Source of the DNA: Terriglobia bacterium
GTDB taxonomy: Bacteria > Acidobacteriota > Terriglobia > Acidiferrales > UBA7541
NCBI GenBank assembly: GCA_020072785.1
Contig: JAIQGG010000001.1
Span: forward strand, 1-64,000
Direction: 5' to 3'
DNA length: 64,000 bases
In this document: positions 1-64,000 of the stretch, one piece after another
Layout of the letters: each line of letters begins with the position of its first letter
Numbering within the stretch: the first letter of the stretch is position 1
The notes under the pieces: model-generated
Databases searched by the model: none
What the model was told of the DNA's origin: nothing
The model's input: the letters and a program-made list of their open reading frames with translations, nothing else
Program-made: the position numbers and the translations under genes

Positions 1-485
1 TCTTGTGCCCGACAACCAGGTATGCCCGGCGTTTGGCGGCCTCCAGCCCGCAAAAAAAGGGCCTGCAAGTTTGTCCTTGCGGCCCCTTGAACGAGTCAAA
101 AGGTAAAACAAGAGCAACAAACGCACAGCTAGATTACAAGATGGAGATCGTTTTGTCCAGAGTGCAGAGGGCCGTTTCCAGACCGGAAACGTCTATAACA
201 TACTGCAATATAAAGACTTATATGCTGGGACAGAATCGGCGGACCACCCCTAGGCACCATTTCCCTAAACTCTCTATTATCATCTATATCCAGAAAGCTC
301 CAATCCTTGCATGACCCTGGTTCTTGCCCATCGTCAAGGCCTTCCCATGTCGCACCGGACGCAGTCTCCATCGCCCGTTGGCGCCAGGTACGCCTCGTTC
401 CAGGCGTCAAACTGTTCACCCTGCTGCCTGGCGCGGACATATAATCGCCTTGGCTGGCTCATGGTGTTCTCCCTGTCCAGCGCGC
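1..485. other. Left-edge stretch without a recognised gene
   Basis: No reading frame here resembles a family I know. Base composition is less GC-rich than the gene that follows. A terminator-like hairpin for the minus strand lies at 52-88 and a perfect 7-bp hairpin (CGTTTCC, loop AGACC, GGAAACG) at 173-191. The terminator suggests a minus-strand transcript ends here, but the minus frame at 129-440 looks random in composition, so its source is unknown. Confidence 0.4.
52..88 (-). terminator. Probable intrinsic terminator, minus strand
   Basis: An imperfect 12-13 bp stem formed by 57-69 and 76-88 (arms ending in GCAAG and CTTGC) is followed on the minus strand by seven T residues (the A run at 52-58). 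No T-run follows it on the plus strand. The gene it would serve is not evident. Confidence 0.55.
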
Positions 486-3080
486 ATGCCTCGCCAATCA
501 CTCAGCGCACTCGTTGAGGAATTCTCCCACCTGGGCCGGCAGCCGGCTATCGTGGCGCACCGCGGCTACCGCCGCGAAGTGACCAGCTACGCGGAACTGA
601 CGCGGCGGGCTGTCCAGTTTGCCCTCGAGCTGCGCGAGCGTGGCATCCGCACCGGCGACCGCGTGATGCTCTGGGGGCCCAACGGCTCGGAGTGGGTGGC
701 GGCGTTCTGGGGCTGCCTCCTGCGCGGCGCGGTGGCCGTGCCCATGGACGACGCGGCCACGCCGGAGTTTGCCGCGCGCGTGGCCGCGGATGCCGTGGTG
801 AAACTCATCGTCGCCTCGCGAGAAAAGCCCGCCATTTCCCCCGCGGTGCTGGTGCTGGAGGATTTGGTCTCCGCCATTTCCAGACCGTGCGTGGTGGACA
901 GCGTAAGAACGGCAGGTGAACCGAAGCAATCCATTTGGCAGACATTTGCAGACGAGCCGCTGACCCGCAAGCATGTGGCGCAAATCCTCTTCACCAGCGG
1001 CACCACTGGCGAGCCCCGCGGCGTGGTGCTGACGCACGGAAATTTTCTGGCCAACCTTGAGCCCATCGAGAACGGCTTCGCTCCTTACCGCAAGTACGAG
1101 CGCTGGTTTCACCCGCTGCGCTTCGTGACCCTGGTGCCGCTGAGCCACGTCTTCGGCCAGGTCATGGGCCTGTTCCTGCCCCCGCTGCTGGGCGCGACCG
1201 TGGTCTTCGAACTCTCCGCCAATCCCGGGGAGATCCTGCGCACCGTAAAACGCGAGCGCGCCACCGCGCTCATTGCCGTGCCGCGCATGCTCGATGCCCT
1301 GCGCGGCGCTCTCGAGCGCGAGGCCGAAGCGCGCGGGGAGCAGCAAGCCTTTGCCCGGGCCTTCGCCGCCGCGGCAGGCCAGAAGTTTCTGCGCCGCGTC
1401 TGGCGCTTCCGCCGGATTCACCGCCGCCTGGGCTGGAAATTCTGGGCCTTCATCTGCGGCGGCGCGGCCCTCGGCGCCGAAACCGAAAACTTCTTCCGCC
1501 GCCTGGGCTATGCCGTCGTACAGGGCTATGGCATGACGGAGACCGCCTCGCTCATCAGCCTCAACCATCCCTTCCGCGCCGCGCAAGGCAGCATCGGAAA
1601 GATCCTGCCGGGGCGGGAGTTCCGCCTTGCCGAGGACGGCGAGATTCTGGTGCGCGGCGAAAACGTCGCCAGCGCGTATTGGGAGAAGGGAGCACCGCGG
1701 CCCGCGCTGGCCGCGGGCGAGGAAGGCTGGCTGCGCACCGGCGACCTCGGCGAGCTGGACGCCGAGGGCAATCTGCGCTTCCGCGGGCGCAAGAAAAACG
1801 TCATCGTCACTCCCGCGGGCCTGAACGTCTACCCGGAAGACCTGGAAGCGGTGCTGCGCCGGGATGCTGCCCCGGGCGGCCCGGGGCCGGCGCTGCGCGA
1901 CTGCGTGGTGCTGCCCCTGGCGCGCGACGGCAACGCCGAGCCCTGCGCGGTGCTGCTGCTCGGCGATGCCGCGCCCCCCGCGGCCAATGCAGCGGCCCGC
2001 GAAATCGTGCACCGCGCCAATTCCGCGCTCGCCGAATATCAGCGCATCCGCCAATGGCTAATCTGGCCCGAGCCCGACTTCCCGCGCACGCCCACGGGCA
2101 AGCCGCGCTTGGCGGAGATCGCCGCCCGCGCGCAAGAGCTTCTCGGCGGCGCTGCACCGCCGGCGGCGCGCCGCGGCGCGCTCGACGATCTCCTGCGGCG
2201 TTTTGCAGGCCCGGCGATTCCGGCGCACCTGGAGCGCGAGCTGAACCTCACCTCGCTCGACCGCGTCGAGCTGCTCAGCGCCCTGGAAGACCGCTACCAG
2301 CTGGAGCTCAACGAAACCTCCTTCGCCGAAGCCAAGACCGTCGCCGATGTCGAGCGCCTTCTGCGCCAGCCCGCGGCGCAGCGCACCCCATATGTCTATC
2401 CGCGCTGGACGCAGCGCGCCCCGGTCCGCTGGCTGCGCCTCGCGGTGTACTACGCGCTGGCCTGGCCGGCCACCCTGCTCCTCGCGCATCCGAAAATCGT
2501 TGGCCGGGCGCACCTGCGCGGCGCGCGCGGGCCCTTCCTGCTCGTCTCCAATCACGTGACCTCCCGCGCGGACATCGGCTTGCTCCTCTATGCGCTTCCA
2601 CCGCGTGTGCGGCACCGCCTGGCCACGGCCATGCTCGGCGAGTTTTTGGAGACCATGCGCCGCCCGCCGCGCGACTGGCTGTTCGCCAAACGCTGGGCCT
2701 ATCAGGCCGGCTACTGGCTGCTGACCGCGCTCTTCAATGTCTTCCCCCTGCCGCAGCAGTCCGGCGTCCGCGAAAGCTTCAGCTTTGCCGGCCAGTCCGC
2801 GGACCGCGGCTACAGCGTTCTGGTCTTCCCCGAAGGCGCGGTGACCAAGGACGGCGCCATGGCCGCCTTCCGCGGCGGCATCGGCCTCCTCGCGGAAAAT
2901 CTGGCCCTCCCGGTGATCCCCCTGCGCCTCGACGGCCTCTGGGCGATGAAGTGCCAGCGCCGCCGCTGGGCGCACTTCGGCGAGCTCACCGTGCGCATCG
3001 GCGCGCCGCTCATCTTCCCGCCCGGCACTCCGCCCGAGGAGATCACCCGCGCTCTCGAAGCCCGCGTGCGCGGTTTGTAG
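486..3080 (+). CDS. Acyl-CoA/acyl-ACP ligase fused to carrier and PlsC acyltransferase domains
   Basis: An 864-residue three-part protein. Residues about 10-550 are an AMP-forming ligase that should activate a fatty acid as acyl-adenylate: P-loop LFTSGTTGEPRG (168-179), GYGMTET (347-353), a hinge TGDLGELD, and the C-terminal lysine in RTPTGKPR. Residues about 560-630 are a carrier-protein domain with Ser590 in NLTSLDRVEL as the likely phosphopantetheine site. Residues about 650-864 are a PlsC-type lysophospholipid acyltransferase. The order is reversed relative to E. coli Aas. The acyltransferase motifs are odd: the histidine and aspartate of HX4D are six residues apart (H690, D696), and motif III reads FPEGAV rather than FPEGTR. 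The ATG at 486 is preferred to an upstream ATG at 324, which would add a 54-residue non-homologous tail. sucA follows after 94 nt. Confidence 0.85.
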   Translation: MPRQSLSALVEEFSHLGRQPAIVAHRGYRREVTSYAELTRRAVQFALELRERGIRTGDRVMLWGPNGSEWVAAFWGCLLRGAVAVPMDDAATPEFAARVAADAVVKLIVASREKPAISPAVLVLEDLVSAISRPCVVDSVRTAGEPKQSIWQTFADEPLTRKHVAQILFTSGTTGEPRGVVLTHGNFLANLEPIENGFAPYRKYERWFHPLRFVTLVPLSHVFGQVMGLFLPPLLGATVVFELSANPGEILRTVKRERATALIAVPRMLDALRGALEREAEARGEQQAFARAFAAAAGQKFLRRVWRFRRIHRRLGWKFWAFICGGAALGAETENFFRRLGYAVVQGYGMTETASLISLNHPFRAAQGSIGKILPGREFRLAEDGEILVRGENVASAYWEKGAPRPALAAGEEGWLRTGDLGELDAEGNLRFRGRKKNVIVTPAGLNVYPEDLEAVLRRDAAPGGPGPALRDCVVLPLARDGNAEPCAVLLLGDAAPPAANAAAREIVHRANSALAEYQRIRQWLIWPEPDFPRTPTGKPRLAEIAARAQELLGGAAPPAARRGALDDLLRRFAGPAIPAHLERELNLTSLDRVELLSALEDRYQLELNETSFAEAKTVADVERLLRQPAAQRTPYVYPRWTQRAPVRWLRLAVYYALAWPATLLLAHPKIVGRAHLRGARGPFLLVSNHVTSRADIGLLLYALPPRVRHRLATAMLGEFLETMRRPPRDWLFAKRWAYQAGYWLLTALFNVFPLPQQSGVRESFSFAGQSADRGYSVLVFPEGAVTKDGAMAAFRGGIGLLAENLALPVIPLRLDGLWAMKCQRRRWAHFGELTVRIGAPLIFPPGTPPEEITRALEARVRGL

Positions 3081-3174
3081 CCCCGCACGGCCTTCGCTGG
3101 TTGGCTACAGCGCGTGAATCCGGTGGCGGCGTGCACGGGCGGCGACGACAGCTTTTGTGGCACAATAATTTGTT

Positions 3175-5688
3175 ATGTCGAACCGTCCAAGCACACCGAG
3201 AGCAGGCCAATCCAACGAAGACCGCGAGCGCGTCTTGGACGCCTTCCGCCGCTGGGGCTACTACCAGGCGCAACTCGACCCCCTGGGGCTTTTCCAGCCG
3301 CTGGCGCATCCCGACCTGGCGTTGACCGGCCCTCTGGCCGACGAGGCCCGGCGCTATTACTGCGGCACAATCGGCGCGGAGTTCATGCATCTCCCGCAGC
3401 CGGAGCGCCGCCGCTGGATTGCGGAACGCCTCGAAGCCCAAGCCCCCGCCGTGGACCAAAGGAAAATTCTCGAGCGCCTGATCCGCGCCGACCTCTTCGA
3501 GCAGGTGCTGCAGGCGCGCTACCTGGGCACCAAGCGCTTCTCCCTCGAAGGCGTCACCGCGCTGATCCCGCTCCTGGACGAGATCCTGGACACCGCCGGC
3601 GAAAACGGTGCGGTCGAATCGGTGATGGCCATGAGCCATCGCGGCCGCCTCAACGTGATGGTGCACGCCGCCTGCAAGCTGCCGCACGAAGTGGTCGCCG
3701 GCTTCGAGGACGTGGACCCGCGCAGCGTGCTGGGCGCGGGTGACGTGAAGTATCACGTCGGCGCCACAGGAACCTACACGACTTCCCGCGGCGCGGAGAT
3801 CCGCGTGCACCTGGCCTCCAACCCCAGCCACCTGGAGGCCGTGGACCCCGTGGCCATGGGCCGCGCCCGCGCCAAGCTGACGCGCCACGCCGGTGGCAGC
3901 GCGGACCCGGAGAGTCTCGCCGCAGTGCGCAACAAAGTCCTGCCCATCGTGATGCACGGCGACGCGGCCTTTGCCGGCCAGGGCATCTGGGCGGAGACCC
4001 TCAACCTGGCCGAGCTGCAGGCCTATACCGTCGGCGGCACCATCCACATCATCGTCAACAATCTCATCGGCTTCACCACGCGCCCCGCGCAGGAGCACTC
4101 CGCGCGCTTCGCCTCGGATATCTCCAAGCGCCAGTCCGTTCCGGTGTTCCACGTGAACGCCGAGGATCCCGATGCGGTAGTGCGCATCGGGCGCCTGGCC
4201 GCGGAGTACCGCGCCACCTTCGGCGGCGAAGTCGTCGTGGACATCATCGGTTACCGCCGCCACGGCCACAGCGAAGTGGACGACCCCACCATCACCCAGC
4301 CCCTGCTCTACGAGCGCATCAAACACCACGCCCCGCTGTGGAAGATCTACGCCCAGCGCACCGGTCTGGACGCCACCCCGCTCGCCGAGGCGGTGCGCGC
4401 CGAATACGAAACCGAGCAGGCACAGGCCGGCACGCTCACCAAGATTCCGCAGATGCGCCGCTTGCCGCCCTACTGGTCGCCGTACCGCTGGTCCCGCTAC
4501 GATCCCAAATGCGAAGTGGACACCGGCGTAGCGCCCGAGCAGCTCGGGAAACTCACCGACAAGCTGGTGCGCACTCCTCAGGCTTTCCACGTCCATCCCA
4601 AGATCGTCAAGCTCCTCGAGCAGCGCGCGGAGATGGGCCATGGCAAACGCGCCGCGGATTACGGCTTCGCCGAATCCCTGGCCTTCGCCACCCTGCTCAG
4701 CGATGGCACTCCCATCCGCCTCGCCGGGCAGGATTCCCAGCGCGGCACCTTCAACCAGCGCCACGCCATGCTCATCGACAACAAGACGGAAGAGGAATAC
4801 CTGCCTCTGGCGCACCTCGCGCCGGGCCAGCCCTTCTGCGAGATCCACAATTCCTCGCTTTCCGAAGCCGCCTGCCTGGGTTTCGAATACGGTTTCAGCC
4901 GCGACTATCCGGAAGCGCTGGTCCTGTGGGAAGCGCAATTCGGCGATTTCGCCAACAGCGCGCAAATCATCATCGACCAGTTCATCAGCGCCGGCGAGGA
5001 CAAGTGGAATCTGCCCTCGGGCCTGGTCCTGCTCCTGCCGCACGGCTTTGAGGGTCAGGGTCCGGAGCATTCCAGCGCGCGCATGGAGCGTTTTCTGCAG
5101 CTCTGCGCCGAGCACAACATGCAGATCTGCCAGCCCTCCACCGCCGCGCAGTATTTTCACCTGCTGCGCCGCCAGGCCCTGCGCCCCTGGCGCAAGCCCA
5201 TGATCGTCTTCACCCCCAAGAGCATGCTGCGCCATCCGGACGCCAGCTCGCCCATCGCCGCTTTCGCGCAGCCGCGCTTCCAGTCGGTCGTGCCCGACCA
5301 CGATATCCGCGACGCCCAACGCATCCTGCTGGCCAGCGGCAAGGTCGGCCACGAGCTGCGCGCCGAGCGCCGCCGCCGCAAGGACACGCACACGGCGATC
5401 CTCTTTCTCGAGCAGCTTTACCCCACGCCCCGCCCGGAGCTTATCGCCGCCATCGCCGAGCATCCGCACGCCCGCGAAATCGTCTGGGTGCAGGAAGAGC
5501 CCGCCAACATGGGCCCGCTCTTCTACGTCCTGCCGCGGCTGGAGCGGCTGGCGAAGGCCCGCGGCCTGCAAGTGCGCTCGGTGAAGCGCTCCGCGAGCGC
5601 CAGCCCGGCCACCGGCTCCGCCAAGGCCCACGAGCTGGAACAGAAGACGCTGCTGCAACTGGCCTTTACCACCCACGTCGGCTCCTGA
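3175..5688 (+). CDS. sucA: 2-oxoglutarate dehydrogenase E1 component
   Basis: Thiamine-diphosphate E1 subunit that decarboxylates 2-oxoglutarate and passes the succinyl group to the lipoyl E2 in the citric acid cycle. The 837-residue protein is somewhat short for the family (about 930), mainly at the N-terminus. Visible family motifs are SHRGRLNVMVH (from about residue 154), GDVKYH, SNPSHLEAVDP, GDAAFAGQG (about 262), the NNLIGFT metal/ThDP region, FHVNAEDPDAV (about 325), RRHGHSEVDDP (about 362) and GQDSQRGTF in the transketolase-like half. The E2 (sucB) and E3 (lpd) genes that often accompany sucA are absent from this window; a response-regulator gene follows instead. ATG 3175 gives the first family-like N-terminus. 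Confidence 0.93.
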   Translation: MSNRPSTPRAGQSNEDRERVLDAFRRWGYYQAQLDPLGLFQPLAHPDLALTGPLADEARRYYCGTIGAEFMHLPQPERRRWIAERLEAQAPAVDQRKILERLIRADLFEQVLQARYLGTKRFSLEGVTALIPLLDEILDTAGENGAVESVMAMSHRGRLNVMVHAACKLPHEVVAGFEDVDPRSVLGAGDVKYHVGATGTYTTSRGAEIRVHLASNPSHLEAVDPVAMGRARAKLTRHAGGSADPESLAAVRNKVLPIVMHGDAAFAGQGIWAETLNLAELQAYTVGGTIHIIVNNLIGFTTRPAQEHSARFASDISKRQSVPVFHVNAEDPDAVVRIGRLAAEYRATFGGEVVVDIIGYRRHGHSEVDDPTITQPLLYERIKHHAPLWKIYAQRTGLDATPLAEAVRAEYETEQAQAGTLTKIPQMRRLPPYWSPYRWSRYDPKCEVDTGVAPEQLGKLTDKLVRTPQAFHVHPKIVKLLEQRAEMGHGKRAADYGFAESLAFATLLSDGTPIRLAGQDSQRGTFNQRHAMLIDNKTEEEYLPLAHLAPGQPFCEIHNSSLSEAACLGFEYGFSRDYPEALVLWEAQFGDFANSAQIIIDQFISAGEDKWNLPSGLVLLLPHGFEGQGPEHSSARMERFLQLCAEHNMQICQPSTAAQYFHLLRRQALRPWRKPMIVFTPKSMLRHPDASSPIAAFAQPRFQSVVPDHDIRDAQRILLASGKVGHELRAERRRRKDTHTAILFLEQLYPTPRPELIAAIAEHPHAREIVWVQEEPANMGPLFYVLPRLERLAKARGLQVRSVKRSASASPATGSAKAHELEQKTLLQLAFTTHVGS

Positions 5689-5709
5689 GCCGCCAGTGGT
5701 GCGCGCCGG

Positions 5710-5750
5710 CGTTCACCGGATGTTCATCCGCACGTTACAGCCGCGTTACG
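5710..5750 (+). promoter_or_regulatory. Candidate PhoB-binding repeat array upstream of phoB
   Basis: Four TGTCA-like heptamers lie in a row: CGTTCAC (5710-5716), TGTTCAT (5721-5727), CGTTACA (5733-5739) and CGTTACG (5744-5750). Start-to-start spacings are 11, 12 and 11 bp, close to the 11-bp pitch of Pho boxes. A possible -10 (GACAAT) is at 5772-5777. Autoregulation of phoB is known in other bacteria; here it is inferred from spacing only. Confidence 0.4.
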
Positions 5751-5875
5751 CCATTTCCCCCGCAAACTTGCGACAATGGCTGTGCGTGCCGGACGCCGCC
5801 GCACGGGCCGCCGTCTATCGCTCTGCGGGCGGCTGCGGTACACTCCCGCTAGCGCGGCGCGCGCGGGCGCTCTCT

Positions 5876-6571
5876 ATGAAACGCATCCTCATTATCGAGG
5901 ACGATCGCGACATCGCGGAACTCGTCCGCTACAACCTGGAAAATGAAGGCTTCCAGGTGACCGCCGCCAGCGACGGTAGCACCGGTCTCGCCATGCTGAA
6001 AAAATCCTCGCCAGACCTGCTCCTGCTCGATCTCATGCTGCCCAAGCTCTCCGGTCTGGACATTTGCCGGGAAATCCGCCGCAACGAATCGCTGAACCGC
6101 CTGCCCATCCTGATGCTGACGGCCAAGGGCGACGAGGCCGACCGCATCGTCGGCCTGGAGATGGGCGCCGACGACTATGTGACCAAGCCCTTCAGCCCCC
6201 GGGAGCTCACCGCCCGCGTGAAAGCCCTGCTGCGCCGCGCCGAACCTCCCGGGGACGCCCCGCGGATCCTTGCCGTGGGCAACCTGGAGATCGATCCGGC
6301 CTCCTACCGCGTCAGCCTTTCCGGGAAGCCCGTGACCCTCAGCACCCTGGAGTTCCGGCTCCTCTATTTTCTGGCTTCGCGCCCCAATCGCGTCTTCTCG
6401 CGGGACCAGTTGCTCGACGCCGTCTGGGGCACGGAGCGCTTCGTCACCCCGCGCAGCGTGGACGTCTACGTCCGGCGGCTGCGCGAGAAGGTCGAGCCCG
6501 ATCCCGAGCATCCGCTTCACTTGAAAACGGTGCGCGGCGCGGGCTACATGTTCGAAACCCGTGCGGCTTAA
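5876..6571 (+). CDS. phoB: Phosphate-regulon response regulator, OmpR/PhoB family
   Basis: A 231-residue cytoplasmic DNA-binding regulator. The receiver domain (about 1-115) has the acidic pair D9/D10, the phosphoacceptor D52 in LLLLDLMLP, T82 and K104 in TKPF, all conserved. The C-terminal winged helix (about 135-230) carries the family pattern LSTLEFRLLYFLA and a recognition helix around RSVDVYVRRLREK. The ATG at 5876 starts directly at MKRILIIEDD; longer frames from 5696 would add 60 residues over the upstream regulatory region. The gene overlaps the sensor kinase by 11 nt and precedes phoU, a porin and pst genes, so its job is almost certainly phosphate-starvation control. Confidence 0.9.
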   Translation: MKRILIIEDDRDIAELVRYNLENEGFQVTAASDGSTGLAMLKKSSPDLLLLDLMLPKLSGLDICREIRRNESLNRLPILMLTAKGDEADRIVGLEMGADDYVTKPFSPRELTARVKALLRRAEPPGDAPRILAVGNLEIDPASYRVSLSGKPVTLSTLEFRLLYFLASRPNRVFSRDQLLDAVWGTERFVTPRSVDVYVRRLREKVEPDPEHPLHLKTVRGAGYMFETRAA

Positions 6572-8408
6572 CCTTTTTTGGAAACTCGGCGTCGCCTTCC
6601 TGGCACTGCTTATCCTGGTGCTGCTGCCGGTGGATTTCTATGCCGAGCGCACCCTGCGCCGGGAATACGAGCGCAGCGGCTTTGAGCGCCTCGCCAGCAT
6701 CGCGCGAATCGCCCAGACGCGCCCCCTGCAGTGGCTCCCGGCCACCGCCGAGCGCGGGGAAGAACTCGAGGGGCTGCGCGGCTGGATTGCTCAGATGGCC
6801 GCCAGCGGCGCCCGCGTTACGCTCATCGCTTCCTCCGGACAGGTGCTCGCCGATTCCGAAGCCGACCCGCGCTCCATGGAAAACCACGCCGGGCGTCCCG
6901 AGATTCAGCAGGCTTTGGCCGCGGGCGAGGGCCGTTCGGTCCGCCATAGCGTCACCCTTCAGCGCGATCTTCTCTACTATGCGGTGCGCCAGCCCATGCC
7001 GGCGGGGCCTCCCCTGGTGTTGCGTTTCGCCCTGCCCGTCGAAGCTATAGATGTGGTGCTCTGGGACTTTCGCAAAGGGCTGTGGCTCGCATCTCTGGTT
7101 ATGTTGCTGGTCACCGGAACGGCTTCTCTGGTGATCTCGCGCTCTCTTTCGCAGCGCGTCGAGCGCCTCCGCGCCTTCTCCCGGCGCGTGGCGGAAAGCG
7201 ATTTCCGCCCTATCCCGGCGAACCGCAGCGGAGATGCCCTGGAAGCCCTGGCCGTCTCTCTGAACGAAACGGCGGCGCGCCTCGACGGCAGCATCCGTAC
7301 CCTCACGGAAGAGCGCAACCTTTCCGCGGCCATTCTGGGGAGCATGGTGGAGGCCGTGGCGGTGGTGAACGCGGCCGAGCGGCTGGTTTTCGCCAACCCC
7401 GCTTTCGTGGAGATTCTCGGGCTGGATATGCCCCCGCGCGCGGGCAGCGCCCTGCTGGAAGTGGTGCGCCAGACGGAACTCATCGAGGCCGTGCGCCAGG
7501 TGCTGCGGGGAGAGCCGACGGTGCACGCGGAGATCATGACCGGCACGGTGAAGCCGCGCTACTTCGCGGCCACGGTGGCCGCGGTGCGCGCCGAACGAAC
7601 CCCCAGTGCCGTGGTGGTACTGCATGACATCACCGACCTGCGCCGCCTGGAGCGCGTGCGCCGGGACTTTGTGGCCAACGTCTCCCACGAATTCAAGACC
7701 CCCCTGACCGCCATCCAGGGCTTCGCGGAAACCCTGCTCGCCGGCGCCCTGGACGACCCCCAGAACCGCAGCCGCTTCCTCGGTATCATTCTCGAACATG
7801 CCCGCCGCCTCGCCCGTCTCACCGACGATCTCCTGGAGCTCTCGCAGATCGAAGCGGAGCGCCTGCAGATGGAAATCCGCCCGCTGCGCGTCGAGGAGCT
7901 GGTGAACGGCTGCCTGGACACCACGCGCCTGCGCGCCGCGGAAAAGAACATCCGCCTCTCCGCCGAGCTGCCCGCCGGCCTCCCGGAAATTGCCGGGGAC
8001 CACCGCCGCCTCGCCGAAGTGTTGCAGAACCTGCTCGACAATGCCCTGCAATACACCCAGCCGGGCGGACAGATTGTCGTGCAGGCCAGGGTTGCGGAGC
8101 GCGAAGTGGTGCTCACGGTCGCTGACACCGGCATCGGCATTCCCGAGGCGGAGCAGGCGCGCATCTTCGAACGTTTCTACCGCGTGGATGCGGCCCGCTC
8201 CCGCGAGGTCGGTGGTACCGGCCTCGGTCTGGCCATCGCCAAGCACCTCGTGGAGGCTCACGGCGGGCGCCTGTGGGTCGAGAGCGAAGTCGGTCGCGGT
8301 TCGCAGTTCCATTTTTCCGTGCCGGTCTTCGATCCCGAGCGCGCCGTGCCGCGTTTCTCCTCCGGCGGCGGTTCCGCCGGGCGCGGCAACGGCCCGCTTC
8401 TCTCCTGA
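6561..8408 (+). CDS. phoR: Phosphate-regulon sensor histidine kinase
   Basis: A 615-residue inner-membrane kinase beginning with GTG inside the end of phoB. Order of parts: membrane helix 1 (about 8-25), an extracytoplasmic sensor region (about 28-170), helix 2 (about 173-193), HAMP (about 195-245), PAS (about 253-360), the dimerisation/phosphoacceptor region with H376 in VANVSHEFKTPLT, and an ATPase domain with NLLDNALQY, DTGIGIP and GTGLGLAIAKH. The large extracytoplasmic domain differs from E. coli PhoR, which has almost none, and is more like PhoR of Gram-positive bacteria. It should phosphorylate the PhoB encoded just upstream; the two phoU genes downstream are candidates for its negative control. 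Confidence 0.88.
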   Translation: MRLNLFWKLGVAFLALLILVLLPVDFYAERTLRREYERSGFERLASIARIAQTRPLQWLPATAERGEELEGLRGWIAQMAASGARVTLIASSGQVLADSEADPRSMENHAGRPEIQQALAAGEGRSVRHSVTLQRDLLYYAVRQPMPAGPPLVLRFALPVEAIDVVLWDFRKGLWLASLVMLLVTGTASLVISRSLSQRVERLRAFSRRVAESDFRPIPANRSGDALEALAVSLNETAARLDGSIRTLTEERNLSAAILGSMVEAVAVVNAAERLVFANPAFVEILGLDMPPRAGSALLEVVRQTELIEAVRQVLRGEPTVHAEIMTGTVKPRYFAATVAAVRAERTPSAVVVLHDITDLRRLERVRRDFVANVSHEFKTPLTAIQGFAETLLAGALDDPQNRSRFLGIILEHARRLARLTDDLLELSQIEAERLQMEIRPLRVEELVNGCLDTTRLRAAEKNIRLSAELPAGLPEIAGDHRRLAEVLQNLLDNALQYTQPGGQIVVQARVAEREVVLTVADTGIGIPEAEQARIFERFYRVDAARSREVGGTGLGLAIAKHLVEAHGGRLWVESEVGRGSQFHFSVPVFDPERAVPRFSSGGGSAGRGNGPLLS

Positions 8409-8548
8409 TTCCTCCCCGTTTCCTGTCTTCGCAAATTCATCTGCGTATGAAGCCTGCGTAACGGGCCAAGCGCCATGCTCGGATATGCGCGCGGGCTCCA
8501 GAGTTTCGGATTTTCGCAACCGCGCGGCAACCTTGCGCCAGGAGCGCC

Positions 8549-9349
8549 ATGACCAACACCCCCCATCTCACGCCCCATCTCACGCCCAATCTCACGGAAG
8601 TCGTGTTCTACGACATGCTCGTGAACTATCTGATTTCCATGGCGCGTACGGTCGAAGGCGCCATGAACCGGGCCATCGATGCCATCGTGGAGCTGGAGAG
8701 TCCGCGGACGCAAAGTTTGCCGGGCGAGGTCTTTCTCACCGAACCGCACGTCAACGAGATGGAGATGCGCATCGATGAGCACGCCATCCGGCTTTTGCGC
8801 CGCGCGGCGTTCTCCGATGATGAGATGCGCTTGATCGTAGCCACCCTCAAAATCACCAATGATCTCGAGCGCATCGGGGATCTGGCCGTCAGTCTCGCCG
8901 AGCGCGCCATCTCCCTGCGCGCCATGGGCAAGGTGGAAGCACCGGAAGATCTCTGGCCCATGGCCAGCGCCGTGCGTGCCATGGTCAGCAAGAGCCTGGG
9001 CGCCCTGATCTTCCGCAATGCGGAGATGGCCATGCAGGTTCTCGAGAGCGACGACCTGGTGGACCGCTATCGCGACCGCATCTTCGAGCAGCTTCTGGCG
9101 CGCATGTCCGAGCAGTCCTCGCGCGTCACCCCCGGCCTGCAGTTTGTCCTGGCTACCCGCCATCTCGAGCGCATCGCCGACCATGCCACCAATATCGCCG
9201 AGGACATCATCTTCTGGGTGCGCGGCCTGGACGTGCGTCATGGCCGGGCTCTGGTGCTTCCTCCTCCCGAAAGTCCGGTGCTTCCGGACGAGCCGGAGGT
9301 CACGGAGAATTCACCCTGCCTTCATCCGGACGTGAACTCGGCCGTCTAA
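8549..9349 (+). CDS. phoU: PhoU-family phosphate transport/signalling regulator (copy 1)
   Basis: A 266-residue cytoplasmic helical-bundle protein with the two PhoU repeats; each has the metal-binding pattern, NDLERIGDLAVSLAE in the first and HLERIADHATNIAEDI in the second. PhoU links Pst transport to PhoR kinase activity. The start ATG 8549 has AGGAG at 8540-8544. The N-terminus is encoded by three tandem 12-bp repeats (8561-8596, units CCCCATCTCACG or CCCAATCTCACG), giving a repeated HLTP segment before the first helix. It lies 140 nt after phoR and is followed by a porin rather than by pst genes. A second, shorter PhoU is encoded at 15221-15886. Confidence 0.88.
   Translation: MTNTPHLTPHLTPNLTEVVFYDMLVNYLISMARTVEGAMNRAIDAIVELESPRTQSLPGEVFLTEPHVNEMEMRIDEHAIRLLRRAAFSDDEMRLIVATLKITNDLERIGDLAVSLAERAISLRAMGKVEAPEDLWPMASAVRAMVSKSLGALIFRNAEMAMQVLESDDLVDRYRDRIFEQLLARMSEQSSRVTPGLQFVLATRHLERIADHATNIAEDIIFWVRGLDVRHGRALVLPPPESPVLPDEPEVTENSPCLHPDVNSAV
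8561..8596 (+). repeat. Three tandem 12-bp repeats in the phoU coding start
   Basis: CCCCATCTCACG occurs at 8561-8572 and 8573-8584, then CCCAATCTCACG at 8585-8596. The unit is a multiple of three, so changes in copy number keep the reading frame and alter only the N-terminal HLTP segment. Confidence 0.85.
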
Positions 9350-9480
9350 CCTCGCCCGCGTTTAGTCTCAACACCCCATCCCACCGCGGGGGTCGGCGCT
9401 CCCCTGGCCCCGGTCCCCGCTCCTCCCCCCTCCCCTGGGCGAAATAAATACAAAGGCACTCCGTAGCGCCGGCCGATTTT

Positions 9481-9510
9481 GTGTCACGCAATATTAACAG
9501 CCCGTTTAAT
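9481..9510 (+). promoter_or_regulatory. Candidate Pho box and -10 for the porin gene
   Basis: GTCAC at 9483-9487 and TTAAC at 9494-9498 are 11 bp apart, the pitch of a Pho box, and a TTTAAT at 9505-9510 could be the -10. The second half-site is weak. The inference rests mainly on the position between phoU and a porin in a pho locus. Confidence 0.35.
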
Positions 9511-9635
9511 GGACTGTGACTCGGATATCCTACCGTGGGGGCCGCACGAAAGTTCGCAGGGAACCGCTTATACGCGGGTGGATACGACTGGGTTGTTATT
9601 TATTTCCTGGGGAAAATCTGACTTGGAGGAAGAGC

Positions 9636-11270
9636 ATGTACAGAATGTGGATGACGGCCGTGTTGTCTGCCGTGCTGGTGGCGACGCCAGCGTGGGCAGC
9701 TAAGGGCCACGACAAGAATGCCGCGAGCAACGGCGAAGAGACGCCAGCGGCGGCCAACAAGAGTGCAGCAAGCAGCGAAAAAACGGCGGAAAAGCCCGCC
9801 GCGGCCGGCTACGGCGCAGAGATCGAACAACTCCGGGAGATGCTGCTCGAGCAGTCCCGCGCCATCGAGGCCCAGCAGAAGTTGATGCGCGAGCAGCAGG
9901 AAAAACTGAACACACTGACCGAAGAGCTGCGCGCCGCGCGCACCGGAAACCTTGCATCGGCGGGGGAAGCCCTCGCGGCTCAGCCCGGAACCTCGGCCGC
10001 GGCGGCGCCCCAGGGCGCGGAGCTCGAAGCCCGCGTCGCCAAAGTCGAGAAGGACGTCGCTGCGAATAAGAAGAGTGCCGAAGATGGCATCAAGGCCCTT
10101 GGCCCGTTCAAATTTTCCGGCGACCTGCGCCTGCGCTACGAACCTTTCTTCGGCGGTGGCGCGGCGGCCTCCCCGGCGCCGACGAGCCGCCATCGCGAAC
10201 GCTACCGCCTGCGCTTCTATGCCAACGCCAAGTTCGGCGAAGACTTCACCGGCGGCTTTGCCCTCGCTTCGGGCGACACCGGCGATCCGATTTCCACGAA
10301 CAGCACGCAAACCGGATTCTTTACGCGCAAGTCCTTCGCCGTGGACCGCGCTTTCATGACCTACCACCCGCATTACTTCAAGGCCTTCTCCGTGACCGGC
10401 GGCAAGTTTGCCTACACCTGGCAAAAGACCGAGATGACCTGGGACGTGGACACCAACCCCGAAGGCGTGAGCGAACAGGTCATGTGGGATTGGAAGGATA
10501 GATTCCTGAACCACTTCGGCGTGGTGGCCTTCCAGCTTCCGATGTGGGAAGTGTCCAATGGCCCGGATTCCGGAGTCTTCGGCGGCCAGATTCAGACGGG
10601 GTGGAAACTCCACCCGCGCGTCAAGCTCGCGGCCGATGTCGCCTTCTACGACTACCGCAACCCGGACCGCATTGCCCAGAACCTGAATGGCGGCAATGGT
10701 TTCGCCACCCAGGGCAGTGCCACCGGCCTCGGCGGCACCTTCGGCTTCGGCGGCAGCGGCATGTCCAACAACGTCGGCACGATCAGTGGCACTCGCTACT
10801 TTGCCTCCAAGTTCGGCATTCTGGACACCCTGCTCCGCGCGGACATCGACACCGGTTCGGCCAAGTGGCCCGTCGCGCTCATCTTCAACTTCGTGCAGAA
10901 CACCCGCACCTGCCAGAACCTTCAGGTGTTCTTTGATGCCGATGCCACAGTCCCGGCTTGCGATCCGCACCAGCGGCACGGCTACTGGGCGGAAGCGCAG
11001 TTCGGCCAGACCAAGAACAAGGGCGACTTCCGCTTCGGCTACACCGCCATGCGCATCGAGCGCGACGCTGTCGTCTCCGCCTTCAACTTCAGCGACATCC
11101 GTCAGGCCACCAACGACATCAACCACCGCGTCGAGGTCTACTATCAGGCCTACAAGAACATCACCGTGGGCATGACCGGCCTCTTCGGGCGGCAACTCGT
11201 CACCGCGCAGAGCCCCACGCCGGAACGCTGGTTGAAGCGCTTCCAGTTCGACGTGGCTTATAGCTTCTAG
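9636..11270 (+). CDS. Outer-membrane porin with periplasmic coiled coil, probably phosphate-starvation linked
   Basis: A 544-residue secreted protein. A signal peptide covers about residues 1-21 (cleavage after ATPAWA). A linker rich in Ala, Lys and Glu leads into a coiled coil (about 60-105, with EIEQLREMLLEQ), then a beta-barrel-like region of alternating aromatic and polar residues to a C-terminal phenylalanine (VAYSF), the usual barrel-assembly signal. Two cysteines lie about 17 residues apart near 430-450 and may form a disulphide in a loop. The pattern fits the putative-porin families of Acidobacteriota. Position between phoU and pstS suggests phosphate or organophosphate uptake across the outer membrane, as OprP/OprO do in Pseudomonas, but no selectivity motif is visible. 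ATG 9636 follows TGGAGGAAGAG. Confidence 0.75.
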   Translation: MYRMWMTAVLSAVLVATPAWAAKGHDKNAASNGEETPAAANKSAASSEKTAEKPAAAGYGAEIEQLREMLLEQSRAIEAQQKLMREQQEKLNTLTEELRAARTGNLASAGEALAAQPGTSAAAAPQGAELEARVAKVEKDVAANKKSAEDGIKALGPFKFSGDLRLRYEPFFGGGAAASPAPTSRHRERYRLRFYANAKFGEDFTGGFALASGDTGDPISTNSTQTGFFTRKSFAVDRAFMTYHPHYFKAFSVTGGKFAYTWQKTEMTWDVDTNPEGVSEQVMWDWKDRFLNHFGVVAFQLPMWEVSNGPDSGVFGGQIQTGWKLHPRVKLAADVAFYDYRNPDRIAQNLNGGNGFATQGSATGLGGTFGFGGSGMSNNVGTISGTRYFASKFGILDTLLRADIDTGSAKWPVALIFNFVQNTRTCQNLQVFFDADATVPACDPHQRHGYWAEAQFGQTKNKGDFRFGYTAMRIERDAVVSAFNFSDIRQATNDINHRVEVYYQAYKNITVGMTGLFGRQLVTAQSPTPERWLKRFQFDVAYSF

Positions 11271-11288
11271 TAAGGAAAGGGACTGGAT

Positions 11289-11321
11289 CCCGGCCGGGAT
11301 GGAAATTTCGCCTCGGCCGGG
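11289..11321. repeat. Inverted repeat after the porin gene
   Basis: CCCGGCCG (11289-11296) and CGGCCGGG (11314-11321) form a perfect 8-bp stem with a 17-nt loop 18 nt after the porin stop. No T-run follows, so it is not a standard intrinsic terminator; it may protect the 3' end of the porin mRNA. Confidence 0.5.
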
Positions 11322-11439
11322 TTCCGCCCCTCGAATCCCCGGCCGCATTTTATAAGGTCTTGTCCTTGAATGGCTTGCACGGAAGTTCGGGGAAAGGTTT
11401 GTTTCGCGGAATTGCTGTCTGATTGAAGTCTGAGTTCCC

Positions 11440-11457
11440 TTGTAACCAATCTGTAAC
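11440..11457 (+). promoter_or_regulatory. Pho box upstream of pstS
   Basis: TTGTAAC (11440-11446), the 4-bp spacer CAAT, and CTGTAAC (11451-11457) form two 7-bp direct repeats with an 11-bp pitch, the exact architecture of a PhoB-binding box (consensus half-site CTGTCAT). It lies 57 bp upstream of the pstS start. The match is seen in the sequence; binding by the PhoB at 5876-6571 is inferred. Confidence 0.7.
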
Positions 11458-11514
11458 ACAACTTTGCGAGACTCGGTAAACCAAATGATGAAAAATGGAC
11501 GAAGGAGAGAACTA

Positions 11515-12543
11515 ATGAAGCGAATCGCGGGATTACTTCTGATCGTGCTTGCTCTCGGCGGCCTTGCCGTCGCGCAGAACGCACTCTCAATTAACGGAGC
11601 GGGAGCGACATTCCCCTATCCGATCTATTCGAAGTGGTTTGACGAGTACCACAAGAAGAATTCCAACATTCAGATCAACTACCAGTCGATTGGCTCGGGC
11701 GGCGGTATCCGCCAGGCCACCGAAGGCACCGTGGATTTCGGCGCCAGCGACGGCCCCATGACCGACGAGCAGCTCAAAGCCTACAAAGACAAGCACGGCA
11801 GCGACATCCTGCACTTCCCGACGGTACTTGGCGCGGACGTGCCCACCTACAACATCCCCGGTGTGAGCGCCGCTCTCAATTTCACTCCCGACGCCCTCGC
11901 CGGCATCTTCCTCGGCCGCATCACCAAGTGGAATGACCCGGCCATCGCCAGCGTGAACAAAGGCGTCGCCCTGCCGGCTTCCGACATCATCGTCGTGCAC
12001 CGCGCCGACGGTAGCGGCACCACCTACATCTGGACCGACTACCTTTCCAAGGTCAGCGAAGAGTGGAAAACGAAAGTCGGCAAAGGCACCTCCGTCAATT
12101 GGCCCGTGGGCCTGGGCGGCAAGGGCAATGAGGGCGTCATGGGCATCGTCAAGCAGACCCCCAACGCCATCGGCTACGTCGAGCTGATCTACGCCGTGCA
12201 GAACAAAGTTCCCTACGGCGCGGTGCGCAACGCGGCCGGTGTGTTCGTGACCGCCGAGCTCGCCGGCGTCAGCGCCGCGGCCGCGGGTGCGGCCAGGAAC
12301 ATGCCTGCGGACTTCCGGGTATCCATCACCAACGCTCCGGGCAAGACTGCTTACCCCGTTTCCAGCTTCACCTGGCTGCTCATCCCCTCCCGGATCGCGG
12401 ACGCCGGCAAGCGCGACGCCATCAAGGGCTTCCTCAAGTGGATGATGACCGACGGACAGAATTTCGCCGAGCCTCTGGCGTATGCCAAGCTCCCGAAAGA
12501 AGTCGTCACCAAGGAGATGAAAGCCATCGCCACAATTCAGTAA
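11515..12543 (+). CDS. pstS: Phosphate ABC transporter substrate-binding protein
   Basis: A 342-residue periplasmic phosphate-binding protein. The signal peptide is about residues 1-21 (MKRIAGLLLIVLALGGLAVA). The mature start has the family motif INGAGATFPYPIYSKWF, followed by SIGSGGGIRQ and DFGASDGPM, which bind phosphate oxyanions, and the typical HRADGSGTTYIWTDYLS segment. ATG 11515 is preceded by GAAGGAGAG; upstream in-frame ATGs at 11464 and 11488 would spoil the signal peptide. It begins the pst operon, 57 bp after a Pho box. A pair of 21-bp palindromic repeats separates it from pstC. Confidence 0.95.
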   Translation: MKRIAGLLLIVLALGGLAVAQNALSINGAGATFPYPIYSKWFDEYHKKNSNIQINYQSIGSGGGIRQATEGTVDFGASDGPMTDEQLKAYKDKHGSDILHFPTVLGADVPTYNIPGVSAALNFTPDALAGIFLGRITKWNDPAIASVNKGVALPASDIIVVHRADGSGTTYIWTDYLSKVSEEWKTKVGKGTSVNWPVGLGGKGNEGVMGIVKQTPNAIGYVELIYAVQNKVPYGAVRNAAGVFVTAELAGVSAAAAGAARNMPADFRVSITNAPGKTAYPVSSFTWLLIPSRIADAGKRDAIKGFLKWMMTDGQNFAEPLAYAKLPKEVVTKEMKAIATIQ

Positions 12544-12544
12544 G

Positions 12545-12592
12545 GTTGACTGCTTGGCGGTTACACTGGGGTTGACCGCTCTGCGGTCACAA
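12545..12592 (+). repeat. Tandem pair of the dispersed 21-bp palindromic repeat, pstS-pstC spacer
   Basis: Two copies of the element GTTGACCGC-N3-GCGGTCACA, 26 bp apart: 12545-12565 is diverged but can still pair through G-T wobbles, and 12571-12591 is perfect. The second ends 5 bp before the pstC ATG. Other copies are at 20978-20998 and 47289-47336. Confidence 0.8.
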
Positions 12593-12596
12593 TAGA

Positions 12597-13583
12597 ATGG
12601 TTACGCCATCAACGAACGCCTACCGCGCGGGCCCGGCAACGGGCTCGCGCACCTTTCTTTCCCGGCTGCGCGAAGGGGATGAGATCGCGCGCCTGGTCAC
12701 CTTGCTTTTCGCCGCCGCGGTGGTCCTCATCACCGTCGCCATCGTCTATCAGCTCTGGGTGGATTCCGCCCTGTCGCGCCACAAGTTCGGCTGGAACTTT
12801 TTCATTACCGATGTCTGGGACCCTGTCTTCGATCAGTTCGGCGCGTTGCCGTTCATTTACGGCACTGTCGTCACATCGGCAGTGGCGCTTTTTTTTGCTA
12901 TTCCACTGGGAATCGGAGCTGCAATTTTTCTGGCGGAACTCGCGCCAGCGAAGATCTCCGACACGTTGACGTTCTTCATTGACTTGCTCGCGGCTGTCCC
13001 GAGCGTCATCTATGGTCTGCTTGGTGTGTTTATCCTCGTGCCCATCATGCGCGAGGTGATTCAACCTTTCTTGAAGGCGACGCTGGGATTCCTGCCGATC
13101 TTCTCCGGCCCCGGCTACGGCGTGGGTTTTCTGACGGCGGGCATGGTGCTCGCGATCATGGTTATTCCGTTCATCATTTCGGTTTCGCGCGAAGTGCTCA
13201 TGTCCGTGCCGCGCGATCAGCGCGAGGCGGCCCTGGCCCTGGGCTCCACGCGCTGGGAATCCACCTGGAAGGTGGTCGTGCCCTTCGCGCGGACGGGCAT
13301 TTTTGGCTCGATCTTTCTGGCCCTCGCTCGTGCGTTGGGCGAGACCATGGCCGTCACCATGGTCATCGGCAACACCCCCAAAGTGGCCGCGTCTCTCTTC
13401 GCCCCCGGCTATTCCATTGCCGCGGTTATTGCCAACGAATTCACCGAAGCCACCGGCGACCTCTACCTGCACGCGCTCATCGAACTGGGTCTAGTGCTCT
13501 TTCTCCTCACCTTCATTCTCAACGGCTTGGCGCGCTTGCTCATTCTCCTCACCGAGCGCCGCGGCGCTGAGGTGCGCGCATGA
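12597..13583 (+). CDS. pstC: Phosphate ABC transporter permease
   Basis: A 328-residue inner-membrane permease with six predicted helices (first at about 33-55), partner of PstA in the phosphate importer. The permease loop (EAA motif) is visible as QREAALALGSTRWESTWKVVVPFA at about 210-233, followed by ALARALGETMAVTMVIGN. Typical PstC length is about 300-330. No Shine-Dalgarno sequence precedes ATG 12597; instead a perfect 21-bp palindromic repeat ends 5 bp upstream, so translation may depend on coupling or on the local RNA structure. It overlaps pstA by 4 nt (ATGA). Confidence 0.93.
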   Translation: MVTPSTNAYRAGPATGSRTFLSRLREGDEIARLVTLLFAAAVVLITVAIVYQLWVDSALSRHKFGWNFFITDVWDPVFDQFGALPFIYGTVVTSAVALFFAIPLGIGAAIFLAELAPAKISDTLTFFIDLLAAVPSVIYGLLGVFILVPIMREVIQPFLKATLGFLPIFSGPGYGVGFLTAGMVLAIMVIPFIISVSREVLMSVPRDQREAALALGSTRWESTWKVVVPFARTGIFGSIFLALARALGETMAVTMVIGNTPKVAASLFAPGYSIAAVIANEFTEATGDLYLHALIELGLVLFLLTFILNGLARLLILLTERRGAEVRA

Positions 13584-14321
13584 CCGCGCGGCTTCTCTGG
13601 CGCAAGGGACTCAGCACCGTCATGCTCACGCTCACCGGCGTCTGCGCCCTCGTCGCCCTGTCCCTGCTGTTCTTCATCCTCGGCTATCTCCTCTATCACG
13701 GCGGCCGTTCGATCAATTGGGACTTCCTCACCAAACTGCCTACGCCCGTCGGCGAGGCTGGCGGCGGCATGGCCAATGCGATTCTCGGCAGCGCCAAGCT
13801 GCTGCTCCTGGCCTCGCTCATCGGCGTGCCCATCGGGTTTTTCGGCGGCGTCTATCTCGCGGAATTCGGCGGGCGTACCGCGGGCTTCTTCGTGCGCTAT
13901 GCCGCGGATCTGCTCAATGGCACGCCATCCATCGTGATCGGCATCTTCGCTTACGCCCTGCTGGTCCTGCCCTTCAAGCACTTTTCCACTTTCTCCGGGG
14001 CTTTCGCCCTGGGCATCATGATGATCCCCATCACCCTGCGCAGCACGGAGGAGTTCTTGCGCAGTGTGCCGCAAACGCTCCGGGAGGGGGCCCTGGCCCT
14101 GGGCGCCAGCAAGTCCCGCGCGATTATGTCCGTGGTCATTCCCGCCGCCTACCGCGGCATTCTCACCGCCGTGCTTCTCGCAGTGGCCCGCGTCGCCGGG
14201 GAGACCGCCCCGCTGCTCTTCACCGCCTTCAGCAACCGCTTCTGGAGCCCGGGATGGAACCAGCCCACGGCTTCGCTCCCGGACCGTGCTGGCCCGCGGC
14301 GTTTCCGTTCCGAGGCAGTAA
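13580..14321 (+). pseudogene. pstA: Phosphate ABC transporter permease, frame broken before the last helix
   Basis: The first about 235 residues are a good PstA: helices, the EAA loop with EGALALGASKSRAIMSVVIP and the following ARVAGETAPLLFTAF. After ...WNQPTASLP the frame leaves the family: the expected last segment (the periplasmic loop and sixth helix) is missing and this frame then runs out of phase through pstB to a stop at 15175. In the +1 frame a short tail, TVLARGVSVPRQ, ends at a TAA (14319-14321) 15 nt before pstB, which looks like a normal PstA C-terminus. An internal deletion of roughly 100-130 nt near 14279 would explain both. Either a real inactivating mutation or an assembly error; the rest of the operon is intact, which favours caution. 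Confidence 0.75.
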
Positions 14322-14336
14322 CCCGGGGATCTCTCG

Positions 14337-15161
14337 ATGACTGTAAGCTCCAAGCCGGCTTTTTCCCTCAGCTTCGCCGCTGTCCCGGACGGCGCCGGCC
14401 GCGCTCCGGCCGCCGAACTCTCCCTGCGCATGACCCTCGCCAAGGTCAATTTCTTTTACGGGCCAAAGCAGACCCTCTTCGACATCAACCTGGGTATCGC
14501 CGCTGGCCGCATCACCTCGCTCATCGGCCCTTCCGGCTGCGGCAAGTCCACCCTGCTGCGCACTCTCAATCGCATGCACGAGACCCTGTCCAACGTCCGC
14601 CTCACGGGGGCGATCCTCCTCGACGGTGGGAGCATCCTGGCGCAGGACGTCACCCAGTTGCGCCGCCGCGTGGGCATGGTCTTTCAGCACCCCAATCCCT
14701 TTCCCAAGTCCATCTTCGAGAACGTCGCCTATGGCCCGCGCATCAACGGCACTCCCAAGGCTCTCTCCGATATCGTCGAGGCCAGCCTGCGCCGCGCCGC
14801 TCTCTGGGACGAAGTGAAGGACCACCTGCACAAGTCCGCCTACGAGCTTTCCGGTGGCCAGCAGCAGCGCCTGTGCATCGCCCGCGCTCTGGCCGTCGAG
14901 CCGGAAGTGCTGCTCCTCGACGAGCCCTGCTCCGCCCTCGACCCCATCAGCACCGCGAAGATCGAAGAGCTGCTCGTGCAGTTGAAAGAGACCTGCACCA
15001 TCGTCATCGTCACCCACAACATGCAGCAGGCGGCCCGCGTCAGCGACTTCACCGCGTTTCTCCTCAATGGCGCGCTGGTCGAGTTCAGCCCCACCCCGCA
15101 GCTCTTCACCACTCCGGCCGATCCGCGCACCGAGGCCTACATCACCGGGCGCTTCGGATGA
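14337..15161 (+). CDS. pstB: Phosphate ABC transporter ATP-binding protein
   Basis: A 274-residue cytoplasmic ATPase that powers the Pst importer. Walker A is GPSGCGKST (64-72), then the Pst-typical [20 protein letters not shown], signature LSGGQQQR (171-178), Walker B VLLLDEP with catalytic E196, and the switch histidine in VTHNMQQA. All catalytic residues are present. An N-terminal extension of about 30 residues precedes the ABC domain. It starts 15 nt after the presumed pstA stop and is followed, 59 nt later, by a second phoU. Integrity of this gene contrasts with the broken pstA just upstream. Confidence 0.95.
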
Positions 15162-15220
15162 AGTGTGTACGATGACGCGGAGAGGCGGGTGCCGCCCCGC
15201 AAACCGCGGGAAAGGATTCC

Positions 15221-15886
15221 ATGGAACGTCACTTTGAAAAAGATTTGGACGAGCTCAAGGACCGCCTGCTGTGGATGGGCAGCCTCGCGGAGCGCTCCGT
15301 GCACCAGGCGGTGCACGCCGTGCTGCAGTCCGACGAGCAGCTCGCCCAGCGCGTCCTCGCGGAAGAGAACGCCATCAACGAACTGCAGATCGAGATCGAC
15401 GATCGCGTCGTGCACCTCCTCGCCCTGCACCAGTTGATGGCCGTGGACCTGCGCCTGGTCCTGGCCGTCTCGCGCATCAACAACGACCTCGAGCGCATCG
15501 GCGACCAGGCCGTGAACATCGCGGAGTCCGCCCAGCGCATTCTGCGCCACCCGCGCGTCAAGCCCTACGTCGACCTCCCGAAGATGAGCGAACTGGTCGA
15601 GGAGATGGTGCGCGACGCCCTCAACGCTGTGGTCCGCCGCGACGTTGACCTCGCCCAGAAGGTGCTCGCAAGCGACGATCAGGTCGACAACCTCCGCGAC
15701 CAGATCTTCCGCGAGCTGCTCACCTATATGATGGGTGATTCCAGCGTCGTCTATCCCGCCTTCGAGCTCATCCTCGTGGCCAAGAATCTCGAGCGCATCG
15801 GCGACCACGCCACCAACATCTCCGAGGACGTCATCTACATCGTCCAGGGCCGCGACGTCCGCCACCCCGCCGTCGACCGCCGCTGA
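15221..15886 (+). CDS. phoU: PhoU-family phosphate signalling protein (copy 2)
   Basis: A 221-residue PhoU of canonical length with both metal-binding repeats: INNDLERIGDQAVNIAES and KNLERIGDHATNISEDV. It is the last gene of the pst operon, the usual position of phoU, and starts with MERHFEKDLDELK, a common PhoU opening. ATG 15221 follows GGAAAGGATTCC. The other PhoU at 8549-9349 is longer, lies next to phoR and differs substantially; the two may have divided the roles of transport control and kinase control. That division is inference. Confidence 0.92.
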   Translation: MERHFEKDLDELKDRLLWMGSLAERSVHQAVHAVLQSDEQLAQRVLAEENAINELQIEIDDRVVHLLALHQLMAVDLRLVLAVSRINNDLERIGDQAVNIAESAQRILRHPRVKPYVDLPKMSELVEEMVRDALNAVVRRDVDLAQKVLASDDQVDNLRDQIFRELLTYMMGDSSVVYPAFELILVAKNLERIGDHATNISEDVIYIVQGRDVRHPAVDRR

Positions 15887-15898
15887 CTTTATCCCCGC

Positions 15899-17593
15899 TC
15901 AGCGGCGCGCCGGCCTGCGCCACAGCGCCAACGCGCAGAGCGCGCTCAGAACACTCAGCCCGCCGCCCAGCGTGCGGTCCGCCGTGCGTTGGAAGCGCAC
16001 CGCAATCCGCGATGCGCCCGCGGCCAGCGGCACGATCATCTGCTGCGTTTCCTCCGCGCGCTCCGGCTGCACCACTGCGCCGTTTACCTCCACCCGCCAC
16101 GCCGGATAGTTCAACAAGCGCAGTGCCGCGTGCACCGGCGTGCGCGCCCTCACCCGCACTAGCTTTTCTTCCGCCGTCCAGCGCTCGACGCGCACGTCTG
16201 CCCGGGAAATGTCCGGAACGCCTTTTGCCTCCGGCAGAAGCCGCACAAGCGGCGCCTGCCGCGGCAGATCGGTGTGGTCGTCGCCCAGCGGGTCGTATTC
16301 GTCCGTGCCCTCGTAGCCCGCGCCGCTCGCGATCGCCGCGCGCAGGGACGGGATGTCATCCGTGTCCCAATAGGCGTGCTGCACGAAAAACACTTGCGCC
16401 CCGCCGAGAGCCAGCAGCAGCGCCGCCCCGCCCGGCCACGCCCAGCGCCGCCGCGCCAGCGCCGCGGCGGCAAACCACGCAAACGCCACGGCCAGCACCA
16501 GCATCCAGCGCCACGGGAATTGCACGTAGCGCAGTTTCGGCAGAACGCTCCACAGCGGCGCCGTAAAGCGGAACATCAGCGCCGCCCCGGCCGCGCCCAC
16601 CAGTAGCAGGCGCTCGCGCAGTTGCCGCTGTCCTTCGTCCGCGCCGCGCCGCTGGGCGCCGAGCGCCGCCAGCGCGGTCCCGGCAAGCAGGGCTGCGGCC
16701 GCGCTGGAAATAATCCGGTTGACCAGGTTGTGCTCGGGGTCGGTGGTCGTGGTGTAGAGAAAATTCTCCGCCGGAAGCAGGCCGCCGGAGAGTACCTGGG
16801 CGATGTTCACCCAGCGCTGCTCGTACACCGCCGGAAGGAGATAAAACGCGCAGAGGCCAAAGCCCAGCCCCAGCCCTCCGGCGCCGCGCAGCAGCGGCCG
16901 CCAGGAGCGCTCGCGTGCGGCCGCCGCCGCGAAAAGCAACGCCACGCTGTAGCCCGCCAGGACCCCCGCCGGGGCGTTGGCCAGCCACACCAGGGAGAAG
17001 GGCACGGCGAAGCGCGCTGTGCGCCACCGCGCGCTTCCCCCGTCTGTGGCGTCGGCCAGGTCCCCCGCAAAGAGCAGCAGCAGCGGAAAAAACGCCGCGC
17101 CCAGCAGTTCGGCAAAATCGCTGCGCAGATAAACGACCAGTTGCGCGTAAGGATTCGCCGCATAGACCGCGCCGGCGAAGAGGGCCGCGCGCAGCGGAAG
17201 CGTGCGCCGCGCCAGCGCGAACATGCACAACCCCGCGGTCGTCTGCGTGACCACCACAAACGCCGCGACCGCCGCCTGCCACCCCGCGAGCAGGCCCAGC
17301 GCCGCGCCCAGCATCCACCCCAGCGGCGGATAGAACACGAAGCGCGGCTCGCCGAAGCCCCAGTTTGCCCATTCCGCCCAGCTCGGGTAGAGAATTCCTG
17401 CTTTCCACTGCCCGGCCACTTCCAGCCAGTTCGACGCATGAAACGCAATGTCATGCCCCGAAGGGTTCCCGCGCCCGTAAAACGGCGCGATCAGCGTCAG
17501 CGCCGCCGCCGCGCACACCAGCAGCGCCAGAAGCCAGGCGCGATGTCCGCCTTCGGGCGCCGCGCTCTTCGTATCGTCAGGCTGCGATGTCAT
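15899..17593 (-). CDS. Polytopic membrane protein, possible GT-C-like glycosyltransferase
   Basis: A 564-residue integral membrane protein with about ten to twelve hydrophobic segments from residue 20 to 400 and a soluble C-terminal domain (about 410-540). After the first helix comes SGHDIAFHASNW, an acidic/histidine loop motif like that of GT-C-fold transferases and of proteins annotated as 6-pyruvoyl-tetrahydropterin-synthase-related membrane proteins; a lipid-linked sugar donor is therefore possible. I cannot name a substrate. ATG 17593 is used because the next in-frame start (17665) would overlap the DinB-like gene that precedes it on the same strand. It ends 12 nt from phoU, which converges on it. 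Confidence 0.6.
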   Translation of the reverse strand: MTSQPDDTKSAAPEGGHRAWLLALLVCAAAALTLIAPFYGRGNPSGHDIAFHASNWLEVAGQWKAGILYPSWAEWANWGFGEPRFVFYPPLGWMLGAALGLLAGWQAAVAAFVVVTQTTAGLCMFALARRTLPLRAALFAGAVYAANPYAQLVVYLRSDFAELLGAAFFPLLLLFAGDLADATDGGSARWRTARFAVPFSLVWLANAPAGVLAGYSVALLFAAAAARERSWRPLLRGAGGLGLGFGLCAFYLLPAVYEQRWVNIAQVLSGGLLPAENFLYTTTTDPEHNLVNRIISSAAAALLAGTALAALGAQRRGADEGQRQLRERLLLVGAAGAALMFRFTAPLWSVLPKLRYVQFPWRWMLVLAVAFAWFAAAALARRRWAWPGGAALLLALGGAQVFFVQHAYWDTDDIPSLRAAIASGAGYEGTDEYDPLGDDHTDLPRQAPLVRLLPEAKGVPDISRADVRVERWTAEEKLVRVRARTPVHAALRLLNYPAWRVEVNGAVVQPERAEETQQMIVPLAAGASRIAVRFQRTADRTLGGGLSVLSALCALALWRRPARR

Positions 17594-17640
17594 GAATCCA
17601 TTCTGGCGTGCAACGCGTTCTGCGGCCACTGCGCCGGCTT

Positions 17641-18108
17641 TTAATTCTTCGCCAGCTCCCGGCAAAGATAGATGATCTGTCCCACGTGATGATAAGCATG
17701 CCCCGCGCAGCGCAGCAGAATGCTGAAGCGGTCCCTGGCTTCCGGCTCGCGTTCCGCCGAATATGGCCGTGTCCAGTCCTCTTCGCTCTGGTTGCGTATG
17801 GCCGAAGTGACCATCGCGATCGCGCGGTCGAACGCCGCCATCACCTCGTCTTTGGGGGGCCGGCTGGGTTCGCTGAATTCCAGATCCCGGTTGCGCACGT
17901 AACCCGTTCCCGCGAGGCGCGCCCCGATGTAGTAGTTCAGGTTGCCGGTCAGATGCAGAACCAGATGGCCCGCGCTGTTCCCGTAGTCATAAGGCTTGCG
18001 CCAGAACTGCTCGGGCGATAGCGGATCGGCCCACTGGTGCAGTTGCTTCGCGATGTATTCGTAGTATCCGGCCAGGCTTTCCGCTACCCCCTCTGACAAT
18101 TCCGTCAT
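17641..18108 (-). CDS. DinB-like helical-bundle protein
   Basis: A 155-residue cytoplasmic protein of the DinB/DUF1572 type. It has a four-helix pattern with metal-ligand-like histidines in NSAGHLVLHLTGN (about 45-57) and HAYHHVGQIIYL (about 137-148). Family members include thiol-dependent transferases such as bacillithiol transferases; the substrate here is not evident. It lies 42 nt downstream of the amidohydrolase gene on the same strand, so the pair may be cotranscribed. Confidence 0.75.
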   Translation of the reverse strand: MTELSEGVAESLAGYYEYIAKQLHQWADPLSPEQFWRKPYDYGNSAGHLVLHLTGNLNYYIGARLAGTGYVRNRDLEFSEPSRPPKDEVMAAFDRAIAMVTSAIRNQSEEDWTRPYSAEREPEARDRFSILLRCAGHAYHHVGQIIYLCRELAKN

Positions 18109-18150
18109 TCGGTTCTCCGTTTTGCCTGGTTCGCTGCCCGCTCCCCGCGG

Positions 18151-19476
18151 CTATTTGGCGCGGTCGTTCCGGTAGACCACGCCCTCCTTCATCACGAAGA
18201 GAACCTTCTCGGTTTCCCGGATGTTCTCCGAGGGATCGCCCGGCACGGCCACCACGTCGGCGAGCTTGCCCGCTTCCAGCGTGCCGATCTTGTCCGCGAA
18301 ACCCAGCAGCTCCGCATCGGACGCCATTGCCGAGCGCAGCGCATCGATGGGTTTCATCCCCAGCGCCACCATCTGCCCGAACTCTTCCGCGTTGCGCCCG
18401 TGGGGATAGACGCCCGCGTCGGTGCCGAAGCCGAAGCGCAGGCCTTTGGCCAGCGCCCGCTGAAACGTCTTGTGCGCTCCGGCCAGGGCCGCATTGGCCT
18501 TCGCCAGAATCGCCGGCGGGTAATACACTCCGCGCCGAATGCGCTCTTGTTCCCCGACGATGGGCATCAGCGTGGCCACGAAGAACGTTCCGTGCGCCTT
18601 CATTAGGTCCAGCGTTTCATCATTCAGAAACGAGCAGTGCTCGATCGAGTTGATGCCCGCCAGCACCGCGCGCTTCGCCCCTTCCGAGCCGTGCGCGTGC
18701 GCCGCCGTCTTCAGGCGCAGCGCGCGGGCTTCCTCCCCGATGGCGTTCAGCTCTTCCTGCGTGAGCTGCGGCGAATCCACGTCGTCGGTCAGCGAGAGCA
18801 CGCCGCCCGTGGCGCACACCTTGATCATATCCGCGCCGTATTTGTGGTCCAGCCGCACCGCCTCGCGCGCCTGGTCCGCTCCGTTGATCACCCCGTCCAG
18901 CGGCCCGCTCTCCCTCCCGAACAGCCCCGCGCGAAACCCTGCCATGTCATCGCAGTGCCCTCCGGTCGACCCGATGGCGTGCACCGTGACCAGCATGCGC
19001 GGTCCGATGATCTGGCCGTCGCGGATGGCGTTGCGCAGCCCGACGTCGATGTAGTCATTCGACCCCACGTCCCGCACCGTGGTAAACCCCGCCAGCAGCG
19101 TCCTCCGTGCGTAAACCGAAGCATCCAGCGCCATCTCCGCCACGGTCTTCTGCAGGCTGTCCAGCCGGTCCTGTTTCCAATCGTCGCTGGCTTCCATGCT
19201 GAGATGCGTGTGCGCGTCGATGAAGCCCGGCAGCAGCGTGGCATCGCCCAGGTCGATCACTTCCGCGCCCGCGGGGATCGTGACGTTCGGCCCCGCGGCG
19301 GCGATCTTGCCGCCGCTCACCACCACCACGCCGGGTTTCACCACCGCCTCGCTCTTGCCGTCGTACATCCGGGCCGCTTTCAGCACCACGGCCTTGCTCG
19401 CCGGCTTGGTTTGCTGCGCGAATACCTGTCCACTCGCTCCGAACAACACCACCAACGCCACAATCCATTTCCGCAT
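18151..19476 (-). CDS. Secreted amidohydrolase, imidazolonepropionase-like (copy 2)
   Basis: A 441-residue metal-dependent hydrolase with a signal peptide (about 1-20, ending QVFA), so periplasmic or exported. Metal ligands are visible: HTH in IDAHTHLSME (about 86-95), a lysine in DMIKVCATGG (about 217-226), histidines in TAAHAHGSEG and NSIEHCSF, and the aspartate in FGTDAGVYPHG. This is the imidazolonepropionase-related branch that includes dipeptidases and prolidases acting on small amides; the real substrate is unknown. It is a tandem paralogue of the gene at 19532-20860 and is separated from it by 55 nt. The two differ most between residues about 300 and 340, near the substrate pocket. 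Confidence 0.82.
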   Translation of the reverse strand: MRKWIVALVVLFGASGQVFAQQTKPASKAVVLKAARMYDGKSEAVVKPGVVVVSGGKIAAAGPNVTIPAGAEVIDLGDATLLPGFIDAHTHLSMEASDDWKQDRLDSLQKTVAEMALDASVYARRTLLAGFTTVRDVGSNDYIDVGLRNAIRDGQIIGPRMLVTVHAIGSTGGHCDDMAGFRAGLFGRESGPLDGVINGADQAREAVRLDHKYGADMIKVCATGGVLSLTDDVDSPQLTQEELNAIGEEARALRLKTAAHAHGSEGAKRAVLAGINSIEHCSFLNDETLDLMKAHGTFFVATLMPIVGEQERIRRGVYYPPAILAKANAALAGAHKTFQRALAKGLRFGFGTDAGVYPHGRNAEEFGQMVALGMKPIDALRSAMASDAELLGFADKIGTLEAGKLADVVAVPGDPSENIRETEKVLFVMKEGVVYRNDRAK

Positions 19477-19531
19477 GATCCAGTTTCCTTTCGCCGCGCA
19501 GGCTCGAAGCCCGCCCCGGCCTCCACTGCCG

Positions 19532-20860
19532 CTACTTCTCCCGGTCGTTCTTGTAGACGGCGCCTTCCTTCATCACGAAGAATACTTTTTCCACCTGCCG
19601 GATGTTTTCGACCGGATCGCCCGGCACGGCCACCACATCCGCCAGTTTGCCCGCCTCCAGTGTTCCGATCTTGTCCGTCAGGCCCAGCAGTTCCGCGTCG
19701 TGCGACGTGCCTGCCTTCAACGCTTCCACCGGCTTCATGCCCAGGTCCACCATCTGGTGAAACTCTTCGGCGTTGCGCCCGTGCGGATAGACGGCGGCGT
19801 CCGTGCCCAGCCCGATCTTCACGCCCTTGGCCAGCGCTTTCTGAAACGTGGCGTGAATCGCGGCGATTGCCGCGCGGGCTTTCGCGGCAATGGCCGGTGG
19901 CAGGTACACGCCCGCATCGAACTTTTCCTGCAGCCCTTGCACGGCCATCAGCGTCGGCACATAGTACGTGCCGCGCTGCTTCATCATATCCAGCGCTTCG
20001 TCATCCAGAAACGAGCCGTGCTCGATCGAGTCGATCCCCGCGCGGATGGCCCGCTTGGCCCCTTCCGCGCCGTGCGCGTGCGCCGCCGTCTTCAGGCGCA
20101 GCGCGTGCGCTTCATCCACGATGGCGTTCAGCTCTTCCTGGGTAAGTTGCGGGGTATCCACGGCGTCGTTCGCGGAGAGCACCCCGCCGGTGGCGCACAC
20201 CTTGATCATGTCCGCGCCGTACTTGTGATCGATCCGCACCGCTTCGCGGGCTTGGTCGGCTCCGTTGATCACGCCGTCCATCGGACCGCTCTCGCGCCCG
20301 AACAGCCCGGCGCGGTAGCCGGAGAGAGAGTCGCAATGTCCGCCGGTGGCGCTGATGGCGTGGACGCTGACGAGCATGCGCGGTCCGATGACCTTGCCGT
20401 TGCGAATCGCGTTGCGCAGGCCGACGTCGATGTAATCGGTCGAGCCTACGTCGCGCACCGTCGTGAACCCCGCCAGCAGCGTCTTGCGCGCATTCACGGT
20501 GGCGTCCAGCGCCTTCTCGGCCACGGTCTTCTGCAAACTGTCCAGCTTGTCCTGCTTCCAGTCTTCGGTGGGGCTCATGGTCAGGTGTGTGTGCGCGTCA
20601 ATAAATCCGGGGAGCAGCGTGGCGTCCCCCAGATCGATCACTTCCGCGCCCGCGGGAATCGCCGCGTTCGGCCCCGCGGCCGCGATCTTGCCGTCGCTCA
20701 CCACTACCACCCCGGGCTTCACCACCGCGTCGCTTTTCCCGTCAAACATCCGCGCCGCCTTCAGCACCACGGTTTTGCTCGCGGGCTTCTGCCCCTGCCC
20801 GTGCACCGAAAGCGTCAGCAGCAAACTCAAGAAGACCAGTCCACTCGCCTTGCGCATCAT
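19532..20860 (-). CDS. Secreted amidohydrolase, imidazolonepropionase-like (copy 1)
   Basis: A 442-residue paralogue of the following gene, with the same layout: a signal peptide (about 1-22), HTH in IDAHTHLTMS, the lysine in DMIKVCATGGVLS, HAHGAEG, DSIEHGSF and the catalytic aspartate in LGTDAAVYPHGRN. Very similar over most of its length to the downstream copy, including the C-terminal IGTLEAGKLADVVAVPGDP, so this is a tandem duplication. The upstream copy is probably the first gene of a transcript that also includes the second amidohydrolase and the DinB-like gene. A divergent pair is formed with the zinc-ribbon gene at 21024. Confidence 0.82.
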   Translation of the reverse strand: MMRKASGLVFLSLLLTLSVHGQGQKPASKTVVLKAARMFDGKSDAVVKPGVVVVSDGKIAAAGPNAAIPAGAEVIDLGDATLLPGFIDAHTHLTMSPTEDWKQDKLDSLQKTVAEKALDATVNARKTLLAGFTTVRDVGSTDYIDVGLRNAIRNGKVIGPRMLVSVHAISATGGHCDSLSGYRAGLFGRESGPMDGVINGADQAREAVRIDHKYGADMIKVCATGGVLSANDAVDTPQLTQEELNAIVDEAHALRLKTAAHAHGAEGAKRAIRAGIDSIEHGSFLDDEALDMMKQRGTYYVPTLMAVQGLQEKFDAGVYLPPAIAAKARAAIAAIHATFQKALAKGVKIGLGTDAAVYPHGRNAEEFHQMVDLGMKPVEALKAGTSHDAELLGLTDKIGTLEAGKLADVVAVPGDPVENIRQVEKVFFVMKEGAVYKNDREK

Positions 20861-20977
20861 CGGATTCTCCCTCTTTCCGGAAAAAATCCCGGAACGGAGA
20901 CGATAGCCCGCCCACCGAAAAAGTCAAGCGCCAGCCCTCTTTCGCCGCGCGCATCCTTGCGCTATCCTCCGTTCGAT

Positions 20978-20998
20978 TGTGACCGCGCAGCGGTCAAC
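20978..20998 (-). repeat. Single copy of the dispersed 21-bp palindromic repeat
   Basis: Reads on the minus strand as GTTGACCGC, spacer TGC, GCGGTCACA. It sits 26 bp before the start of the zinc-ribbon gene. The arms GACCGC and GCGGTC are perfect. Confidence 0.8.
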
Positions 20999-21023
20999 GA
21001 CGCGCAGGGGAAAAGGGGAACGC

Positions 21024-21365
21024 ATGGCCAACCGCAACTGTCCGATGTGCTTCGGCAAGGTGCCGCGCGCGGCGGTGCTGGCGCGCTCCGCAGCCGTGGA
21101 TTGCCCGCACTGCGGGCGCGGCCTGGAGCTTTCCCGTCCCAGCCGCCTGCTGGCCAGTCTCCTGGGCCTGCTCGGCGCGTGGTTCGCTTTCCACTACACC
21201 AGCGGAGGGCAGGGCCCGCTGAGCTGGGCCGTGCCGCTCGTGGCCTCCATCCTGGCCTTCGGCGTCGTCGCGCCGGTCTTCCTGATGCTCAACGCCGATC
21301 TCGTCGTCCGCCCGGAGGCCGGTGGCGAGCCGCTCGCCGCCGCCGGCCACGGCGCCACGCACTAG
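21024..21365 (+). CDS. Small zinc-ribbon membrane protein
   Basis: A 113-residue protein of unknown function. The N-terminus carries a four-cysteine zinc ribbon, CPMC (about 5-8) and CPHC (about 27-30), followed by two hydrophobic helices (about 42-58 and 68-90) and a short Ala/Gly tail. ATG 21024 follows GGGGAAAAGGGG; an earlier in-frame GTG at 20979 lies inside the 21-bp repeat and is less likely. Such zinc-ribbon plus two-helix proteins are common in Acidobacteriota without a defined role. Confidence 0.65.
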   Translation: MANRNCPMCFGKVPRAAVLARSAAVDCPHCGRGLELSRPSRLLASLLGLLGAWFAFHYTSGGQGPLSWAVPLVASILAFGVVAPVFLMLNADLVVRPEAGGEPLAAAGHGATH

Positions 21366-21443
21366 AATTTTTCCACCGCGCGCGGCGAGGGGGCCTTCCG
21401 TACTATTGACCAGTACGCCGTGCCCCTTCACCCTTGCTGCAAC

Positions 21444-21770
21444 ATGGCTCGCTACTCGGCTTTCCTCGAACGCAAGGTGGAAGTGCGCTACCGGGCCGGA
21501 GAGATCATTCTGACCGCTTCGGCCACGCTGTTAGCGGATTCCGGGCGTTCCATCTTCCTCGAGGAGCATTTTGTGCAGGACGGCCAGCAGAAGCAGTTCC
21601 GCTGGGAAATTCCGTATTCTTGGGTCGTGGAGATCGTGGAAAAGGCGGGCGGCTTCGAGCCCGCGCGGTTCCGCGCGGCGCCGGAAAGCGCGCCGTTGGC
21701 GCGTGCGGCGTCTGCCGCCGACGCGGATGTTCCGCTGCTCCCGCTGCAACCTCGTCCGAAAGAAGCTTGA
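21444..21770 (+). CDS. Conserved small protein of unknown function
   Basis: A 108-residue protein that I do not recognise. Residues about 1-75 look folded and beta-rich (RKVEVRYRAGEIILTASATL, then FLEEHFVQDGQQKQFRWEIPYSWVVEIVE); the rest is a low-complexity Ala/Pro tail. It has no signal peptide or membrane helix. ATG 21444 was chosen because MARYSAFLERK reads as a natural start; a start at 21420 would add eight residues. It lies between the zinc-ribbon gene and a dehydrogenase on the same strand and may be transcribed with them. Confidence 0.55.
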   Translation: MARYSAFLERKVEVRYRAGEIILTASATLLADSGRSIFLEEHFVQDGQQKQFRWEIPYSWVVEIVEKAGGFEPARFRAAPESAPLARAASAADADVPLLPLQPRPKEA

Positions 21771-21895
21771 GCGCAATTTTGCCCGTGCTTCCGCGGCGCG
21801 GCGTCCGCAAACCCGCCCGCACACGCCGGCTTTCCGCTACAATCAAAACTTTCCGCGCCGCCGGGCTGCGAGCCTGACCGCGCAGGAGGCGTCTC

Positions 21896-22780
21896 GTGAA
21901 TCCCGCAGGGAGCTCGAAAGCAAAAATCGGATTGATCGGCCTGGGCCTGATGGGCCGGCCGATGGGCTTGAATCTGCTCAAGGCCGGCTACCCGCTCACG
22001 GTGTGGAACCGCACGGCCTCGCGCGCGGAGCCGCTGGTGGCCGCGGGCGCGCGCCTCGCTGCCTCGCCCCGTGCCGTGGCGGAAGCTGTGGATGTGCTCT
22101 TCACCATCGTCAGCGATCCTCCGGCGCTGGAAGAAGTTCTGTGGGGCAAGGACGGCGTGATGGGCGGGCTGCGCCGCGGCAGCATCTACGTGGACTCCAG
22201 CACGGTTTCTCCGGCGCTGGCGCGCAAGGTTGCCGCAGCCTGCGCCGAACGCGGCGCGCGGTTTCTCGACGCGCCGGTGACCGGGGGCACCTGGGGCGCG
22301 GAAAAGGGCGAGCTGCTCTTCCTGGTCGGCGGGGAAGCAGCCACGCTGGCGGAGGTCGAGCCGGTCCTGGGGGCGCTGGGGAAGCGCTGGTTCCATCTCG
22401 GGGCGAACGGCGCGGGGCAGACCATCAAGCTGGCCATGAACCTGATTCTCGCGCTGCAGGTAGGCGCGCTGGCGGAAGCGCTGGCGCTGGTCACCGGCGC
22501 GGGCATACAGGGCGAAAAGCTGGTGGAGGTGCTGCAGTCGAGCATGGCGCGCGCTCCGGTGCTGGACGTGAAAGCGCCGCTGCTCCTCAAGGGCGAGTAC
22601 GCCCCGAGCTTTCCGCTGCGGCTGATGCACAAGGACCTGGGCCTGGCGCTGGACCTTGGCAATCAGCTCGGCGTGGCCCTGCCCGAGACCGCCGCCGCGC
22701 GCGAGGTCTACAACTACGTCAAAGGCGCGGCCAAAGAAGACCTGGACTACGCCGCGGTCATGAAGTTCTGGAAAAAGTGA
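21896..22780 (+). CDS. NAD(P)-dependent beta-hydroxyacid dehydrogenase
   Basis: A 294-residue cytoplasmic enzyme of the 3-hydroxyisobutyrate dehydrogenase/GLYR1 superfamily, which oxidises beta-hydroxy acids or reduces semialdehydes. The dinucleotide fold has IGLIGLGLMGRPM (about 11-23), the substrate loop is DAPVTGGTWGAEKG (about 126-139), and the catalytic lysine is in GAGQTIKLAMNL (about 173-184). The C-terminal helical domain is complete. The start is GTG 21896 with a strong CAGGAGG seven bases upstream. The cofactor preference and substrate cannot be fixed from sequence alone; glyoxylate/succinic-semialdehyde reductase is an alternative. Confidence 0.85.
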   Translation: MNPAGSSKAKIGLIGLGLMGRPMGLNLLKAGYPLTVWNRTASRAEPLVAAGARLAASPRAVAEAVDVLFTIVSDPPALEEVLWGKDGVMGGLRRGSIYVDSSTVSPALARKVAAACAERGARFLDAPVTGGTWGAEKGELLFLVGGEAATLAEVEPVLGALGKRWFHLGANGAGQTIKLAMNLILALQVGALAEALALVTGAGIQGEKLVEVLQSSMARAPVLDVKAPLLLKGEYAPSFPLRLMHKDLGLALDLGNQLGVALPETAAAREVYNYVKGAAKEDLDYAAVMKFWKK

Positions 22781-23258
22781 GGCATCCGGCGCCAAGGAGA
22801 GAAAAAGATAACGCTGAGACACTGAGTGCGCAGAGCCGCGCAGAGACCGAAGGGGATCGGAGTTCAAGTGCTGGTTTAAGGAATGGGCACCGCTACCCCC
22901 ACCCACCCCCGGTGTTTTTGCAAAGAGTGCGCATTTTCCTGATTTCAGGAGAGTTGCGGCGCGCTCCTGTTTTCGGGAGTGCGCAAGAGCGGCAAATAAA
23001 GGAGTTAGAGAGGCAGTTAACAGTTGCCAGTTGAAAGTTGAAAGCAAGAGGAGGCGGGAAGGACGCCGGGAAAGTATTCGAACAGAAGATTGACGTAACA
23101 CGAAGAAGGATAGCAGAAGAGTTATGTTATTTCAATAGATTATTAAGCAGTATTCGAATGGATTGTGGAAAAGTGTGCGAATGCTCGGCTCAGCTTTGCA
23201 GCCGAAGATGAAAGACCCAAGCAAAAAAACGGAATGATGTTCTATGTCCTAATTTTTC
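22781..23258. other. Intergenic stretch with tandem hairpins at the edge of the low-GC region
   Basis: No gene seen between two convergent genes. It holds a short direct-repeat-like segment (about 22800-22855) and two adjacent hairpins: TCCTGA-TT-TCAGGA (22937-22950) and a 10-bp stem with one or two wobble pairs, arms 22959-22968 and 22975-22984, loop GTTTTC. GC content falls from here on. The hairpins lack T-runs, so they are not clear terminators. Confidence 0.5.
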
Positions 23259-25109
23259 TCAGTTAGGTTTTAGAAGCCTATACTGAACACCAAGTTCGGA
23301 CGTGAACTCGGAAAAGCTCTCCAATTCCGCCCGAATCGCCTTCAGAGTTGCTTCGTATCGAAACCAATTTCGATGCGAAAAGGGTTCGGTTGCTTCGGCC
23401 TGAGCGTAGACTTTTTTGATTACCTTGGCAGCTAACTTGAAGTGCCGCTCAATCGTGGCACGGTAGTGCTCGCCTTTCTGGTCGCGGTCGTCTAACCAAA
23501 ACGGATTCGCTAACTTGCGGATGTCGTTGTTCAGGTTTTCATCTTCATCTTTGTAAACAACTCTCATGGACTCCCCCACAGTCCAAAACACCAACCATCT
23601 GCGCTCCATTCCCGGGGTCTGCATTTCAGGCGGACGCTCCTTCCATATAGTCCGGACGCGTTCGCAAAGAAACCACACTCCCGCGATATCATCAAACTCC
23701 GCAGTTGTCAGGGTTGTTTTGAGTTCTGTCCCGTCCCCAAACAACTTGAAGTAGCCGCCATCCTTGTCGGTACTAAACAAGTAGCTAGTGCCACCAAATC
23801 TATCATCGGGTCCGAACCGAAATGCGTGGATAGTTTTAATCAGTTCTTCTAACGAAATAATGATATGAAGGCTATCACGCTCGCTGCTCCGTTTGTTTCG
23901 GTAAACAAATGATTTACCCTTAAGCGCGGGAACTTTGGTGAAATGCTGTTTTAAGGAAATTTGTACTTGGTCGTTGCTTCGAAAATCTGAGATTTTTATC
24001 GCATTTTGCGTATTGTTATTTCGAATGATGTTGTCCAGAAACGTTTGTTCAGCCTGAGTAATCTTAGAGTTGTACTCAACCAGCCTAAGTAACGCTTGCA
24101 CTTCGCGAACCGCTTGCGGATTTTCCGATTGGGCTTTTGAAAGTGACCTTACTGTCTGTGCTCCGTTGATAATTGAGAATCGGTCACACAGGAGTGTCCT
24201 ACCCTCGGAATCTTCATCGTCAGGCCTGATTCGTGTGGCAACGGCGCAAATGCCATTATTTGCATAAAAGAAATCATCTGGATTTGAGGTCGCGGTTTTT
24301 CGAATCGCTCGATTCGTTCCCGTATCCCCAATGTAATTGCGAATGTTCAAAGCAAAGAGGGCTGACTTGTGTTGCCTGAAAAGATCTGCTATCTGCGCGC
24401 CACCCATCCTGCCGAGATATGATTTTCTGCCTGTTGCAGGATCTTCGAAGCATAGGAATGCATCGCCAGTCGCGCTCGGGGAAAAGCGGACTTTGATCGT
24501 CTGTGAGGAAGCAAGTTCCTGCTTCATTGCATCCCGGAGTGTAAAATTTAGCTTTTCCTCGTCAAACAGTTCGAGTGAAGTCCGATCAATTAGATCAGGA
24601 TGCTTCGGAAGAGAGTCAATACCCTGCTCCGCTCTGACATACGAATTCTCGGCTGGTTTTTGAAGAGTGATATAGTGCAGGAGAAAGTTGTCTTCGGCCC
24701 ACTCTATGTCTGCGATTGCCTCTTTCAGCTTTTGATTCATCTTCAGCTTGGAGGGTCCTGAATGAAGGCGTGAAAGTACACCGCAAAAATAGTCAAACGT
24801 TTCGGACTTCTCGATGGCCTTCTTACCGCTCTTTTTCTCCCCGCTGTACTTAGCTTGAATGACCAATACCGTATTTCCTTCCCTCGCCAGGAAATCCACA
24901 CCGCAGTCGTCTGTCCCGTCAATGAGGCACGCGTCTAGGTCCTCGTCGGTTTCTGGAACTAAGCCGGGATTGAGGGACCGCATGACGACGTCAGCGTAAA
25001 ATCGCGACATCCATATAGACCTCTGTTTTTCAGTTAGGTTGTCAAACGGTGTTTGCAGCTCATTCTTTACGTAGTCTCGAAAATGCTCGCGGAAACGCTC
25101 TTTTTCCAC
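23259..25109 (-). CDS. AIPR-family abortive-infection protein with PD-(D/E)XK-like N-terminus
   Basis: A 616-residue protein of the AIPR (abortive phage infection) family. The core motifs are NIRNYIGDTGTN (255-266), FFYANNGI (280-287) and IINGAQTV (313-320). The N-terminus carries a Mrr/PD-(D/E)XK-like nuclease signature: G70-V-D72 and, 13 residues on, Q85-A-K87 (VLVIQAKYSG). AIPR proteins act in phage defence; the nuclease motif suggests nucleic-acid cleavage as the effector step, which is inference. Base composition is much less GC-rich than the flanking genes, consistent with horizontal transfer. A DUF3800-like gene lies 307 nt upstream on the same strand. No methyltransferase or toxin gene accompanies them. 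Confidence 0.8.
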   Translation of the reverse strand: MEKERFREHFRDYVKNELQTPFDNLTEKQRSIWMSRFYADVVMRSLNPGLVPETDEDLDACLIDGTDDCGVDFLAREGNTVLVIQAKYSGEKKSGKKAIEKSETFDYFCGVLSRLHSGPSKLKMNQKLKEAIADIEWAEDNFLLHYITLQKPAENSYVRAEQGIDSLPKHPDLIDRTSLELFDEEKLNFTLRDAMKQELASSQTIKVRFSPSATGDAFLCFEDPATGRKSYLGRMGGAQIADLFRQHKSALFALNIRNYIGDTGTNRAIRKTATSNPDDFFYANNGICAVATRIRPDDEDSEGRTLLCDRFSIINGAQTVRSLSKAQSENPQAVREVQALLRLVEYNSKITQAEQTFLDNIIRNNNTQNAIKISDFRSNDQVQISLKQHFTKVPALKGKSFVYRNKRSSERDSLHIIISLEELIKTIHAFRFGPDDRFGGTSYLFSTDKDGGYFKLFGDGTELKTTLTTAEFDDIAGVWFLCERVRTIWKERPPEMQTPGMERRWLVFWTVGESMRVVYKDEDENLNNDIRKLANPFWLDDRDQKGEHYRATIERHFKLAAKVIKKVYAQAEATEPFSHRNWFRYEATLKAIRAELESFSEFTSELGVQYRLLKPN

Positions 25110-25416
25110 TGGTTGCTCCTCGATGCGAGATGATAAACCGAGACGGGGTGATTAGCCACAAGTGGTCTCACAAGAGCGGGGCCGGTGCCCCGGCGTCCTT
25201 TCCGCCAAGGGTGAGCAACAAGAGAAGAAACTATGCTTCATTCGTGAGTGAGGGACGGGTGGCCCGGGCGTATAGTGGCGGGTGGCGCATCCAATTCTCT
25301 GAATTGTTTTGCTAGCGCATCTCGGCGAGAGGATATTACTCTTGCAATTCATCCCGGCGTACAAAATGAAGGGCACCCCGAACCTCCTCAGTCATCAAAC
25401 CTGGGCCGCCCGCCGA
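25110..25416. other. Spacer between the two accessory genes
   Basis: No gene seen. It contains a GGGGC-CGGT-GCCCC hairpin (near 25178-25191) and the first copy of an imperfect direct repeat (25278-25353) that recurs on the other side of the DUF3800-like gene. Confidence 0.5.
25278..25353 (+). repeat. Imperfect direct repeat flanking the DUF3800-like gene, left copy
   Basis: Shares GCGGGTGGC at its start and GAGAGGATA...TGCAA.TCATC at its end with 26451-26528; the distance between these anchors is 49 bp here and 51 bp in the other copy. The middle is diverged. Confidence 0.5.
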
Positions 25417-26352
25417 TTAGCGCTCTGAGATTAAGAGCAGCTGCCTCGCTGTGGTTTTAAGTGAGGCAACGGGTACTGAGGCAAATGTCCATTCTTCATC
25501 CTCAATCCGAGCTTGAAAAATAGAGTACGAGCGATAGTGACCGCTGGCCGCGAAGCCTGAACCTCTCAGTTGTTTCGCCAACATATCGGAAACAGCATGA
25601 CGCAACTGTTCCTTCTTGCTACCAGTTCGGTGAAGGTCTGCGGAATGGCTCACTACGCTTCCAAGAAGTAAGTCCACAAGTTGGAGTAGGTGGGCGTCAT
25701 CCTGAGATGCGCATCGGCTGTCGCGGTGGTCGGAAAGAATGTGCCGGATATGAGCACCGGGCGCAATTGTAATCAAAGGCCCGAGCCGTTCTTTGAGTCT
25801 TTCTAGAATCCGGTATTCAGATAGCAGTCGATGATACGGCTCACTGTCAGTAACGATGCCTTCGATTGTCAGGGATTGCTCGGTATCGTAGCAAAACCGG
25901 ATTACCCCTGTGAGCAAGATTCGAATCAGCGTCTCGCTCCATCGGACCCGACGTTCCCTCACATCACCACTGAAACGCTCCAGTTCAACATGACTCTTCT
26001 TGTCGAAAAGAATTACTCCAAGTTTGCACAACAAGGGACTCGAAAACGGCTGTGTTGCTCCTTTATGACGAAGCGCTTCCACCCCCAGCTTGATCCAATG
26101 ATTTGCGCATCTCTCTGGCGGTCCCCATTTCTGCCCGGAAAACTCGTTGAAATGGAGCTTCGTCTCGCAGTTCCAGCGACTGCGAGCATCTTTCAGCGCA
26201 GTGAGTAAGGCCGTCCTCGATTGAGTCGGTACGACAAGACATCCATGGGCGTGAAACGGTTCGTTGCTCGAGTCATGGTAGAGTGATACTGATAGCGAGC
26301 TTCCATCGACTCTTGAAGGAACGGGGAACAAGCTGGGTTGTTCGGTGGACAT
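25417..26352 (-). CDS. DUF3800-like protein, possible defence partner
   Basis: A 311-residue protein with the general plan of DUF3800 proteins (RNase H-like fold suspected): a short strand ending in an acidic residue (SLYHDSSNEPFH, D27), a beta strand GCLVVP, a conserved LHFNEF (about 66-71), a central acidic region (IVTDSEPYH) and the family-like C-terminal DDAHLLQLVDLLLGSV. The usual DEsG at the first motif is DSS here. DUF3800 proteins are often found near restriction and abortive-infection genes. Its base composition is lower in GC than the flanking housekeeping genes. It starts with ATG 26352 and is flanked by imperfect 76-78 bp direct repeats (25278-25353 and 26451-26528). The family call is moderate; the role is inferred from the AIPR neighbour. 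Confidence 0.55.
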   Translation of the reverse strand: MSTEQPSLFPVPSRVDGSSLSVSLYHDSSNEPFHAHGCLVVPTQSRTALLTALKDARSRWNCETKLHFNEFSGQKWGPPERCANHWIKLGVEALRHKGATQPFSSPLLCKLGVILFDKKSHVELERFSGDVRERRVRWSETLIRILLTGVIRFCYDTEQSLTIEGIVTDSEPYHRLLSEYRILERLKERLGPLITIAPGAHIRHILSDHRDSRCASQDDAHLLQLVDLLLGSVVSHSADLHRTGSKKEQLRHAVSDMLAKQLRGSGFAASGHYRSYSIFQARIEDEEWTFASVPVASLKTTARQLLLISER

Positions 26353-26450
26353 CTGGCTATTTCGTGGCGATCCGCCCTGTCCTAAGTCAAAGGCCAGTTT
26401 TCCGAGAGCACTTCCGCTTGTTCAAGGGCCGTTATGGTCGCCATTTCCTA

Positions 26451-26528
26451 GCGGGTGGCTCACTCCTGCGAAGTTTGCACTTCTTCCTTGCGGCGCACGG
26501 GGAGAGGATACCACTGCTGCAAGTCATC
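26451..26528 (+). repeat. Imperfect direct repeat flanking the DUF3800-like gene, right copy
   Basis: Partner of 25278-25353: same start anchor GCGGGTGGC (26451-26459) and same end anchor GAGAGGATA (26502-26510) followed by TGCAAGTCATC. Confidence 0.5.
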
Positions 26529-26570
26529 GGGGAGTAGTGGGATGGGGCGCGCCGAGCCGGCTCGGGCATT

Positions 26571-26631
26571 AAGTGCCCAGCGCTTCCGCGCTGGGCTAGC
26601 GTGTGGCGCGCCTACGGCGCTGGAATGGTTT
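26571..26631 (+). repeat. Hairpin-rich dispersed repeat, copy 1 (short form)
   Basis: Begins with the perfect hairpin CCCAGCGC-TTCC-GCGCTGGG, then CTAGCGTGTGG and CGCGCCTACGGCGCTGG. It matches copies at 26908-27043 and 27561-27684 over the first about 55 bp but lacks their 3' half. Confidence 0.8.
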
Positions 26632-26705
26632 GAACGGAGGCCATCGGGGGTATACTCCCGCTGCCGGGAGTCCATGATGGAAATTCCGGCTCAGAGGAGG
26701 AAGTC

Positions 26706-26903
26706 ATGAGCCAAAAAACTTTTGACCTGGTTGCCGGACTCTTCTTTCTTCTCATCGCAGTGGGCCACTTGCTGCGGGTGATCTTCGGCTGGACGGTCAA
26801 TGTGGCGGGCGTAACGATTCCGATGTGGGGGAGCTGGCTTGCCCTCGTGCTGGTTGGCTACCTCGCGTTTGTGGGCCTGCGCGCCAGCCGCACGTCTTCG
26901 TAA
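26706..26903 (+). CDS. Small two-helix membrane protein
   Basis: A 65-residue protein with two hydrophobic helices (about 7-27 and 41-59) around a short loop (NVAGVTIPMWG) and a basic C-terminus (RASRTSS). It starts at ATG 26706, seven bases after a strong GAGGAGG. I recognise no family. It is bracketed by copies 1 and 2 of the hairpin-rich repeat, on the plus strand, between the low-GC genes. The good ribosome-binding site and clear helices support a real gene. Confidence 0.65.
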   Translation: MSQKTFDLVAGLFFLLIAVGHLLRVIFGWTVNVAGVTIPMWGSWLALVLVGYLAFVGLRASRTSS

Positions 26904-26907
26904 AAAG

Positions 26908-27043
26908 TACCCAACGCTTTCGCGCTGGGCTAACGTCTGGCGCGCCTACGGCGCTGGGGATTCTTCCAGGAAAAGTTAGAAGACCCACCCTCAAAAACCG
27001 AGGGAGGGGCACCCGCGTGCCGGGCTAAAGCCCGGCCTCTACA
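26908..27043 (+). repeat. Hairpin-rich dispersed repeat, copy 2 (long form)
   Basis: Begins with a near-perfect hairpin (CCCAACGC, TTTC, GCGCTGGG), then CGCGCCTACGGCGCTGGGG, a GATTCTTCCAGG segment and GTTAGAAGACCCACCCTC, and ends in a perfect hairpin GCCGGGC-TAAA-GCCCGGC (27019-27036). The last hairpin differs in sequence from that of copy 3. Confidence 0.85.
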
Positions 27044-27083
27044 CAATCCTTTCATCTCGGTTGCGCACGCGAATTCATCCTAA

Positions 27084-27521
27084 TTATGTAATTTTGGGGA
27101 TTGCCGGAACGAGTCCGTGTCTGGCCATCACCGCTTTTAATTTTTCCAGGTCCGGAGGGCCACCGGCGTTCACAATTTCGGCGGACTCTTTGAAGAAGGC
27201 GGGTCCGATCAGAGCCGGGGTAATTACCGCCAAGGCTTTGGCGTGCTCTTGTTTTAGATTGTTAAAGCCGTGAACCGCACCCCGCGGGATAAAATAAGAT
27301 TCACCGGAAGCAATGTCCACGGCTTTGCCTTCTACCGTAAACGTAATGACGCCTTCTAATCCATAAATAGTCTCGTCGTAACGTTCGTGGGAATGAGGAA
27401 GCGGGACCTTGGCTCCAGGCGGCACGCCAAATTCAAACATAGCTACCGAGCCATTGGTGTCTGCCGCTTCCAGCAGAAAATCGATTGTGATTTGGCCAAT
27501 TCGGATCGTTTCGTTTTTCAT
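27084..27521 (-). CDS. Single-domain cupin protein
   Basis: A 145-residue cupin. Motif 1 is GAKVPLPHSHERYDETIYGLEG (about 35-56), containing the His-His-Glu metal ligands; motif 2 has GESYFIPRGAVHGF (about 73-86) with the last histidine. Substrate unknown; such proteins include dioxygenases, isomerases and sensors. Base composition is lower in GC than the surrounding core genes, and the gene is bracketed by direct repeats (26908-27043 and 27561-27684), which suggests recent acquisition as a unit. ATG 27521 has AAAGATAAGGG-type purine stretch only on the other strand, so the ribosome-binding site is weak. Confidence 0.78.
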   Translation of the reverse strand: MKNETIRIGQITIDFLLEAADTNGSVAMFEFGVPPGAKVPLPHSHERYDETIYGLEGVITFTVEGKAVDIASGESYFIPRGAVHGFNNLKQEHAKALAVITPALIGPAFFKESAEIVNAGGPPDLEKLKAVMARHGLVPAIPKIT

Positions 27522-27560
27522 AAAGATAAGGGTTTAATTTTTCCTTCGCTAAAACCGGCG

Positions 27561-27684
27561 CCCACCGCTTGCGCGCTGGGCTAACGTGTGGTGCGCCTAC
27601 GGCGCCAGGGGATTCTTCCAGGGGAAAGTTAGAAGACCCACCCTCAAGAACCGAGGGCGGGCACGATGTATCGTGCCCCTACGG
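27561..27684 (+). repeat. Hairpin-rich dispersed repeat, copy 3 (long form)
   Basis: Same order as copy 2: hairpin with GCGCTGGGC, TGCGCCTACGGCGCC, GATTCTTCCAGG, GTTAGAAGACCCACCCTC, and a perfect terminal hairpin GGGCACGAT-GT-ATCGTGCCC (27659-27678). The terminal hairpin is unrelated in sequence to that of copy 2. Confidence 0.85.
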
Positions 27685-28692
27685 TTTGGCGTTGGGGGAG
27701 AAGAAGCCGATGGGCAGGTCGCGGGCGGTGCGCAGGCCGGCCGGGGCGTCGAGAATGGCGGGGATGGTGTTGACCACGACGGCGGCGGTGGCGATGTCGC
27801 CGTGGCAGCCGCCGGGGATGGTCAGGCTGACGGCGGGGTGGCCGGTCAGCTCGATGGTGTCCGCGGGATTTTTTGCGCCGACGTACATCTGCAGCTCGAG
27901 GTAGACCAGCTCTTTGCCGCCGCCAATGCCGCGGGCGATCTGGTGTACGCCGGCGGCCTGGCCGGCTTCCACGGTCAGGAATCCGGTCTGCACGCGCTCC
28001 TGGGCGACGACCGGCTCGATGGTTTCGATGATCTGCTCGACCGGGAGGTTCAGGCTGTCGGCGATCATGGCCACGGACTCCGGCAGGCCCACGTGCTTGA
28101 TGACCCCGGCGGCCACCTGCGCAGTAAACTCCTCGACGCTCATGCCCGCGCCGATCTTCTGCTGCAGGGGCATGCGCCGCGTCGCGGCGTCCACGATGCG
28201 CAGCGCTTTGGCGTGCTCGATGCGCTGGGAGACCGCCGCCAGGGTGATCAGCAGCTTGTCCATCACGAAGCCGGGATTGATGCCCGTGCCCACCAGGGCC
28301 ACGCCCCAGTCCTTGGCCGCGGCATCCAGCTTGGCCGCCAGCTCCGGATGCGTGCGGTAGGGATAGGCCAGCTCCTCGCAGGTGGAAACCACGCAGGACT
28401 CCGCCTCGAGGCAGGCCAGCAGCTGGTCCAGCACCTTGGGCAGGGAGGAGGAGGTCGAGTGGATGACCACGTCGGCCGCCTGGTCCAGCACTTCGTTGGC
28501 ATGCCCGGAGATTTTTACGCCCCAGGGGGCGTCGGGGGCGCCCACGACTTCGCCGAGGTCGCGGCCGATCTTCGCGGGATCGGTGTCAATCGCCCCGCAG
28601 ATCTGAATGGCTTTCTTTTCCCGCAGCAGCCGGGCGATGGAGGCGCCAATGGGGCCGACACCATACTGGATGGCGCGAATTTTCTTTTTCAC
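27679..28692 (-). CDS. Dihydrodipicolinate-reductase-like NAD(P)-dependent oxidoreductase
   Basis: A 337-residue cytoplasmic dehydrogenase. The Rossmann motif is YGVGPIGASIARLL (near the N-terminus), followed by GAIDTDPAKIGRDLGEVVG, CEELAYPYRTHPELAAKLD and GTGINPGFVMDKL, a set shared with 2,4-diaminopentanoate dehydrogenase (Ord) and related amine dehydrogenases. An amino-acid degradation role is possible, but the partner genes of ornithine fermentation are not here. The start is taken as GTG 28692, five bases after GGAGAG; a GTG at 28731 would add 13 residues without a ribosome-binding site. The divergent phhB gene starts 198 nt away. Confidence 0.78.
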   Translation of the reverse strand: MKKKIRAIQYGVGPIGASIARLLREKKAIQICGAIDTDPAKIGRDLGEVVGAPDAPWGVKISGHANEVLDQAADVVIHSTSSSLPKVLDQLLACLEAESCVVSTCEELAYPYRTHPELAAKLDAAAKDWGVALVGTGINPGFVMDKLLITLAAVSQRIEHAKALRIVDAATRRMPLQQKIGAGMSVEEFTAQVAAGVIKHVGLPESVAMIADSLNLPVEQIIETIEPVVAQERVQTGFLTVEAGQAAGVHQIARGIGGGKELVYLELQMYVGAKNPADTIELTGHPAVSLTIPGGCHGDIATAAVVVNTIPAILDAPAGLRTARDLPIGFFSPNAKP

Positions 28693-28890
28693 GTTTCTCT
28701 CCGAGGATTCCGGCGCGGAGCCGACGCTCACCGCGTCTCTTGGTCCAAACTGAATCTTTTACGATAATGGAAAGCGCGGGGTCAGGCAATGGCAAAGGCG
28801 CGCGGAGCAAAACGCCGCTCCGGAAAAGAGAAAACCCCCGCGGCCTGCTCCTGCGCTACACTTGCGGATTAGTACACAAGGGAGAGGCTT

Positions 28891-29181
28891 ATGCGCGCGC
28901 AGAAGCTCAGCGAAGCGGAAATCCAGGAGCGCCTGGCCGGAAGAAAAGGCTGGACGGTAGAGAACGGCAAGCTCCACCGCACCTACGAATGCCGCGATTT
29001 CGTGAGCGCTTTCGGGAACATGACCCGCGTGGCGCTGGTGGCCGAAGCCATGAATCACCACCCGGAATGGTGCAACGTATGGAACAAGGTGACCGTGGAC
29101 CTGACCACGCACAGCGCCGGGGGCATCAGCAGCCTGGATTTCGAGCTGGCCGCGAAGATGGATGAAATTTTTGCGGCCTGA
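28891..29181 (+). CDS. phhB: Pterin-4a-carbinolamine dehydratase
   Basis: A 96-residue enzyme that dehydrates 4a-hydroxytetrahydropterin, recycling the cofactor of aromatic amino acid hydroxylases. The active-site motif is [17 protein letters not shown] (about 53-69), with the histidine pair and tryptophan typical of the family, and the length is canonical. ATG 28891 follows GGGAGAGG. No phenylalanine hydroxylase gene is present in the window. In bacteria without one, paralogues act in molybdopterin metabolism or as transcription cofactors. The next gene, a membrane protein, begins shortly after on the same strand. Confidence 0.9.
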
Positions 29182-29288
29182 GCGCCGGGATGCGCTCTCC
29201 GCGAAAGGAGCTTCCCCGCGGAAGCATTTGCGAATACTCTCTGACGGAGGCTCTTGGCGCTGATGATCGCAGACCGGTTGCGGGACGC

Positions 29289-30269
29289 ATGATCGGCGCG
29301 CACCAGGCGCGGCAGGCGGCGCGCCGCCGGCTCTTCATTCTCCTGCGCTGGGGCGCAGGCCTGGCCGTCCTGCTCCTGCTGGCCCATGTGATTCCCCGGG
29401 AACCTCTGCGCGCGGCGCTGGCGCGCGTGCCCGGGACGCGCTTCCTGGCTATTCTGCTGGCCTATCTTGTGGTGCATCTCGTGGGCATCGCCAAGTGGCG
29501 CATGACCGTGAATGCCGCCGGCGCCGGACTGGATCTCTCCACCAGCGCGCAATGCTACTGCGGGGGGCTGTTCGGCACGCTCTTTCTGCCCTCCATTCTG
29601 GGCGGAGATGTGGTGCGTCTGGCCGTGGGTCTGCGGCGCAGTCCGCAGCCCGCCGGGGTGCTCGCCGGGAACATCGCCGACCGTATTCTGGACGTGTGCG
29701 CGCAAGGCGGCCTGGTCCTGGTGGGCCTCTTCCTGCTCCCGGAATCTCTGCCCGGCGCCTGGCAGGCCGCGGCGCGCCGCGCGCTGCTGATCGCCGCGTT
29801 GCTGGGGATGGTGGTGGCGCTGCTGAGCATTCTGCTCTACCGGCCGCTGCTGCGCGGCCACTCGGTGCGCTTCCGGCGGCGGCTGGCAAGGTTCCGCCAT
29901 GCGCTGCGAAGTGTTTGGCGGCGGCCGCACGTCCTGGTGCTAGGCTGGCTGATGGGGCTGTTCATCCAGGCGAGTTTCGTGCTGCTCGGCGCGCTCCTGG
30001 CGATTTCCTGCGGGCTGCTGCTGCCGCTGCGCGTGTGGCTGTTTGCCTGGCCGCTGGCGAAGGTGGTGGCGCTGTTGCCGCTCACCCAGGGAGGCATCGG
30101 AGTGCGCGAAGCGGCGCTGGTGGTACTGCTGGCTCCGTTTGGCGTGGCTGGTCCGCTGGCCTTCGCCACCGGCCTGGTCTGGGAAGCCGTGGTCATCTGT
30201 GGCGGCCTGCTGGCGGGCTTGGCCGCCCTGCTCCTCCGGCGCCTGGATGAGGCAGAAGAGCAGGCGTAG
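29289..30269 (+). CDS. UPF0104/MprF-flippase-like membrane protein
   Basis: A 326-residue integral membrane protein with about eight helices, of the lysylphosphatidylglycerol synthetase transmembrane-region (UPF0104) family. Features are the early KWRMTVNAAG loop, FLPSILGGDVVRLAVG (about 97-112) and LLPLTQGGIGVREAALV (about 260-276), which are characteristic conserved loops. Homologous domains flip aminoacylated lipids in MprF; stand-alone members have unknown or hopanoid/glycolipid-related roles. No aminoacyl-transfer domain is attached. ATG 29289 is used; ATG 29190 is a possible alternative that would add 33 residues without hydrophobic character. Confidence 0.75.
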   Translation: MIGAHQARQAARRRLFILLRWGAGLAVLLLLAHVIPREPLRAALARVPGTRFLAILLAYLVVHLVGIAKWRMTVNAAGAGLDLSTSAQCYCGGLFGTLFLPSILGGDVVRLAVGLRRSPQPAGVLAGNIADRILDVCAQGGLVLVGLFLLPESLPGAWQAAARRALLIAALLGMVVALLSILLYRPLLRGHSVRFRRRLARFRHALRSVWRRPHVLVLGWLMGLFIQASFVLLGALLAISCGLLLPLRVWLFAWPLAKVVALLPLTQGGIGVREAALVVLLAPFGVAGPLAFATGLVWEAVVICGGLLAGLAALLLRRLDEAEEQA

Positions 30270-30299
30270 CGAGTCCGTGACACCGCGCCCGCCGCGCGC

Positions 30300-30327
30300 T
30301 TGACTCTCCCGGCAGCCGGTTCACAAT
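30300..30327 (+). promoter_or_regulatory. Candidate sigma-70 promoter for the receiver/GGDEF-like gene
   Basis: TTGACT (30300-30305), a 16-bp spacer and CACAAT (30322-30327), about 190 bp before the start codon. Supported only by hexamer similarity. Confidence 0.35.
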
Positions 30328-30517
30328 GGGCGTATCCCCCTTCCAGGTACGCGTACGTTCCGTGGCGAGCGATTTGCGGTTTTCTCGCCGTCTTGAGGAC
30401 TGTCCTCTCCAGTCTGGTAGCCGTGGTTTATGGCCATAAGCATCTGCCGCGCAGGAATCGCGGGCCACCCGGCACCAAAACATTCGTTTCCGGGGCCATC
30501 CCCCAGGAGAGGCGTTT

Positions 30518-31492
30518 ATGAGCACCACGGCAAACACACCTTCGGAGGCCCGAGACACTGCCAAGAATCTGCGCATTCTCGTGGCCGAGGCGGGAGCCGG
30601 ACAGCTCGCCCGGGCCTTCCAGGAGGTCATTCCGAATTGGGGGACCGAGTGCCAACTCACTCTCGCGACCTCGGCTACCACGCTGGTGCCGACCATCGCC
30701 GCGGTGCGTCCCGACGCCATCTTCCTTGATCTTTCACTCTGCTGGCCGGAGCCCCTGCAGGCCGTGCGCCGGGTTCGCGGCGCGGCCCCCTTCACCCCGC
30801 TGATCATTTTGGCCAATCCTGCGGATAAACAATTTGCCGCCCTGGCCGTCGCGGAGGGCGCCCAGGACTATCTGCTGAAGGACTATGTAACTGCACGCAC
30901 GCTGGAGCGGGTGTTGCGGGCGGCGCTGGAGCGCGCCGCCGTCGCCGCCGCCGCCGAATCCCCGGAGGTTCTCCGCGATACCTTGACGGGACTCTACAAC
31001 GCGCGGGGTTTCGAGGTGCTTGCGGGGCGCTCTCTGCAGCGAGCCCGGCGCGTCGGCGGAACTCTCCTCATCCTGTGGGTGCGCGAAGAGAAACTGGGGG
31101 CGATTCGCGCGGCCTTCGGAAGGGAAGCGGCGGAGCGCTTGGAGCGCGAAATCGCGGAGGTTCTGTCCGGCATTTTTCGCCGTTCGGACCTGCTGGCCCA
31201 CGTGGACGAGGGCGAATTCGTGGTTCTCGCGGCGGATGCCGGCGCAGCCGGAGCGCCACTTCTGCGCCACCGCCTGGAAATGCGTTTGGGGCAGCAGAAT
31301 CGCGCGCCCGGCCGGCAGTTTTCGCTGAGCGTGCGCATCGGCAGCCGCCTGTGGTCCGCGGAGAGCGACGCTTCTCTCGAGAGCCTGATGCGGGAAAGCG
31401 CAGCGGCCGCCGGCGCACACGTCGCCGACAATGGCCCGCAGCCGGAGCTGGTCACGCTTCCGGAGGGAAATCCTCCGGGACGGAGACCGTGA
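30518..31492 (+). CDS. Receiver protein with degenerate GGDEF-like domain
   Basis: A 324-residue cytoplasmic signalling protein. Residues about 15-140 are a receiver domain with the phosphoacceptor-like D71 in IFLDLSL and K121 in LLKDYV, although the acidic pair at the N-terminus is not evident. Residues about 150-300 follow the diguanylate cyclase plan, beginning DTLTGLYNARGF (154-165), but the active-site loop that should read GGDEF is DEGEF (230-234). Cyclase activity is therefore unlikely; it may bind GTP or c-di-GMP, or act only by dimerisation. ATG 30518 follows CAGGAGAGG. A hybrid histidine kinase follows 240 nt later on the same strand and may be its partner. Confidence 0.7.
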   Translation: MSTTANTPSEARDTAKNLRILVAEAGAGQLARAFQEVIPNWGTECQLTLATSATTLVPTIAAVRPDAIFLDLSLCWPEPLQAVRRVRGAAPFTPLIILANPADKQFAALAVAEGAQDYLLKDYVTARTLERVLRAALERAAVAAAAESPEVLRDTLTGLYNARGFEVLAGRSLQRARRVGGTLLILWVREEKLGAIRAAFGREAAERLEREIAEVLSGIFRRSDLLAHVDEGEFVVLAADAGAAGAPLLRHRLEMRLGQQNRAPGRQFSLSVRIGSRLWSAESDASLESLMRESAAAAGAHVADNGPQPELVTLPEGNPPGRRP

Positions 31493-31732
31493 AGAGTTCG
31501 CCGGCCCGCGCATCCGCTGGGGAGCCGCAGGCCGGCAGATTGCATTGGCGGAAGGCCATCCAAGGACATCCATGAGCCGCGCGCTGCACTTCCGAAAACA
31601 GCTTCGCCCGGCGGGGCCGCCGGTCGTGCTCCTGCGGTGCGCCGCACTGTATCCGGGCTTGCACGGCACCAGCGGGTTCGCCGAGCGCACGCCCTCCACC
31701 ACTTTCCCCTGCAGCGTTGCCGGAGAACGACG

Positions 31733-34096
31733 ATGAAGCCCGAACTCCTCGAAGAACTACAATCCGCCAGCCTCGCCGTTCCTCTGCGTCTGCTCCTTTT
31801 CCAGAATTCCCCGGAAGAGACCGCAGCGATCCTCCGCGAGCTGGAGCAGTCCGGCATCGCGGCGCAGGCGGACGTCATCGCCTCACCCGAGGAGTTCAGG
31901 CGTTGCCTGGCGGAGCGCTCCTACGACGCGGTGCTGGCGGACTACTGCCTCCCGGAGGGGTCCGGTTTCGAAGCCTTCCAGGAGCTGCGGCGCGGCGGAA
32001 AGGACACCCCCTTCCTGCTGCTCGCGGCGGCACTCCCCGAAGAGGAGGCCGTCGAATGCATCAAGCAGGGCGTCAGCGACTACATCCGCAAGGACCATCT
32101 ATCCCGCCTGCCTCTGGCCCTCAAACGCGCGGTGCGCGAAAAAACTCTGCGCGAGGAAAGCGAGCGGGCCCAGGCCGCCCTGGCACGCAGCGCCGACCGC
32201 CTGCGCACCATCATCGAAGCCGAGCCTCATTGCGTCAAGATTCTGGACCGCGAGGGCTTGCTCCTGGAGATCAACCAGGCCGGGCTGCGCATGCTCGAAG
32301 CGGACAGAGCGGAGCAAGTCCTGGGGAAGGCCATCTGTCAACTGATCGTTCCGGAATACCGCGAACGTTTCCAGCGCTTGCACCAGGGGATCTGCGAGGG
32401 CGGCAGCGGCGTTCTGGAATTCGAGTCCATGGGCCTGCAAGGAACGCGCTGCTGGCTGGAGACGCATGCCGTTCCCTTTCGCGACGCCGAGGGCCGCATC
32501 ATCGGTTCTCTCAGCGTCACCCGGGACATCAGCGAGCACAAGCGCGCCGAGGAGGCCCTGCGTCTCTCCGAAGCGCGCAACCGCGACCTCGTGGAAAACG
32601 CCGCCTACGGCATCTGCCGCGCCTCGCTCCACGGGGTTTTTCATTACCTCAACCCCGCTTTCCAGCGCATGCTCCAGTGCTCGTCCGCCGAAGAGGTCCG
32701 CGCCCTCAACCTTGTGGGCGATATCTTCCGCTATCCGGAGGAGTTCGCGTGCCTGCTGGCCTCCTGCCAAGAACAGGGGCGAATCAACGGCGCGGAAACC
32801 GAATGGCGCCGCCGCGATGGGAGCATTTTCACCGTGCGCCTCACCCTGCGCAGGGTCCTCACGCCTTCCGCTACGGAGAGCCTGGAGATCATCGCCGAGG
32901 ACGTCACCGAGCTGCGCGCCATGGAGCGCCAGCTCCGCCAAGCGCAGAAATTCGAAGCTATCGGCCAGCTGGCCGGAGGCGTGGCCCACGATTTCAACAA
33001 CGTCGTCGGCGCCATCCTCGGCTGGGCCGAGCTCGGCTTCGAGCAGACCAAGGACTCGCCGCAGGCCGCCCTCAAATTCGGGCGCATCCGCGAGCAGGCG
33101 GAGCGCGCCGCGGCTCTTACCAAGGAACTGCTGGCCTTCGCCCGCCAACAGATACTGCAGCCCCGCCCCGTGGACCTCAACGAAACCGTGAAGGGCCTGG
33201 CCAGCTTCCTGGACAAGGTCATCGGCCGGGACGTGGAACTGAGGGTCGAACATGCGCCACTCGATCCGGTGCGCGCCGATCCCACCCAGATCGAGCAAGT
33301 GCTCATGGACCTCTGCCTCAACGCCCGCGACGCCATGCCCAAAGGCGGCCGTCTGGTCATCACCACGGAAATGGCCGAACTCGACGAGCGCTACTGCCGC
33401 TTCTATTCCTATGCCCTCCCCGGCCGCTACGCCGTCCTTTCCGTTTCCGATACCGGCATGGGCATGGACGCCGAAACCCGCGAGCGCATCTTTGAACCGT
33501 TCTTCACCACCAAGGAGCTCGGCAAGGGCACCGGCATGGGCCTGGCCACCGTTTACGGCATCGTCAAGCAGCATAATGGCTTCATCCACGTTTACAGCGA
33601 GCCCGGCCATGGCAGCATGTTCCGCATCTATCTCCCCACCTGGCAGGAGACGGCCGCGGAAAAAGGCGACAGCGGAGAAGTTCCGTTGTGCGGGGCCGCC
33701 CGCGGCGGGAAAGAGACGATTCTCCTCGTCGAGGATCACGATTCCATCCGCGAGATGGCCCACCAGGCGCTCCTCGGCCTCGGCTATCGCGTGCTCCTTG
33801 CCTGCGACGGCGAACAAGCCCTGCAGCTCTGCGCCAGCGAAGCCCTGGACTTGGCCATTCTCGACGTGGTCATGCCCAAACTCGGAGGCATCGCCACCGC
33901 CGCGAAGCTGCGCAAACGCTTCCCCAACCTTCCCCTGATCTACAGCAGCGGCTACGTCTCCGAGCCCGCTAATTTCGCCAGCACCGGCCCCCCCGTTTTC
34001 TATCTCCCGAAGCCCTACACTCCCGCCGCCCTCGCACGCCTCGTCCGCCAGGTCCTGGAACAGGCCGCCCACGCCGCCACCCTCCCGTCTCCGTGA
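31733..34096 (+). CDS. Hybrid sensor histidine kinase (REC-PAS-PAS-HK-REC)
   Basis: A 787-residue soluble kinase with no membrane helix. Order: a receiver domain (about 15-130, aspartate in AVLADYCLP), PAS 1 (about 155-275), PAS 2 (about 285-400), a dimerisation domain with the phosphoacceptor histidine in [14 protein letters not shown] (about 417-430), an ATPase domain with [26 protein letters not shown], and a C-terminal receiver (about 655-770, aspartate in [13 protein letters not shown]). The FFTTK...GTGxGL form is typical of hybrid kinases of this class. ATG 31733 follows CGGAGAACG. Transcription from the same direction as the degenerate GGDEF protein suggests a joint pathway; the input is unknown. 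Confidence 0.85.
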
Positions 34097-34219
34097 GGGG
34101 CTGCCGAAAAAAGCAATAACCGTCGTCTTGAATCCAGCGCACGATGGGAGTATAGCGAGGAGGGCAAGGACGGTTTGTTGTCACTTACGGATGCCAGGCA
34201 GATTGTGCGCGGAGCGCGA

Positions 34220-35203
34220 TCACGCCCTCTGATTGATCCATTCCCAGCCAAAGCGGCCTTTGATACAGAGGTTTCCGTGGGTGACCGGCTGGTCGATCGG
34301 CGATGTCACTTTCACGATGCGTTCGTCCTGCACTTGAACCGTCAGCGTACAGCCAACGCCACAATAGGGGCAGATCGTGTCCGTCTTCGTTTGCCGGGAT
34401 TCATCCCAGGCGCCAGCCCGGCGCATCTCGTATTCGCTGCGAAACATCAGCGCACCCGTCGGGCATACGCCGATGCAGTTCCCGCAATAGACGCAGGCGG
34501 ACTCGGGCAGCGGCACGTTGTATTCCGTGGAGATACGCGCGGCAAAGCCGCGTCCGGCAACGGCGATCGCGAAGGTGTTTTGCGCATCCTTTCCGCAGGC
34601 TTCCACGCACTTGTAGCAGAGGATGCACTTTCCGTAGTCGCGCACGTACAGGTCATTGTCCACCTTCACCGGCTGCGCCACGGTAGCGGCACGGTTGGCG
34701 GCAGGCGCGTGGTGATGTCCCGGCCGCGCCGTATCCCGCTGCCCCTCAGGAGCAGGTGCTGCCGCGGGGCCGAACCGCTCCGGCCGGGCATCGTAACGCC
34801 GCATGTATTCCTGGATTTGCGGCGCAGTGGAGACGTCCACTGCGGAAGCGAGCAATTCCAGGACTAAGCGGCGGCTCAGCCGTACCCGCTCCGAATCCGT
34901 TTTCACCACCATGCCCGCTTCGGCTTTGCGCGAGCAGGAAGGAACCAGCATCCGCGACCCTTCCACTTCCACGACGCAGATGCGGCAGACGTTTACGGGA
35001 GTCAGCGTCTCCAGATAGCAGAGCGTGGGCGTTTCCACGCCAATGCTACGCGCGGCTTCCAGCAGCGTGGCACCTTCGGGAACCGCGACCCGCCGACCGT
35101 CGATGGTGATCTCCACCGTGGCCGCAGGAGGCGGAGGCGGCAGGATGGGCAGGGGACCACGGGGTACCGGAATCCTGGCTTCGGGAATATTTTTTGCGCT
35201 CAT
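34220..35203 (-). CDS. Formate dehydrogenase Fe-S module (detached N-terminal part of alpha subunit)
   Basis: A 327-residue electron-transfer protein. After a Pro-rich leader it has a [2Fe-2S] ferredoxin domain (C62, C73, C76, C90), then two [4Fe-4S] ferredoxin motifs (C193/C196/C199/C203 and C237/C240/C243/C247), then the first part of the molybdopterin-enzyme Fe-S domain (C278, C281, C285, C313; CPYCGVGC and NLCIKGRFGWEW) and stops. In most NAD-linked formate dehydrogenases this is the N-terminus of the alpha subunit; here the protein ends just where the catalytic domain should begin, and that domain is encoded separately at 37000-38925. The His/Cys [4Fe-4S] motif expected near residues 115-140 is absent. 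It overlaps the NuoEF-like gene by 4 nt (ATGA), so the two are translationally coupled. Confidence 0.85.
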   Translation of the reverse strand: MSAKNIPEARIPVPRGPLPILPPPPPAATVEITIDGRRVAVPEGATLLEAARSIGVETPTLCYLETLTPVNVCRICVVEVEGSRMLVPSCSRKAEAGMVVKTDSERVRLSRRLVLELLASAVDVSTAPQIQEYMRRYDARPERFGPAAAPAPEGQRDTARPGHHHAPAANRAATVAQPVKVDNDLYVRDYGKCILCYKCVEACGKDAQNTFAIAVAGRGFAARISTEYNVPLPESACVYCGNCIGVCPTGALMFRSEYEMRRAGAWDESRQTKTDTICPYCGVGCTLTVQVQDERIVKVTSPIDQPVTHGNLCIKGRFGWEWINQRA

Positions 35204-36990
35204 CGCTGGCCCTCGAAAACCGGGAATTTCGCCAGCGCAGATTCGATGGCGCTGGAAGCCGTCTGGCCGAGACCGCAGATGGAAGCGTCGCGCATGGCTT
35301 GGCCCACCTCCTTCAAGAGCAGTAGTTCGCCAGAGACGGAGGTCAAAGACATGCCGGAGACCAGGCGATGCATAATTTCCTGCTGGCGAAGCGTTCCAAT
35401 ACGGCATGGAACACACTGCCCGCACGATTCGTCCCGAAAGAAGGCCGCAAGGCGCAGCAGCATCTGGCGCAGGTCCACGCTGTCATCCAAGGGCATCACC
35501 ACACCCGAGCCCAGCGCGGCGCCGACACCCCGCAGGCCTTCGAAGGTCAGCGGGGTATCGAGCTCTTGCGGCCCCAGAAATGCTCCCGCTGCGCCGCCGA
35601 TGAGCGCCGCCTGCAGCTTTCCCGTTCCTGCGATGCCTCCCGCCAGGTCCAGCAACTGCCGCAGGGTGATGCCAAACGGCGCTTCGTAAACTCCCGGCTT
35701 GGCGACGTGGCCGGAGAGACAGAACAGCTTTGTTCCCGTGGAACGCTCGGTGCCGACAGCCGCGAAGGCCTTCCCGCCTTGCAGGACGATGTGCGGGATA
35801 TTCAGAAGCGTCTCCACATTATTAATGATGGTGGGTTTTCCGAATAACCCGGCTTGCGTGGGGAAGGGAGGTTTATTGCGCGGTTCGCCGCGGTAACCCT
35901 CGATGGAATTCAGCAGGGCCGTTTCTTCTCCGCAGATGTAGGCGCCAGCACCCACGCGCAGCTCGATTTCGAAATGCACGCCCTGGCCGGCAATGTCGCC
36001 GCCGAGAAAACCAGCTGCGCGTGACTCGCGAAGCGCCTGCTCCACGCGCCGTCTGGCCTCGGGATACTCTCCGCGCAGGTACAGATAGCCCTGTTCGCAT
36101 CCGGTGGCGAAACCCGCGATGATCATGGACTCGATTAGGGCAAAGGGATCGCCTTCCATCAGCACGCGATCCTTGAACGTGCCGGGTTCCGATTCGTCGG
36201 CATTGCAGATCAGATAGCGCGGCGCGGGAGTATTGCGCAGCGCATCCCACTTCTGGCCCGTGGGGAAGGCGGCTCCGCCCCGCCCGGCCAATTTCGATTC
36301 GATGACTTCCCGAATCACCGCGGCGGGCCCCATGGCGATGGCCCGGCGCAGGGCCAGAAAGCCTCCTGCGGCGCAATATTCGGCGAAACTCTCCGGATCC
36401 ACCAGCCCGATGCGGCGCAGCAACTGCAGGCCGCTCTGCCCGGACTGCGGAATGGAAATGCGCAGCGGGGGTTGCGGAATCTGCCGGTCCGTCAAGGCCG
36501 CCTGCACGTCGCCTGGCTGAGCGAATCCGAACGCCTGTTCGAAGGGACGCGCGCCGGCAACCTTCACGAAAGCCGCGGGCGCTTTTTCGCACAGGCCGAG
36601 GCACGGGCTGCGCTGCCAGGTGCTTTTTCCATCCTTGCTTGATCCGGCGGGCCCGAAAGTTTTTTCCATCGCGGCACACAGCCGTTCGGACCCTTTGGCT
36701 TGGCAGGCGAGGTCCTCGCAGATGTGGGCCACGGCCGGGGGCTGCTTCTGCGTGGCCAACAGTCCGTAGAAGTCCGCTACGCCATAGGCATCGGCGGGCG
36801 GCACCTCCAGCAGGCTGCTGGCGTAGTTCAGCGCACCCGGACTGGTCCAGCCCGCGGCATTCTGAATGGCTTGCAGCACCGGCGGCAGATAGCTGCGTTT
36901 GGGGGCCCCGGCGGGGATCGACGCAACGACACGATCCACGGCCGCTTTTTCCTCTGCCGTGGCCACCGCCTCCGTAAAATGAAGATCCAT
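35200..36990 (-). CDS. NAD-linked formate dehydrogenase diaphorase subunit, NuoE-NuoF fusion
   Basis: A 596-residue flavoprotein that should pass electrons to NAD+. Residues about 1-150 are a NuoE-like thioredoxin-fold [2Fe-2S] domain with cysteines in HICEDLACQAKG and SPCLGLCEKAP. Residues about 180-596 are NuoF-like: the NADH-binding GRGGAAFPTGQKW, FMN-binding NADESEPGTFKDR, GAGAYICGEETALLNSIEG, and the [4Fe-4S] cluster in ESCGQCVPCRIG. Fusions of this kind are known as FdsB, HoxF and related subunits. It starts 9 nt after the catalytic subunit stop and overlaps the Fe-S gene by 4 nt. All three proteins should form one cytoplasmic NAD-dependent formate dehydrogenase, usable for formate oxidation or CO2 reduction. 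Confidence 0.88.
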   Translation of the reverse strand: MDLHFTEAVATAEEKAAVDRVVASIPAGAPKRSYLPPVLQAIQNAAGWTSPGALNYASSLLEVPPADAYGVADFYGLLATQKQPPAVAHICEDLACQAKGSERLCAAMEKTFGPAGSSKDGKSTWQRSPCLGLCEKAPAAFVKVAGARPFEQAFGFAQPGDVQAALTDRQIPQPPLRISIPQSGQSGLQLLRRIGLVDPESFAEYCAAGGFLALRRAIAMGPAAVIREVIESKLAGRGGAAFPTGQKWDALRNTPAPRYLICNADESEPGTFKDRVLMEGDPFALIESMIIAGFATGCEQGYLYLRGEYPEARRRVEQALRESRAAGFLGGDIAGQGVHFEIELRVGAGAYICGEETALLNSIEGYRGEPRNKPPFPTQAGLFGKPTIINNVETLLNIPHIVLQGGKAFAAVGTERSTGTKLFCLSGHVAKPGVYEAPFGITLRQLLDLAGGIAGTGKLQAALIGGAAGAFLGPQELDTPLTFEGLRGVGAALGSGVVMPLDDSVDLRQMLLRLAAFFRDESCGQCVPCRIGTLRQQEIMHRLVSGMSLTSVSGELLLLKEVGQAMRDASICGLGQTASSAIESALAKFPVFEGQR

Positions 36991-36999
36991 GATGGGCGC

Positions 37000-38925
37000 T
37001 CAGTTCCCGGAACGATCCCCGGCACTTTCGCTCTTGCCGATCTTTTCAATGCGCACGGCCGTGGCCTTGAACTCCGAAGTGCCGGACTTCGGATCCACAG
37101 CGTCCACCGTCAATTCGTTGGTGGCCACCTGCTCCGGAAAATGAAGCGTCAGGAAGGCCAGTCCGGGGCGCAAGCCCGGATCGAAGCGGACCGGAGCCCG
37201 CACCGACCCGCGCCGCGAGAGCACGCGCACGACCTCCCCCTCGCGAAGGCCATACGCACGCCCGTCTTCCGGGGAGAGGTCAATGGTCTCCCCGTGCCGC
37301 AGGGGCGAGGAGTAACGCGAACTCTGCACGCCCGTGTTGTAGGAATCCAAACGGCGGCCGGTCGTCAGACGAACTGGAAACTCTTCGTCGAGCGCGTCCA
37401 CGGGCGGCACATAGTCCACGCAACTGAAGGGAGCGAAGGGACCGATGACCGGGCGTTTCCACAATCGTGCATGCAGGTACTGTTCTCCCGGGTGCGTTTC
37501 GTCGTAGCAAGGCCACTGCAATCCTTGCGCGGTTTCGAGCCGGGCATAACTCATGCCCGCATGCAGGGGGCTCAACTCGCGTAACTCGTTCCAGAGTTCC
37601 TCGGCGCTGGGAGTACCGAGATCGCGCCCCATTTTGCGGGAGAGATCGCAGAGAATCTGAATATCGTCGCGCACTCCCGGCGGAGGGGGCAGTGCCCGGC
37701 GCACCCGCTGCACGCGTCGTTCGCTATTGGTGACGGTGCCTTCGGATTCGCACCACCCGGCAGCAGCCGGGAATACCACGTCCGCCATCTCCGCGGTCTG
37801 GGTCAGCAACATGTCCTGGACCACCAGGATATCCAGCCCCTGCAGCAGCCGCATGGTGCGGTGCTGGTCCGCTTCGGAGTTCGCGGGATTTTCTCCGATC
37901 ACGTACAGCGCCTTGAGCTCGCCGCGCTCCATGGCGTCGAACATCCCGCTCAAGTGCCATCCTTTCCTGGGCGGGATCTTTACGCACCATTTTTTTTCGA
38001 ATTTTCCGCGCAGCTCGTCGTTTTCCACGTGCTGAAATCCCGGCAGACGGTCGGGCAGGGCTCCCATGTCGCCGCCGCCCTGCACGTTGTTTTGTCCGCG
38101 CAGCGGATTCAGCCCCGAGCCGTAGCGCCCCACGTGCCCGGTGAGCAGGGCGAGGTTGATCAGCGAAAGAACATTGTCCACGCCGTTCCGGTGCTCGGTG
38201 ATGCCCAGCGTCCAGCAGATCTGCGCGCGCCCGGCGCGCCCATAGGCCTGGGCCAATTCGCGGATCGTTTCTCCGGGTATGCCGCAGATCTTCGCGGCAT
38301 AGGCCAGGGTGTACTTCTCGACGTGCCGGCGGAATTCCTCAAAACCCACGGTCGCGTTCTCGATGAAGCTCCGGTTTTCCAGGCCGCCAGCGAGGATCTC
38401 CCGGGCCACGGCATTGGCCAGCGCGATATCCGTTCCTACGTTCAGCCCCAGCCACTTCTCGGCCCACTGCGCGGAGGTGGTCCGGCGCGGGTCCACCGCA
38501 AAGAGCCGCGCTCCCCCGTGAATGCCCTTGAGCACGTGATGGAAAAAGATGGGGTGCGTTTCCCGGGCGTTGGATCCCCACAGGACAATGAGGTCCGCCC
38601 CTTCTATCTCCCGATAGGAGCTGGTGCCGCCGCCCGCCCCGAAGACCGTCGCCAGACCGACGACGCTGGGGGCGTGTCAAGTTCGGTTGCAGCTGTCAAT
38701 GTTGTTGCTGCCGATCACCACGCGCGCGAATTTCTGCGCCAGGAAATTCATTTCGTTGGTGGTCTTGGAGCAGCTGAACAGTCCAAAGCTCTGCGCGCCG
38801 TGCTTTTGCACGACGCCGGCGAAGCCTTGGGCGGCTCGCGCGAGCGCCTCTTCCCACGTGGCAGCTCGCAGCTTGCCGTTCTCCCGCACCAGCGGAGTGG
38901 AGAGCCGTTTGTCTTGCGTCGCCAT
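37000..38925 (-). CDS. Formate dehydrogenase catalytic subunit, selenocysteine-containing
   Basis: A 641-residue molybdopterin oxidoreductase that reads through an in-frame TGA at 38677-38679 as selenocysteine, residue 83. The context is the formate dehydrogenase active site: NIDSCNRT, then Sec, then HAPSVVGLATVFGAGGG, and both sides continue in one frame as a normal FdhA (VLWGSNARETHPIFFHHVLKG on the far side). A bacterial SECIS hairpin follows the TGA at the E. coli fdhF distance. Later parts carry molybdopterin-guanine-dinucleotide motifs such as GQNNVQGGGDMG, and a C-terminal domain with TTGRRLDSYNTG. It starts with ATG 38925 after AGGTGG. The usual N-terminal Fe-S region, including the proximal [4Fe-4S] cysteines, is missing here and lies in a separate gene two positions downstream. 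Standard gene callers would split or truncate this gene at the TGA. Confidence 0.93.
38647..38679 (-). promoter_or_regulatory. Bacterial SECIS element with its UGA codon
   Basis: On the minus strand the TGA (38677-38679) is followed after 11 nt by a 7-bp stem CGTCGTC/GGCGACG (38659-38665 with 38647-38653, one G-T pair) closing the apical loop GGTCT (38654-38658). The loop begins 18 nt after the TGA, the same spacing and the same GGUCU loop as in E. coli fdhF, where SelB binds. The structure is seen in the sequence; selenocysteine insertion follows from established knowledge of SECIS function. Confidence 0.9.
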
Positions 38926-39170
38926 ATGCGTTTTCCACCTGGGACAGCCAGTTGCCTCGCGGTCGTGCCGAAACGGACCAAACGGGCAGCGCCACGGCCC
39001 GCGATGCGGCGAATCCCGGGTTCCCTACCCCCTGGTACGCCATTCTAGCAGGGGCAAATGCGTCCGGTGACGAACTTTACGCGAAGGCTTGCAGCCCTGC
39101 GCCTCGCAGGGCCGCCATGTGAACGCACAATTAATTTTCCCTGGCCTTTCGATACGGTACCTTTTTGGCG
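38926..39170. other. Region upstream of the formate dehydrogenase operon
   Basis: No gene seen. A perfect 8-bp hairpin GCCCTGCG-CCT-CGCAGGGC lies at 39094-39112, without a T-run on either strand. The operon promoter on the minus strand must lie here, but I could not pick one with confidence. Confidence 0.4.
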
Positions 39171-39199
39171 TTGACAGCAACTGGAGCGGATGTTATATC
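39171..39199 (+). promoter_or_regulatory. Strong sigma-70-type promoter for the candidate small RNA
   Basis: TTGACA (39171-39176), a 17-bp spacer and TATATC (39194-39199): a consensus -35, the ideal spacing and a good -10. No protein gene follows on this strand before an intrinsic terminator at 39341-39376. Confidence 0.7.
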
Positions 39200-39205
39200 C
39201 AAAGC

Positions 39206-39376
39206 AATAGAAAGCCCTTCGGTGCTGAGTCTCAAGCTGCCTGAGGTTGCGCCTGGCGCGAGCGAAGCAGCGGTTCTGCCTGCGAAGGTGGAAGTGCTTG
39301 TCACCCAAGGGTCTGGAACAGCAACACCCACCCCACCCCGGGAGGTGAGAGCCTTGCGGTTTTCACCTCCTTTTTA
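39206..39376 (+). ncRNA. Candidate small non-coding RNA, about 170 nt
   Basis: Bounded by a near-consensus promoter (39171-39199) and an intrinsic terminator (39341-39376). Several internal segments can pair, for example CTGC (39237-39240) with GCAG (39267-39270) around a GCGCC/GGCGC segment. A reading frame from 39165 begins inside the promoter and runs through the terminator, so it is unlikely to be used. I could not assign it to 6S, SRP, tmRNA or a riboswitch class. It is divergent from the formate dehydrogenase operon and converges on the PilZ gene. Confidence 0.6.
39341..39376 (+). terminator. Intrinsic terminator of the candidate small RNA
   Basis: Perfect 8-bp stem GGAGGTGA (39341-39348) with TCACCTCC (39363-39370), a 14-nt loop, and TTTTTA directly after. 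On the minus strand the stem is not followed by T residues, so it works only for plus-strand transcripts. Confidence 0.85.
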
Positions 39377-39469
39377 TTTCAATTGGGCCCAGCTCCGCGC
39401 CGCCGCTCGCTGCGGCACACCACGACCCGTTCGTCTGCCTGCCGGAAAGGGAAAGTAGGAACCGGAAAC

Positions 39470-39868
39470 TTACTTGTCGGAGCGTCCGCTCGAAACCGTG
39501 CGCGCTTCGGGACTCTTCGGCGACCAGTCCTCGGGGGGAAAGGCCACGCGCCAGAAAGTGGGCCGGGCGGTGGAAAATTCCAAGCCGATTTCGGACTTGC
39601 CGGAGCGGACCGGGCCGAGAAAGGCCACGAAGCACTCCTGCTCTTCTTCCGTGCGCTTGTGCTTCAGCAGCACTTTGCCGCCGCTCTGCAGCTTGGCTTT
39701 CAGCAGCACCAGCGCGCCGTGCGCATTGATCGCCAGGGTGTCCGTGTGCTCTTCGAAGGAATGGCCCTGGACGTCCGTGCCTTTGATGGCCACGCCGACC
39801 TGCATCAGCACGCGTTGACTGCGGCGCCGCGCGCCGCCGGGTACTGGACTATTGGGATTCTGCGCCAT
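39470..39868 (-). CDS. PilZ-like domain protein
   Basis: A 132-residue cytoplasmic protein resembling the stand-alone PilZ domains common in Acidobacteriota. The N-terminal RRRSQR (about 14-19) matches the RxxxR c-di-GMP-binding motif; the second motif, normally (D/N)xSxxG, reads NAHGA, so ligand binding is uncertain. The remaining beta-barrel pattern (VAFLGPVRSGKSEIGLEF, then FWRVAFPPEDW) is typical. The ATG at 39868 is chosen over a start 24 codons upstream that gives an unlikely basic leader. It follows citrate synthase on the same strand after 122 nt. Confidence 0.7.
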   Translation of the reverse strand: MAQNPNSPVPGGARRRSQRVLMQVGVAIKGTDVQGHSFEEHTDTLAINAHGALVLLKAKLQSGGKVLLKHKRTEEEQECFVAFLGPVRSGKSEIGLEFSTARPTFWRVAFPPEDWSPKSPEARTVSSGRSDK

Positions 39869-39990
39869 GACTTTTCTTCTAGATTTACTATACGCCGCGG
39901 AGCCGGAAAGTCGAGAGCCTTCCCGTGGCCTCGTGTACAACTAAGATATGGCGCGCCGGGACGTCCGTCCGCGGGCAGCGGCGGAAGCGC

Positions 39991-41331
39991 TCAGGAGCGC
40001 TGGTCGATTGGCACGTAGTTCCGCGTGTCGTGGCCGAGATAGACTTGCCGGGGCCGCGCGATCTTCTGCTCGGGGTCCAGCAGCATCTCTTCCCACTGCG
40101 CGATCCAGCCCGAAGTCCGGGGAATGGCGAAGAGCACCGGGAACATGGTCATCGGGAAGCCCATGGACTGGTAGATCAGGCCGGTGTAGAAGTCCACATT
40201 GGGGTACAGCTTGCGCTTCACGAAGTATTCGTCCTCGAGGGCGATGCGTTCGCACTCCAGAGCGATCTCCAGGAGGGGATTTTTGCCCATCAGTTCGAAC
40301 ACTTCGTAGGCGATGCCCTTGATGATGCGCGCGCGCGGATCGTAGTTCTTGTACACGCGGTGGCCGAAGCCCATCAGCTTCGTCTCCCCCGCCTTCACCC
40401 GCTTGATGAAGTCCGGCACCTTCTGCACCGAGCCGATCTCCTTCAGCATGTGCAGCACTTCCTCGTTGGCGCCGCCATGCAGCGGACCGTAAAGCGCCGC
40501 GATGGCCGCCGCCGTGGCGGAATAGGGATCCACGTGCGAGCTGCCCACCCCGCGGATGGTGTTCGCCGAACAGTTCTGCTCGTGATCCGCGTGCAGGATG
40601 AAGAGCACGTCCAGCGCCTTCTCCAGAGTGGGGTTCGGCCGGTACTTGGTCTCCGAGGTTTTGAACAGCATGTTCAGGAAATTGCCGGCGTAGCTCAGCT
40701 CGTTGTCCGGATAGACGAAGGGCATCCCTAGGGTGTGCCGATAGGAGAACGCCGCTATCGTCGGCATCTTGCCCACCAGCCGGTAGGTCTGCTTCTTCCG
40801 GGACTCCACGCTAAAAATGTCCTTGGCGTCATGATAGAAGGTGGACAGCGCCGCGATCGTCGAGATGGTCATGCCCATGGGATGCGCGTCGTAATGAAAG
40901 CCGTCGAGAAACTTCTTGATGCTCTCGTGGATGAAGGTGTGGTGGGTAACGTGGTAGGTCCAGTCCTTGAGCTGCGCCGCGGTCGGGAGTTCCCCGTTGA
41001 GCAGCAGGTAGGCGGTCTCCAGGTAGGTGCTCTTCTCCGCCAGGTCCTCGATGGGATAGCCGCGGTAGCGCAAGATGCCCGCGTCGCCGTCGATGTAGGT
41101 CACCTTGCTGATGCACGAAGCGGTGTTGTTGAACGCCGGATCGTAGCTCATCATGCCGAATTCTTTGGGGTCCACTTTGATCTGGCGGAGGTCCATGGCC
41201 CGGATGGTGCCGTGGGTGATGGGCACTTCGTAGCTCTTCCCGGTGCGATTGTCGGTAATGGTCAGCGTTTCCCGCGGCATGGAGGAGGCCTCTGCGTTCT
41301 TGGATGGCGATACCGGCTGAACTGGATTCAT
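39991..41331 (-). CDS. gltA: Citrate synthase
   Basis: A 446-residue type II citrate synthase condensing oxaloacetate and acetyl-CoA at the entry to the citric acid cycle. Catalytic residues are visible: a histidine in NCSANTIRGVGSS-adjacent HADHEQN, the second in GPLHGGANEEV, and the aspartate in PNVDFYTGLIYQ; GFGHRVYKNYDPRA is the family signature. Length is canonical. ATG 41331 is taken; an internal ATG at 41280 is also possible because the first 17 residues look unstructured. A PilZ gene follows on the same strand. With sucA at 3175 it shows an oxidative citric acid cycle in this organism. Confidence 0.95.
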   Translation of the reverse strand: MNPVQPVSPSKNAEASSMPRETLTITDNRTGKSYEVPITHGTIRAMDLRQIKVDPKEFGMMSYDPAFNNTASCISKVTYIDGDAGILRYRGYPIEDLAEKSTYLETAYLLLNGELPTAAQLKDWTYHVTHHTFIHESIKKFLDGFHYDAHPMGMTISTIAALSTFYHDAKDIFSVESRKKQTYRLVGKMPTIAAFSYRHTLGMPFVYPDNELSYAGNFLNMLFKTSETKYRPNPTLEKALDVLFILHADHEQNCSANTIRGVGSSHVDPYSATAAAIAALYGPLHGGANEEVLHMLKEIGSVQKVPDFIKRVKAGETKLMGFGHRVYKNYDPRARIIKGIAYEVFELMGKNPLLEIALECERIALEDEYFVKRKLYPNVDFYTGLIYQSMGFPMTMFPVLFAIPRTSGWIAQWEEMLLDPEQKIARPRQVYLGHDTRNYVPIDQRS

Positions 41332-41483
41332 GGATGTACCCGTGCGGGGCGGCTGGCGCCCGCGTGCCTCTCCACTTTACACCAAGGAGGGGGGCGGCGG
41401 AAATGGGCGCCCCGGAGAAGCGATTCAAACGAATGTTTGAAAAGGCCGGCGGGTTGGGCGGCAGTAGTCCTCTGGACAATAGT

Positions 41484-41493
41484 CGTTATAACG
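41484..41493. promoter_or_regulatory. Palindrome upstream of the pirin gene
   Basis: CGTTATAACG is a perfect 10-bp palindrome inside a slightly larger symmetric block (TAGT before, ACTA after). It lies 56 bp before the pirin start and could be an operator, but no regulator is identified. Confidence 0.35.
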
Positions 41494-41548
41494 TGTACTA
41501 TGCGGGGTGCCGCGCTCCGGCGTCCCGGAGACGGCCCCAGGAGATTCC

Positions 41549-42247
41549 ATGATAAAGCTTCGCCGCAGCCCCGAGCGCGGCCACTTCGACCACGGCTGGC
41601 TCGACACCTTTCACACTTTTTCCTTCGCCGACTACTACGACCCGCGGCACATGCACTTTCGCACCCTGCGCGTGATCAACGAGGACCGTGTCGCGCCCGG
41701 CGCCGGCTTTCCCACCCACCCGCACCGCGACATGGAGATCGTCACCTACGTCCTGGAAGGCGCTTTGCAGCACCGCGACAGCATGGGCCACGGCTCGGTC
41801 ATCCGCCCCGGCGAGGTGCAGCGCATGAGCGCCGGCAGCGGTGTGACGCACAGCGAATACAACGCCTCCGAGAGCGAGCCCGTACACCTGCTCCAGATCT
41901 GGATGCTTCCGGAGCGCAAGGGCATCGCGCCCAGCTACGAGCAGAAGGCTTTCAGCGCGGAAGAACGCCGCGGAAAGCTGCGCCTGGTCGCTTCTCCGGA
42001 CGGCCGCGAGGGCTCGGTCACCATTCATCAGGACAACGCGCTCTATGCGGCGCTGTTGGGCCCCGGCGAGACCGTGCGTCACGCCCTGGCGCCGAACCGT
42101 CACGCCTGGCTGCACGTGGCCCGCGGGCGCGTCACGCTCAACGGCACGGAGCTCGCCGCCGGCGACGGCGCCGCCATCTCCCAGGAGAAATTCGCGGAAC
42201 TCAGCGGCGTGCAGGACGCGGAAGTGCTGCTTTTCGATTTAGCCTGA
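41549..42247 (+). CDS. Pirin-family protein (YhaK/YhhW-like)
   Basis: A 232-residue bicupin of the pirin family. The N-terminal cupin has the iron ligands in [17 protein letters not shown] (about 56-72), then [22 protein letters not shown] and VTHSEYN, all strongly conserved in pirins, and [12 protein letters not shown]. Some bacterial members are quercetin dioxygenases; others may sense oxidants. ATG 41549 has CAGGAGA seven bases upstream. A strong intrinsic terminator (42293-42335) closes the transcript. It is divergent from citrate synthase, with a palindrome in the shared upstream region. Confidence 0.88.
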
Positions 42248-42292
42248 TTGCTTTGCAGGGGCAGGGGCGCCTCTTGGGGCGCACGCACTGCG

Positions 42293-42335
42293 AGACAGCC
42301 GGGGCGGGCAAGCCCCGCCCGAGCCTGTCTTTTTC
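42293..42335 (+). terminator. Intrinsic terminator after the pirin gene
   Basis: Nested stems: outer AGACAG (42293-42298) with CTGTCT (42325-42330), inner GGGCGGG (42302-42308) with CCCGCCC (42314-42320), loop CAAGC, then a T-run from 42330. It functions for the plus strand only. Confidence 0.85.
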
Positions 42336-43454
42336 TCAGCCGCGGGTGCGCTGGAATTCGCGCATGAAGCCGACCAGCGCTTCGACGGCTTCGAGCGAAA
42401 CCGCGTTGTAGAGCGAGGCGCGCATGCCGCCCACCGAGCGGTGCCCGGCCAGGCCGATGAGGCCCGCCGCCGTGGCTTCCTGCGCAAACTGTTTTTCGAG
42501 GGCTTCGTTTCCGCCGGCCACGCGGAAGACCACGTTCATCTTCGAGCGCGAGGCTTTCTCCACCGGACAGGTATAGAAGCTGCCGGCATCCAGCGCGTCA
42601 TAGAGCAGCTTGGCTTTGGCCGCGTTGCGCTTTTCCATGCCGGCGAGGCCGCCTTGTGCTTCGATCCACTCGGTCACCAGGCCGATGATGTATACCGCGA
42701 AGGTCGGCGGCGTGTGATAGAGCGATTTTTCCTTGATGTGCGTGCGGTACTGCAGCACCGTCGGCAGATTCTTGTCCGCGCGCTCGGCCAGGTCCTTGCG
42801 CACGATCACCACGGTCGCGCCGGAAGGACCGAGGTTTTTCTGGGCGCCGGCGAAGATCAGCCCGAACTTCTTGACGTCCACGGGGCGCGAGGCGATATCC
42901 GAAGACATGTCCGCAACCAGGGGCACCCCGCCGGTCTCCGGCGGCGCGGTCCACTGTGTGCCCTCGATGGTGTTGTTGGTGCACATATAGACGTAGGAGG
43001 CGTCCGGCGAGAGCGAAATCTCTTCCAGACGAGGCACGCGCGTGAATTTCCCGGCTTCCGTGCTCGCCGCGATGCGGTGGGCCACGCCTTTCTTCAGCTC
43101 GGCGATGGCCTTGGCGGTCCAGCTCCCGGTATGCAGCACGTCCACGGGCTTCCCCGGAAGGCACAGGTTCATGGGCACCATGGTGAACTGCAAGCTGCCG
43201 CCGCCCTGCACAAAAATCACCGCGTAGTCTTCGGGAATTCCCAGGTGCTGACGCAGCCCCTGTTCAGCGTGCGCGTTGATGGCCTCGAATTCCGGCGAGC
43301 GGTGGCTCATCTCCATCACGGACATGCCGCAGCCGCGGTAATCCAGCAGCTCCTCGCGGATGCGCTCCAGGACCGGGAGGGGCAGGGCCCCCGGGCCGGC
43401 GTTGAAATTGAAAACACGCTTCGTGTTGCGCGCACTGCCTGTGGGAAAACTCAC
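42336..43454 (-). CDS. serC: Phosphoserine aminotransferase
   Basis: A 372-residue pyridoxal-phosphate enzyme that makes phosphoserine from 3-phosphohydroxypyruvate in serine synthesis. Family motifs are FNFNAGPGALPLPVL (about 15-29), MEMSHRSPEF (about 47-56), FVQGGGSLQF (about 81-90) and the PLP lysine in FAGAQKNLGPSG (about 205-216). The C-terminal GHRSVGGMRASLYNA is also typical. Length is canonical. No serA or serB gene is next to it. ATG 43454 gives the best N-terminus and follows AGAGAGGA-type purines. Confidence 0.95.
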   Translation of the reverse strand: MSFPTGSARNTKRVFNFNAGPGALPLPVLERIREELLDYRGCGMSVMEMSHRSPEFEAINAHAEQGLRQHLGIPEDYAVIFVQGGGSLQFTMVPMNLCLPGKPVDVLHTGSWTAKAIAELKKGVAHRIAASTEAGKFTRVPRLEEISLSPDASYVYMCTNNTIEGTQWTAPPETGGVPLVADMSSDIASRPVDVKKFGLIFAGAQKNLGPSGATVVIVRKDLAERADKNLPTVLQYRTHIKEKSLYHTPPTFAVYIIGLVTEWIEAQGGLAGMEKRNAAKAKLLYDALDAGSFYTCPVEKASRSKMNVVFRVAGGNEALEKQFAQEATAAGLIGLAGHRSVGGMRASLYNAVSLEAVEALVGFMREFQRTRG

Positions 43455-43770
43455 GATGGTCGAATCCTCTCTGTGGAAATGGGGCGGTGGGCGGGAGGGG
43501 CCGGCGGCGCCATGTGTTCCACCCTACAGAGTAGCAGAAATCGCCGGTTCTCCTCTCCTCCGGCGGAACGCGGCGGGCCGCCGGGGGCGCGTTTTTTCCG
43601 CGGAGAATGCCGGAGGCAGAAGACCAATTTTGCCAATGGAGAGAGGCTCTCCGCCCAAGAAATCGGCTTGACTCGCCTAGCGCCTCTGAGTCCTAATATG
43701 CCTGCTTTCTTCTCTGGGGGCATTCGTTTACGGCGCGTCCGCCTCTTTCCCGGGGGAACGCCCGCAGGCG
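43455..43770. other. Spacer between serC and the RiPP-like locus
   Basis: No gene seen. It contains a GGAGAG-AGG-CTCTCC hairpin (43638-43652) and hexamers TTGACT (43668-43673) and TAATAT (43694-43699) whose 20-bp spacing is too wide for a standard promoter. Promoters for the divergent serC and the locus to the right must lie here. Confidence 0.4.
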
Positions 43771-44568
43771 ATGAGGAGACACTTGGGAGTACCGCACGTT
43801 GCTTTAGTTCGCCGTCCGACACAAACGCTCGAATTTTCCATCGGCAGCGTGCCCTTCCGTGTCTCTCTTCCGAACGATACTCTTTATCACTCCGCCGCGG
43901 CCCGCTACGCCGCGTTTCAAGGGGCGGAGGGAGATCCATTTCCCATCCGAGTTATCGAATTGGACGAGCCGGCACAGGGTGCGGCGGAGTTTGCCTACGA
44001 ATGGGAGCAAAGCCGGCTGCAGTGCTGCGCCGGGGAAGCGCTCTTCACGAGCGTACGCAATGAATATGTATTCGATTCCTTGCTGCGCATCCTGTTTTCC
44101 TGGATTCTGCTGCCCCGCAGCGGTTTTCTATTGCATGCGGCCACGGTCGTGCGCCAGGGGCGCGCCTACGTCTTCACCGGGCGTTCCGGCGCCGGGAAGA
44201 GCACGCTGGCCTCGCTGGCGCCCGCGGGCAGCGTGCTGACCGACGAGATTTCGCTGCTGCGCTTCGAAGAGGGCGCCTGGCGCGCCTACGGCACGCCGTT
44301 CTGGGGCGAATTTCGTGCCGGCGATGTGAATCACAGCGCTCCCGTGGCCGGCATTTTCCGCCTGGTGCAGGCCCCGGAGAATCGCGCCGCGCCGCGCCGC
44401 CCGGCGGAGTTGCTGCGCGCGCTTTTGCCCAACGTCTTGTTTTTTTCCGCGCAGCCTGCGGCCAACGGCCGGCTCCTGGAGATTCTCAGCGGCGTTGCGG
44501 AAGAGATCCCCGGATACGATCTGGAGTTCCGTAAAGACCGAACGGTCTGGGAGGTTCTGCCCGCATGA
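43771..44568 (+). CDS. HprK-like kinase of a RiPP-type locus
   Basis: A 265-residue cytoplasmic protein with an HPr-kinase-like nucleotide-binding domain: Walker A GRSGAGKST (137-145) after LLHAATVVRQGRAYVF (with H122), and an acidic Walker B-like LTDEISLL. Relatives sit in peptide-modification clusters, including lasso-peptide loci in which an HprK-like kinase phosphorylates the precursor. The N-terminal about 110 residues are less conserved. The gene overlaps the PqqD-like gene by 4 nt (ATGA). It opens the locus kinase-chaperone-radical SAM-precursor-protease, so a role in modifying or sensing the peptide is likely, but its substrate is not shown. Confidence 0.78.
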   Translation: MRRHLGVPHVALVRRPTQTLEFSIGSVPFRVSLPNDTLYHSAAARYAAFQGAEGDPFPIRVIELDEPAQGAAEFAYEWEQSRLQCCAGEALFTSVRNEYVFDSLLRILFSWILLPRSGFLLHAATVVRQGRAYVFTGRSGAGKSTLASLAPAGSVLTDEISLLRFEEGAWRAYGTPFWGEFRAGDVNHSAPVAGIFRLVQAPENRAAPRRPAELLRALLPNVLFFSAQPAANGRLLEILSGVAEEIPGYDLEFRKDRTVWEVLPA

Positions 44569-44861
44569 GCACGACGATTCCCTGGCAGAAGAATCCGCTT
44601 CTGGCCTGGCGGGAAATCGATGGCGAAACGGTCATCATCTCGCCCAGCGACAGCGTGATGCACGAGCTCAACGAGACCGCCAGCTTCATCTGGCGGCAGA
44701 TCGACGGGCGCTGTTCCGCCGCGGACCTCGCCGGGATGCTCGCCGCCGAATACGAAGTACCGCCGGGAGATGCGCTGGCCGACACCGAAGCGCTGCTGCA
44801 GCAACTGGCCACGCGCGAGCTGCTCGTCACCGCCGCGGCCGCGGGCGGAGCCGCGCGTTGA
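44565..44861 (+). CDS. PqqD-like peptide chaperone (RRE domain)
   Basis: A 98-residue protein of the PqqD family, a RiPP recognition element that binds the leader of a precursor peptide and presents it to the modifying enzyme. The family pattern is clear: ISPSDSVMHELNETASFIWRQIDG (about 25-48), followed by a winged-helix-like AADLAGMLAAEY and the C-terminal helix LLQQLATRELL. It overlaps both neighbours by 4 nt (ATGA upstream, TTGA downstream), showing tight translational coupling with the kinase and the radical SAM enzyme. The partner precursor is probably the 53-residue peptide at 46085, whose leader has a YxxP motif. Confidence 0.85.
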   Translation: MSTTIPWQKNPLLAWREIDGETVIISPSDSVMHELNETASFIWRQIDGRCSAADLAGMLAAEYEVPPGDALADTEALLQQLATRELLVTAAAAGGAAR

Positions 44862-46018
44862 GCACAGCGGCACAGGCTGCTGCTTCCGTAATGGAGCGGG
44901 TGGCCGCGCGCACCGCGCGCAAGCACCATCCGCTCCATGTCCACTTTGACCTGACCTATCGTTGCAACGAGCGCTGCGTCCATTGCTATCTCGACCATGA
45001 GGACCACGGCGAACTCAGCACCACCGAAATCCTCCGGGTGCTCGAGGAGCTGGCGGCTGCCGGCGTTCTCACTCTGACGTTCAGCGGCGGCGAAATTTTT
45101 CTTCGCCCCGATCTCTTCGAAATTCTCGCGGCGGCCCGCGGCTTGCACTTTGATATCAGCCTCAAGACCAATGCTGTGCTGGTCACCGCGGAGCGCGCCA
45201 CGCGTTTGCACCAACTGGGCGTTCGCAACATCCAGATCAGCGTCTATAGCGACGACCCGGTCGTGCATGACGCCATTACCAAAGTATCCGGCTCGCTCGC
45301 GCGCACTCTCGCTGCCGTCCCGTGGCTCGTCGCGCAGGGGATAAAGGTCCGGCTGGCCTGCCCGCTGATGCAGCAGAATCTGATGGCCTACCGCGGGGTT
45401 ATGGCCCTGGCCGAAAAACTGGGCGTATCCTATAGCTTCGACCCCACCATCACGCCGATGATGGACGGCTCCGCGGGGCCGCTCGCGCATCGCGTCTCGA
45501 CTGCCGCGCTGTTGCCCGTCCTGCAGGATCCCGTCTTGAGCGCCTGCCGCCCGCGGCCCGCGGCCCAAGCGGATGTCGCCAGGCCTTCCGGGAAGCTCGT
45601 CCCTGCACTGGCCAGCGCCGTCTCCAGCGGTCTTGAATCCTCCGCCTACGAGGACATCCCCTGCAGCGCCGGCCACAACAGTTTCTACATTTCTCCCTAC
45701 GGCGATGTTCTTCCTTGCGTGCAGTTGCCGCAGCCGGCGGGGAACCTTCGCCGCCAACGCTTCCGTGACATCTGGCAGCATGCCTCCTCTCTCGAACAAC
45801 TCCGAGCCGTGCGCGAAAGCCAGCTCCCGCTTTGTTCCTCCTGCGAGATTCGCGGCTATTGCGAGCGTTGTCCGGGGCTGGCTTTGATGGAGGGGGGCGA
45901 CGTTCTGGGCGCGTACGAGCGCGCCTGCGAGCTGGCCGAGCAAAAGGCGCGTTTCGCGGGCGTGGCCCGCCCGCTCAGCGCCCTGCATGCGGAACAAGCT
46001 GCCGCGGCGGGAAATTGA
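44858..46018 (+). CDS. Radical SAM/SPASM peptide maturase
   Basis: A 386-residue radical S-adenosylmethionine enzyme. The [4Fe-4S]-SAM cluster is CNERCVHC (C36, C40, C43), followed by FSGGEIFLRPDLFEI and a TIM-barrel pattern. The C-terminal SPASM domain is cysteine-rich: CSAGHNSFYISPYGDVLPCVQLP, then CSSCEIRGYCERCPG, ligands for auxiliary clusters. This is the PqqE/AlbA class that installs thioether or carbon-carbon links in ribosomal peptides. The start is taken as TTG 44858, overlapping the PqqD-like stop; ATG 44891 is the alternative. The precursor gene starts 66 nt after its stop. The exact chemistry cannot be told from sequence, but two cysteines in the precursor make thioether formation plausible. 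Confidence 0.88.
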   Translation: MSTAAQAAASVMERVAARTARKHHPLHVHFDLTYRCNERCVHCYLDHEDHGELSTTEILRVLEELAAAGVLTLTFSGGEIFLRPDLFEILAAARGLHFDISLKTNAVLVTAERATRLHQLGVRNIQISVYSDDPVVHDAITKVSGSLARTLAAVPWLVAQGIKVRLACPLMQQNLMAYRGVMALAEKLGVSYSFDPTITPMMDGSAGPLAHRVSTAALLPVLQDPVLSACRPRPAAQADVARPSGKLVPALASAVSSGLESSAYEDIPCSAGHNSFYISPYGDVLPCVQLPQPAGNLRRQRFRDIWQHASSLEQLRAVRESQLPLCSSCEIRGYCERCPGLALMEGGDVLGAYERACELAEQKARFAGVARPLSALHAEQAAAAGN

Positions 46019-46084
46019 CGCGCCAGTCGAAACGAACTTTCTTGTGACCAGGTACAACTCGTTCTAAAGTAAAGGACACGACGC

Positions 46085-46246
46085 ATGGCCGAAAATCACA
46101 AGACGCCGCCCGCAACGCCCAAGGGCAAAAAGCCGTACAGCAAGCCCACCGTCGCTTCGGAACCGATCTACGAAACGACGGCGCTGGCATGCAATAAGGT
46201 GAATTCCGTGGGTAGCTGCAGAGGCCCGGGAAACAAAACGTCCTGA
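46085..46246 (+). CDS. Putative RiPP precursor peptide, 53 residues
   Basis: A short gene directly after the maturase. The leader is Lys/Pro-rich and contains KKPYSKPTV with a YxxP motif (Y18-P21), which in lasso-type and related systems is read by the PqqD-like recognition domain. Then comes IYETTALAC (28-36), resembling leader ends of other radical SAM precursors, and a C-terminal core with C36 and C45 (CNKVNSVGSC) followed by RGPGNKTS. AAAGGA (46071-46076) is eight bases before the ATG. The 5' arm of an inverted repeat (46216-46232) lies in the last codons. Position, length, leader motif and paired cysteines support this call; expression and processing are inferred. No second precursor was seen. 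Confidence 0.75.
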   Translation: MAENHKTPPATPKGKKPYSKPTVASEPIYETTALACNKVNSVGSCRGPGNKTS

Positions 46247-46290
46247 TTTTTCGGGTCGCGGACGCGCCGCAAGCGTTCCGGGCTCTGCAG
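46216..46290 (+). repeat. Inverted repeat spanning the precursor stop codon
   Basis: CTGCAGAGGCCCGGGAA (46216-46232) can pair with TTCCGGGCTCTGCAG (46276-46290), with one or two bulges and a loop of about 43 nt. The left arm covers codons for the precursor C-terminus. It is not followed by a T-run; it may stabilise the precursor mRNA or reduce read-through into the protease gene. Confidence 0.6.
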
Positions 46291-46478
46291 GGAACGGCGC
46301 GCCAGCGCCGCGGGCCGGGCTCGCGAGATTCTTTGCATCCCATCCTGTTTCTTTGGACAAGTTCCGTAGAACCCCTTGTTGACCGTAATCGCTGAAAGAA
46401 AGACTCTATTCGCGGACCTGCGCGTTTTGCCCGGGAAACGCTGTGTTTCACCGGCGGAAACTGGCGGCAGGCTACGCG

Positions 46479-47270
46479 ATGCCCGGATCACACCGCAACC
46501 AAGAAGATCTCGCGCTCTCCGCCCACCCGCCGCGCGGGCGATGGAGGAGGGCGTCCTCTTCTTCCGCGCCGGGCCTGCGCTCCGGGAGCTCCCCGGCGCC
46601 TTTGTACCCGCCCGCTTCGGAAACTTCTGCGGTGCCGGCGCCCGCGACCGGAGGGCTGGCCTTTCCTGCACTGGGCGCCGTGCCGTTGCCCGATCCCGGA
46701 TTTTCGCGCGCCGAAGACGCTGGGATATCCTTTGCGGAACGCCGCTCGGGTGCCTGCGCCATCGGCGGCGAACGCCGTACGAGCGATGCCCAAGCCGTTG
46801 CCGAGGCGCTGCTGAACCACAGCCGCGTGGTGCTTCGTGTTTACGGAGCCAGCATGCTTCCCTGGGTGCGGCCGGGCGACGTCGTGGTCATCCACAGCGC
46901 TTCGCCAGACACCGTGCGCTGTGGTGACGTGGTTCTTTTCCGGCGCGGCGACAGGCTGTATGTTCACCGTATTGTCGAAAGACGCGGCCTGCGCCAGGGT
47001 GCCCGTTTTCTCGCCAAGGGCGACGCCAATCCTCATGCCGACGGCATCATTGGCCAGGAAGAGATTCTCGGCCGGGTCCTGAGCCTCTATCGCGGCAACC
47101 GGCTTATCGATCTCGATTCGCCGGGGCAGCTGATGCTCGGCCTGCTGATCGCCCAGTTTTCCCGGTGCAGCAGCCTGGGCTACCTGCTCGCGCGGGTGGC
47201 GAGCGGGGTTGCGCGCCCGGCGCGCCGCGTGCTGCACCTGCTGGCTCCGTCCAGCGTTCTTTCCCGCTGA
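46479..47270 (+). CDS. S26-family signal-peptidase-like protease
   Basis: A 263-residue protein. The first about 100 residues are Pro/Ser/Ala-rich and probably disordered; the rest is an S26 peptidase core. The nucleophile is S125 in RVYGASMLPWVRPGDVV, and the general base is probably H163 in LYVHRIVERRG, the Ser/His form of ER/archaeal-type signal peptidases rather than the Ser/Lys form of LepB. FLAKGDANPHAD is the further conserved box. C-terminal hydrophobic residues could anchor it. S26 proteins of this form occur in PqqD/radical SAM peptide clusters and may remove the leader. The start is uncertain: ATG 46479 is used, but a GTG at 46680 would omit most of the disordered part. Confidence 0.72.
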   Translation: MPGSHRNQEDLALSAHPPRGRWRRASSSSAPGLRSGSSPAPLYPPASETSAVPAPATGGLAFPALGAVPLPDPGFSRAEDAGISFAERRSGACAIGGERRTSDAQAVAEALLNHSRVVLRVYGASMLPWVRPGDVVVIHSASPDTVRCGDVVLFRRGDRLYVHRIVERRGLRQGARFLAKGDANPHADGIIGQEEILGRVLSLYRGNRLIDLDSPGQLMLGLLIAQFSRCSSLGYLLARVASGVARPARRVLHLLAPSSVLSR

Positions 47271-47288
47271 CCCGCTGTCTCTCGTAAG

Positions 47289-47336
47289 CGCGACCGCGAA
47301 GCGGTCAACTTCACGTGTGACCGCAAAGCGGTCAAC
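47289..47336 (-). repeat. Tandem pair of the dispersed 21-bp palindromic repeat, at the rnr 3' end
   Basis: Two copies, 47289-47309 and 47316-47336, 27 bp apart, each with perfect arms GACCGC and GCGGTC. On the minus strand the GTTGAC of the right-hand copy supplies the TGA stop codon of rnr (47332-47334). Confidence 0.85.
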
Positions 47337-49905
47337 TTTCCGCGTTCACCAGAGCGAATTCCACGCGCCGGCGCATGGGGTCGATGCGCTCCGCGCGCAC
47401 GCGCACCCGGTCGCCCAGCCGCCAGGCGCGCGCTGCGGGCTTGACCGCGGCGTGCCGCGCGGGGGCACGGCCGTGGGCGTGCGGGGCGAGGGCCACCAGC
47501 GCGTGGTCGCGCTCGCGGTAGACACAGCGCGCCTGCGCCGCCTCTTCCAGAGCGCTCACCGGCAGCAACCCCTCCACGAAGACCTCGAATAGCTCCACGA
47601 AGCAGCCGTACTTCTGCACGGAGATAATCAGCGCGTCGAACTCATCGCCCAGCCGCCCTTCCATGTACTGCGCGCGCTTCCAGTTCATCAGCTCGCGCTC
47701 GGCGGCGTCCGCGCGGCGCTCCGCGTCCGAAGTTTCCGTGCCCAGCTCTTCTAGGTGCGGGCGGGTGTACACCGCGGCCTCCGCGCCGCGGGGCGCGCCG
47801 CGCGCGGGAGCGGTTTCGCGCGGCGAAGGCGCGGCGGAGTCCGGATGCGCCAGCGCCCACTTCAGGATGCGGTGCACGATGAGGTCGGGATAGCGGCGGA
47901 TGGGCGAGGTGAAATGGGTGTATTCGTCGAAACCCAGGGCGAAGTGGCCGAGCGCGTCGGCGGCATAGCGCGCCTGCTTCAGCGAGCGCAGCATCAGGTA
48001 GGAGATGATGCGCTCCTCGGGCTTCCCGGCGAGCTTCTGCACCAGGCGCTGGTAGTGCTGCGGGGAGATGCGCAGCTCCACGCCCGGGGTGGCGCCGGGC
48101 AGCGTGACGCGCATCGCCCGCGGCCGCCCGTGCCCGTAGGAATCGGGCCGCCCCCGCCGCGCGGGCGCCGGCACGCGCCCGTGGCGCACGGGCATCACGC
48201 GTTCGAAAAGGCCCTCCACGCCCAGGGAATACCCGAAGGCCCGCGCCAGCTCCTCGAACTCCAGCACCTTTTTGGCGTCCGGCTTTTCGTGCACGCGGTG
48301 CAGCGAGGCGATGCCGCGCTTTTCGAGGTAGCCGGCCACCGCGCGGTTGGCCGCCAGCATGAACTCTTCGATCAGGCGGTGCGCGTCGTTGCGCTCGCTG
48401 CGCGAGATGCTGGTCATGCGCAGCTGTTCGTCGAATTCGATGACCGGCTCGGGGAGGTCGAAATCGATGGAGCCGCGCTCGCTGCGGCGGGCGTTGAGGA
48501 GCAGCGCCAGTTCGCGCATGTCCTGGAAATGGTGGGCCAGCGCGGCATACTCCGCGGTGGTCTCCGCGTCGCCCTGCAGCACCTTGTTGACGTTGGTGTA
48601 AGTCATGCGCGCGGCCGAGCGGATTACCCCGGGCACGAAGCGCGCCGAGAGCATGTGCCCCGCGGCGTCCAACTCCAGCAAGGCGCTCAACACCAGGCGC
48701 TCTTCGTGGGGGTTGAGCGAGCAGATGCCGCTGGAGAGCTCCTCGGGCAGCATGGGCACGGCGCGGCTCGGGAAATAGACGCTGGTGCTGCGCAGGCGCG
48801 CGTCGCGGTCCAGCGCGGTTCCCGCACGCACGTAATGCGAGACGTCCGCGATGTGCACGGCCAGGTGCCAGCCGCCGCCGGGGCGGCGCTCGATGTACAC
48901 GGCGTCGTCGAAATCCCGCGCCGTTTCTCCGTCGATGGTGACGATCGGCAGATGGCGGAAATCCTCACGCCCCTCGCGGTCGTGGGCGCTCACCGGCTGC
49001 GCGCGCTCGTTGGCTTCCTCGAGCGCATCCCCGGGAAAGACGTGCGGCAGGTGGTGCTTGCGGATGATGATCTCCGTGTCCACCCCGATATCGCCCGGGC
49101 GGCCCACGATCTCCACCACGCGCCCGGTCGCGCCGCCTCCGCCCCGGGGATAGCGCACCATCTCCACGTTCACCACCGCGCCGTCCAGCTCCGGCAGGCG
49201 CGGCAGCCGCCGCAGATGCGCGGGATGCCTGCCTCGCGCTGCATGCTCTTCCGCGGGAGGCAGCCCGAGCTTTTCCGCGAGCGTCTCGCGCAGCCCGGGC
49301 GTCAGCTCCTCGCCGGGGGGAATCTCGATTTCGTGCTGGATGCGCGTGTCGTAGGGCAGGACCACGTTGCCGCGCGCGCCGTAGCGGAAGAGGCCCACGA
49401 TGGTGGGATGCGCCCGCTCCAGCACGCGCAGGATGCGCCCCTCGGCGCGCTGTGCGCCGGGGATTCCGCTCATGCGCGTGATCTTGGCCAGCACGCGGTC
49501 GGAGTGCATGGCGTCCTCGATGGCGTCGCGGCCGATGAAGATGTCGCCGTCGAGATGCGGCAGCGGCGTTTCGGGCACGACGAAGCCGTAGCCGTCCTGG
49601 TGCAGCACCAGCCGCCCGGTCACGGTGTCCCGGCCAGCCGCCGCAGCGGCGAGTCCCGCGGCTTCGTGGCGCTCGCGGCCCGCGGCGGGCGTGAGGCCCT
49701 TGCGGCCGAAGACGCGGTAGCGTCCACCGGGCAGCTCTTCGATGGCGCCGCGTTTTTTCATCTTGGCGAGGATTTTGTGGAGCATGCGGCGGGCATGCTT
49801 GGGCAGGCGCAGACCGCCGGCAATTTCATTGGTGTTTGCAGGGCTTCCGCGATCTTGCAGAAAATGCAAGACATCGGCGTATTGGATGGTGTCCGTGCGA
49901 GGCAT
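47332..49905 (-). CDS. rnr: Ribonuclease R
   Basis: An 857-residue 3'-5' exoribonuclease of the RNB family. Order: an N-terminal winged-helix domain (about 8-65), two cold-shock-like RNA-binding domains, the RNB catalytic domain with ETARDFDDAVYIERR (its four aspartate ligands of Mg2+), and the closing VHIADVSHYV, then a C-terminal S1 domain (DALIISVQKYGCFVELFEVFVEGL). The central insertion and C-terminus are rich in Arg and Gly. ATG 49905 is used; a TTG at 49974 would add 23 residues. The stop codon lies within a palindromic repeat, so the last residues may have been set by repeat insertion. Confidence 0.93.
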   Translation of the reverse strand: MPRTDTIQYADVLHFLQDRGSPANTNEIAGGLRLPKHARRMLHKILAKMKKRGAIEELPGGRYRVFGRKGLTPAAGRERHEAAGLAAAAAGRDTVTGRLVLHQDGYGFVVPETPLPHLDGDIFIGRDAIEDAMHSDRVLAKITRMSGIPGAQRAEGRILRVLERAHPTIVGLFRYGARGNVVLPYDTRIQHEIEIPPGEELTPGLRETLAEKLGLPPAEEHAARGRHPAHLRRLPRLPELDGAVVNVEMVRYPRGGGGATGRVVEIVGRPGDIGVDTEIIIRKHHLPHVFPGDALEEANERAQPVSAHDREGREDFRHLPIVTIDGETARDFDDAVYIERRPGGGWHLAVHIADVSHYVRAGTALDRDARLRSTSVYFPSRAVPMLPEELSSGICSLNPHEERLVLSALLELDAAGHMLSARFVPGVIRSAARMTYTNVNKVLQGDAETTAEYAALAHHFQDMRELALLLNARRSERGSIDFDLPEPVIEFDEQLRMTSISRSERNDAHRLIEEFMLAANRAVAGYLEKRGIASLHRVHEKPDAKKVLEFEELARAFGYSLGVEGLFERVMPVRHGRVPAPARRGRPDSYGHGRPRAMRVTLPGATPGVELRISPQHYQRLVQKLAGKPEERIISYLMLRSLKQARYAADALGHFALGFDEYTHFTSPIRRYPDLIVHRILKWALAHPDSAAPSPRETAPARGAPRGAEAAVYTRPHLEELGTETSDAERRADAAERELMNWKRAQYMEGRLGDEFDALIISVQKYGCFVELFEVFVEGLLPVSALEEAAQARCVYRERDHALVALAPHAHGRAPARHAAVKPAARAWRLGDRVRVRAERIDPMRRRVEFALVNAES

Positions 49906-50162
49906 CTTGGAAAGCGGCGAAAGGGCGTCCCGCTTCTCCTGCGATTCTAACGACAAATCGCCCGCGGGGCGCAACTTTTCGATGCCGGCTTATGTTTCCC
50001 GTGGAACAATTGCGGAACGCCAGGTGATTGCTGCGATTCGAATCGCGGCTATGGCAACGGCGCGAACCACTCGCGCGACGGGCTTTCGATGATCTTCATC
50101 AGCCCGTCCGTGACGTATTCACGGTAATGCGCCGTGGCGCGGTGCGCGATTGTCGCGCTCCG

Positions 50163-51554
50163 CTAGTCGTGCCAGGAGTCCTTGAACTCCGGAATGCGCC
50201 GGCCCAGGGCGCGCTCCGCGCAGGTCAGGCCGGCGCGTGCCGCGCGGTCCACACCGATGCCGCGCGAACGGAAGGTTTCCGAAGCGAAGTACAGGCCGTC
50301 CACGTTCGGCGCGGAGTAGTCCGGCCGGTATTTCCCGACGAGGCCGGGCTTCTGGATTACGCCGAAGGCCGGCTGAGCCACCAGGTGCCGCTTCTTCCAG
50401 ACGATGTTCTTGTCCGTCCAGGTGCCGGGATAGAAGGTCTTAAGGTCCTGTTCCACCAGATCGAAGTGCTGCTCCACCCACTTCGGACTGCGCAGGCCCT
50501 GGTAGACGAAGCCGCAGTTGAACAGGTGCATGCCCGGCGGCGCGATCTGCGGGTCGTAGCCCGTGCCCAGAAAGGCGAAGCCGCCCAGCTTGCTGTGCGG
50601 CGCGCCGAACCACACCGCCAGCTCCGTGGGGTGAATGCCGGTGTACACCGGTTCGCGCGTCGCCGCGTAAACGCCCAGCCAGCACGCGCGGAACTGATCC
50701 TGCGCCAGCATCTTGATTTGCGCCACGTACCAGTCCGGGAGATCCTCCTCGCGCACGAAATTCAGCACGTTCCACACCGGCAGCGTGGAGATTACGCATT
50801 CCGTCTCCACCACCTCCCAGTTATAGGCTTCGTTGGGGATTGCGCGCGGGCCCTTCTCGCAGGCTACGCCCACCACGCGGCCATTCTCGATGAGCAGTTT
50901 CTGCGCCGTGGTCTGCATCCAGATCTCGCCGCCGTGCCGGGTCACCCCGTCGGCCATCTGCTGGAACATGCCGTCCCAGCCGCCCACCGGCCAGAAGGAA
51001 TAACCGGCCATGCGCTTTTCCATGTAGTGCATCTTGCGCACGTAGAGGTTGTCGCTGGCCACGTGGTCGTACCAGTGCTCGGTCATGGCCTCGGCCGCGG
51101 TGATGTATTCGAAAAGCGCGATGACCCCTTCGCTGGTGGTGTACTTGCGCAGCCAGGTGCGCAGCGGCACGTCGTCGTAGTTGTCGAACTCCTTGAAGTC
51201 GATATCCGTGAGGATCTGGATGATCTTTTTCAGCTCGCTCTTGTCGGTGTTGTAGAGCTCCTGCACCGGTTTCCAGCGGTCGCCGACCCACACGGGCATG
51301 CCCTTGCTGGTCGGCCCGTGCTCCAGTTTCCCGCCGATGTATTCGATGATCTTGGTGATTCCCGAGCCGCTGTCTTCCAGGAGATGCCCGCCGAGATTCA
51401 GGCGGTAGCCCTCATAAGGAATGGCCATGCCGCGCCCGCCCAGGTATGCGTCCCGGTCCATCACCAGAACCTTTTTGCCCTGCTTGGCCAGGATCGCTCC
51501 CGCGCTCAATCCTGCCGCTCCTGCACCAATGACCACCACGTCGTATTTAGCCAT
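50163..51554 (-). CDS. FAD-dependent oxidoreductase, phytoene-desaturase-like
   Basis: A 463-residue flavoprotein of the amine oxidase/phytoene desaturase superfamily. The dinucleotide motif is VVVIGAGAAGLSAGAILAK (about 6-24), followed by VLVMDRDAYLGGRGMAI and GGHLLED; the C-terminal FAD-contact segment is VDGLYFASETFRSRGIGVDRA. Carotenoid-related and other isoprenoid or aromatic substrates are oxidised by this superfamily; no carotenoid genes are near. It lies downstream of an SDR gene on the same strand with 48 nt between them, so the two may oxidise the same compound in sequence. Confidence 0.8.
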   Translation of the reverse strand: MAKYDVVVIGAGAAGLSAGAILAKQGKKVLVMDRDAYLGGRGMAIPYEGYRLNLGGHLLEDSGSGITKIIEYIGGKLEHGPTSKGMPVWVGDRWKPVQELYNTDKSELKKIIQILTDIDFKEFDNYDDVPLRTWLRKYTTSEGVIALFEYITAAEAMTEHWYDHVASDNLYVRKMHYMEKRMAGYSFWPVGGWDGMFQQMADGVTRHGGEIWMQTTAQKLLIENGRVVGVACEKGPRAIPNEAYNWEVVETECVISTLPVWNVLNFVREEDLPDWYVAQIKMLAQDQFRACWLGVYAATREPVYTGIHPTELAVWFGAPHSKLGGFAFLGTGYDPQIAPPGMHLFNCGFVYQGLRSPKWVEQHFDLVEQDLKTFYPGTWTDKNIVWKKRHLVAQPAFGVIQKPGLVGKYRPDYSAPNVDGLYFASETFRSRGIGVDRAARAGLTCAERALGRRIPEFKDSWHD

Positions 51555-51602
51555 GTGTCCGGTCCCTTTCCTGCAGTTGGTTTTCGGTATCTCTTTCCGG
51601 TG

Positions 51603-52370
51603 CTACTGCTCGGTGTAGCCGCCGTCGGCCACCAAGGCGTGCCCGGTGACGTAGCCCGCTTCGTCGCTGGCCAGGAACAGCGCGCAGTTGGCGATTTCCT
51701 CCGGCTTGCCCAGGCGGTTGAGCATAGTGTAGCTGCCGTACAATTTCTTGATCGCTTCCGGGTCCTTGGGGTTGAGGGTCTCCGCGGCGCGCTGGATCAT
51801 CGGCGTGTCGATGGGGCCGGGGCAGATGCTGTTCACGCGGATGTGGTGCGCCGCGTAGTCCGCGGCCATGCTGCGCGTGAGCTGCACGATGGCGGCCTTG
51901 GACGCCCCGTAGGCCGAATATTCCTTGACCGCCACCAGCCCGCCGATCGAGCCGAGGTTGATCACCGAGCCGCCGCCGGCCTTGATGATTTCCGGCACGC
52001 CGAAGCGGCTCATCACGAAGGTGCCGCGCAGGTTCACGCCGATCTGCCGGTCCCAGTCCTCTTCTTTCGCGGTGGTCACCGAGCCGACCGTTTCGATCCC
52101 GGCGTTGTTCACCAGGATCTCCAGCCCGCCCAGAAAAGCTACCGCTTCCTGCACCATGCGTTGCGCGTCCGCGGTTCTGGAGACGTCGCCGATGGTGCAC
52201 ATGGCCTTGTGCCCCCTGGCCGTCAACTGCTTCACCACCTCCTGGGCGTCCGCCTTGTTGATGTCGGCGATGGCCACCGCGGCGCCTTCGGCCGTGAAGC
52301 GCTCCGCCATGGCCCGGCCCAGGCCGGAGCCCCCGCCGGTGATCAATGCCCGCTTGTTTTTCAGTCGCAT
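51603..52370 (-). CDS. Short-chain dehydrogenase/reductase
   Basis: A 255-residue SDR of the FabG type. The cofactor motif is ITGGGSGLGRAMAE (about 10-23), with NNAGIETVG after it, and the catalytic triad is complete: the serine in VINLGSIGG and YGASKAA (Tyr-x-x-x-Lys). D41-like acidic residue in IADINKA points to NAD(H). It ends with YVTGHALVADGGYTEQ, the usual C-terminus. Start ATG 52370 follows GAGGACC. It shares a direction with the flavoprotein downstream. Its start is close to a fragment of a VOC-family gene (52393-52506), possibly a former neighbour in the same pathway. Confidence 0.88.
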   Translation of the reverse strand: MRLKNKRALITGGGSGLGRAMAERFTAEGAAVAIADINKADAQEVVKQLTARGHKAMCTIGDVSRTADAQRMVQEAVAFLGGLEILVNNAGIETVGSVTTAKEEDWDRQIGVNLRGTFVMSRFGVPEIIKAGGGSVINLGSIGGLVAVKEYSAYGASKAAIVQLTRSMAADYAAHHIRVNSICPGPIDTPMIQRAAETLNPKDPEAIKKLYGSYTMLNRLGKPEEIANCALFLASDEAGYVTGHALVADGGYTEQ

Positions 52371-52392
52371 GATGGTCCTCGCTTTTTGGAGT

Positions 52393-52506
52393 TCAGGAAA
52401 ATTGTGCCAGCTCAATGAGCAGACCGTCCGGATCGTAACAGTAGGTGATCACGCTGCGCCCCGTGCGGGTCAACCAAACAACCGTTTGATTTTGCCGCGA
52501 CTGCAC
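52393..52506 (-). pseudogene. C-terminal fragment of a VOC/glyoxalase-family gene
   Basis: On the minus strand, a 37-codon frame ends in YCYDPDGLLIELAQFS and a TGA stop. The stretch YDPDGxLIEL is the hallmark C-terminus of vicinal-oxygen-chelate enzymes (glyoxalases, dioxygenases), where the glutamate is a metal ligand. Only about the last quarter of the domain is present; no upstream part is seen before the tRNA gene. It looks like a decayed remnant, or the site of an old deletion, just upstream of the SDR gene. Confidence 0.5.
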
Positions 52507-52642
52507 ATTTAGCCTCTTGCCGCGGGTTTGTCAAGCGCCGAGACGCAGCGGCGGGCCAGCGCATTCCGGCGCCTGCTGATTCTAAGAAAGGGGACACCGT
52601 GGTTCCGGGTTATCGTGCGGTGCGGTCAGGGAAGAAAGGAAT

Positions 52643-52729
52643 TGGTGCCCAGGAGAGGACTCGAACCTCCACTCCCTTGCGAGAACTAGGTCCTGAACCT
52701 AGCGCGTCTGCCAGTTCCGCCACCTGGGC
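52643..52729 (-). tRNA. tRNA-Leu (CAG)
   Basis: An 87-nt tRNA on the minus strand with the acceptor stem GCCCAGG/CCTGGGC, discriminator A and an encoded CCA tail (52643-52645). The anticodon loop TTCAGGA gives CAG (52693-52695). The long variable arm and the TGGCGGAACTGGCAGACGCG D-arm region are typical of leucine tRNAs. It has its own promoter at 52758-52786. Confidence 0.97.
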
Positions 52730-52757
52730 ACAGGTGAGATATAGGGCAGTAGAATTC

Positions 52758-52786
52758 ATTTTGCCCACCGCACCGCGCTTTGTCAA
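52758..52786 (-). promoter_or_regulatory. Promoter of tRNA-Leu
   Basis: On the minus strand TTGACA (52781-52786), a 17-bp spacer and CAAAAT (52758-52763), about 29 bp before the mature tRNA 5' end. Confidence 0.7.
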
Positions 52787-53069
52787 CGCGCTGGGAGCGC
52801 TGGAAGAGCCTACTCACATCGTATCCCCCTAGCAGAGTTGAAGTGTATGAGTCCGAAGAGGCGGGAGCGGAGGGAAGAAAAAACCGCCCACTGAAGAGGG
52901 CGGCTACAGGGACCGGGACAAGTTCCGCGGGTGGCCCCAACCCCCCTTGACTCCTATTGTCACCAGGTACCCTTCCCACGAGAAAGTGCTATACTCCGCC
53001 GCAGAGGCGGATTTCCCGCCCGCTCCATCTGCTCGTTCACCTGGGGGGCGGTTCCTTTGGGAGGTCACC
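52787..53069. other. Spacer with a minus-strand terminator-like hairpin
   Basis: No gene seen. The notable element is a hairpin at 52884-52903 with an adjacent T-run on the minus strand, described separately. Confidence 0.4.
52878..52903 (-). terminator. Terminator-like hairpin, minus strand
   Basis: CCGCCC-TCTTCAGT-GGGCGG followed by six T residues on the minus strand. No minus-strand gene ends just before it; the nearest, at 53398, is separated by a plus-strand gene, so its role is unclear. Confidence 0.45.
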
Positions 53070-53354
53070 ATGGAGTACCTGCAACCGAACGTTCTAACCT
53101 TCCTTCTGATTGCCTGGGGTCTGGCCACAGCAACATTCGTTGTGCTGCTGATCCGGCGGAGCCTGCTCACCAATCAGGAGGATGATCAGCTCTTCCTCGA
53201 TTCTGCGGAAGAGCATATGGCTGCCGAGCAGCGCATGATCGTGGCGAAGATCAGCGCGCTCTCCCGGCCCATTACCACAGCGGGCATCGCTTCCGGCGTG
53301 CTCCTGCTGGCCATGGCCGGAGTGTGGCTGTACGAAGGGCTGAAGAACTTCTAA
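53070..53354 (+). CDS. Small membrane protein of unknown function
   Basis: A 94-residue protein with two hydrophobic helices (about 7-26 and 71-90) joined by a charged cytoplasmic-looking loop (SLLTNQEDDQLFLDSAEEHM). I recognise no family. ATG 53070 follows GGGAGGT eight bases upstream, a strong ribosome-binding site; longer frames from 52947 would add a non-homologous leader. It converges on the minus-strand NTF2-like gene, whose stop is 43 nt from its own. Confidence 0.6.
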   Translation: MEYLQPNVLTFLLIAWGLATATFVVLLIRRSLLTNQEDDQLFLDSAEEHMAAEQRMIVAKISALSRPITTAGIASGVLLLAMAGVWLYEGLKNF

Positions 53355-53397
53355 GGCGCGGGCGGCCGTCAGGCCTCCGCGGCTCGCGGTACGCTGC

Positions 53398-54018
53398 TCA
53401 CGGCGACGGGGGCTTGCTCTCCGGCTGTGACGGGTTTGGCGCGCCCGCGGGAGTTGTGGCCGGTGCGGGAGGCGCAGCCGTTTGGACGAGCGAAGTGTGG
53501 TTGTGCACGATCAGCCACTTCCCGTCGCGCTTTTCCAGAACCAGCGTGGTCTGGCCGCGCGCCGCGCTCTGCTGCCCGTCCACCACTCCGGAAAATTCCC
53601 ACTGATAGCAAGCCCAGCCGAAGGTGCCACTCACATGCACATAGGTGTTCAGCCGGTCCATGCGCACCTGCTGCACCCGCGCACGCTGCCGCTGGTAATC
53701 CGCGAGATAGTTGGCCCAGCCGAGGATAGGCGGCTCCCAGGCGCCGCTGACGACAGATACGTCATCGGCGTAGGCCTTGTGCAGCAACTCGACGTCCCCT
53801 AGCTGCCACGCCGCGAGCATCCCGGAGATGGCCACGTCAATCTGTTTCTCCTCGGGGAGGGGAAGCGTCAGAGGGGCGGTGTCGATCGCCTTCTTTTCTT
53901 TCTTGGACTTTTTCTCTTTTTGCGCCGCGGCAGGCAGGGCGCCGAGCAGCAGCACGCATCCGCACAGGAACAGCAGCCCGGCAGCCCGCAGCTTCCTTTT
54001 CACGCTGACTCCATGCAT
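53398..54018 (-). CDS. Secreted NTF2-like (SnoaL/DUF4440-type) protein
   Basis: A 206-residue exported protein. A signal peptide spans about residues 1-30 (VLLLGALPAAAQ), then a lysine-rich linker (KEKKSKKEKKA). The folded part (about 60-175) follows the NTF2-like/DUF4440 plan: a first helix AISGMLAAWQLGDVELLHKAY with a YADDVSVVSG turn, then beta strands ending in LVLEKRDGKWLIVHNHTSL. The C-terminus is a Pro/Ala tail. Members of this group are often small ligand-binding domains without known function. It lies downstream of the PIG-L gene on the same strand, 62 nt away. Confidence 0.75.
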   Translation of the reverse strand: MHGVSVKRKLRAAGLLFLCGCVLLLGALPAAAQKEKKSKKEKKAIDTAPLTLPLPEEKQIDVAISGMLAAWQLGDVELLHKAYADDVSVVSGAWEPPILGWANYLADYQRQRARVQQVRMDRLNTYVHVSGTFGWACYQWEFSGVVDGQQSAARGQTTLVLEKRDGKWLIVHNHTSLVQTAAPPAPATTPAGAPNPSQPESKPPSP

Positions 54019-54080
54019 GGGGTGTATCCCTCGCGCCGGCCGTCTTTCCTTGCCGACGGCAGCGGCGAAAGAATCATACG

Positions 54081-56723
54081 TCAGCGCAAGCGCGATGCGC
54101 TGAGGAGATTCACAAAAAGCCTGTACGCTCCGGGCACACCCTCGGGCATCTGCCGGAAGAAGGCCAGCCCCGTATAAATGTAGGTGCCCTGGCCGTAGCG
54201 CGTGTAAACCAGCCCGCCGTCGAGTTCCGGCTCGCCTGGGTCGTTCATCCCCAGCAGCGGCGTGTAACGCGCATCGAATTGGCTCCAATAATAGAGACCG
54301 CGCTCCTGCACCCAGCCCTGAAAGTCGTCCTGGGTGATCTTGTTAGGACGGTTCAACAGGGCGTCGCCGGGCTTCAGAAATTTCACGGGAGAATTCTCAT
54401 CGGTGATGCGCGGCAGCGGACTGCCGGGCTTTCCCGGAGCGACCTTCGCGGGATAGGGCGCCGGTTGCAGCTTGTCCCACGCGAATTCGCGGTTGTACTG
54501 CACGACGAGCGTGCCGCCCTTGGCCACGTAATCGAGCAGGCGCTGGTTCGCGCCGGGCAGGTCGGAACGCAACTCGTAGGCGCGCACACCCACCACGATG
54601 GCGTCGAAGCGCGCGAGGTCGCCGAAGGCCAGCGCCGGCGCGTCCAGCAGCTCCACGCGAATGCCCAGGCGTTGCAGCGCTTCCGGGACCGGCTCGTTTT
54701 CCGCAGTGATGTAACCGACGCGCAGATTTTCCGGCACGCTGATCTCGAAGGCGTGCACCCGGCACTCCGCCGGTTCGCTCCACAGCTGAGTCGGCAGCGT
54801 GGGCAGGGGCTCGAGCGACGTGGTGAATTTTTCTTCGCCGCGTATGGCGTACGCGGCAATTGCGTAGTGCCCCGGCGCGAGCTTTTCCGGCGGCGTGACG
54901 CGGAAGCGCGCGTAGCGCTCGCCCTGGCCGGCAAATTTGAGCGCCTGCTCCGGGCCGGCCGTCCAGCCCCCCGGCACGTCCAGGCCCACGCGCACTTGGC
55001 CTGCCTGCGCGGCATTGGAATGCACGCGCACGAAAACGTCGAAAGGCTTGCGCGCCTCGCCGAGCACCGCGATCGCCTGTTTGGGCTCCACGGCCAGCGT
55101 GTACGCCGGCACGATGCGCAACGCCACACGGTCCACGCGGGTGGAGCTGGCCGCGACATGAATTACGGGCACGGCCGCGGTGAAGCTGTATCCCGCGACA
55201 CGGACGGCCTGCTGCGCCTCCACCAGGGGCGGCGCTTCCGGCTGCAGTTGCGCCCAGGTGCTCATCGGCGGTGCGGGTTTTTCCACGGCCACGGTGATCT
55301 GCAATCCATTTGTGGGACCGCCCTCGCGCTTGCTTTCCTTCATTCCTTCCGGCAGCGCCAGACGCAGTTCGCCGGGCGCGCAGTCTGTTTCCTGGCGGCA
55401 GCGCGTCTTCACCGCGATGGTGAACGATTCGCCCGCGACGAGGTCGCTCTTGTCCGCCTGCGCACTCACTTCGACGCCCGCAGCCAGAGCCAGCGCCCGC
55501 TCGATGCGGCTGTGCGCGGCATGCAGCTCTTCCAAGAGAGGATCGCTGGCGCGCCAGTGCGCTGCGTGACTCCCGCCGGGATAGAGCGAGGCGACGGCCT
55601 GGGCGGCTCCGGCGAGCGCTTGCGCGGCCTTCCGCCAATCGAGCGCCAGGGCCGCGGTGCGCGCCGCGGCCAGATCCTCTTCGGATGCTTTCAGTACGGG
55701 GCAGAAAAACGCCGTGCCCGTGCAGCCTTCCGGCAAGGCATCGCCGCCGAGCGCGCGGAGCGGCTGCGCCAGGACGGCGGGATCGAGATTGGCGGCGGCA
55801 TCTTCGCGTGTCAGGGCAATCGGGCGCCAGATGTAGGGCGAGCCGATAAATCCGGAAATGCCCTGGGTGCGGTGATTGATGAAGGCATCGAGGCCGATCT
55901 GCCGCCACGATTTGCCGTAGAGCGGCGAGATTTCGTCAAGCGGCAGGATATGTCCCTTCGGACTGTCGCCGCCGCGCTCGATGCCGAGAATCTCCACCGG
56001 ATGCGCGCCGCCGCCCCAGGTGTTGAGGCCCTCCAGCAGCTGTGCGGGGAAGGCTTTCGGATCCGCGGCCATCTGCACGGCCTTTGGTGTGAGCAAGCCG
56101 GAAGCCTGGTGGTGCCCGTGGCCACTGTGGACGCCGCCCCAGTTGTTGATCACGATGTTCGGGCGGAAGGTGCGGATGACGCGGACCATGTCGTCGAGCA
56201 CCTGGTCGCCCCAGATGCGCTCGGTCTCTTCCGGGGTCTTCGAAAAGCCGAAATCGGGCGCGCGGGTGAAGAAGAGCTTTACGCCGTAACCGCGGGTCGC
56301 CGCCAGCAGCTCCTGGGAGCGTATGAGGCCGAGCTGCGGCGCCTGTTCCGGACCGAGGGCGTTCTGGCCGCCTTCTCCGCGGGTGAGGGAGAGCAGAGCC
56401 ACGTCGGCGTGCAGGCCGCGCGCCAGGTAGGTGAGCACCGAAGAGGATTCGTCGTCGGGATGCGCGGTGACGTAGAGAATGCGGGTGGTGACGCGGGCGC
56501 TGTCGATGGCCTCGACCGTTTCGGCCAGCCCCGTGCCGGTGCCCGGCGCGGGCGGGAATTGCGCCGCCGCGGGCGCGGCCAGCCACAGAGTCAGTGCTGC
56601 AGTCAAAAGCGCAATGATCTTCCTGGGCCGGTTACTCCGGCATGCAGTAGAGATCCCGCGACTGCGGGCCGCTAGAAGGCCTCGGCGCTCCGCGGGGGAT
56701 GACACACTCAAAAGGTGATTCAC
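54081..56723 (-). CDS. Secreted PIG-L-family deacetylase with C-terminal domains
   Basis: An about 880-residue exported enzyme. A signal-peptide-like helix (IIALLTAALTLWLAAPAAAQ) lies about 50 residues from the predicted start. The PIG-L/LmbE domain has the zinc motif VTAHPDDESSSV and the distal histidines in VHSGHGHHQASG; family members deacetylate N-acetylglucosaminyl compounds. The C-terminal half (beyond about residue 450) contains beta-sandwich-like domains (NEW3-type pattern around VRVGLDVPGGW) and a terminal domain with IVVGVRAYELRSD and a glutamine-amidotransferase-like feel. The start is uncertain: GTG 56723 overlaps the transporter stop, and the next 45 residues look like translated repeat DNA. 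Coupled to the APC transporter gene upstream, it may release a product that the transporter imports. Confidence 0.75.
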   Translation of the reverse strand: MNHLLSVSSPAERRGLLAARSRGISTACRSNRPRKIIALLTAALTLWLAAPAAAQFPPAPGTGTGLAETVEAIDSARVTTRILYVTAHPDDESSSVLTYLARGLHADVALLSLTRGEGGQNALGPEQAPQLGLIRSQELLAATRGYGVKLFFTRAPDFGFSKTPEETERIWGDQVLDDMVRVIRTFRPNIVINNWGGVHSGHGHHQASGLLTPKAVQMAADPKAFPAQLLEGLNTWGGGAHPVEILGIERGGDSPKGHILPLDEISPLYGKSWRQIGLDAFINHRTQGISGFIGSPYIWRPIALTREDAAANLDPAVLAQPLRALGGDALPEGCTGTAFFCPVLKASEEDLAAARTAALALDWRKAAQALAGAAQAVASLYPGGSHAAHWRASDPLLEELHAAHSRIERALALAAGVEVSAQADKSDLVAGESFTIAVKTRCRQETDCAPGELRLALPEGMKESKREGGPTNGLQITVAVEKPAPPMSTWAQLQPEAPPLVEAQQAVRVAGYSFTAAVPVIHVAASSTRVDRVALRIVPAYTLAVEPKQAIAVLGEARKPFDVFVRVHSNAAQAGQVRVGLDVPGGWTAGPEQALKFAGQGERYARFRVTPPEKLAPGHYAIAAYAIRGEEKFTTSLEPLPTLPTQLWSEPAECRVHAFEISVPENLRVGYITAENEPVPEALQRLGIRVELLDAPALAFGDLARFDAIVVGVRAYELRSDLPGANQRLLDYVAKGGTLVVQYNREFAWDKLQPAPYPAKVAPGKPGSPLPRITDENSPVKFLKPGDALLNRPNKITQDDFQGWVQERGLYYWSQFDARYTPLLGMNDPGEPELDGGLVYTRYGQGTYIYTGLAFFRQMPEGVPGAYRLFVNLLSASRLR

Positions 56724-58111
56724 ACGGCCTCCGGTTGCTTGCCCTGCGCAAAGGGCCATTCTCTCACTAGCCGGGCGCGGAGGAGAAACGCCACCACGCC
56801 CAGCCCGATCACCAGCAATCCCCACTTGCGCGCCGGCCCCGTGGCCCAGAAGAGGCCCGCCCAGCCCAGCATGGTCAGCAGCGCGGGCAGCGGGTAGAGC
56901 CACATCTTGAACGGCAGACGCTCCGCGGGCCAGCGCCGCCGCAGAAGCATCACGCCCACGGCCTGCCCGATGAACTGCACGAGCAAGCGCATCGCCAGGA
57001 TGGCCTTGATCACCGTCGCCAGCCGGAAGAACAGGCTGAAGAGAAACGCCAGGGCTCCGAGAAAGAGCAGGGAGAGGTGCGGAAAGTGCTTCTGCGGGTG
57101 CACGCGCGCAAACACCCGGAAAAAATTTCCGTCGAGCGCGGCGGAATAGGGCACGCGCGAGTAACCGAGCAGCGCGGAGAAGATCGACCCGAACGCAATC
57201 CACAGCACCATCAGCGTGGCCAGGTTGGCGGCGCGCGTGCCGTAGATGGTTTCCACGAAGGTACTCACCAGGAACGGCGAATTCTGCGCCTTCTGCCAGG
57301 GCACGACGCCCAGGATGCTGGTCTGCATCAGCAGGTAGAGCACCGCGATTCCCGCGATGGAGATGAGGATACCCCGCGGAATGTTGCGCTCCGGCTGCTT
57401 CATCTCTCCGCCGAGATGGCAGATGTTGTAGTAACCCCAGTAGGTGTAAACGGTGTTGACCATGCCGCCACCCAATGCGGCGAAGAAAACCCAGGAGAGG
57501 TGGAAGGCACCCGGGGGAAACGTGAACGCCAGGCGCGCGTTGAAATGCGTGGCCCCGCCGAAGATGAGCCAGAACAGCGTGGCCAGCACTCCGATCCATA
57601 GCAGGACGGAGATCTTGCCAACCGCCGTGATGCGGCGATAGAGCAGCACGACGAGGAGAAGCACCACGCCACCGGAGATGGCCTTCTGCTGCCACGCCGG
57701 GAACGGGTGCAGGTAGGTGGCGTACTGCGAGAAGCCGATCGCCCCGCTGGCGATGACCAGGGGCGCCTGGATCAGCGTCTGCCACACGAAGAGGAAGGAC
57801 ATCAGCCGGCCCCAGCGCGGCGCGCCAAAAGCTTCGCGCAGGAAAACGTAACTGCCCCCGGCGCGGGGCATCGCCGCGCCCAGTTCCGACCAGACGAGGG
57901 CATCGAGCAGCGCCAGTGCCGCGCCGCCGATCCACGCCAGCAGCGCCTGCGGCCCGCCCATTTCGCGAATCACCAGCGAACTCACCACGAACGGGCCGAT
58001 GCCCACCATGTCGATCATGTTCAGGGCCACGGCTTCGCGCAGGCCCAGCCCGCGCTCCAAACCCGCTGGGGGGGCGCTTTGCGGCGTAGAGGGCTCGGGT
58101 TGGGTAGGCAT
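56720..58111 (-). CDS. APC-superfamily amino acid permease
   Basis: A 463-residue inner-membrane transporter with about twelve helices. The N-terminal substrate helix has MIDMVGIGPFVVSSLV (about 32-47), the unwound segment of APC transporters, followed by GAAMPRAGGSYVFLREAFG (about 79-97). Members exchange or import amino acids or amines with protons; substrate not evident. ATG 58111 is taken; a start at 58150 would add 13 residues. The last codon overlaps the GTG proposed for the PIG-L gene, so the two genes are probably one transcript. Confidence 0.88.
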   Translation of the reverse strand: MPTQPEPSTPQSAPPAGLERGLGLREAVALNMIDMVGIGPFVVSSLVIREMGGPQALLAWIGGAALALLDALVWSELGAAMPRAGGSYVFLREAFGAPRWGRLMSFLFVWQTLIQAPLVIASGAIGFSQYATYLHPFPAWQQKAISGGVVLLLVVLLYRRITAVGKISVLLWIGVLATLFWLIFGGATHFNARLAFTFPPGAFHLSWVFFAALGGGMVNTVYTYWGYYNICHLGGEMKQPERNIPRGILISIAGIAVLYLLMQTSILGVVPWQKAQNSPFLVSTFVETIYGTRAANLATLMVLWIAFGSIFSALLGYSRVPYSAALDGNFFRVFARVHPQKHFPHLSLLFLGALAFLFSLFFRLATVIKAILAMRLLVQFIGQAVGVMLLRRRWPAERLPFKMWLYPLPALLTMLGWAGLFWATGPARKWGLLVIGLGVVAFLLRARLVREWPFAQGKQPEAV

Positions 58112-58440
58112 CGGCAGGGGCACTCCGCGCAGGAACAGTGAGGATAGCAAAAAGGCCCAGCCGCGCCTAACGCGGAGCGCGGAAAAAGCTTTCCACGACC
58201 TTTGCGCTATCGGCTACGCCGGGTCCTGTTGCTCAGGCCAGAATTGTGGTATGATCCCCGTCGTAAATTCAGCAGGTCCGATCCCCCCTTTCGTTTTGGT
58301 TTCTGCTGGACTCTCCGGGGCCAGGTTGTCTGCTTCATCCCCTCCCGCCATTGCCCCGAAGCCCCCAACCGTTCGGAAGTTACAGGAGCGCGCGTGCCGC
58401 CACGAAAGTCTGGCGCAGGCGGAGCGCCGGGAAAAAGCCC
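58112..58440. other. Divergent promoter region
   Basis: No gene seen. It should hold promoters for the leftward APC gene and the rightward kinase. On the plus strand TATGAT (58250-58255) preceded by TGG (extended -10) is a plausible core promoter; the -35 is weak. Confidence 0.4.
58229..58255 (+). promoter_or_regulatory. Candidate extended -10 promoter for the hybrid kinase
   Basis: TGGTATGAT (58247-58255) is an extended -10; TTGCTC at 58229-58234 is a poor -35 with a short 15-bp spacer. Confidence 0.35.
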
Positions 58441-61026
58441 ATGGGCACAAAGATCTCAGGCCGCGGTGTCCGGAGGAAATTGCTTTCTCCTCGCTCCGCG
58501 CGCTTTGCGCTCGCCTCCCTGTTTCCGCTGATGACGGTGCCGGGGCTCTTTGCGCTAACCCTCTGGCCGCCCAACGCCCTGCCGCGCGAATTCGGCTACC
58601 TCGGCCCGGTCCGCGTGCTCGGGACGGGTACGACCGTCAACCTGCTTGTCGGCCTCGCTTACCTGATCATTTCCGTCACGCTGTTCTGGCTGATTCGCCG
58701 TGCCGGCCGCGCTCTGCCTTTCCCCGTTTGCTTCTGGGCGTTTGGTGTTTTCATTTTCGGTTCCGGAAGCTTGCACCTCCTGGAAGTAGCCATGGCCGGG
58801 AAGCAGGGGAACTGGTTCACAATCTCGTTTATGGTTCTCACTGCGGTTTCTTCGCTCGGCGCCGCGGCCGTCCTGCTCTTCGGTGCAAACAAGATTCTTG
58901 CCTTTGTGCGTACCGCCGCAGAAGCCGCGGAACGCCGCGGTAATGAACGTTTCCGCGTGATGATGCAGGCCGCGCCCACGAGCGTCATCGGTTTTGACAC
59001 CGAGGGCCGCATCAACGCCTGGAATGCGGCCGCGGAGCGCCTGTTCGGCCAGGGTCCCGGCACCATCGCGGAAGCGGAGAGACGCATCGTTCCCGGGGAC
59101 CGGATGGCCGAGCACGAAGATTTGCTGCAGAGAGCGCGCGCCGGGGAAGTGATCACCGGATACGAGACCGTGCGGCTGCGCGCCGACGGCGCGCCCTTTC
59201 CGGCCAGCATCTCCCTGGCCCCTTTTTACAGCGATCAGGACAAACTGGAAGGCCTGCGGATGAACGTTGAGGATATCAGCGCCCGCAAGCGTGCCGAGCA
59301 GGAATTGCAGGAGAAGACAGCCACCCTGGCGGCCGTGACCCAGGCGCTGACCTCCTTCCTGGATAGCGGCGACTGGAGCCATGCCAGCCAGCATCTCCTG
59401 CAATTCGCCCTGCGCCAGACGCAGAGCGAATACGGCTTTCTCGGCGTGCTGGTGGACGGCCCGGTGCTGCGCGTCCTCGCGCACGACGGCGTAGTCTGGG
59501 ACCAAACCCTCGGCCGCGCCCTGTACGAAGAGAAAATGCGGCAGCAGGCCGAAACGGGCTATTTCGATGTGACCCACATTCACAATCTTCTCGGCTACGT
59601 TATCACCCAGCACGAACCCGTCATCGCCAACTCCCGCGCCAGCGATCCGCGCTCCGGCGCGCTTCCCCCCGGCCATCCCCCACTGGATGCCTTTCTCGGC
59701 GTCCCCATCTTCAAGGGCCAGGAAGCCGTCGGCTTGATCGCCGTGGCCAACCGGCCGGGCGGCTATTCCGCGAATGAGTTGCGGGCCCTCGAAACCATGT
59801 CCCAGGCCACCGGCGTGCTCTACGACAACTACCGCCAGAGCCTGAAACAGAAGAAGCTCGAGGAAGAGCAGAAGCAACTGGAAGCGCAGATGCGCCAGGC
59901 GCAGAAGATGGAAGTGCTCGGGCGGCTCGCCGGCGGCGTAGCCCACGACTTCAACAATATGCTGATGGTGCTCAGCGGCAATTCCGAGATGCTCGACAAA
60001 TTCCTCCCGCCGCGCTCGCCCGCCCGCAACTATCTGCAGCAGATCCACCGCACCACCGAGAAGGCCGCCGGGCTCACCCGGCAGCTTCTGGCTTTCAGCC
60101 GCAAGCAGGTCGTGGAGCTGCGCCGCCTCAATCTCCACGATGCCCTATGCGAGGCCGAAACCATCCTGTCCCGCCTCCTCGGCTCCGATATCCAACTCGA
60201 GTTTGTGCACCAGGCGGCGGACCCCTGGATTCTCTCCGACCCCTCACAGATCGAGCAGGTCGTCGCCAACCTGGCCATCAATGCCCGCGACGCCATGCCC
60301 CAAGGCGGCCATCTGCGAATTTCCACGCGCCACGCCGTGGTTCTACCCCAGGATTTTCCCGGGGTGGGGCCTAGTTCGCGTGGCTGGATTCTCCTCGAAG
60401 TCGCCGATACCGGCTTCGGCATGGACGAAGCCACCCGCGCACAGATCTTCGAGCCTTTTTTCACCACCAAGCCCGTGGGCAAAGGGACGGGGCTCGGGCT
60501 CTCCACCGTATACGGCATCGTGAAGCAGAGCGGCGGGGGCATCCGCGTGGAATCCGCCCCCGGCCTGGGAGCGCGCTTCGAGCTGTATTTCCCGGCCGCG
60601 GAACCCCTGGAACCCTCCGCGTCCGTGCTTCCGGTTAGAGTTCCGGAGATCGTCCGCGGGGAAGGAAGGACGGTTCTGATCGCCGATGACGAAACGGCGC
60701 TGCGCCACGCCCTGGTGGAAATGCTCCGCGGTTCCGGCTACCGCGTCCTCGAAGCCACCAGCACGGCCGAAGCCCTGGAACTGGCTGCCAACTTTTCCGG
60801 CACCCTCGATGTTCTGCTCACCGACCTGGACATGCCCGATCTACGCGGCACCGAGCTCGCCCGCCGCCTCAGCGAACAGCACCCGGGCGTCCGCGTCATC
60901 GTCATGTCCGGCTACGCCGAGGAACTCCCGGAAACGCAGCTCCCCCCGAACAGCACCCTGCTGCAGAAACCATTTCCGTTTGCCGCGCTCCTCGAAGAGA
61001 TTAAACTAGCGCATCCCCGGCCGTAG
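58441..61026 (+). CDS. Hybrid histidine kinase with ethylene-receptor-like membrane domain
   Basis: An 861-residue inner-membrane kinase. Residues about 20-150 contain a membrane helix and then three helices that follow the ETR1-type ethylene-binding domain (VNLLVGLAYLIIS..., PFPVCFWAFGVFIFGSGSLHLLEV, FMVLTAVSSLGAAAVLL). The copper ligands of that domain are a Cys and a His four residues apart; here the His is H112 but the Cys position is S108, and the conserved Asp of helix 1 is Asn. Downstream: PAS (about 175-290), GAF (about 300-470), a phosphoacceptor histidine in [15 protein letters not shown], an ATPase domain with [18 protein letters not shown], and a receiver domain (aspartate in VLLTDLDMPDLRG). 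ATG 58441 is the first start after the upstream region; the ligand sensed is unknown. Confidence 0.8.
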   Translation: MGTKISGRGVRRKLLSPRSARFALASLFPLMTVPGLFALTLWPPNALPREFGYLGPVRVLGTGTTVNLLVGLAYLIISVTLFWLIRRAGRALPFPVCFWAFGVFIFGSGSLHLLEVAMAGKQGNWFTISFMVLTAVSSLGAAAVLLFGANKILAFVRTAAEAAERRGNERFRVMMQAAPTSVIGFDTEGRINAWNAAAERLFGQGPGTIAEAERRIVPGDRMAEHEDLLQRARAGEVITGYETVRLRADGAPFPASISLAPFYSDQDKLEGLRMNVEDISARKRAEQELQEKTATLAAVTQALTSFLDSGDWSHASQHLLQFALRQTQSEYGFLGVLVDGPVLRVLAHDGVVWDQTLGRALYEEKMRQQAETGYFDVTHIHNLLGYVITQHEPVIANSRASDPRSGALPPGHPPLDAFLGVPIFKGQEAVGLIAVANRPGGYSANELRALETMSQATGVLYDNYRQSLKQKKLEEEQKQLEAQMRQAQKMEVLGRLAGGVAHDFNNMLMVLSGNSEMLDKFLPPRSPARNYLQQIHRTTEKAAGLTRQLLAFSRKQVVELRRLNLHDALCEAETILSRLLGSDIQLEFVHQAADPWILSDPSQIEQVVANLAINARDAMPQGGHLRISTRHAVVLPQDFPGVGPSSRGWILLEVADTGFGMDEATRAQIFEPFFTTKPVGKGTGLGLSTVYGIVKQSGGGIRVESAPGLGARFELYFPAAEPLEPSASVLPVRVPEIVRGEGRTVLIADDETALRHALVEMLRGSGYRVLEATSTAEALELAANFSGTLDVLLTDLDMPDLRGTELARRLSEQHPGVRVIVMSGYAEELPETQLPPNSTLLQKPFPFAALLEEIKLAHPRP

Positions 61027-61057
61027 CCGTTCGCAACGCTACGCGGGATGCCAATCC

Positions 61058-62071
61058 ATGCGCCGCCCCTTCTCGCTCTCGAAATTTGTCCTTTCCCTGC
61101 TGGCTGGCCTCCTCTTCGTTGCCGGAAGCGCCCGCGCCGGCCTCTCCATGCCGCCGGCGGCCTCCGCGGGCCTCGAAACGCTCTATGGCGGCGATCCCGA
61201 CGCGGCCATCGCAGAGTTCCGCGCCCTGCAGCAGGCCCAGCCCGATCATCCTCTCGGCTATCTCCTCGAGGGGGAGGCGCGCTGGTGGAAACTCTATTGC
61301 GCCTCCGCCGAATTCAAATACGGCATGACCGACGCCTGGCACCGCGCCAAATCCGCCCCTACGCTGGCCGAAGACCGCGCCTATCTGGACCTGGCGCAGA
61401 AGGTGGTGACGCTCGCCGAAGCCCGCCTCCGCCAGGGCGACTCCGCCGAGATGCAGTTCTATTCCGGCATGGGTGAGGCGCTGGCCGCGCGCCTCTACGG
61501 CCTGCGCTGGGAAAAGGGCCCCGCGGCGCGCGCCGGTGTGCGCGCCCGTGAGCATCTGCTCCGCGCGCTGGCCCTGGACCCCAGCCTGGCCGACGCCGAG
61601 CTCGGCCTCGGCCTCTACAACTATTACGTGGACACCCTTTCCGCCATGGCCAAGGTGCTGCGCTTCTTCATGGGCATTCCCGGCGGCAGCAAGCGCGCGG
61701 GCCTGCTGCAACTCGAGCGCGCCATGACCCAGGGCACGCTGGCCCGTGCCGAAGCCCGCTTCTATCTTGCGAAAAACCTGCGCAACTACGACCGCGACTA
61801 CGAGCACGCTCTCGCCGTCGTCGCCCCGCTCACCGCGCAGTACCCCGGAAATCCGCTCTTCGCGCTGCTCCGCGGCGACCTCAACGCCAAACTCGCCCGG
61901 AAAGAAGAAGCCGCCGCGTGGTACCGCAAGGCTGCCGCCCTCCCCCTGCGCGATGCCGAGTGCCGTCGCCGCATCCAGGACCTTGCGCAAGCCTCCCTCG
62001 CCGCTCTCGGCCCGGATTTCTCTCTGCCAGCGTCTCCCGCAGAGACAGCGCTCCCTCCGGCCAACCCCTAG
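61058..62071 (+). CDS. Secreted TPR-repeat-like protein
   Basis: A 337-residue exported protein. The signal peptide is about residues 1-27 (VLSLLAGLLFVAGSARA). The rest is alpha-helical with TPR-like repeats, for example DPDAAIAEFRALQQAQPDHP near the start, LLRALALDPSLADAELGLGLYN in the middle, and DYEHALAVVAPLTAQYPGNP and KEEAAAWYRKAAALPL near the end. A long helical middle region departs from the strict repeat. Such proteins act as scaffolds in the periplasm or outer membrane. It starts 31 nt after the kinase, on the same strand, so the two may be cotranscribed; a link to the sensor is conjecture. Confidence 0.72.
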   Translation: MRRPFSLSKFVLSLLAGLLFVAGSARAGLSMPPAASAGLETLYGGDPDAAIAEFRALQQAQPDHPLGYLLEGEARWWKLYCASAEFKYGMTDAWHRAKSAPTLAEDRAYLDLAQKVVTLAEARLRQGDSAEMQFYSGMGEALAARLYGLRWEKGPAARAGVRAREHLLRALALDPSLADAELGLGLYNYYVDTLSAMAKVLRFFMGIPGGSKRAGLLQLERAMTQGTLARAEARFYLAKNLRNYDRDYEHALAVVAPLTAQYPGNPLFALLRGDLNAKLARKEEAAAWYRKAAALPLRDAECRRRIQDLAQASLAALGPDFSLPASPAETALPPANP

Positions 62072-62321
62072 CCCGGAGCGTCCCGGTCATTTGCGAGTCA
62101 TGGACCACGGGTCATGTCACCCCTGCGAATTTCCGCGTGCTGCGCCTGTCGCCGTGACGCGGGCCAGCCCCGTCCAGCCGCCGCCGGTCGAACGGGAGCG
62201 ACGGGCTAATTCCGGCTGGCCGCCGGGCAGGGATTTGCGATACTTTGAGGGTTATGCCCCCGCGATGGTTGTTCCCTTTTGCGGGCGGAGCGCATCGCCG
62301 GTTTCTGCTGGAGGTGTCCCG

Positions 62322-63161
62322 ATGGCCATCACTTGCAATGTAAGTGCGGTTGCCGCGGAGCCGCTCGTCAACGGGGTCGAACGCCAGAGGCTTCTCACGC
62401 AAGAGCGCGTCGCAGGCACGAACATCCTGCTCGACCGGCTGACGTTCGCGGCGGGCGCCTCGTTCGAGTTCGCGGTTCCCGGGCAGAGCCTCGCCTGGTT
62501 CCAGATGCTCGCTGGCGAGGCCAGGATTACTCACGCCCAGGGCAGCGAAGCGCTTTCCGAGGTCCACGTCGTCTTTCTGCCCCCGGGCTTCCGGGGGACG
62601 CTGACGAGCGCTCGCGGGGCGCGCCTGCTTTACGCCGAGGTTCCCAACGCCACGCGCTTCGATCCCGCCCTCGCGGCGCATCCTCCCCAATTCCGCGTAG
62701 TGGATTGGACGCGCGAGCCCGTGCTCCACTCGCAACATGACGCGCGCAAGCGCATCTATCTCGCGACCCCCAAGCTCTTCGGCACCAAGGCCATCAAGGG
62801 CGAGATGATCATCTACCCGCCGGGAACGACCGCGGCGAACCATCATCACGAGGGCGCGGAGCACTTCATGTACATCCTGCGCGGCCACGGCACCGCGTAC
62901 GCCAACGAGAAGCCCTTCCCGGTGCGCGAGGGCGACGTGGTGTACTACCCGGATCGCGAGCGGCATTATTTGTCTGCCGGGGGCGACGAGGACATGGTGT
63001 TCGCCGAGTTTTTCGCGCCCGGCGAATGCACCACCGTCTGGGTGGACGAAAGCAAGGTGTGCACCTGGCTGCCCACCGGCCGCGATATCCGCGGCGGCAC
63101 GCCGGCGCGCGAAATCAAAGGCCACAGCCTGGCGGAGTCCGCGATTCCCCAGGACGTGTAA
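62322..63161 (+). CDS. Bicupin protein
   Basis: A 279-residue protein with two cupin domains. The C-terminal cupin (about 145-250) has complete metal ligands: NHHHEGAEHFMYILRG (about 172-187) and the last histidine in YYPDRERHYLS. The N-terminal cupin (about 20-120) is degenerate, with no clear histidine set, so it is probably structural. Possible roles include a dioxygenase, an isomerase or a metabolite-responsive protein; I cannot decide. ATG 62322 follows GGAGGTG eight bases upstream; an earlier in-frame ATG at 62265 is less well placed. The gene lies 250 nt after the TPR gene. Confidence 0.75.
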   Translation: MAITCNVSAVAAEPLVNGVERQRLLTQERVAGTNILLDRLTFAAGASFEFAVPGQSLAWFQMLAGEARITHAQGSEALSEVHVVFLPPGFRGTLTSARGARLLYAEVPNATRFDPALAAHPPQFRVVDWTREPVLHSQHDARKRIYLATPKLFGTKAIKGEMIIYPPGTTAANHHHEGAEHFMYILRGHGTAYANEKPFPVREGDVVYYPDRERHYLSAGGDEDMVFAEFFAPGECTTVWVDESKVCTWLPTGRDIRGGTPAREIKGHSLAESAIPQDV

Positions 63162-63567
63162 ACGCGCGGCACCCGGCGGAAACATTCCGGGCGCTTCCTT
63201 CGTCCAGCAGACTGCGATAAAATTCCTTTTTTTAGGTTTTCTAGCGCCTGGCGCAATTCATCCCGACTTGGCCGGATCCCGGCCTCTTCTTTTCGATGCT
63301 TTGCCCGCCTGAAGGCCGCCGCTATACGTGTTTTTAGCCCTTTTCCGCGGCCTGCTAACGAGCAGGGATGTTTTTAGAGAGCTTTGACCCATCCCGGAAA
63401 ACTTATCGTAATCGGCAATTGAGTGTGTTATGCTCCGGCCAATTTCTTGAACATGGGGGGCTGGGGACCTCGCCGTGTCGCTTACCTAAACCTCGACCGG
63501 GCCTCGAGACACGGACGGAAGTCCACTGACCATTACGAGTTCAAACTTAGGAGTGGAGGGGTGATTA
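63162..63567. other. Upstream region of the TonB-receptor gene
   Basis: No gene seen. A likely sigma-70 promoter is at 63384-63412, leaving a 5' leader of about 150 nt before the start codon. Confidence 0.45.
63384..63412 (+). promoter_or_regulatory. Candidate promoter of the Oar-like receptor gene
   Basis: TTGACC (63384-63389), a 17-bp spacer and CGTAAT (63407-63412). Confidence 0.45.
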
Positions 63568-64000
63568 TGCTTCGTTCAATGATCTGCGTTTTGTTGTGTC
63601 TGATCTTTTCACTGGCAGCGATGGGACAACTCCCGACTGCCACCTTGAATGGAACGGTGACGGATCCGCAGGGCGGATCGGTCGCCAGCGCTAAGGTCAC
63701 GATTACCAACCAAGGCACAGGCATCGCGCGCGACACGACCACCGATGCGCAGGGCTTCTACACCTTCGCCAACATGGCTCCGGGAGACTACACGCTGCGC
63801 ATCGAGGCTCCCTCGTTTGCGACCTCGGAAGCGAAAGATGTCCGCTTGGAGGTTGGCCGCACCACGACGGTGGACGTGAAGCTGGTCCTGGCTAAAGTGG
63901 GCCAGGTCGTAAATGTGCAAGTGGGCGAGGTGCAGGTCGAGCTGACCCAGTCCGAGGTCCAGGGCTTGGTGGAATCCCAGACAATAGAAAACATCCCTTT
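63568..64000 (+). CDS. TonB-dependent Oar-like receptor, N-terminal part (runs off the window)
   Basis: The first 144 residues of an outer-membrane receptor; the rest lies beyond the right edge. A signal peptide covers about residues 1-20 (MICVLLCLIFSLAAMGQ). It is followed by a carboxypeptidase-regulatory-like beta-sandwich (about 23-115) with ATLNGTVTDPQGGSVASAKV, GFYTFANMAPGDYTLRIEAP and TTTVDVKLVLAKVGQVVNV, then the start of a plug-like segment (VELTQSEVQGLVESQTIENIP). This arrangement is abundant in Acidobacteriota, where large families of such receptors are thought to import polysaccharide breakdown products. ATG 63568 follows AGGAGTGGAGGGG. Confidence 0.9.

Follow-up and report, generated by a model that had tools for sequence, protein, structure and literature searches.

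Identity and boundaries of the cassette

Does this Acidobacteriota locus direct the synthesis of a modified peptide, and if so, by which enzymes and in the manner of which known system? An earlier note on the window (the whole 64,000-nucleotide stretch of DNA that was analysed) had reported five same-strand genes at 43771-47270 and read them as a RiPP-like locus. All 5 open reading frames are present, and the cassette is a genuine five-gene, same-strand unit. The 4-nt overlaps that had been claimed lie between the kinase and PqqD genes (44565-44568) and between the PqqD and radical SAM genes (44858-44861). The features are as follows.

43771..44568, + strand: HprK/PEPCK-fold kinase, P0001, 265 aa (conserved residues, predicted fold)
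44565..44861, + strand: PqqD-type RiPP recognition element (RRE), P0002, 98 aa (Pfam PqqD, 7e-20)
44858..46018, + strand: radical SAM/SPASM maturase, P0003, 386 aa, TTG start (Pfam)
46085..46246, + strand: precursor peptide, P0004, 53 aa (homologues in relatives, pN/pS)
46443..47270, + strand: S26 (SipW/Sec11-like) peptidase ORF (TIGR02228, conserved Ser/His/Asp)
42336..43454, - strand: serC-like aminotransferase, left boundary of the insertion site, outside the cassette (Pfam Aminotran_5, site comparison)
47332..49974, - strand: rnr (RNase R-like), right boundary of the insertion site, outside the cassette (Pfam RNB/OB_RNB/CSD2, site comparison)

Pfam supported the domains named in the note (PqqD, 7e-20; Radical_SAM, 6e-21; SPASM, 2e-11; S24/S26 peptidase, 5e-8). 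The cassette is accessory, because site comparison found the serC-rnr site empty in several congeners that lack it. No transporter gene was present in the 10 flanking genes scanned, in agreement with the note, and export of the product is therefore unexplained. An Rfam search of 43000-48000 gave no matches, and a scan for sigma-70-type promoters found zero sites.

Conservation across relatives

Related loci were retrieved with the radical SAM protein as the sole query, giving 77 loci (the window and 76 relatives). All 5 genes occurred in 62 of the 77, in two gene orders; since the set recurs in loci fetched by the radical SAM protein alone, it is not a chance assembly. A PqqD homologue was found in 74 loci, the S26 gene in 68, and a precursor homologue in about 70. 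In 67 of the 77 the precursor gene accompanies those for the kinase and PqqD, in most cases with the S26 gene as well; several of the remaining loci were truncated by contig ends. Homologous maturases without a conserved peptide, which would have refuted the earlier reading, are thus not the rule. In the window clade the peptide gene follows the radical SAM gene, as the note had it, but in most relatives it lies upstream of that gene, beside the S26 gene. An encoded precursor conserved with its modifying enzymes and under purifying selection meets the general criterion for a RiPP, and supports the reading as a peptide-modification locus, although the chemistry is inferred.

The relatives belong to Acidobacteriota and some Xanthomonadales/Burkholderiales, and the cassette is common to many soil bacteria. 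More distant HprK-radical SAM clusters have precursors with at least 2 Cys, nearly all Ser-terminated. With the window kinase as query, a plasmid from Bacillota was found to carry a cluster of kinase, PqqD and S24/S26 peptidase genes. Relatives of the radical SAM enzyme that are encoded on plasmids (E. coli, Thiodictyon) had different gene contexts. An NTP_transf_5 gene was present in 37 related loci; the window genome has one on another contig.

The enzymes and the precursor

Both sequence motifs given in the note were located. The kinase carries the Walker A motif GRSGAGKST at 44179-44205 and catalytic-type residues H122, K143, D158 and E159, which vary little or not at all across 74 homologues. 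Its AlphaFold model (pLDDT 90.7) matched PEPCK and HPr kinase in the PDB, and its NCBIfam matches, to ScmC and HprK_rel_A, were weak and all below cut-off. The maturase has its CxxxCxxC motif at 44963-44986, with the cluster Cys kept in at least 74 of 76 homologues, and a SPASM pattern with 7 Cys. PqqE is its closest PDB sequence, and no curated NCBIfam family was matched at or above cut-off. The enzyme satisfies the general criteria for a radical SAM/SPASM peptide maturase: it has CxxxCxxC and SPASM, and it is accompanied by a PqqD-type RRE and by a conserved peptide.

The peptidase matched TIGR02228 at 57.1 bits (cut-off 51.85), and SEC11 is its closest PDB sequence. Its catalytic Ser (46851-46853), His (46965-46967) and Asp (47040-47042) are kept in 68 of 68 S26 homologues, with spacings of 38 and 25 residues compared to 39 and 25 in LppS. 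The protease that the note had counted as a member of the set is thus conserved in both presence and catalytic residues.

The precursor gene is under purifying selection (pN/pS 0.28 versus its closest relative), and no second copy was found in the window genome. Its predicted leader, residues 1-31, contains YSKP (46136-46147) and ends in YET; the predicted core, TALACNKVNSVGSCRGPGNKTS, is encoded at 46178-46243, with Cys codons at 46190-46192 and 46217-46219 and the C-terminal Ser at 46241-46243. The boundary between leader and core was inferred from LPP. In all 69 alignable precursors YxxP is followed by [FY]ET or a near variant of it, and this by a core of 21-24 residues (22 in 56 of them; ACGKLPGQGGVCNAAPRRS in the L037 type). 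Every one also has exactly 2 Cys, with Cys1 at core residue 5, and a C-terminal Ser, a residue that ends only 11% of short ORFs in the background.

Comparison with known systems

Linear polyphosphorylated peptides (LPP) of Bacillota are encoded by lppA-K-B-S-D-N, and the roles of their kinase, RRE and signal-peptidase-like enzyme have been shown experimentally (PMC13381572). LppK phosphorylates a core Ser, at core residue 3; LppS cleaves after F-E-T and requires the RRE LppB to do so; and the leader consensus is YxxPxVLxHQxIxFETxxS (PMC13381572). The cassette resembles LPP in its HprK-like kinase (PEPCK/HPr kinase fold match, catalytic residues), its SpI/SipW-like (archaeal-type) leader peptidase with Ser/His/Asp beside a discrete PqqD-type RRE, its YxxP leader with F/Y-E-T before the cleavage site, and the NTP transferase of many relatives. 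In contrast to LPP, it has a radical SAM/SPASM enzyme, a term absent from the LPP paper (PMC13381572), and both the MsbA-like transporter and the NTP transferase are missing from the window cluster and flanks. The LPP consensus as a whole is not matched: VLxHQ is lacking, core 3 is Leu instead of Ser, and the YxxP-to-FET spacing is 2 residues shorter. The C-terminal Ser, the 2 invariant Cys, the beta-propeller partner in many relatives, and the occurrence in Acidobacteriota/Pseudomonadota rather than Bacillota also set the cassette apart.

Paeninodin-type lasso peptides (PadeK/ThcoK) share the HprK-like kinase, precursors with an invariant terminal Ser, which is the target of PadeK-type kinases, a PqqD-type B1 and a YxxP/WxxP leader (PMC9266682). 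However, the cassette has no B2 peptidase, no macrolactam cyclase was seen in the clusters, and their place is taken by an S26 peptidase and a radical SAM enzyme; the kinase motif is His-Lys-Asp-Glu compared to His-Lys-Asp-Asp in lasso kinases. PQQ biosynthesis (PqqA/D/E) likewise applies a PqqD-type RRE and a PqqE-like radical SAM/SPASM enzyme to a small peptide, but its precursor is another one and the cassette adds a kinase and an S26 peptidase. Identity with PQQ was rejected at 107.7 bits for the PqqE model (cut-off 381).

The SynChlorMet cassette (NCBIfam ScmC/ScmD/ScmE/ScmF) also brings together HprK-related, PqqD-related and PqqE-like radical SAM/SPASM proteins; it is not known to include an S26 peptidase. 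It was rejected on scores of 34.9 (ScmC), 33.3 (ScmD), and 100.8 and 72.6 bits (ScmE/F) against cut-offs of 125, 100, 400 and 400. The HPr-rel-A system was rejected as well (HprK_rel_A, 33.4 bits, cut-off 200; PqqD_rel_X, 16.4 bits, cut-off 35).

The note had been unable to match the combination to a named product, and our search of full-text literature, RRE papers included, found no published description of this HprK/PqqD/radical SAM set or of a system with the same combination; few subscription papers and no preprints were covered.

Proposed pathway and alternatives

We consider it likely that the cassette is a RiPP system in which an LPP/paeninodin-kinase-type toolkit is joined by a radical SAM enzyme, although data on the product, its modification and expression are lacking. 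The PqqD protein would bind the YxKP leader motif and present the precursor. The radical SAM/SPASM enzyme would then modify the core, most likely in the conserved A-L-x-C-G-K/second-Cys region; a Cys thioether cross-link is one example, and the actual product cannot be read from the sequence. The HprK-like kinase is predicted to phosphorylate the C-terminal Ser, a site that rests on the lasso-kinase analogy because core 3 is Leu where LPP has its phosphorylated Ser. Cleavage after [FY]ET may be the work of the S26 Ser/His/Asp peptidase, with the PqqD protein holding it in place, and would free a product of 22 residues (for the window, TALACNKVNSVGSCRGPGNKTS). This product probably works with, or matures alongside, a secreted beta-propeller protein in many relatives; in the window clade no copy of that partner is detectable.

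Other readings of the same genes were weighed. In one, the small ORF is incidental and the kinase, PqqD and radical SAM enzyme serve some other substrate, which draws on the existence of non-RiPP members in all 3 families. It is scarcely credible, because 67 of the 77 loci retain the ORF together with the enzymes, across two gene orders, and purifying selection acts on it. A lasso-peptide cluster or remnant, its cyclase and B2 genes elsewhere or lost, would account for the weak lasso_PqqD matches, the YxxP leader and a kinase with a C-terminal Ser rule. We regard this as very improbable and largely refuted: the B2 family (PF13471) is absent from the whole window genome, no cyclase or B2 gene was identified in conserved neighbours and no cyclase in the flanking genes of the window, the window core has no Asp/Glu for a macrolactam, and what is conserved in their place is a dedicated S26 peptidase and a radical SAM enzyme. 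The cleavage site is less settled. Ala lies 3 residues before Cys1 in 68 of 69 precursors, and likewise in divergent families, so the S26 enzyme could follow the signal-peptidase "-3 Ala" rule and cut before Cys1 (A-x-x|C), giving an 18-residue Cys-first product in the window. We find this possible but doubtful: the -1 position varies (A, S, T, R, I, F, G), and LppS cleavage after F-E-T is experimental, with [FY]ET or a close variant kept here.

The propeller suggests a further alternative, in which the cassette yields no diffusible product but, by analogy with PQQ, a cofactor or activating ligand that derives from the peptide and serves this secreted protein. In 35 of 76 relatives a gene for a secreted beta-propeller lies close to the precursor gene, and the propellers have PQQ_2/BamB-like folds. 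A precursor-propeller-lipoprotein unit is duplicated in loci L044 and L046, and locus L064, from Granulicella mallensis X5P3, combines a propeller gene with all 5 cassette genes. Six congeners encode one propeller type on a contig separate from the cassette, and among 61 genomes this type occurs in 7 of 9 cassette carriers compared to 0 of 52 non-carriers; this unlinked co-occurrence, with joint absence in two lineages, also favors the alternative. However, the window genome and its sister retain the cassette with no propeller homologue detected in either, and we hold the idea only as a minority view. Equally tentative is the idea of a new RiPP class: a two-Cys peptide, modified by the radical SAM enzyme and phosphorylated at its C-terminus, would be the ligand or cofactor of a secreted propeller dedicated to it, and the window clade would have branched off, losing the propeller and altering its core sequence.

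If the preferred RiPP reading holds, the recently described RiPPs that are cut by a signal peptidase and modified by a kinase also occur outside Bacillota, here coupled to a radical SAM enzyme, a pairing not described in the LPP paper. The regularity of the precursors (2 Cys, terminal Ser, near-fixed length) means that one co-expression experiment could expose the modification. Genomic co-occurrence with a secreted propeller offers an uncommon handle on the purpose of such peptides, a question that LPPs and paeninodins raise as well. An Ig-like lipoprotein accompanies the propeller in some clades.

Start of the S26 gene

The S26 gene probably begins downstream of the start assigned to it at 46443, nearer 46740. 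From the ATG at 46479, the first ~90 residues are unconstrained (pN/pS ~1.0, compared to 0.35 in the catalytic part), and the S26 homologues start near window position ~46740.

Gene content and conservation of the cassette

All 5 open reading frames reported in the earlier note at 43771-47270 (+) were found at the positions claimed, as were the 4-nt overlaps between the kinase stop and PqqD start and between the PqqD stop and the TTG start codon of the radical SAM gene. Pfam matches to PqqD, Radical_SAM plus SPASM, and S24/S26 peptidase agreed with the assignments made there. The Pfam search returned no match for the kinase; PDB matches of its AlphaFold model (pLDDT 90.7) were PEPCK and HPr kinase/phosphatase. 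Among kinase homologues, H122 was kept in 73 of 74 and K143, D158, and E159 in all 74. The catalytic Ser, His, and Asp of the S26 family were invariant (68/68). The S26 reading frame itself was present, but its stated start is probably too far upstream, with an N-terminus that appears over-extended. When read from ATG 46479, pN/pS between the window and its closest relative was 1.04 in the first 90 residues versus 0.35 in the other 173, and S26 homologues, that of locus L036 among them, start around window position ~46740. The window opens contig 1 of an assembly of 3.73 Mb, and the closest matches to this assembly were Acidobacteriota.

We scanned genome contigs with the radical SAM protein as the sole query and obtained 76 loci, mainly from Acidobacteriota, with some from Xanthomonadales/Lysobacterales and Burkholderiales. 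The cassette is a conserved unit: with the window counted, precursor, S26, kinase, PqqD, and radical SAM genes occurred together in 62 of 77 loci. The precursor lay upstream of the radical SAM gene in 49 of these 62 (typically precursor-S26-kinase-PqqD-radical SAM) and downstream in 13, including the window (kinase-PqqD-radical SAM-precursor, then S26). A precursor was found in 67 of 77 loci, and contig ends cut several of the remaining loci.

Precursor peptide

The 69 alignable precursors share Y-x-x-P followed by [FY]-E-T (or FVT/FEV/FVI), with an acidic residue, nearly always Glu, 8 residues past the Tyr. The stretch after [FY]-E-T, inferred to begin at the leader/core boundary, is 21-24 residues long (22 in 56/69). 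It carries Ala 2 (68/69), Leu 3 (69/69), Cys 5 (69/69), Lys 7 (68/69), and exactly one more Cys after Cys 5 (69/69). Ser was the C-terminal residue in all 69, compared with just 11% of the short ORFs from these loci. The predicted core of the window precursor is TALACNKVNSVGSCRGPGNKTS, and precursor pN/pS between the window and its closest relative was 0.28, similar to the enzymes. Loci L044 and L046 each have 2 precursors per cluster with identical predicted cores.

Proposed mechanism and comparison with known systems

In linear polyphosphorylated peptides (LPP) of Bacillota, the peptidase LppS (S29, H68, D93; Ser-His-Asp spacing 39 and 25 residues) requires the RRE LppB to cleave after F-E-T, and LppK phosphorylates a core Ser (Popov et al., PMC13381572). 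PadeK-type lasso kinases phosphorylate a precursor C-terminal Ser and carry an HKDD motif (PMC9266682), compared to H122, K143, D158, and E159 in the cassette kinases. From this biochemistry and the conserved catalytic residues of the S26 peptidase (spacing 38 and 25) and kinase, we infer, without expression or product data, that the PqqD protein would recognize YxxP, the kinase would phosphorylate the C-terminal Ser, and the S26 peptidase would cut after [FY]ET. The radical SAM enzyme may modify the core, an inference that rests on A-L-x-C-G-K and the two invariant Cys rather than on product data. Our leading guess for its product, not shown and held at somewhat below even confidence, is a thioether cross-link.

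The cassette works like LPP, yet we did not class it as LPP because, when tested, it did not fit the LPP leader consensus in full and lacked core Ser3 and, in the cluster and flanking genes, the transporter. The term "radical SAM" is also absent from the LPP paper (PMC13381572), whereas the window cassette has such an enzyme. A lasso cluster was largely ruled out, with no B2 match in the window genome, and the SynChlorMet and HPr-rel-A models scored far under cut-off.

Insertion site

The cassette is an accessory island. It lies between serC and rnr (encoding RNase R), 3.6-4.4 kb apart, in the window genome and 7 congeners with a close homologue (G402, G408, G417, G424, G405, G411, G409). The gap is about 110-400 bp, with no cassette sequence, in G401, G404, G410, G416, G418, G426, G427, and G428, and holds unrelated DNA in other congeners. 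In G397 (L169, 487-1386 +), a lone S26-like gene occupies the site with the other 4 genes absent, either a remnant or another insertion. Directly downstream of the window cassette (47292-47338) are 2 copies of the small palindromic repeat GACCGCRAAGCGGTCAACTT, which is a dispersed REP-like element because it has 20 exact copies genome-wide versus 0 for the reversed control. Another contig of the window genome encodes an NTP_transf_5 protein (G000:C3:43807-44943; L192, L197) 39% identical to the cassette-associated one in relatives; cassette genes were not found beside it.

Association with beta-propeller genes

A large secreted beta-propeller gene, of type PROPa or PROPb, was near the precursor in 35 of 76 loci. 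PROPa had no Pfam match, and its model (moderate confidence, pLDDT 70.6) resembled BamB and tetrathionate hydrolase propellers. PROPb has a DNRLRE domain and, in L048, also propeller repeats of the PQQ_2 type, and is usually accompanied by a lipoprotein gene that we call Ig-like from our own reading, without a family match. The precursor-PROPb-lipoprotein unit is duplicated in L044 and L046. In 6 same-genus carriers PROPb is on a different contig from the cassette, and the lipoprotein gene adjoins it in the 3 examined (G417, G411, G408). Across 61 relatives, PROPb occurred in 7 of 9 cassette carriers versus 0 of 52 non-carriers (Fisher p 8e-8, phylogeny not corrected for).

An RNase R tree groups the 6 same-genus carriers in a single clade together with G418 and G407/G422/G423, in which both loci are missing. 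Either joint loss therefore took place about twice, or there was repeated joint gain. The window and G402 form a separate sister pair; both have the cassette, neither PROPb nor PROPa was detected in either genome, and their core sequence is a different one. We read peptide and propeller as functional partners, by an unknown mode of interaction, with the partnership lost or replaced in the window lineage; the co-occurrence statistics behind this reading reflect few independent events.

Related clusters

Precursors in more distant HprK-PqqD-radical SAM clusters of the phylum contain YxxP, or a close variant of it, together with at least 2 Cys, and nearly always have a terminal Ser. Other Acidobacteriota loci (L126, L134, L143, L145, L146) combine HprK, PqqD, and radical SAM genes with a separate Ser-terminated precursor type, RPEEAVLGxCK...C...C...S, probably a sister RiPP family. 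An LPP-like locus on Butyrivibrio fibrisolvens plasmid pNP243 (L186) has genes for a nucleotidyltransferase, ABC transporter, HprK-like kinase, YxxP peptide, PqqD, S24/S26 peptidase, and polysaccharide functions; its peptide is Cys/Pro-rich, without FET or terminal Ser. Conjugative E. coli/Salmonella plasmids encode a radical SAM protein that shares 30% identity with the window maturase; on E. coli plasmid CP099011.1 (L184) IS elements flank its gene, and the displayed stretch has no annotated PqqD gene. Thiodictyon plasmid pTs417 (L185, 5644-11721) carries a related radical SAM/PqqD cluster that includes YcaO and a TfuA protein and is possibly a thioamide or azoline RiPP.
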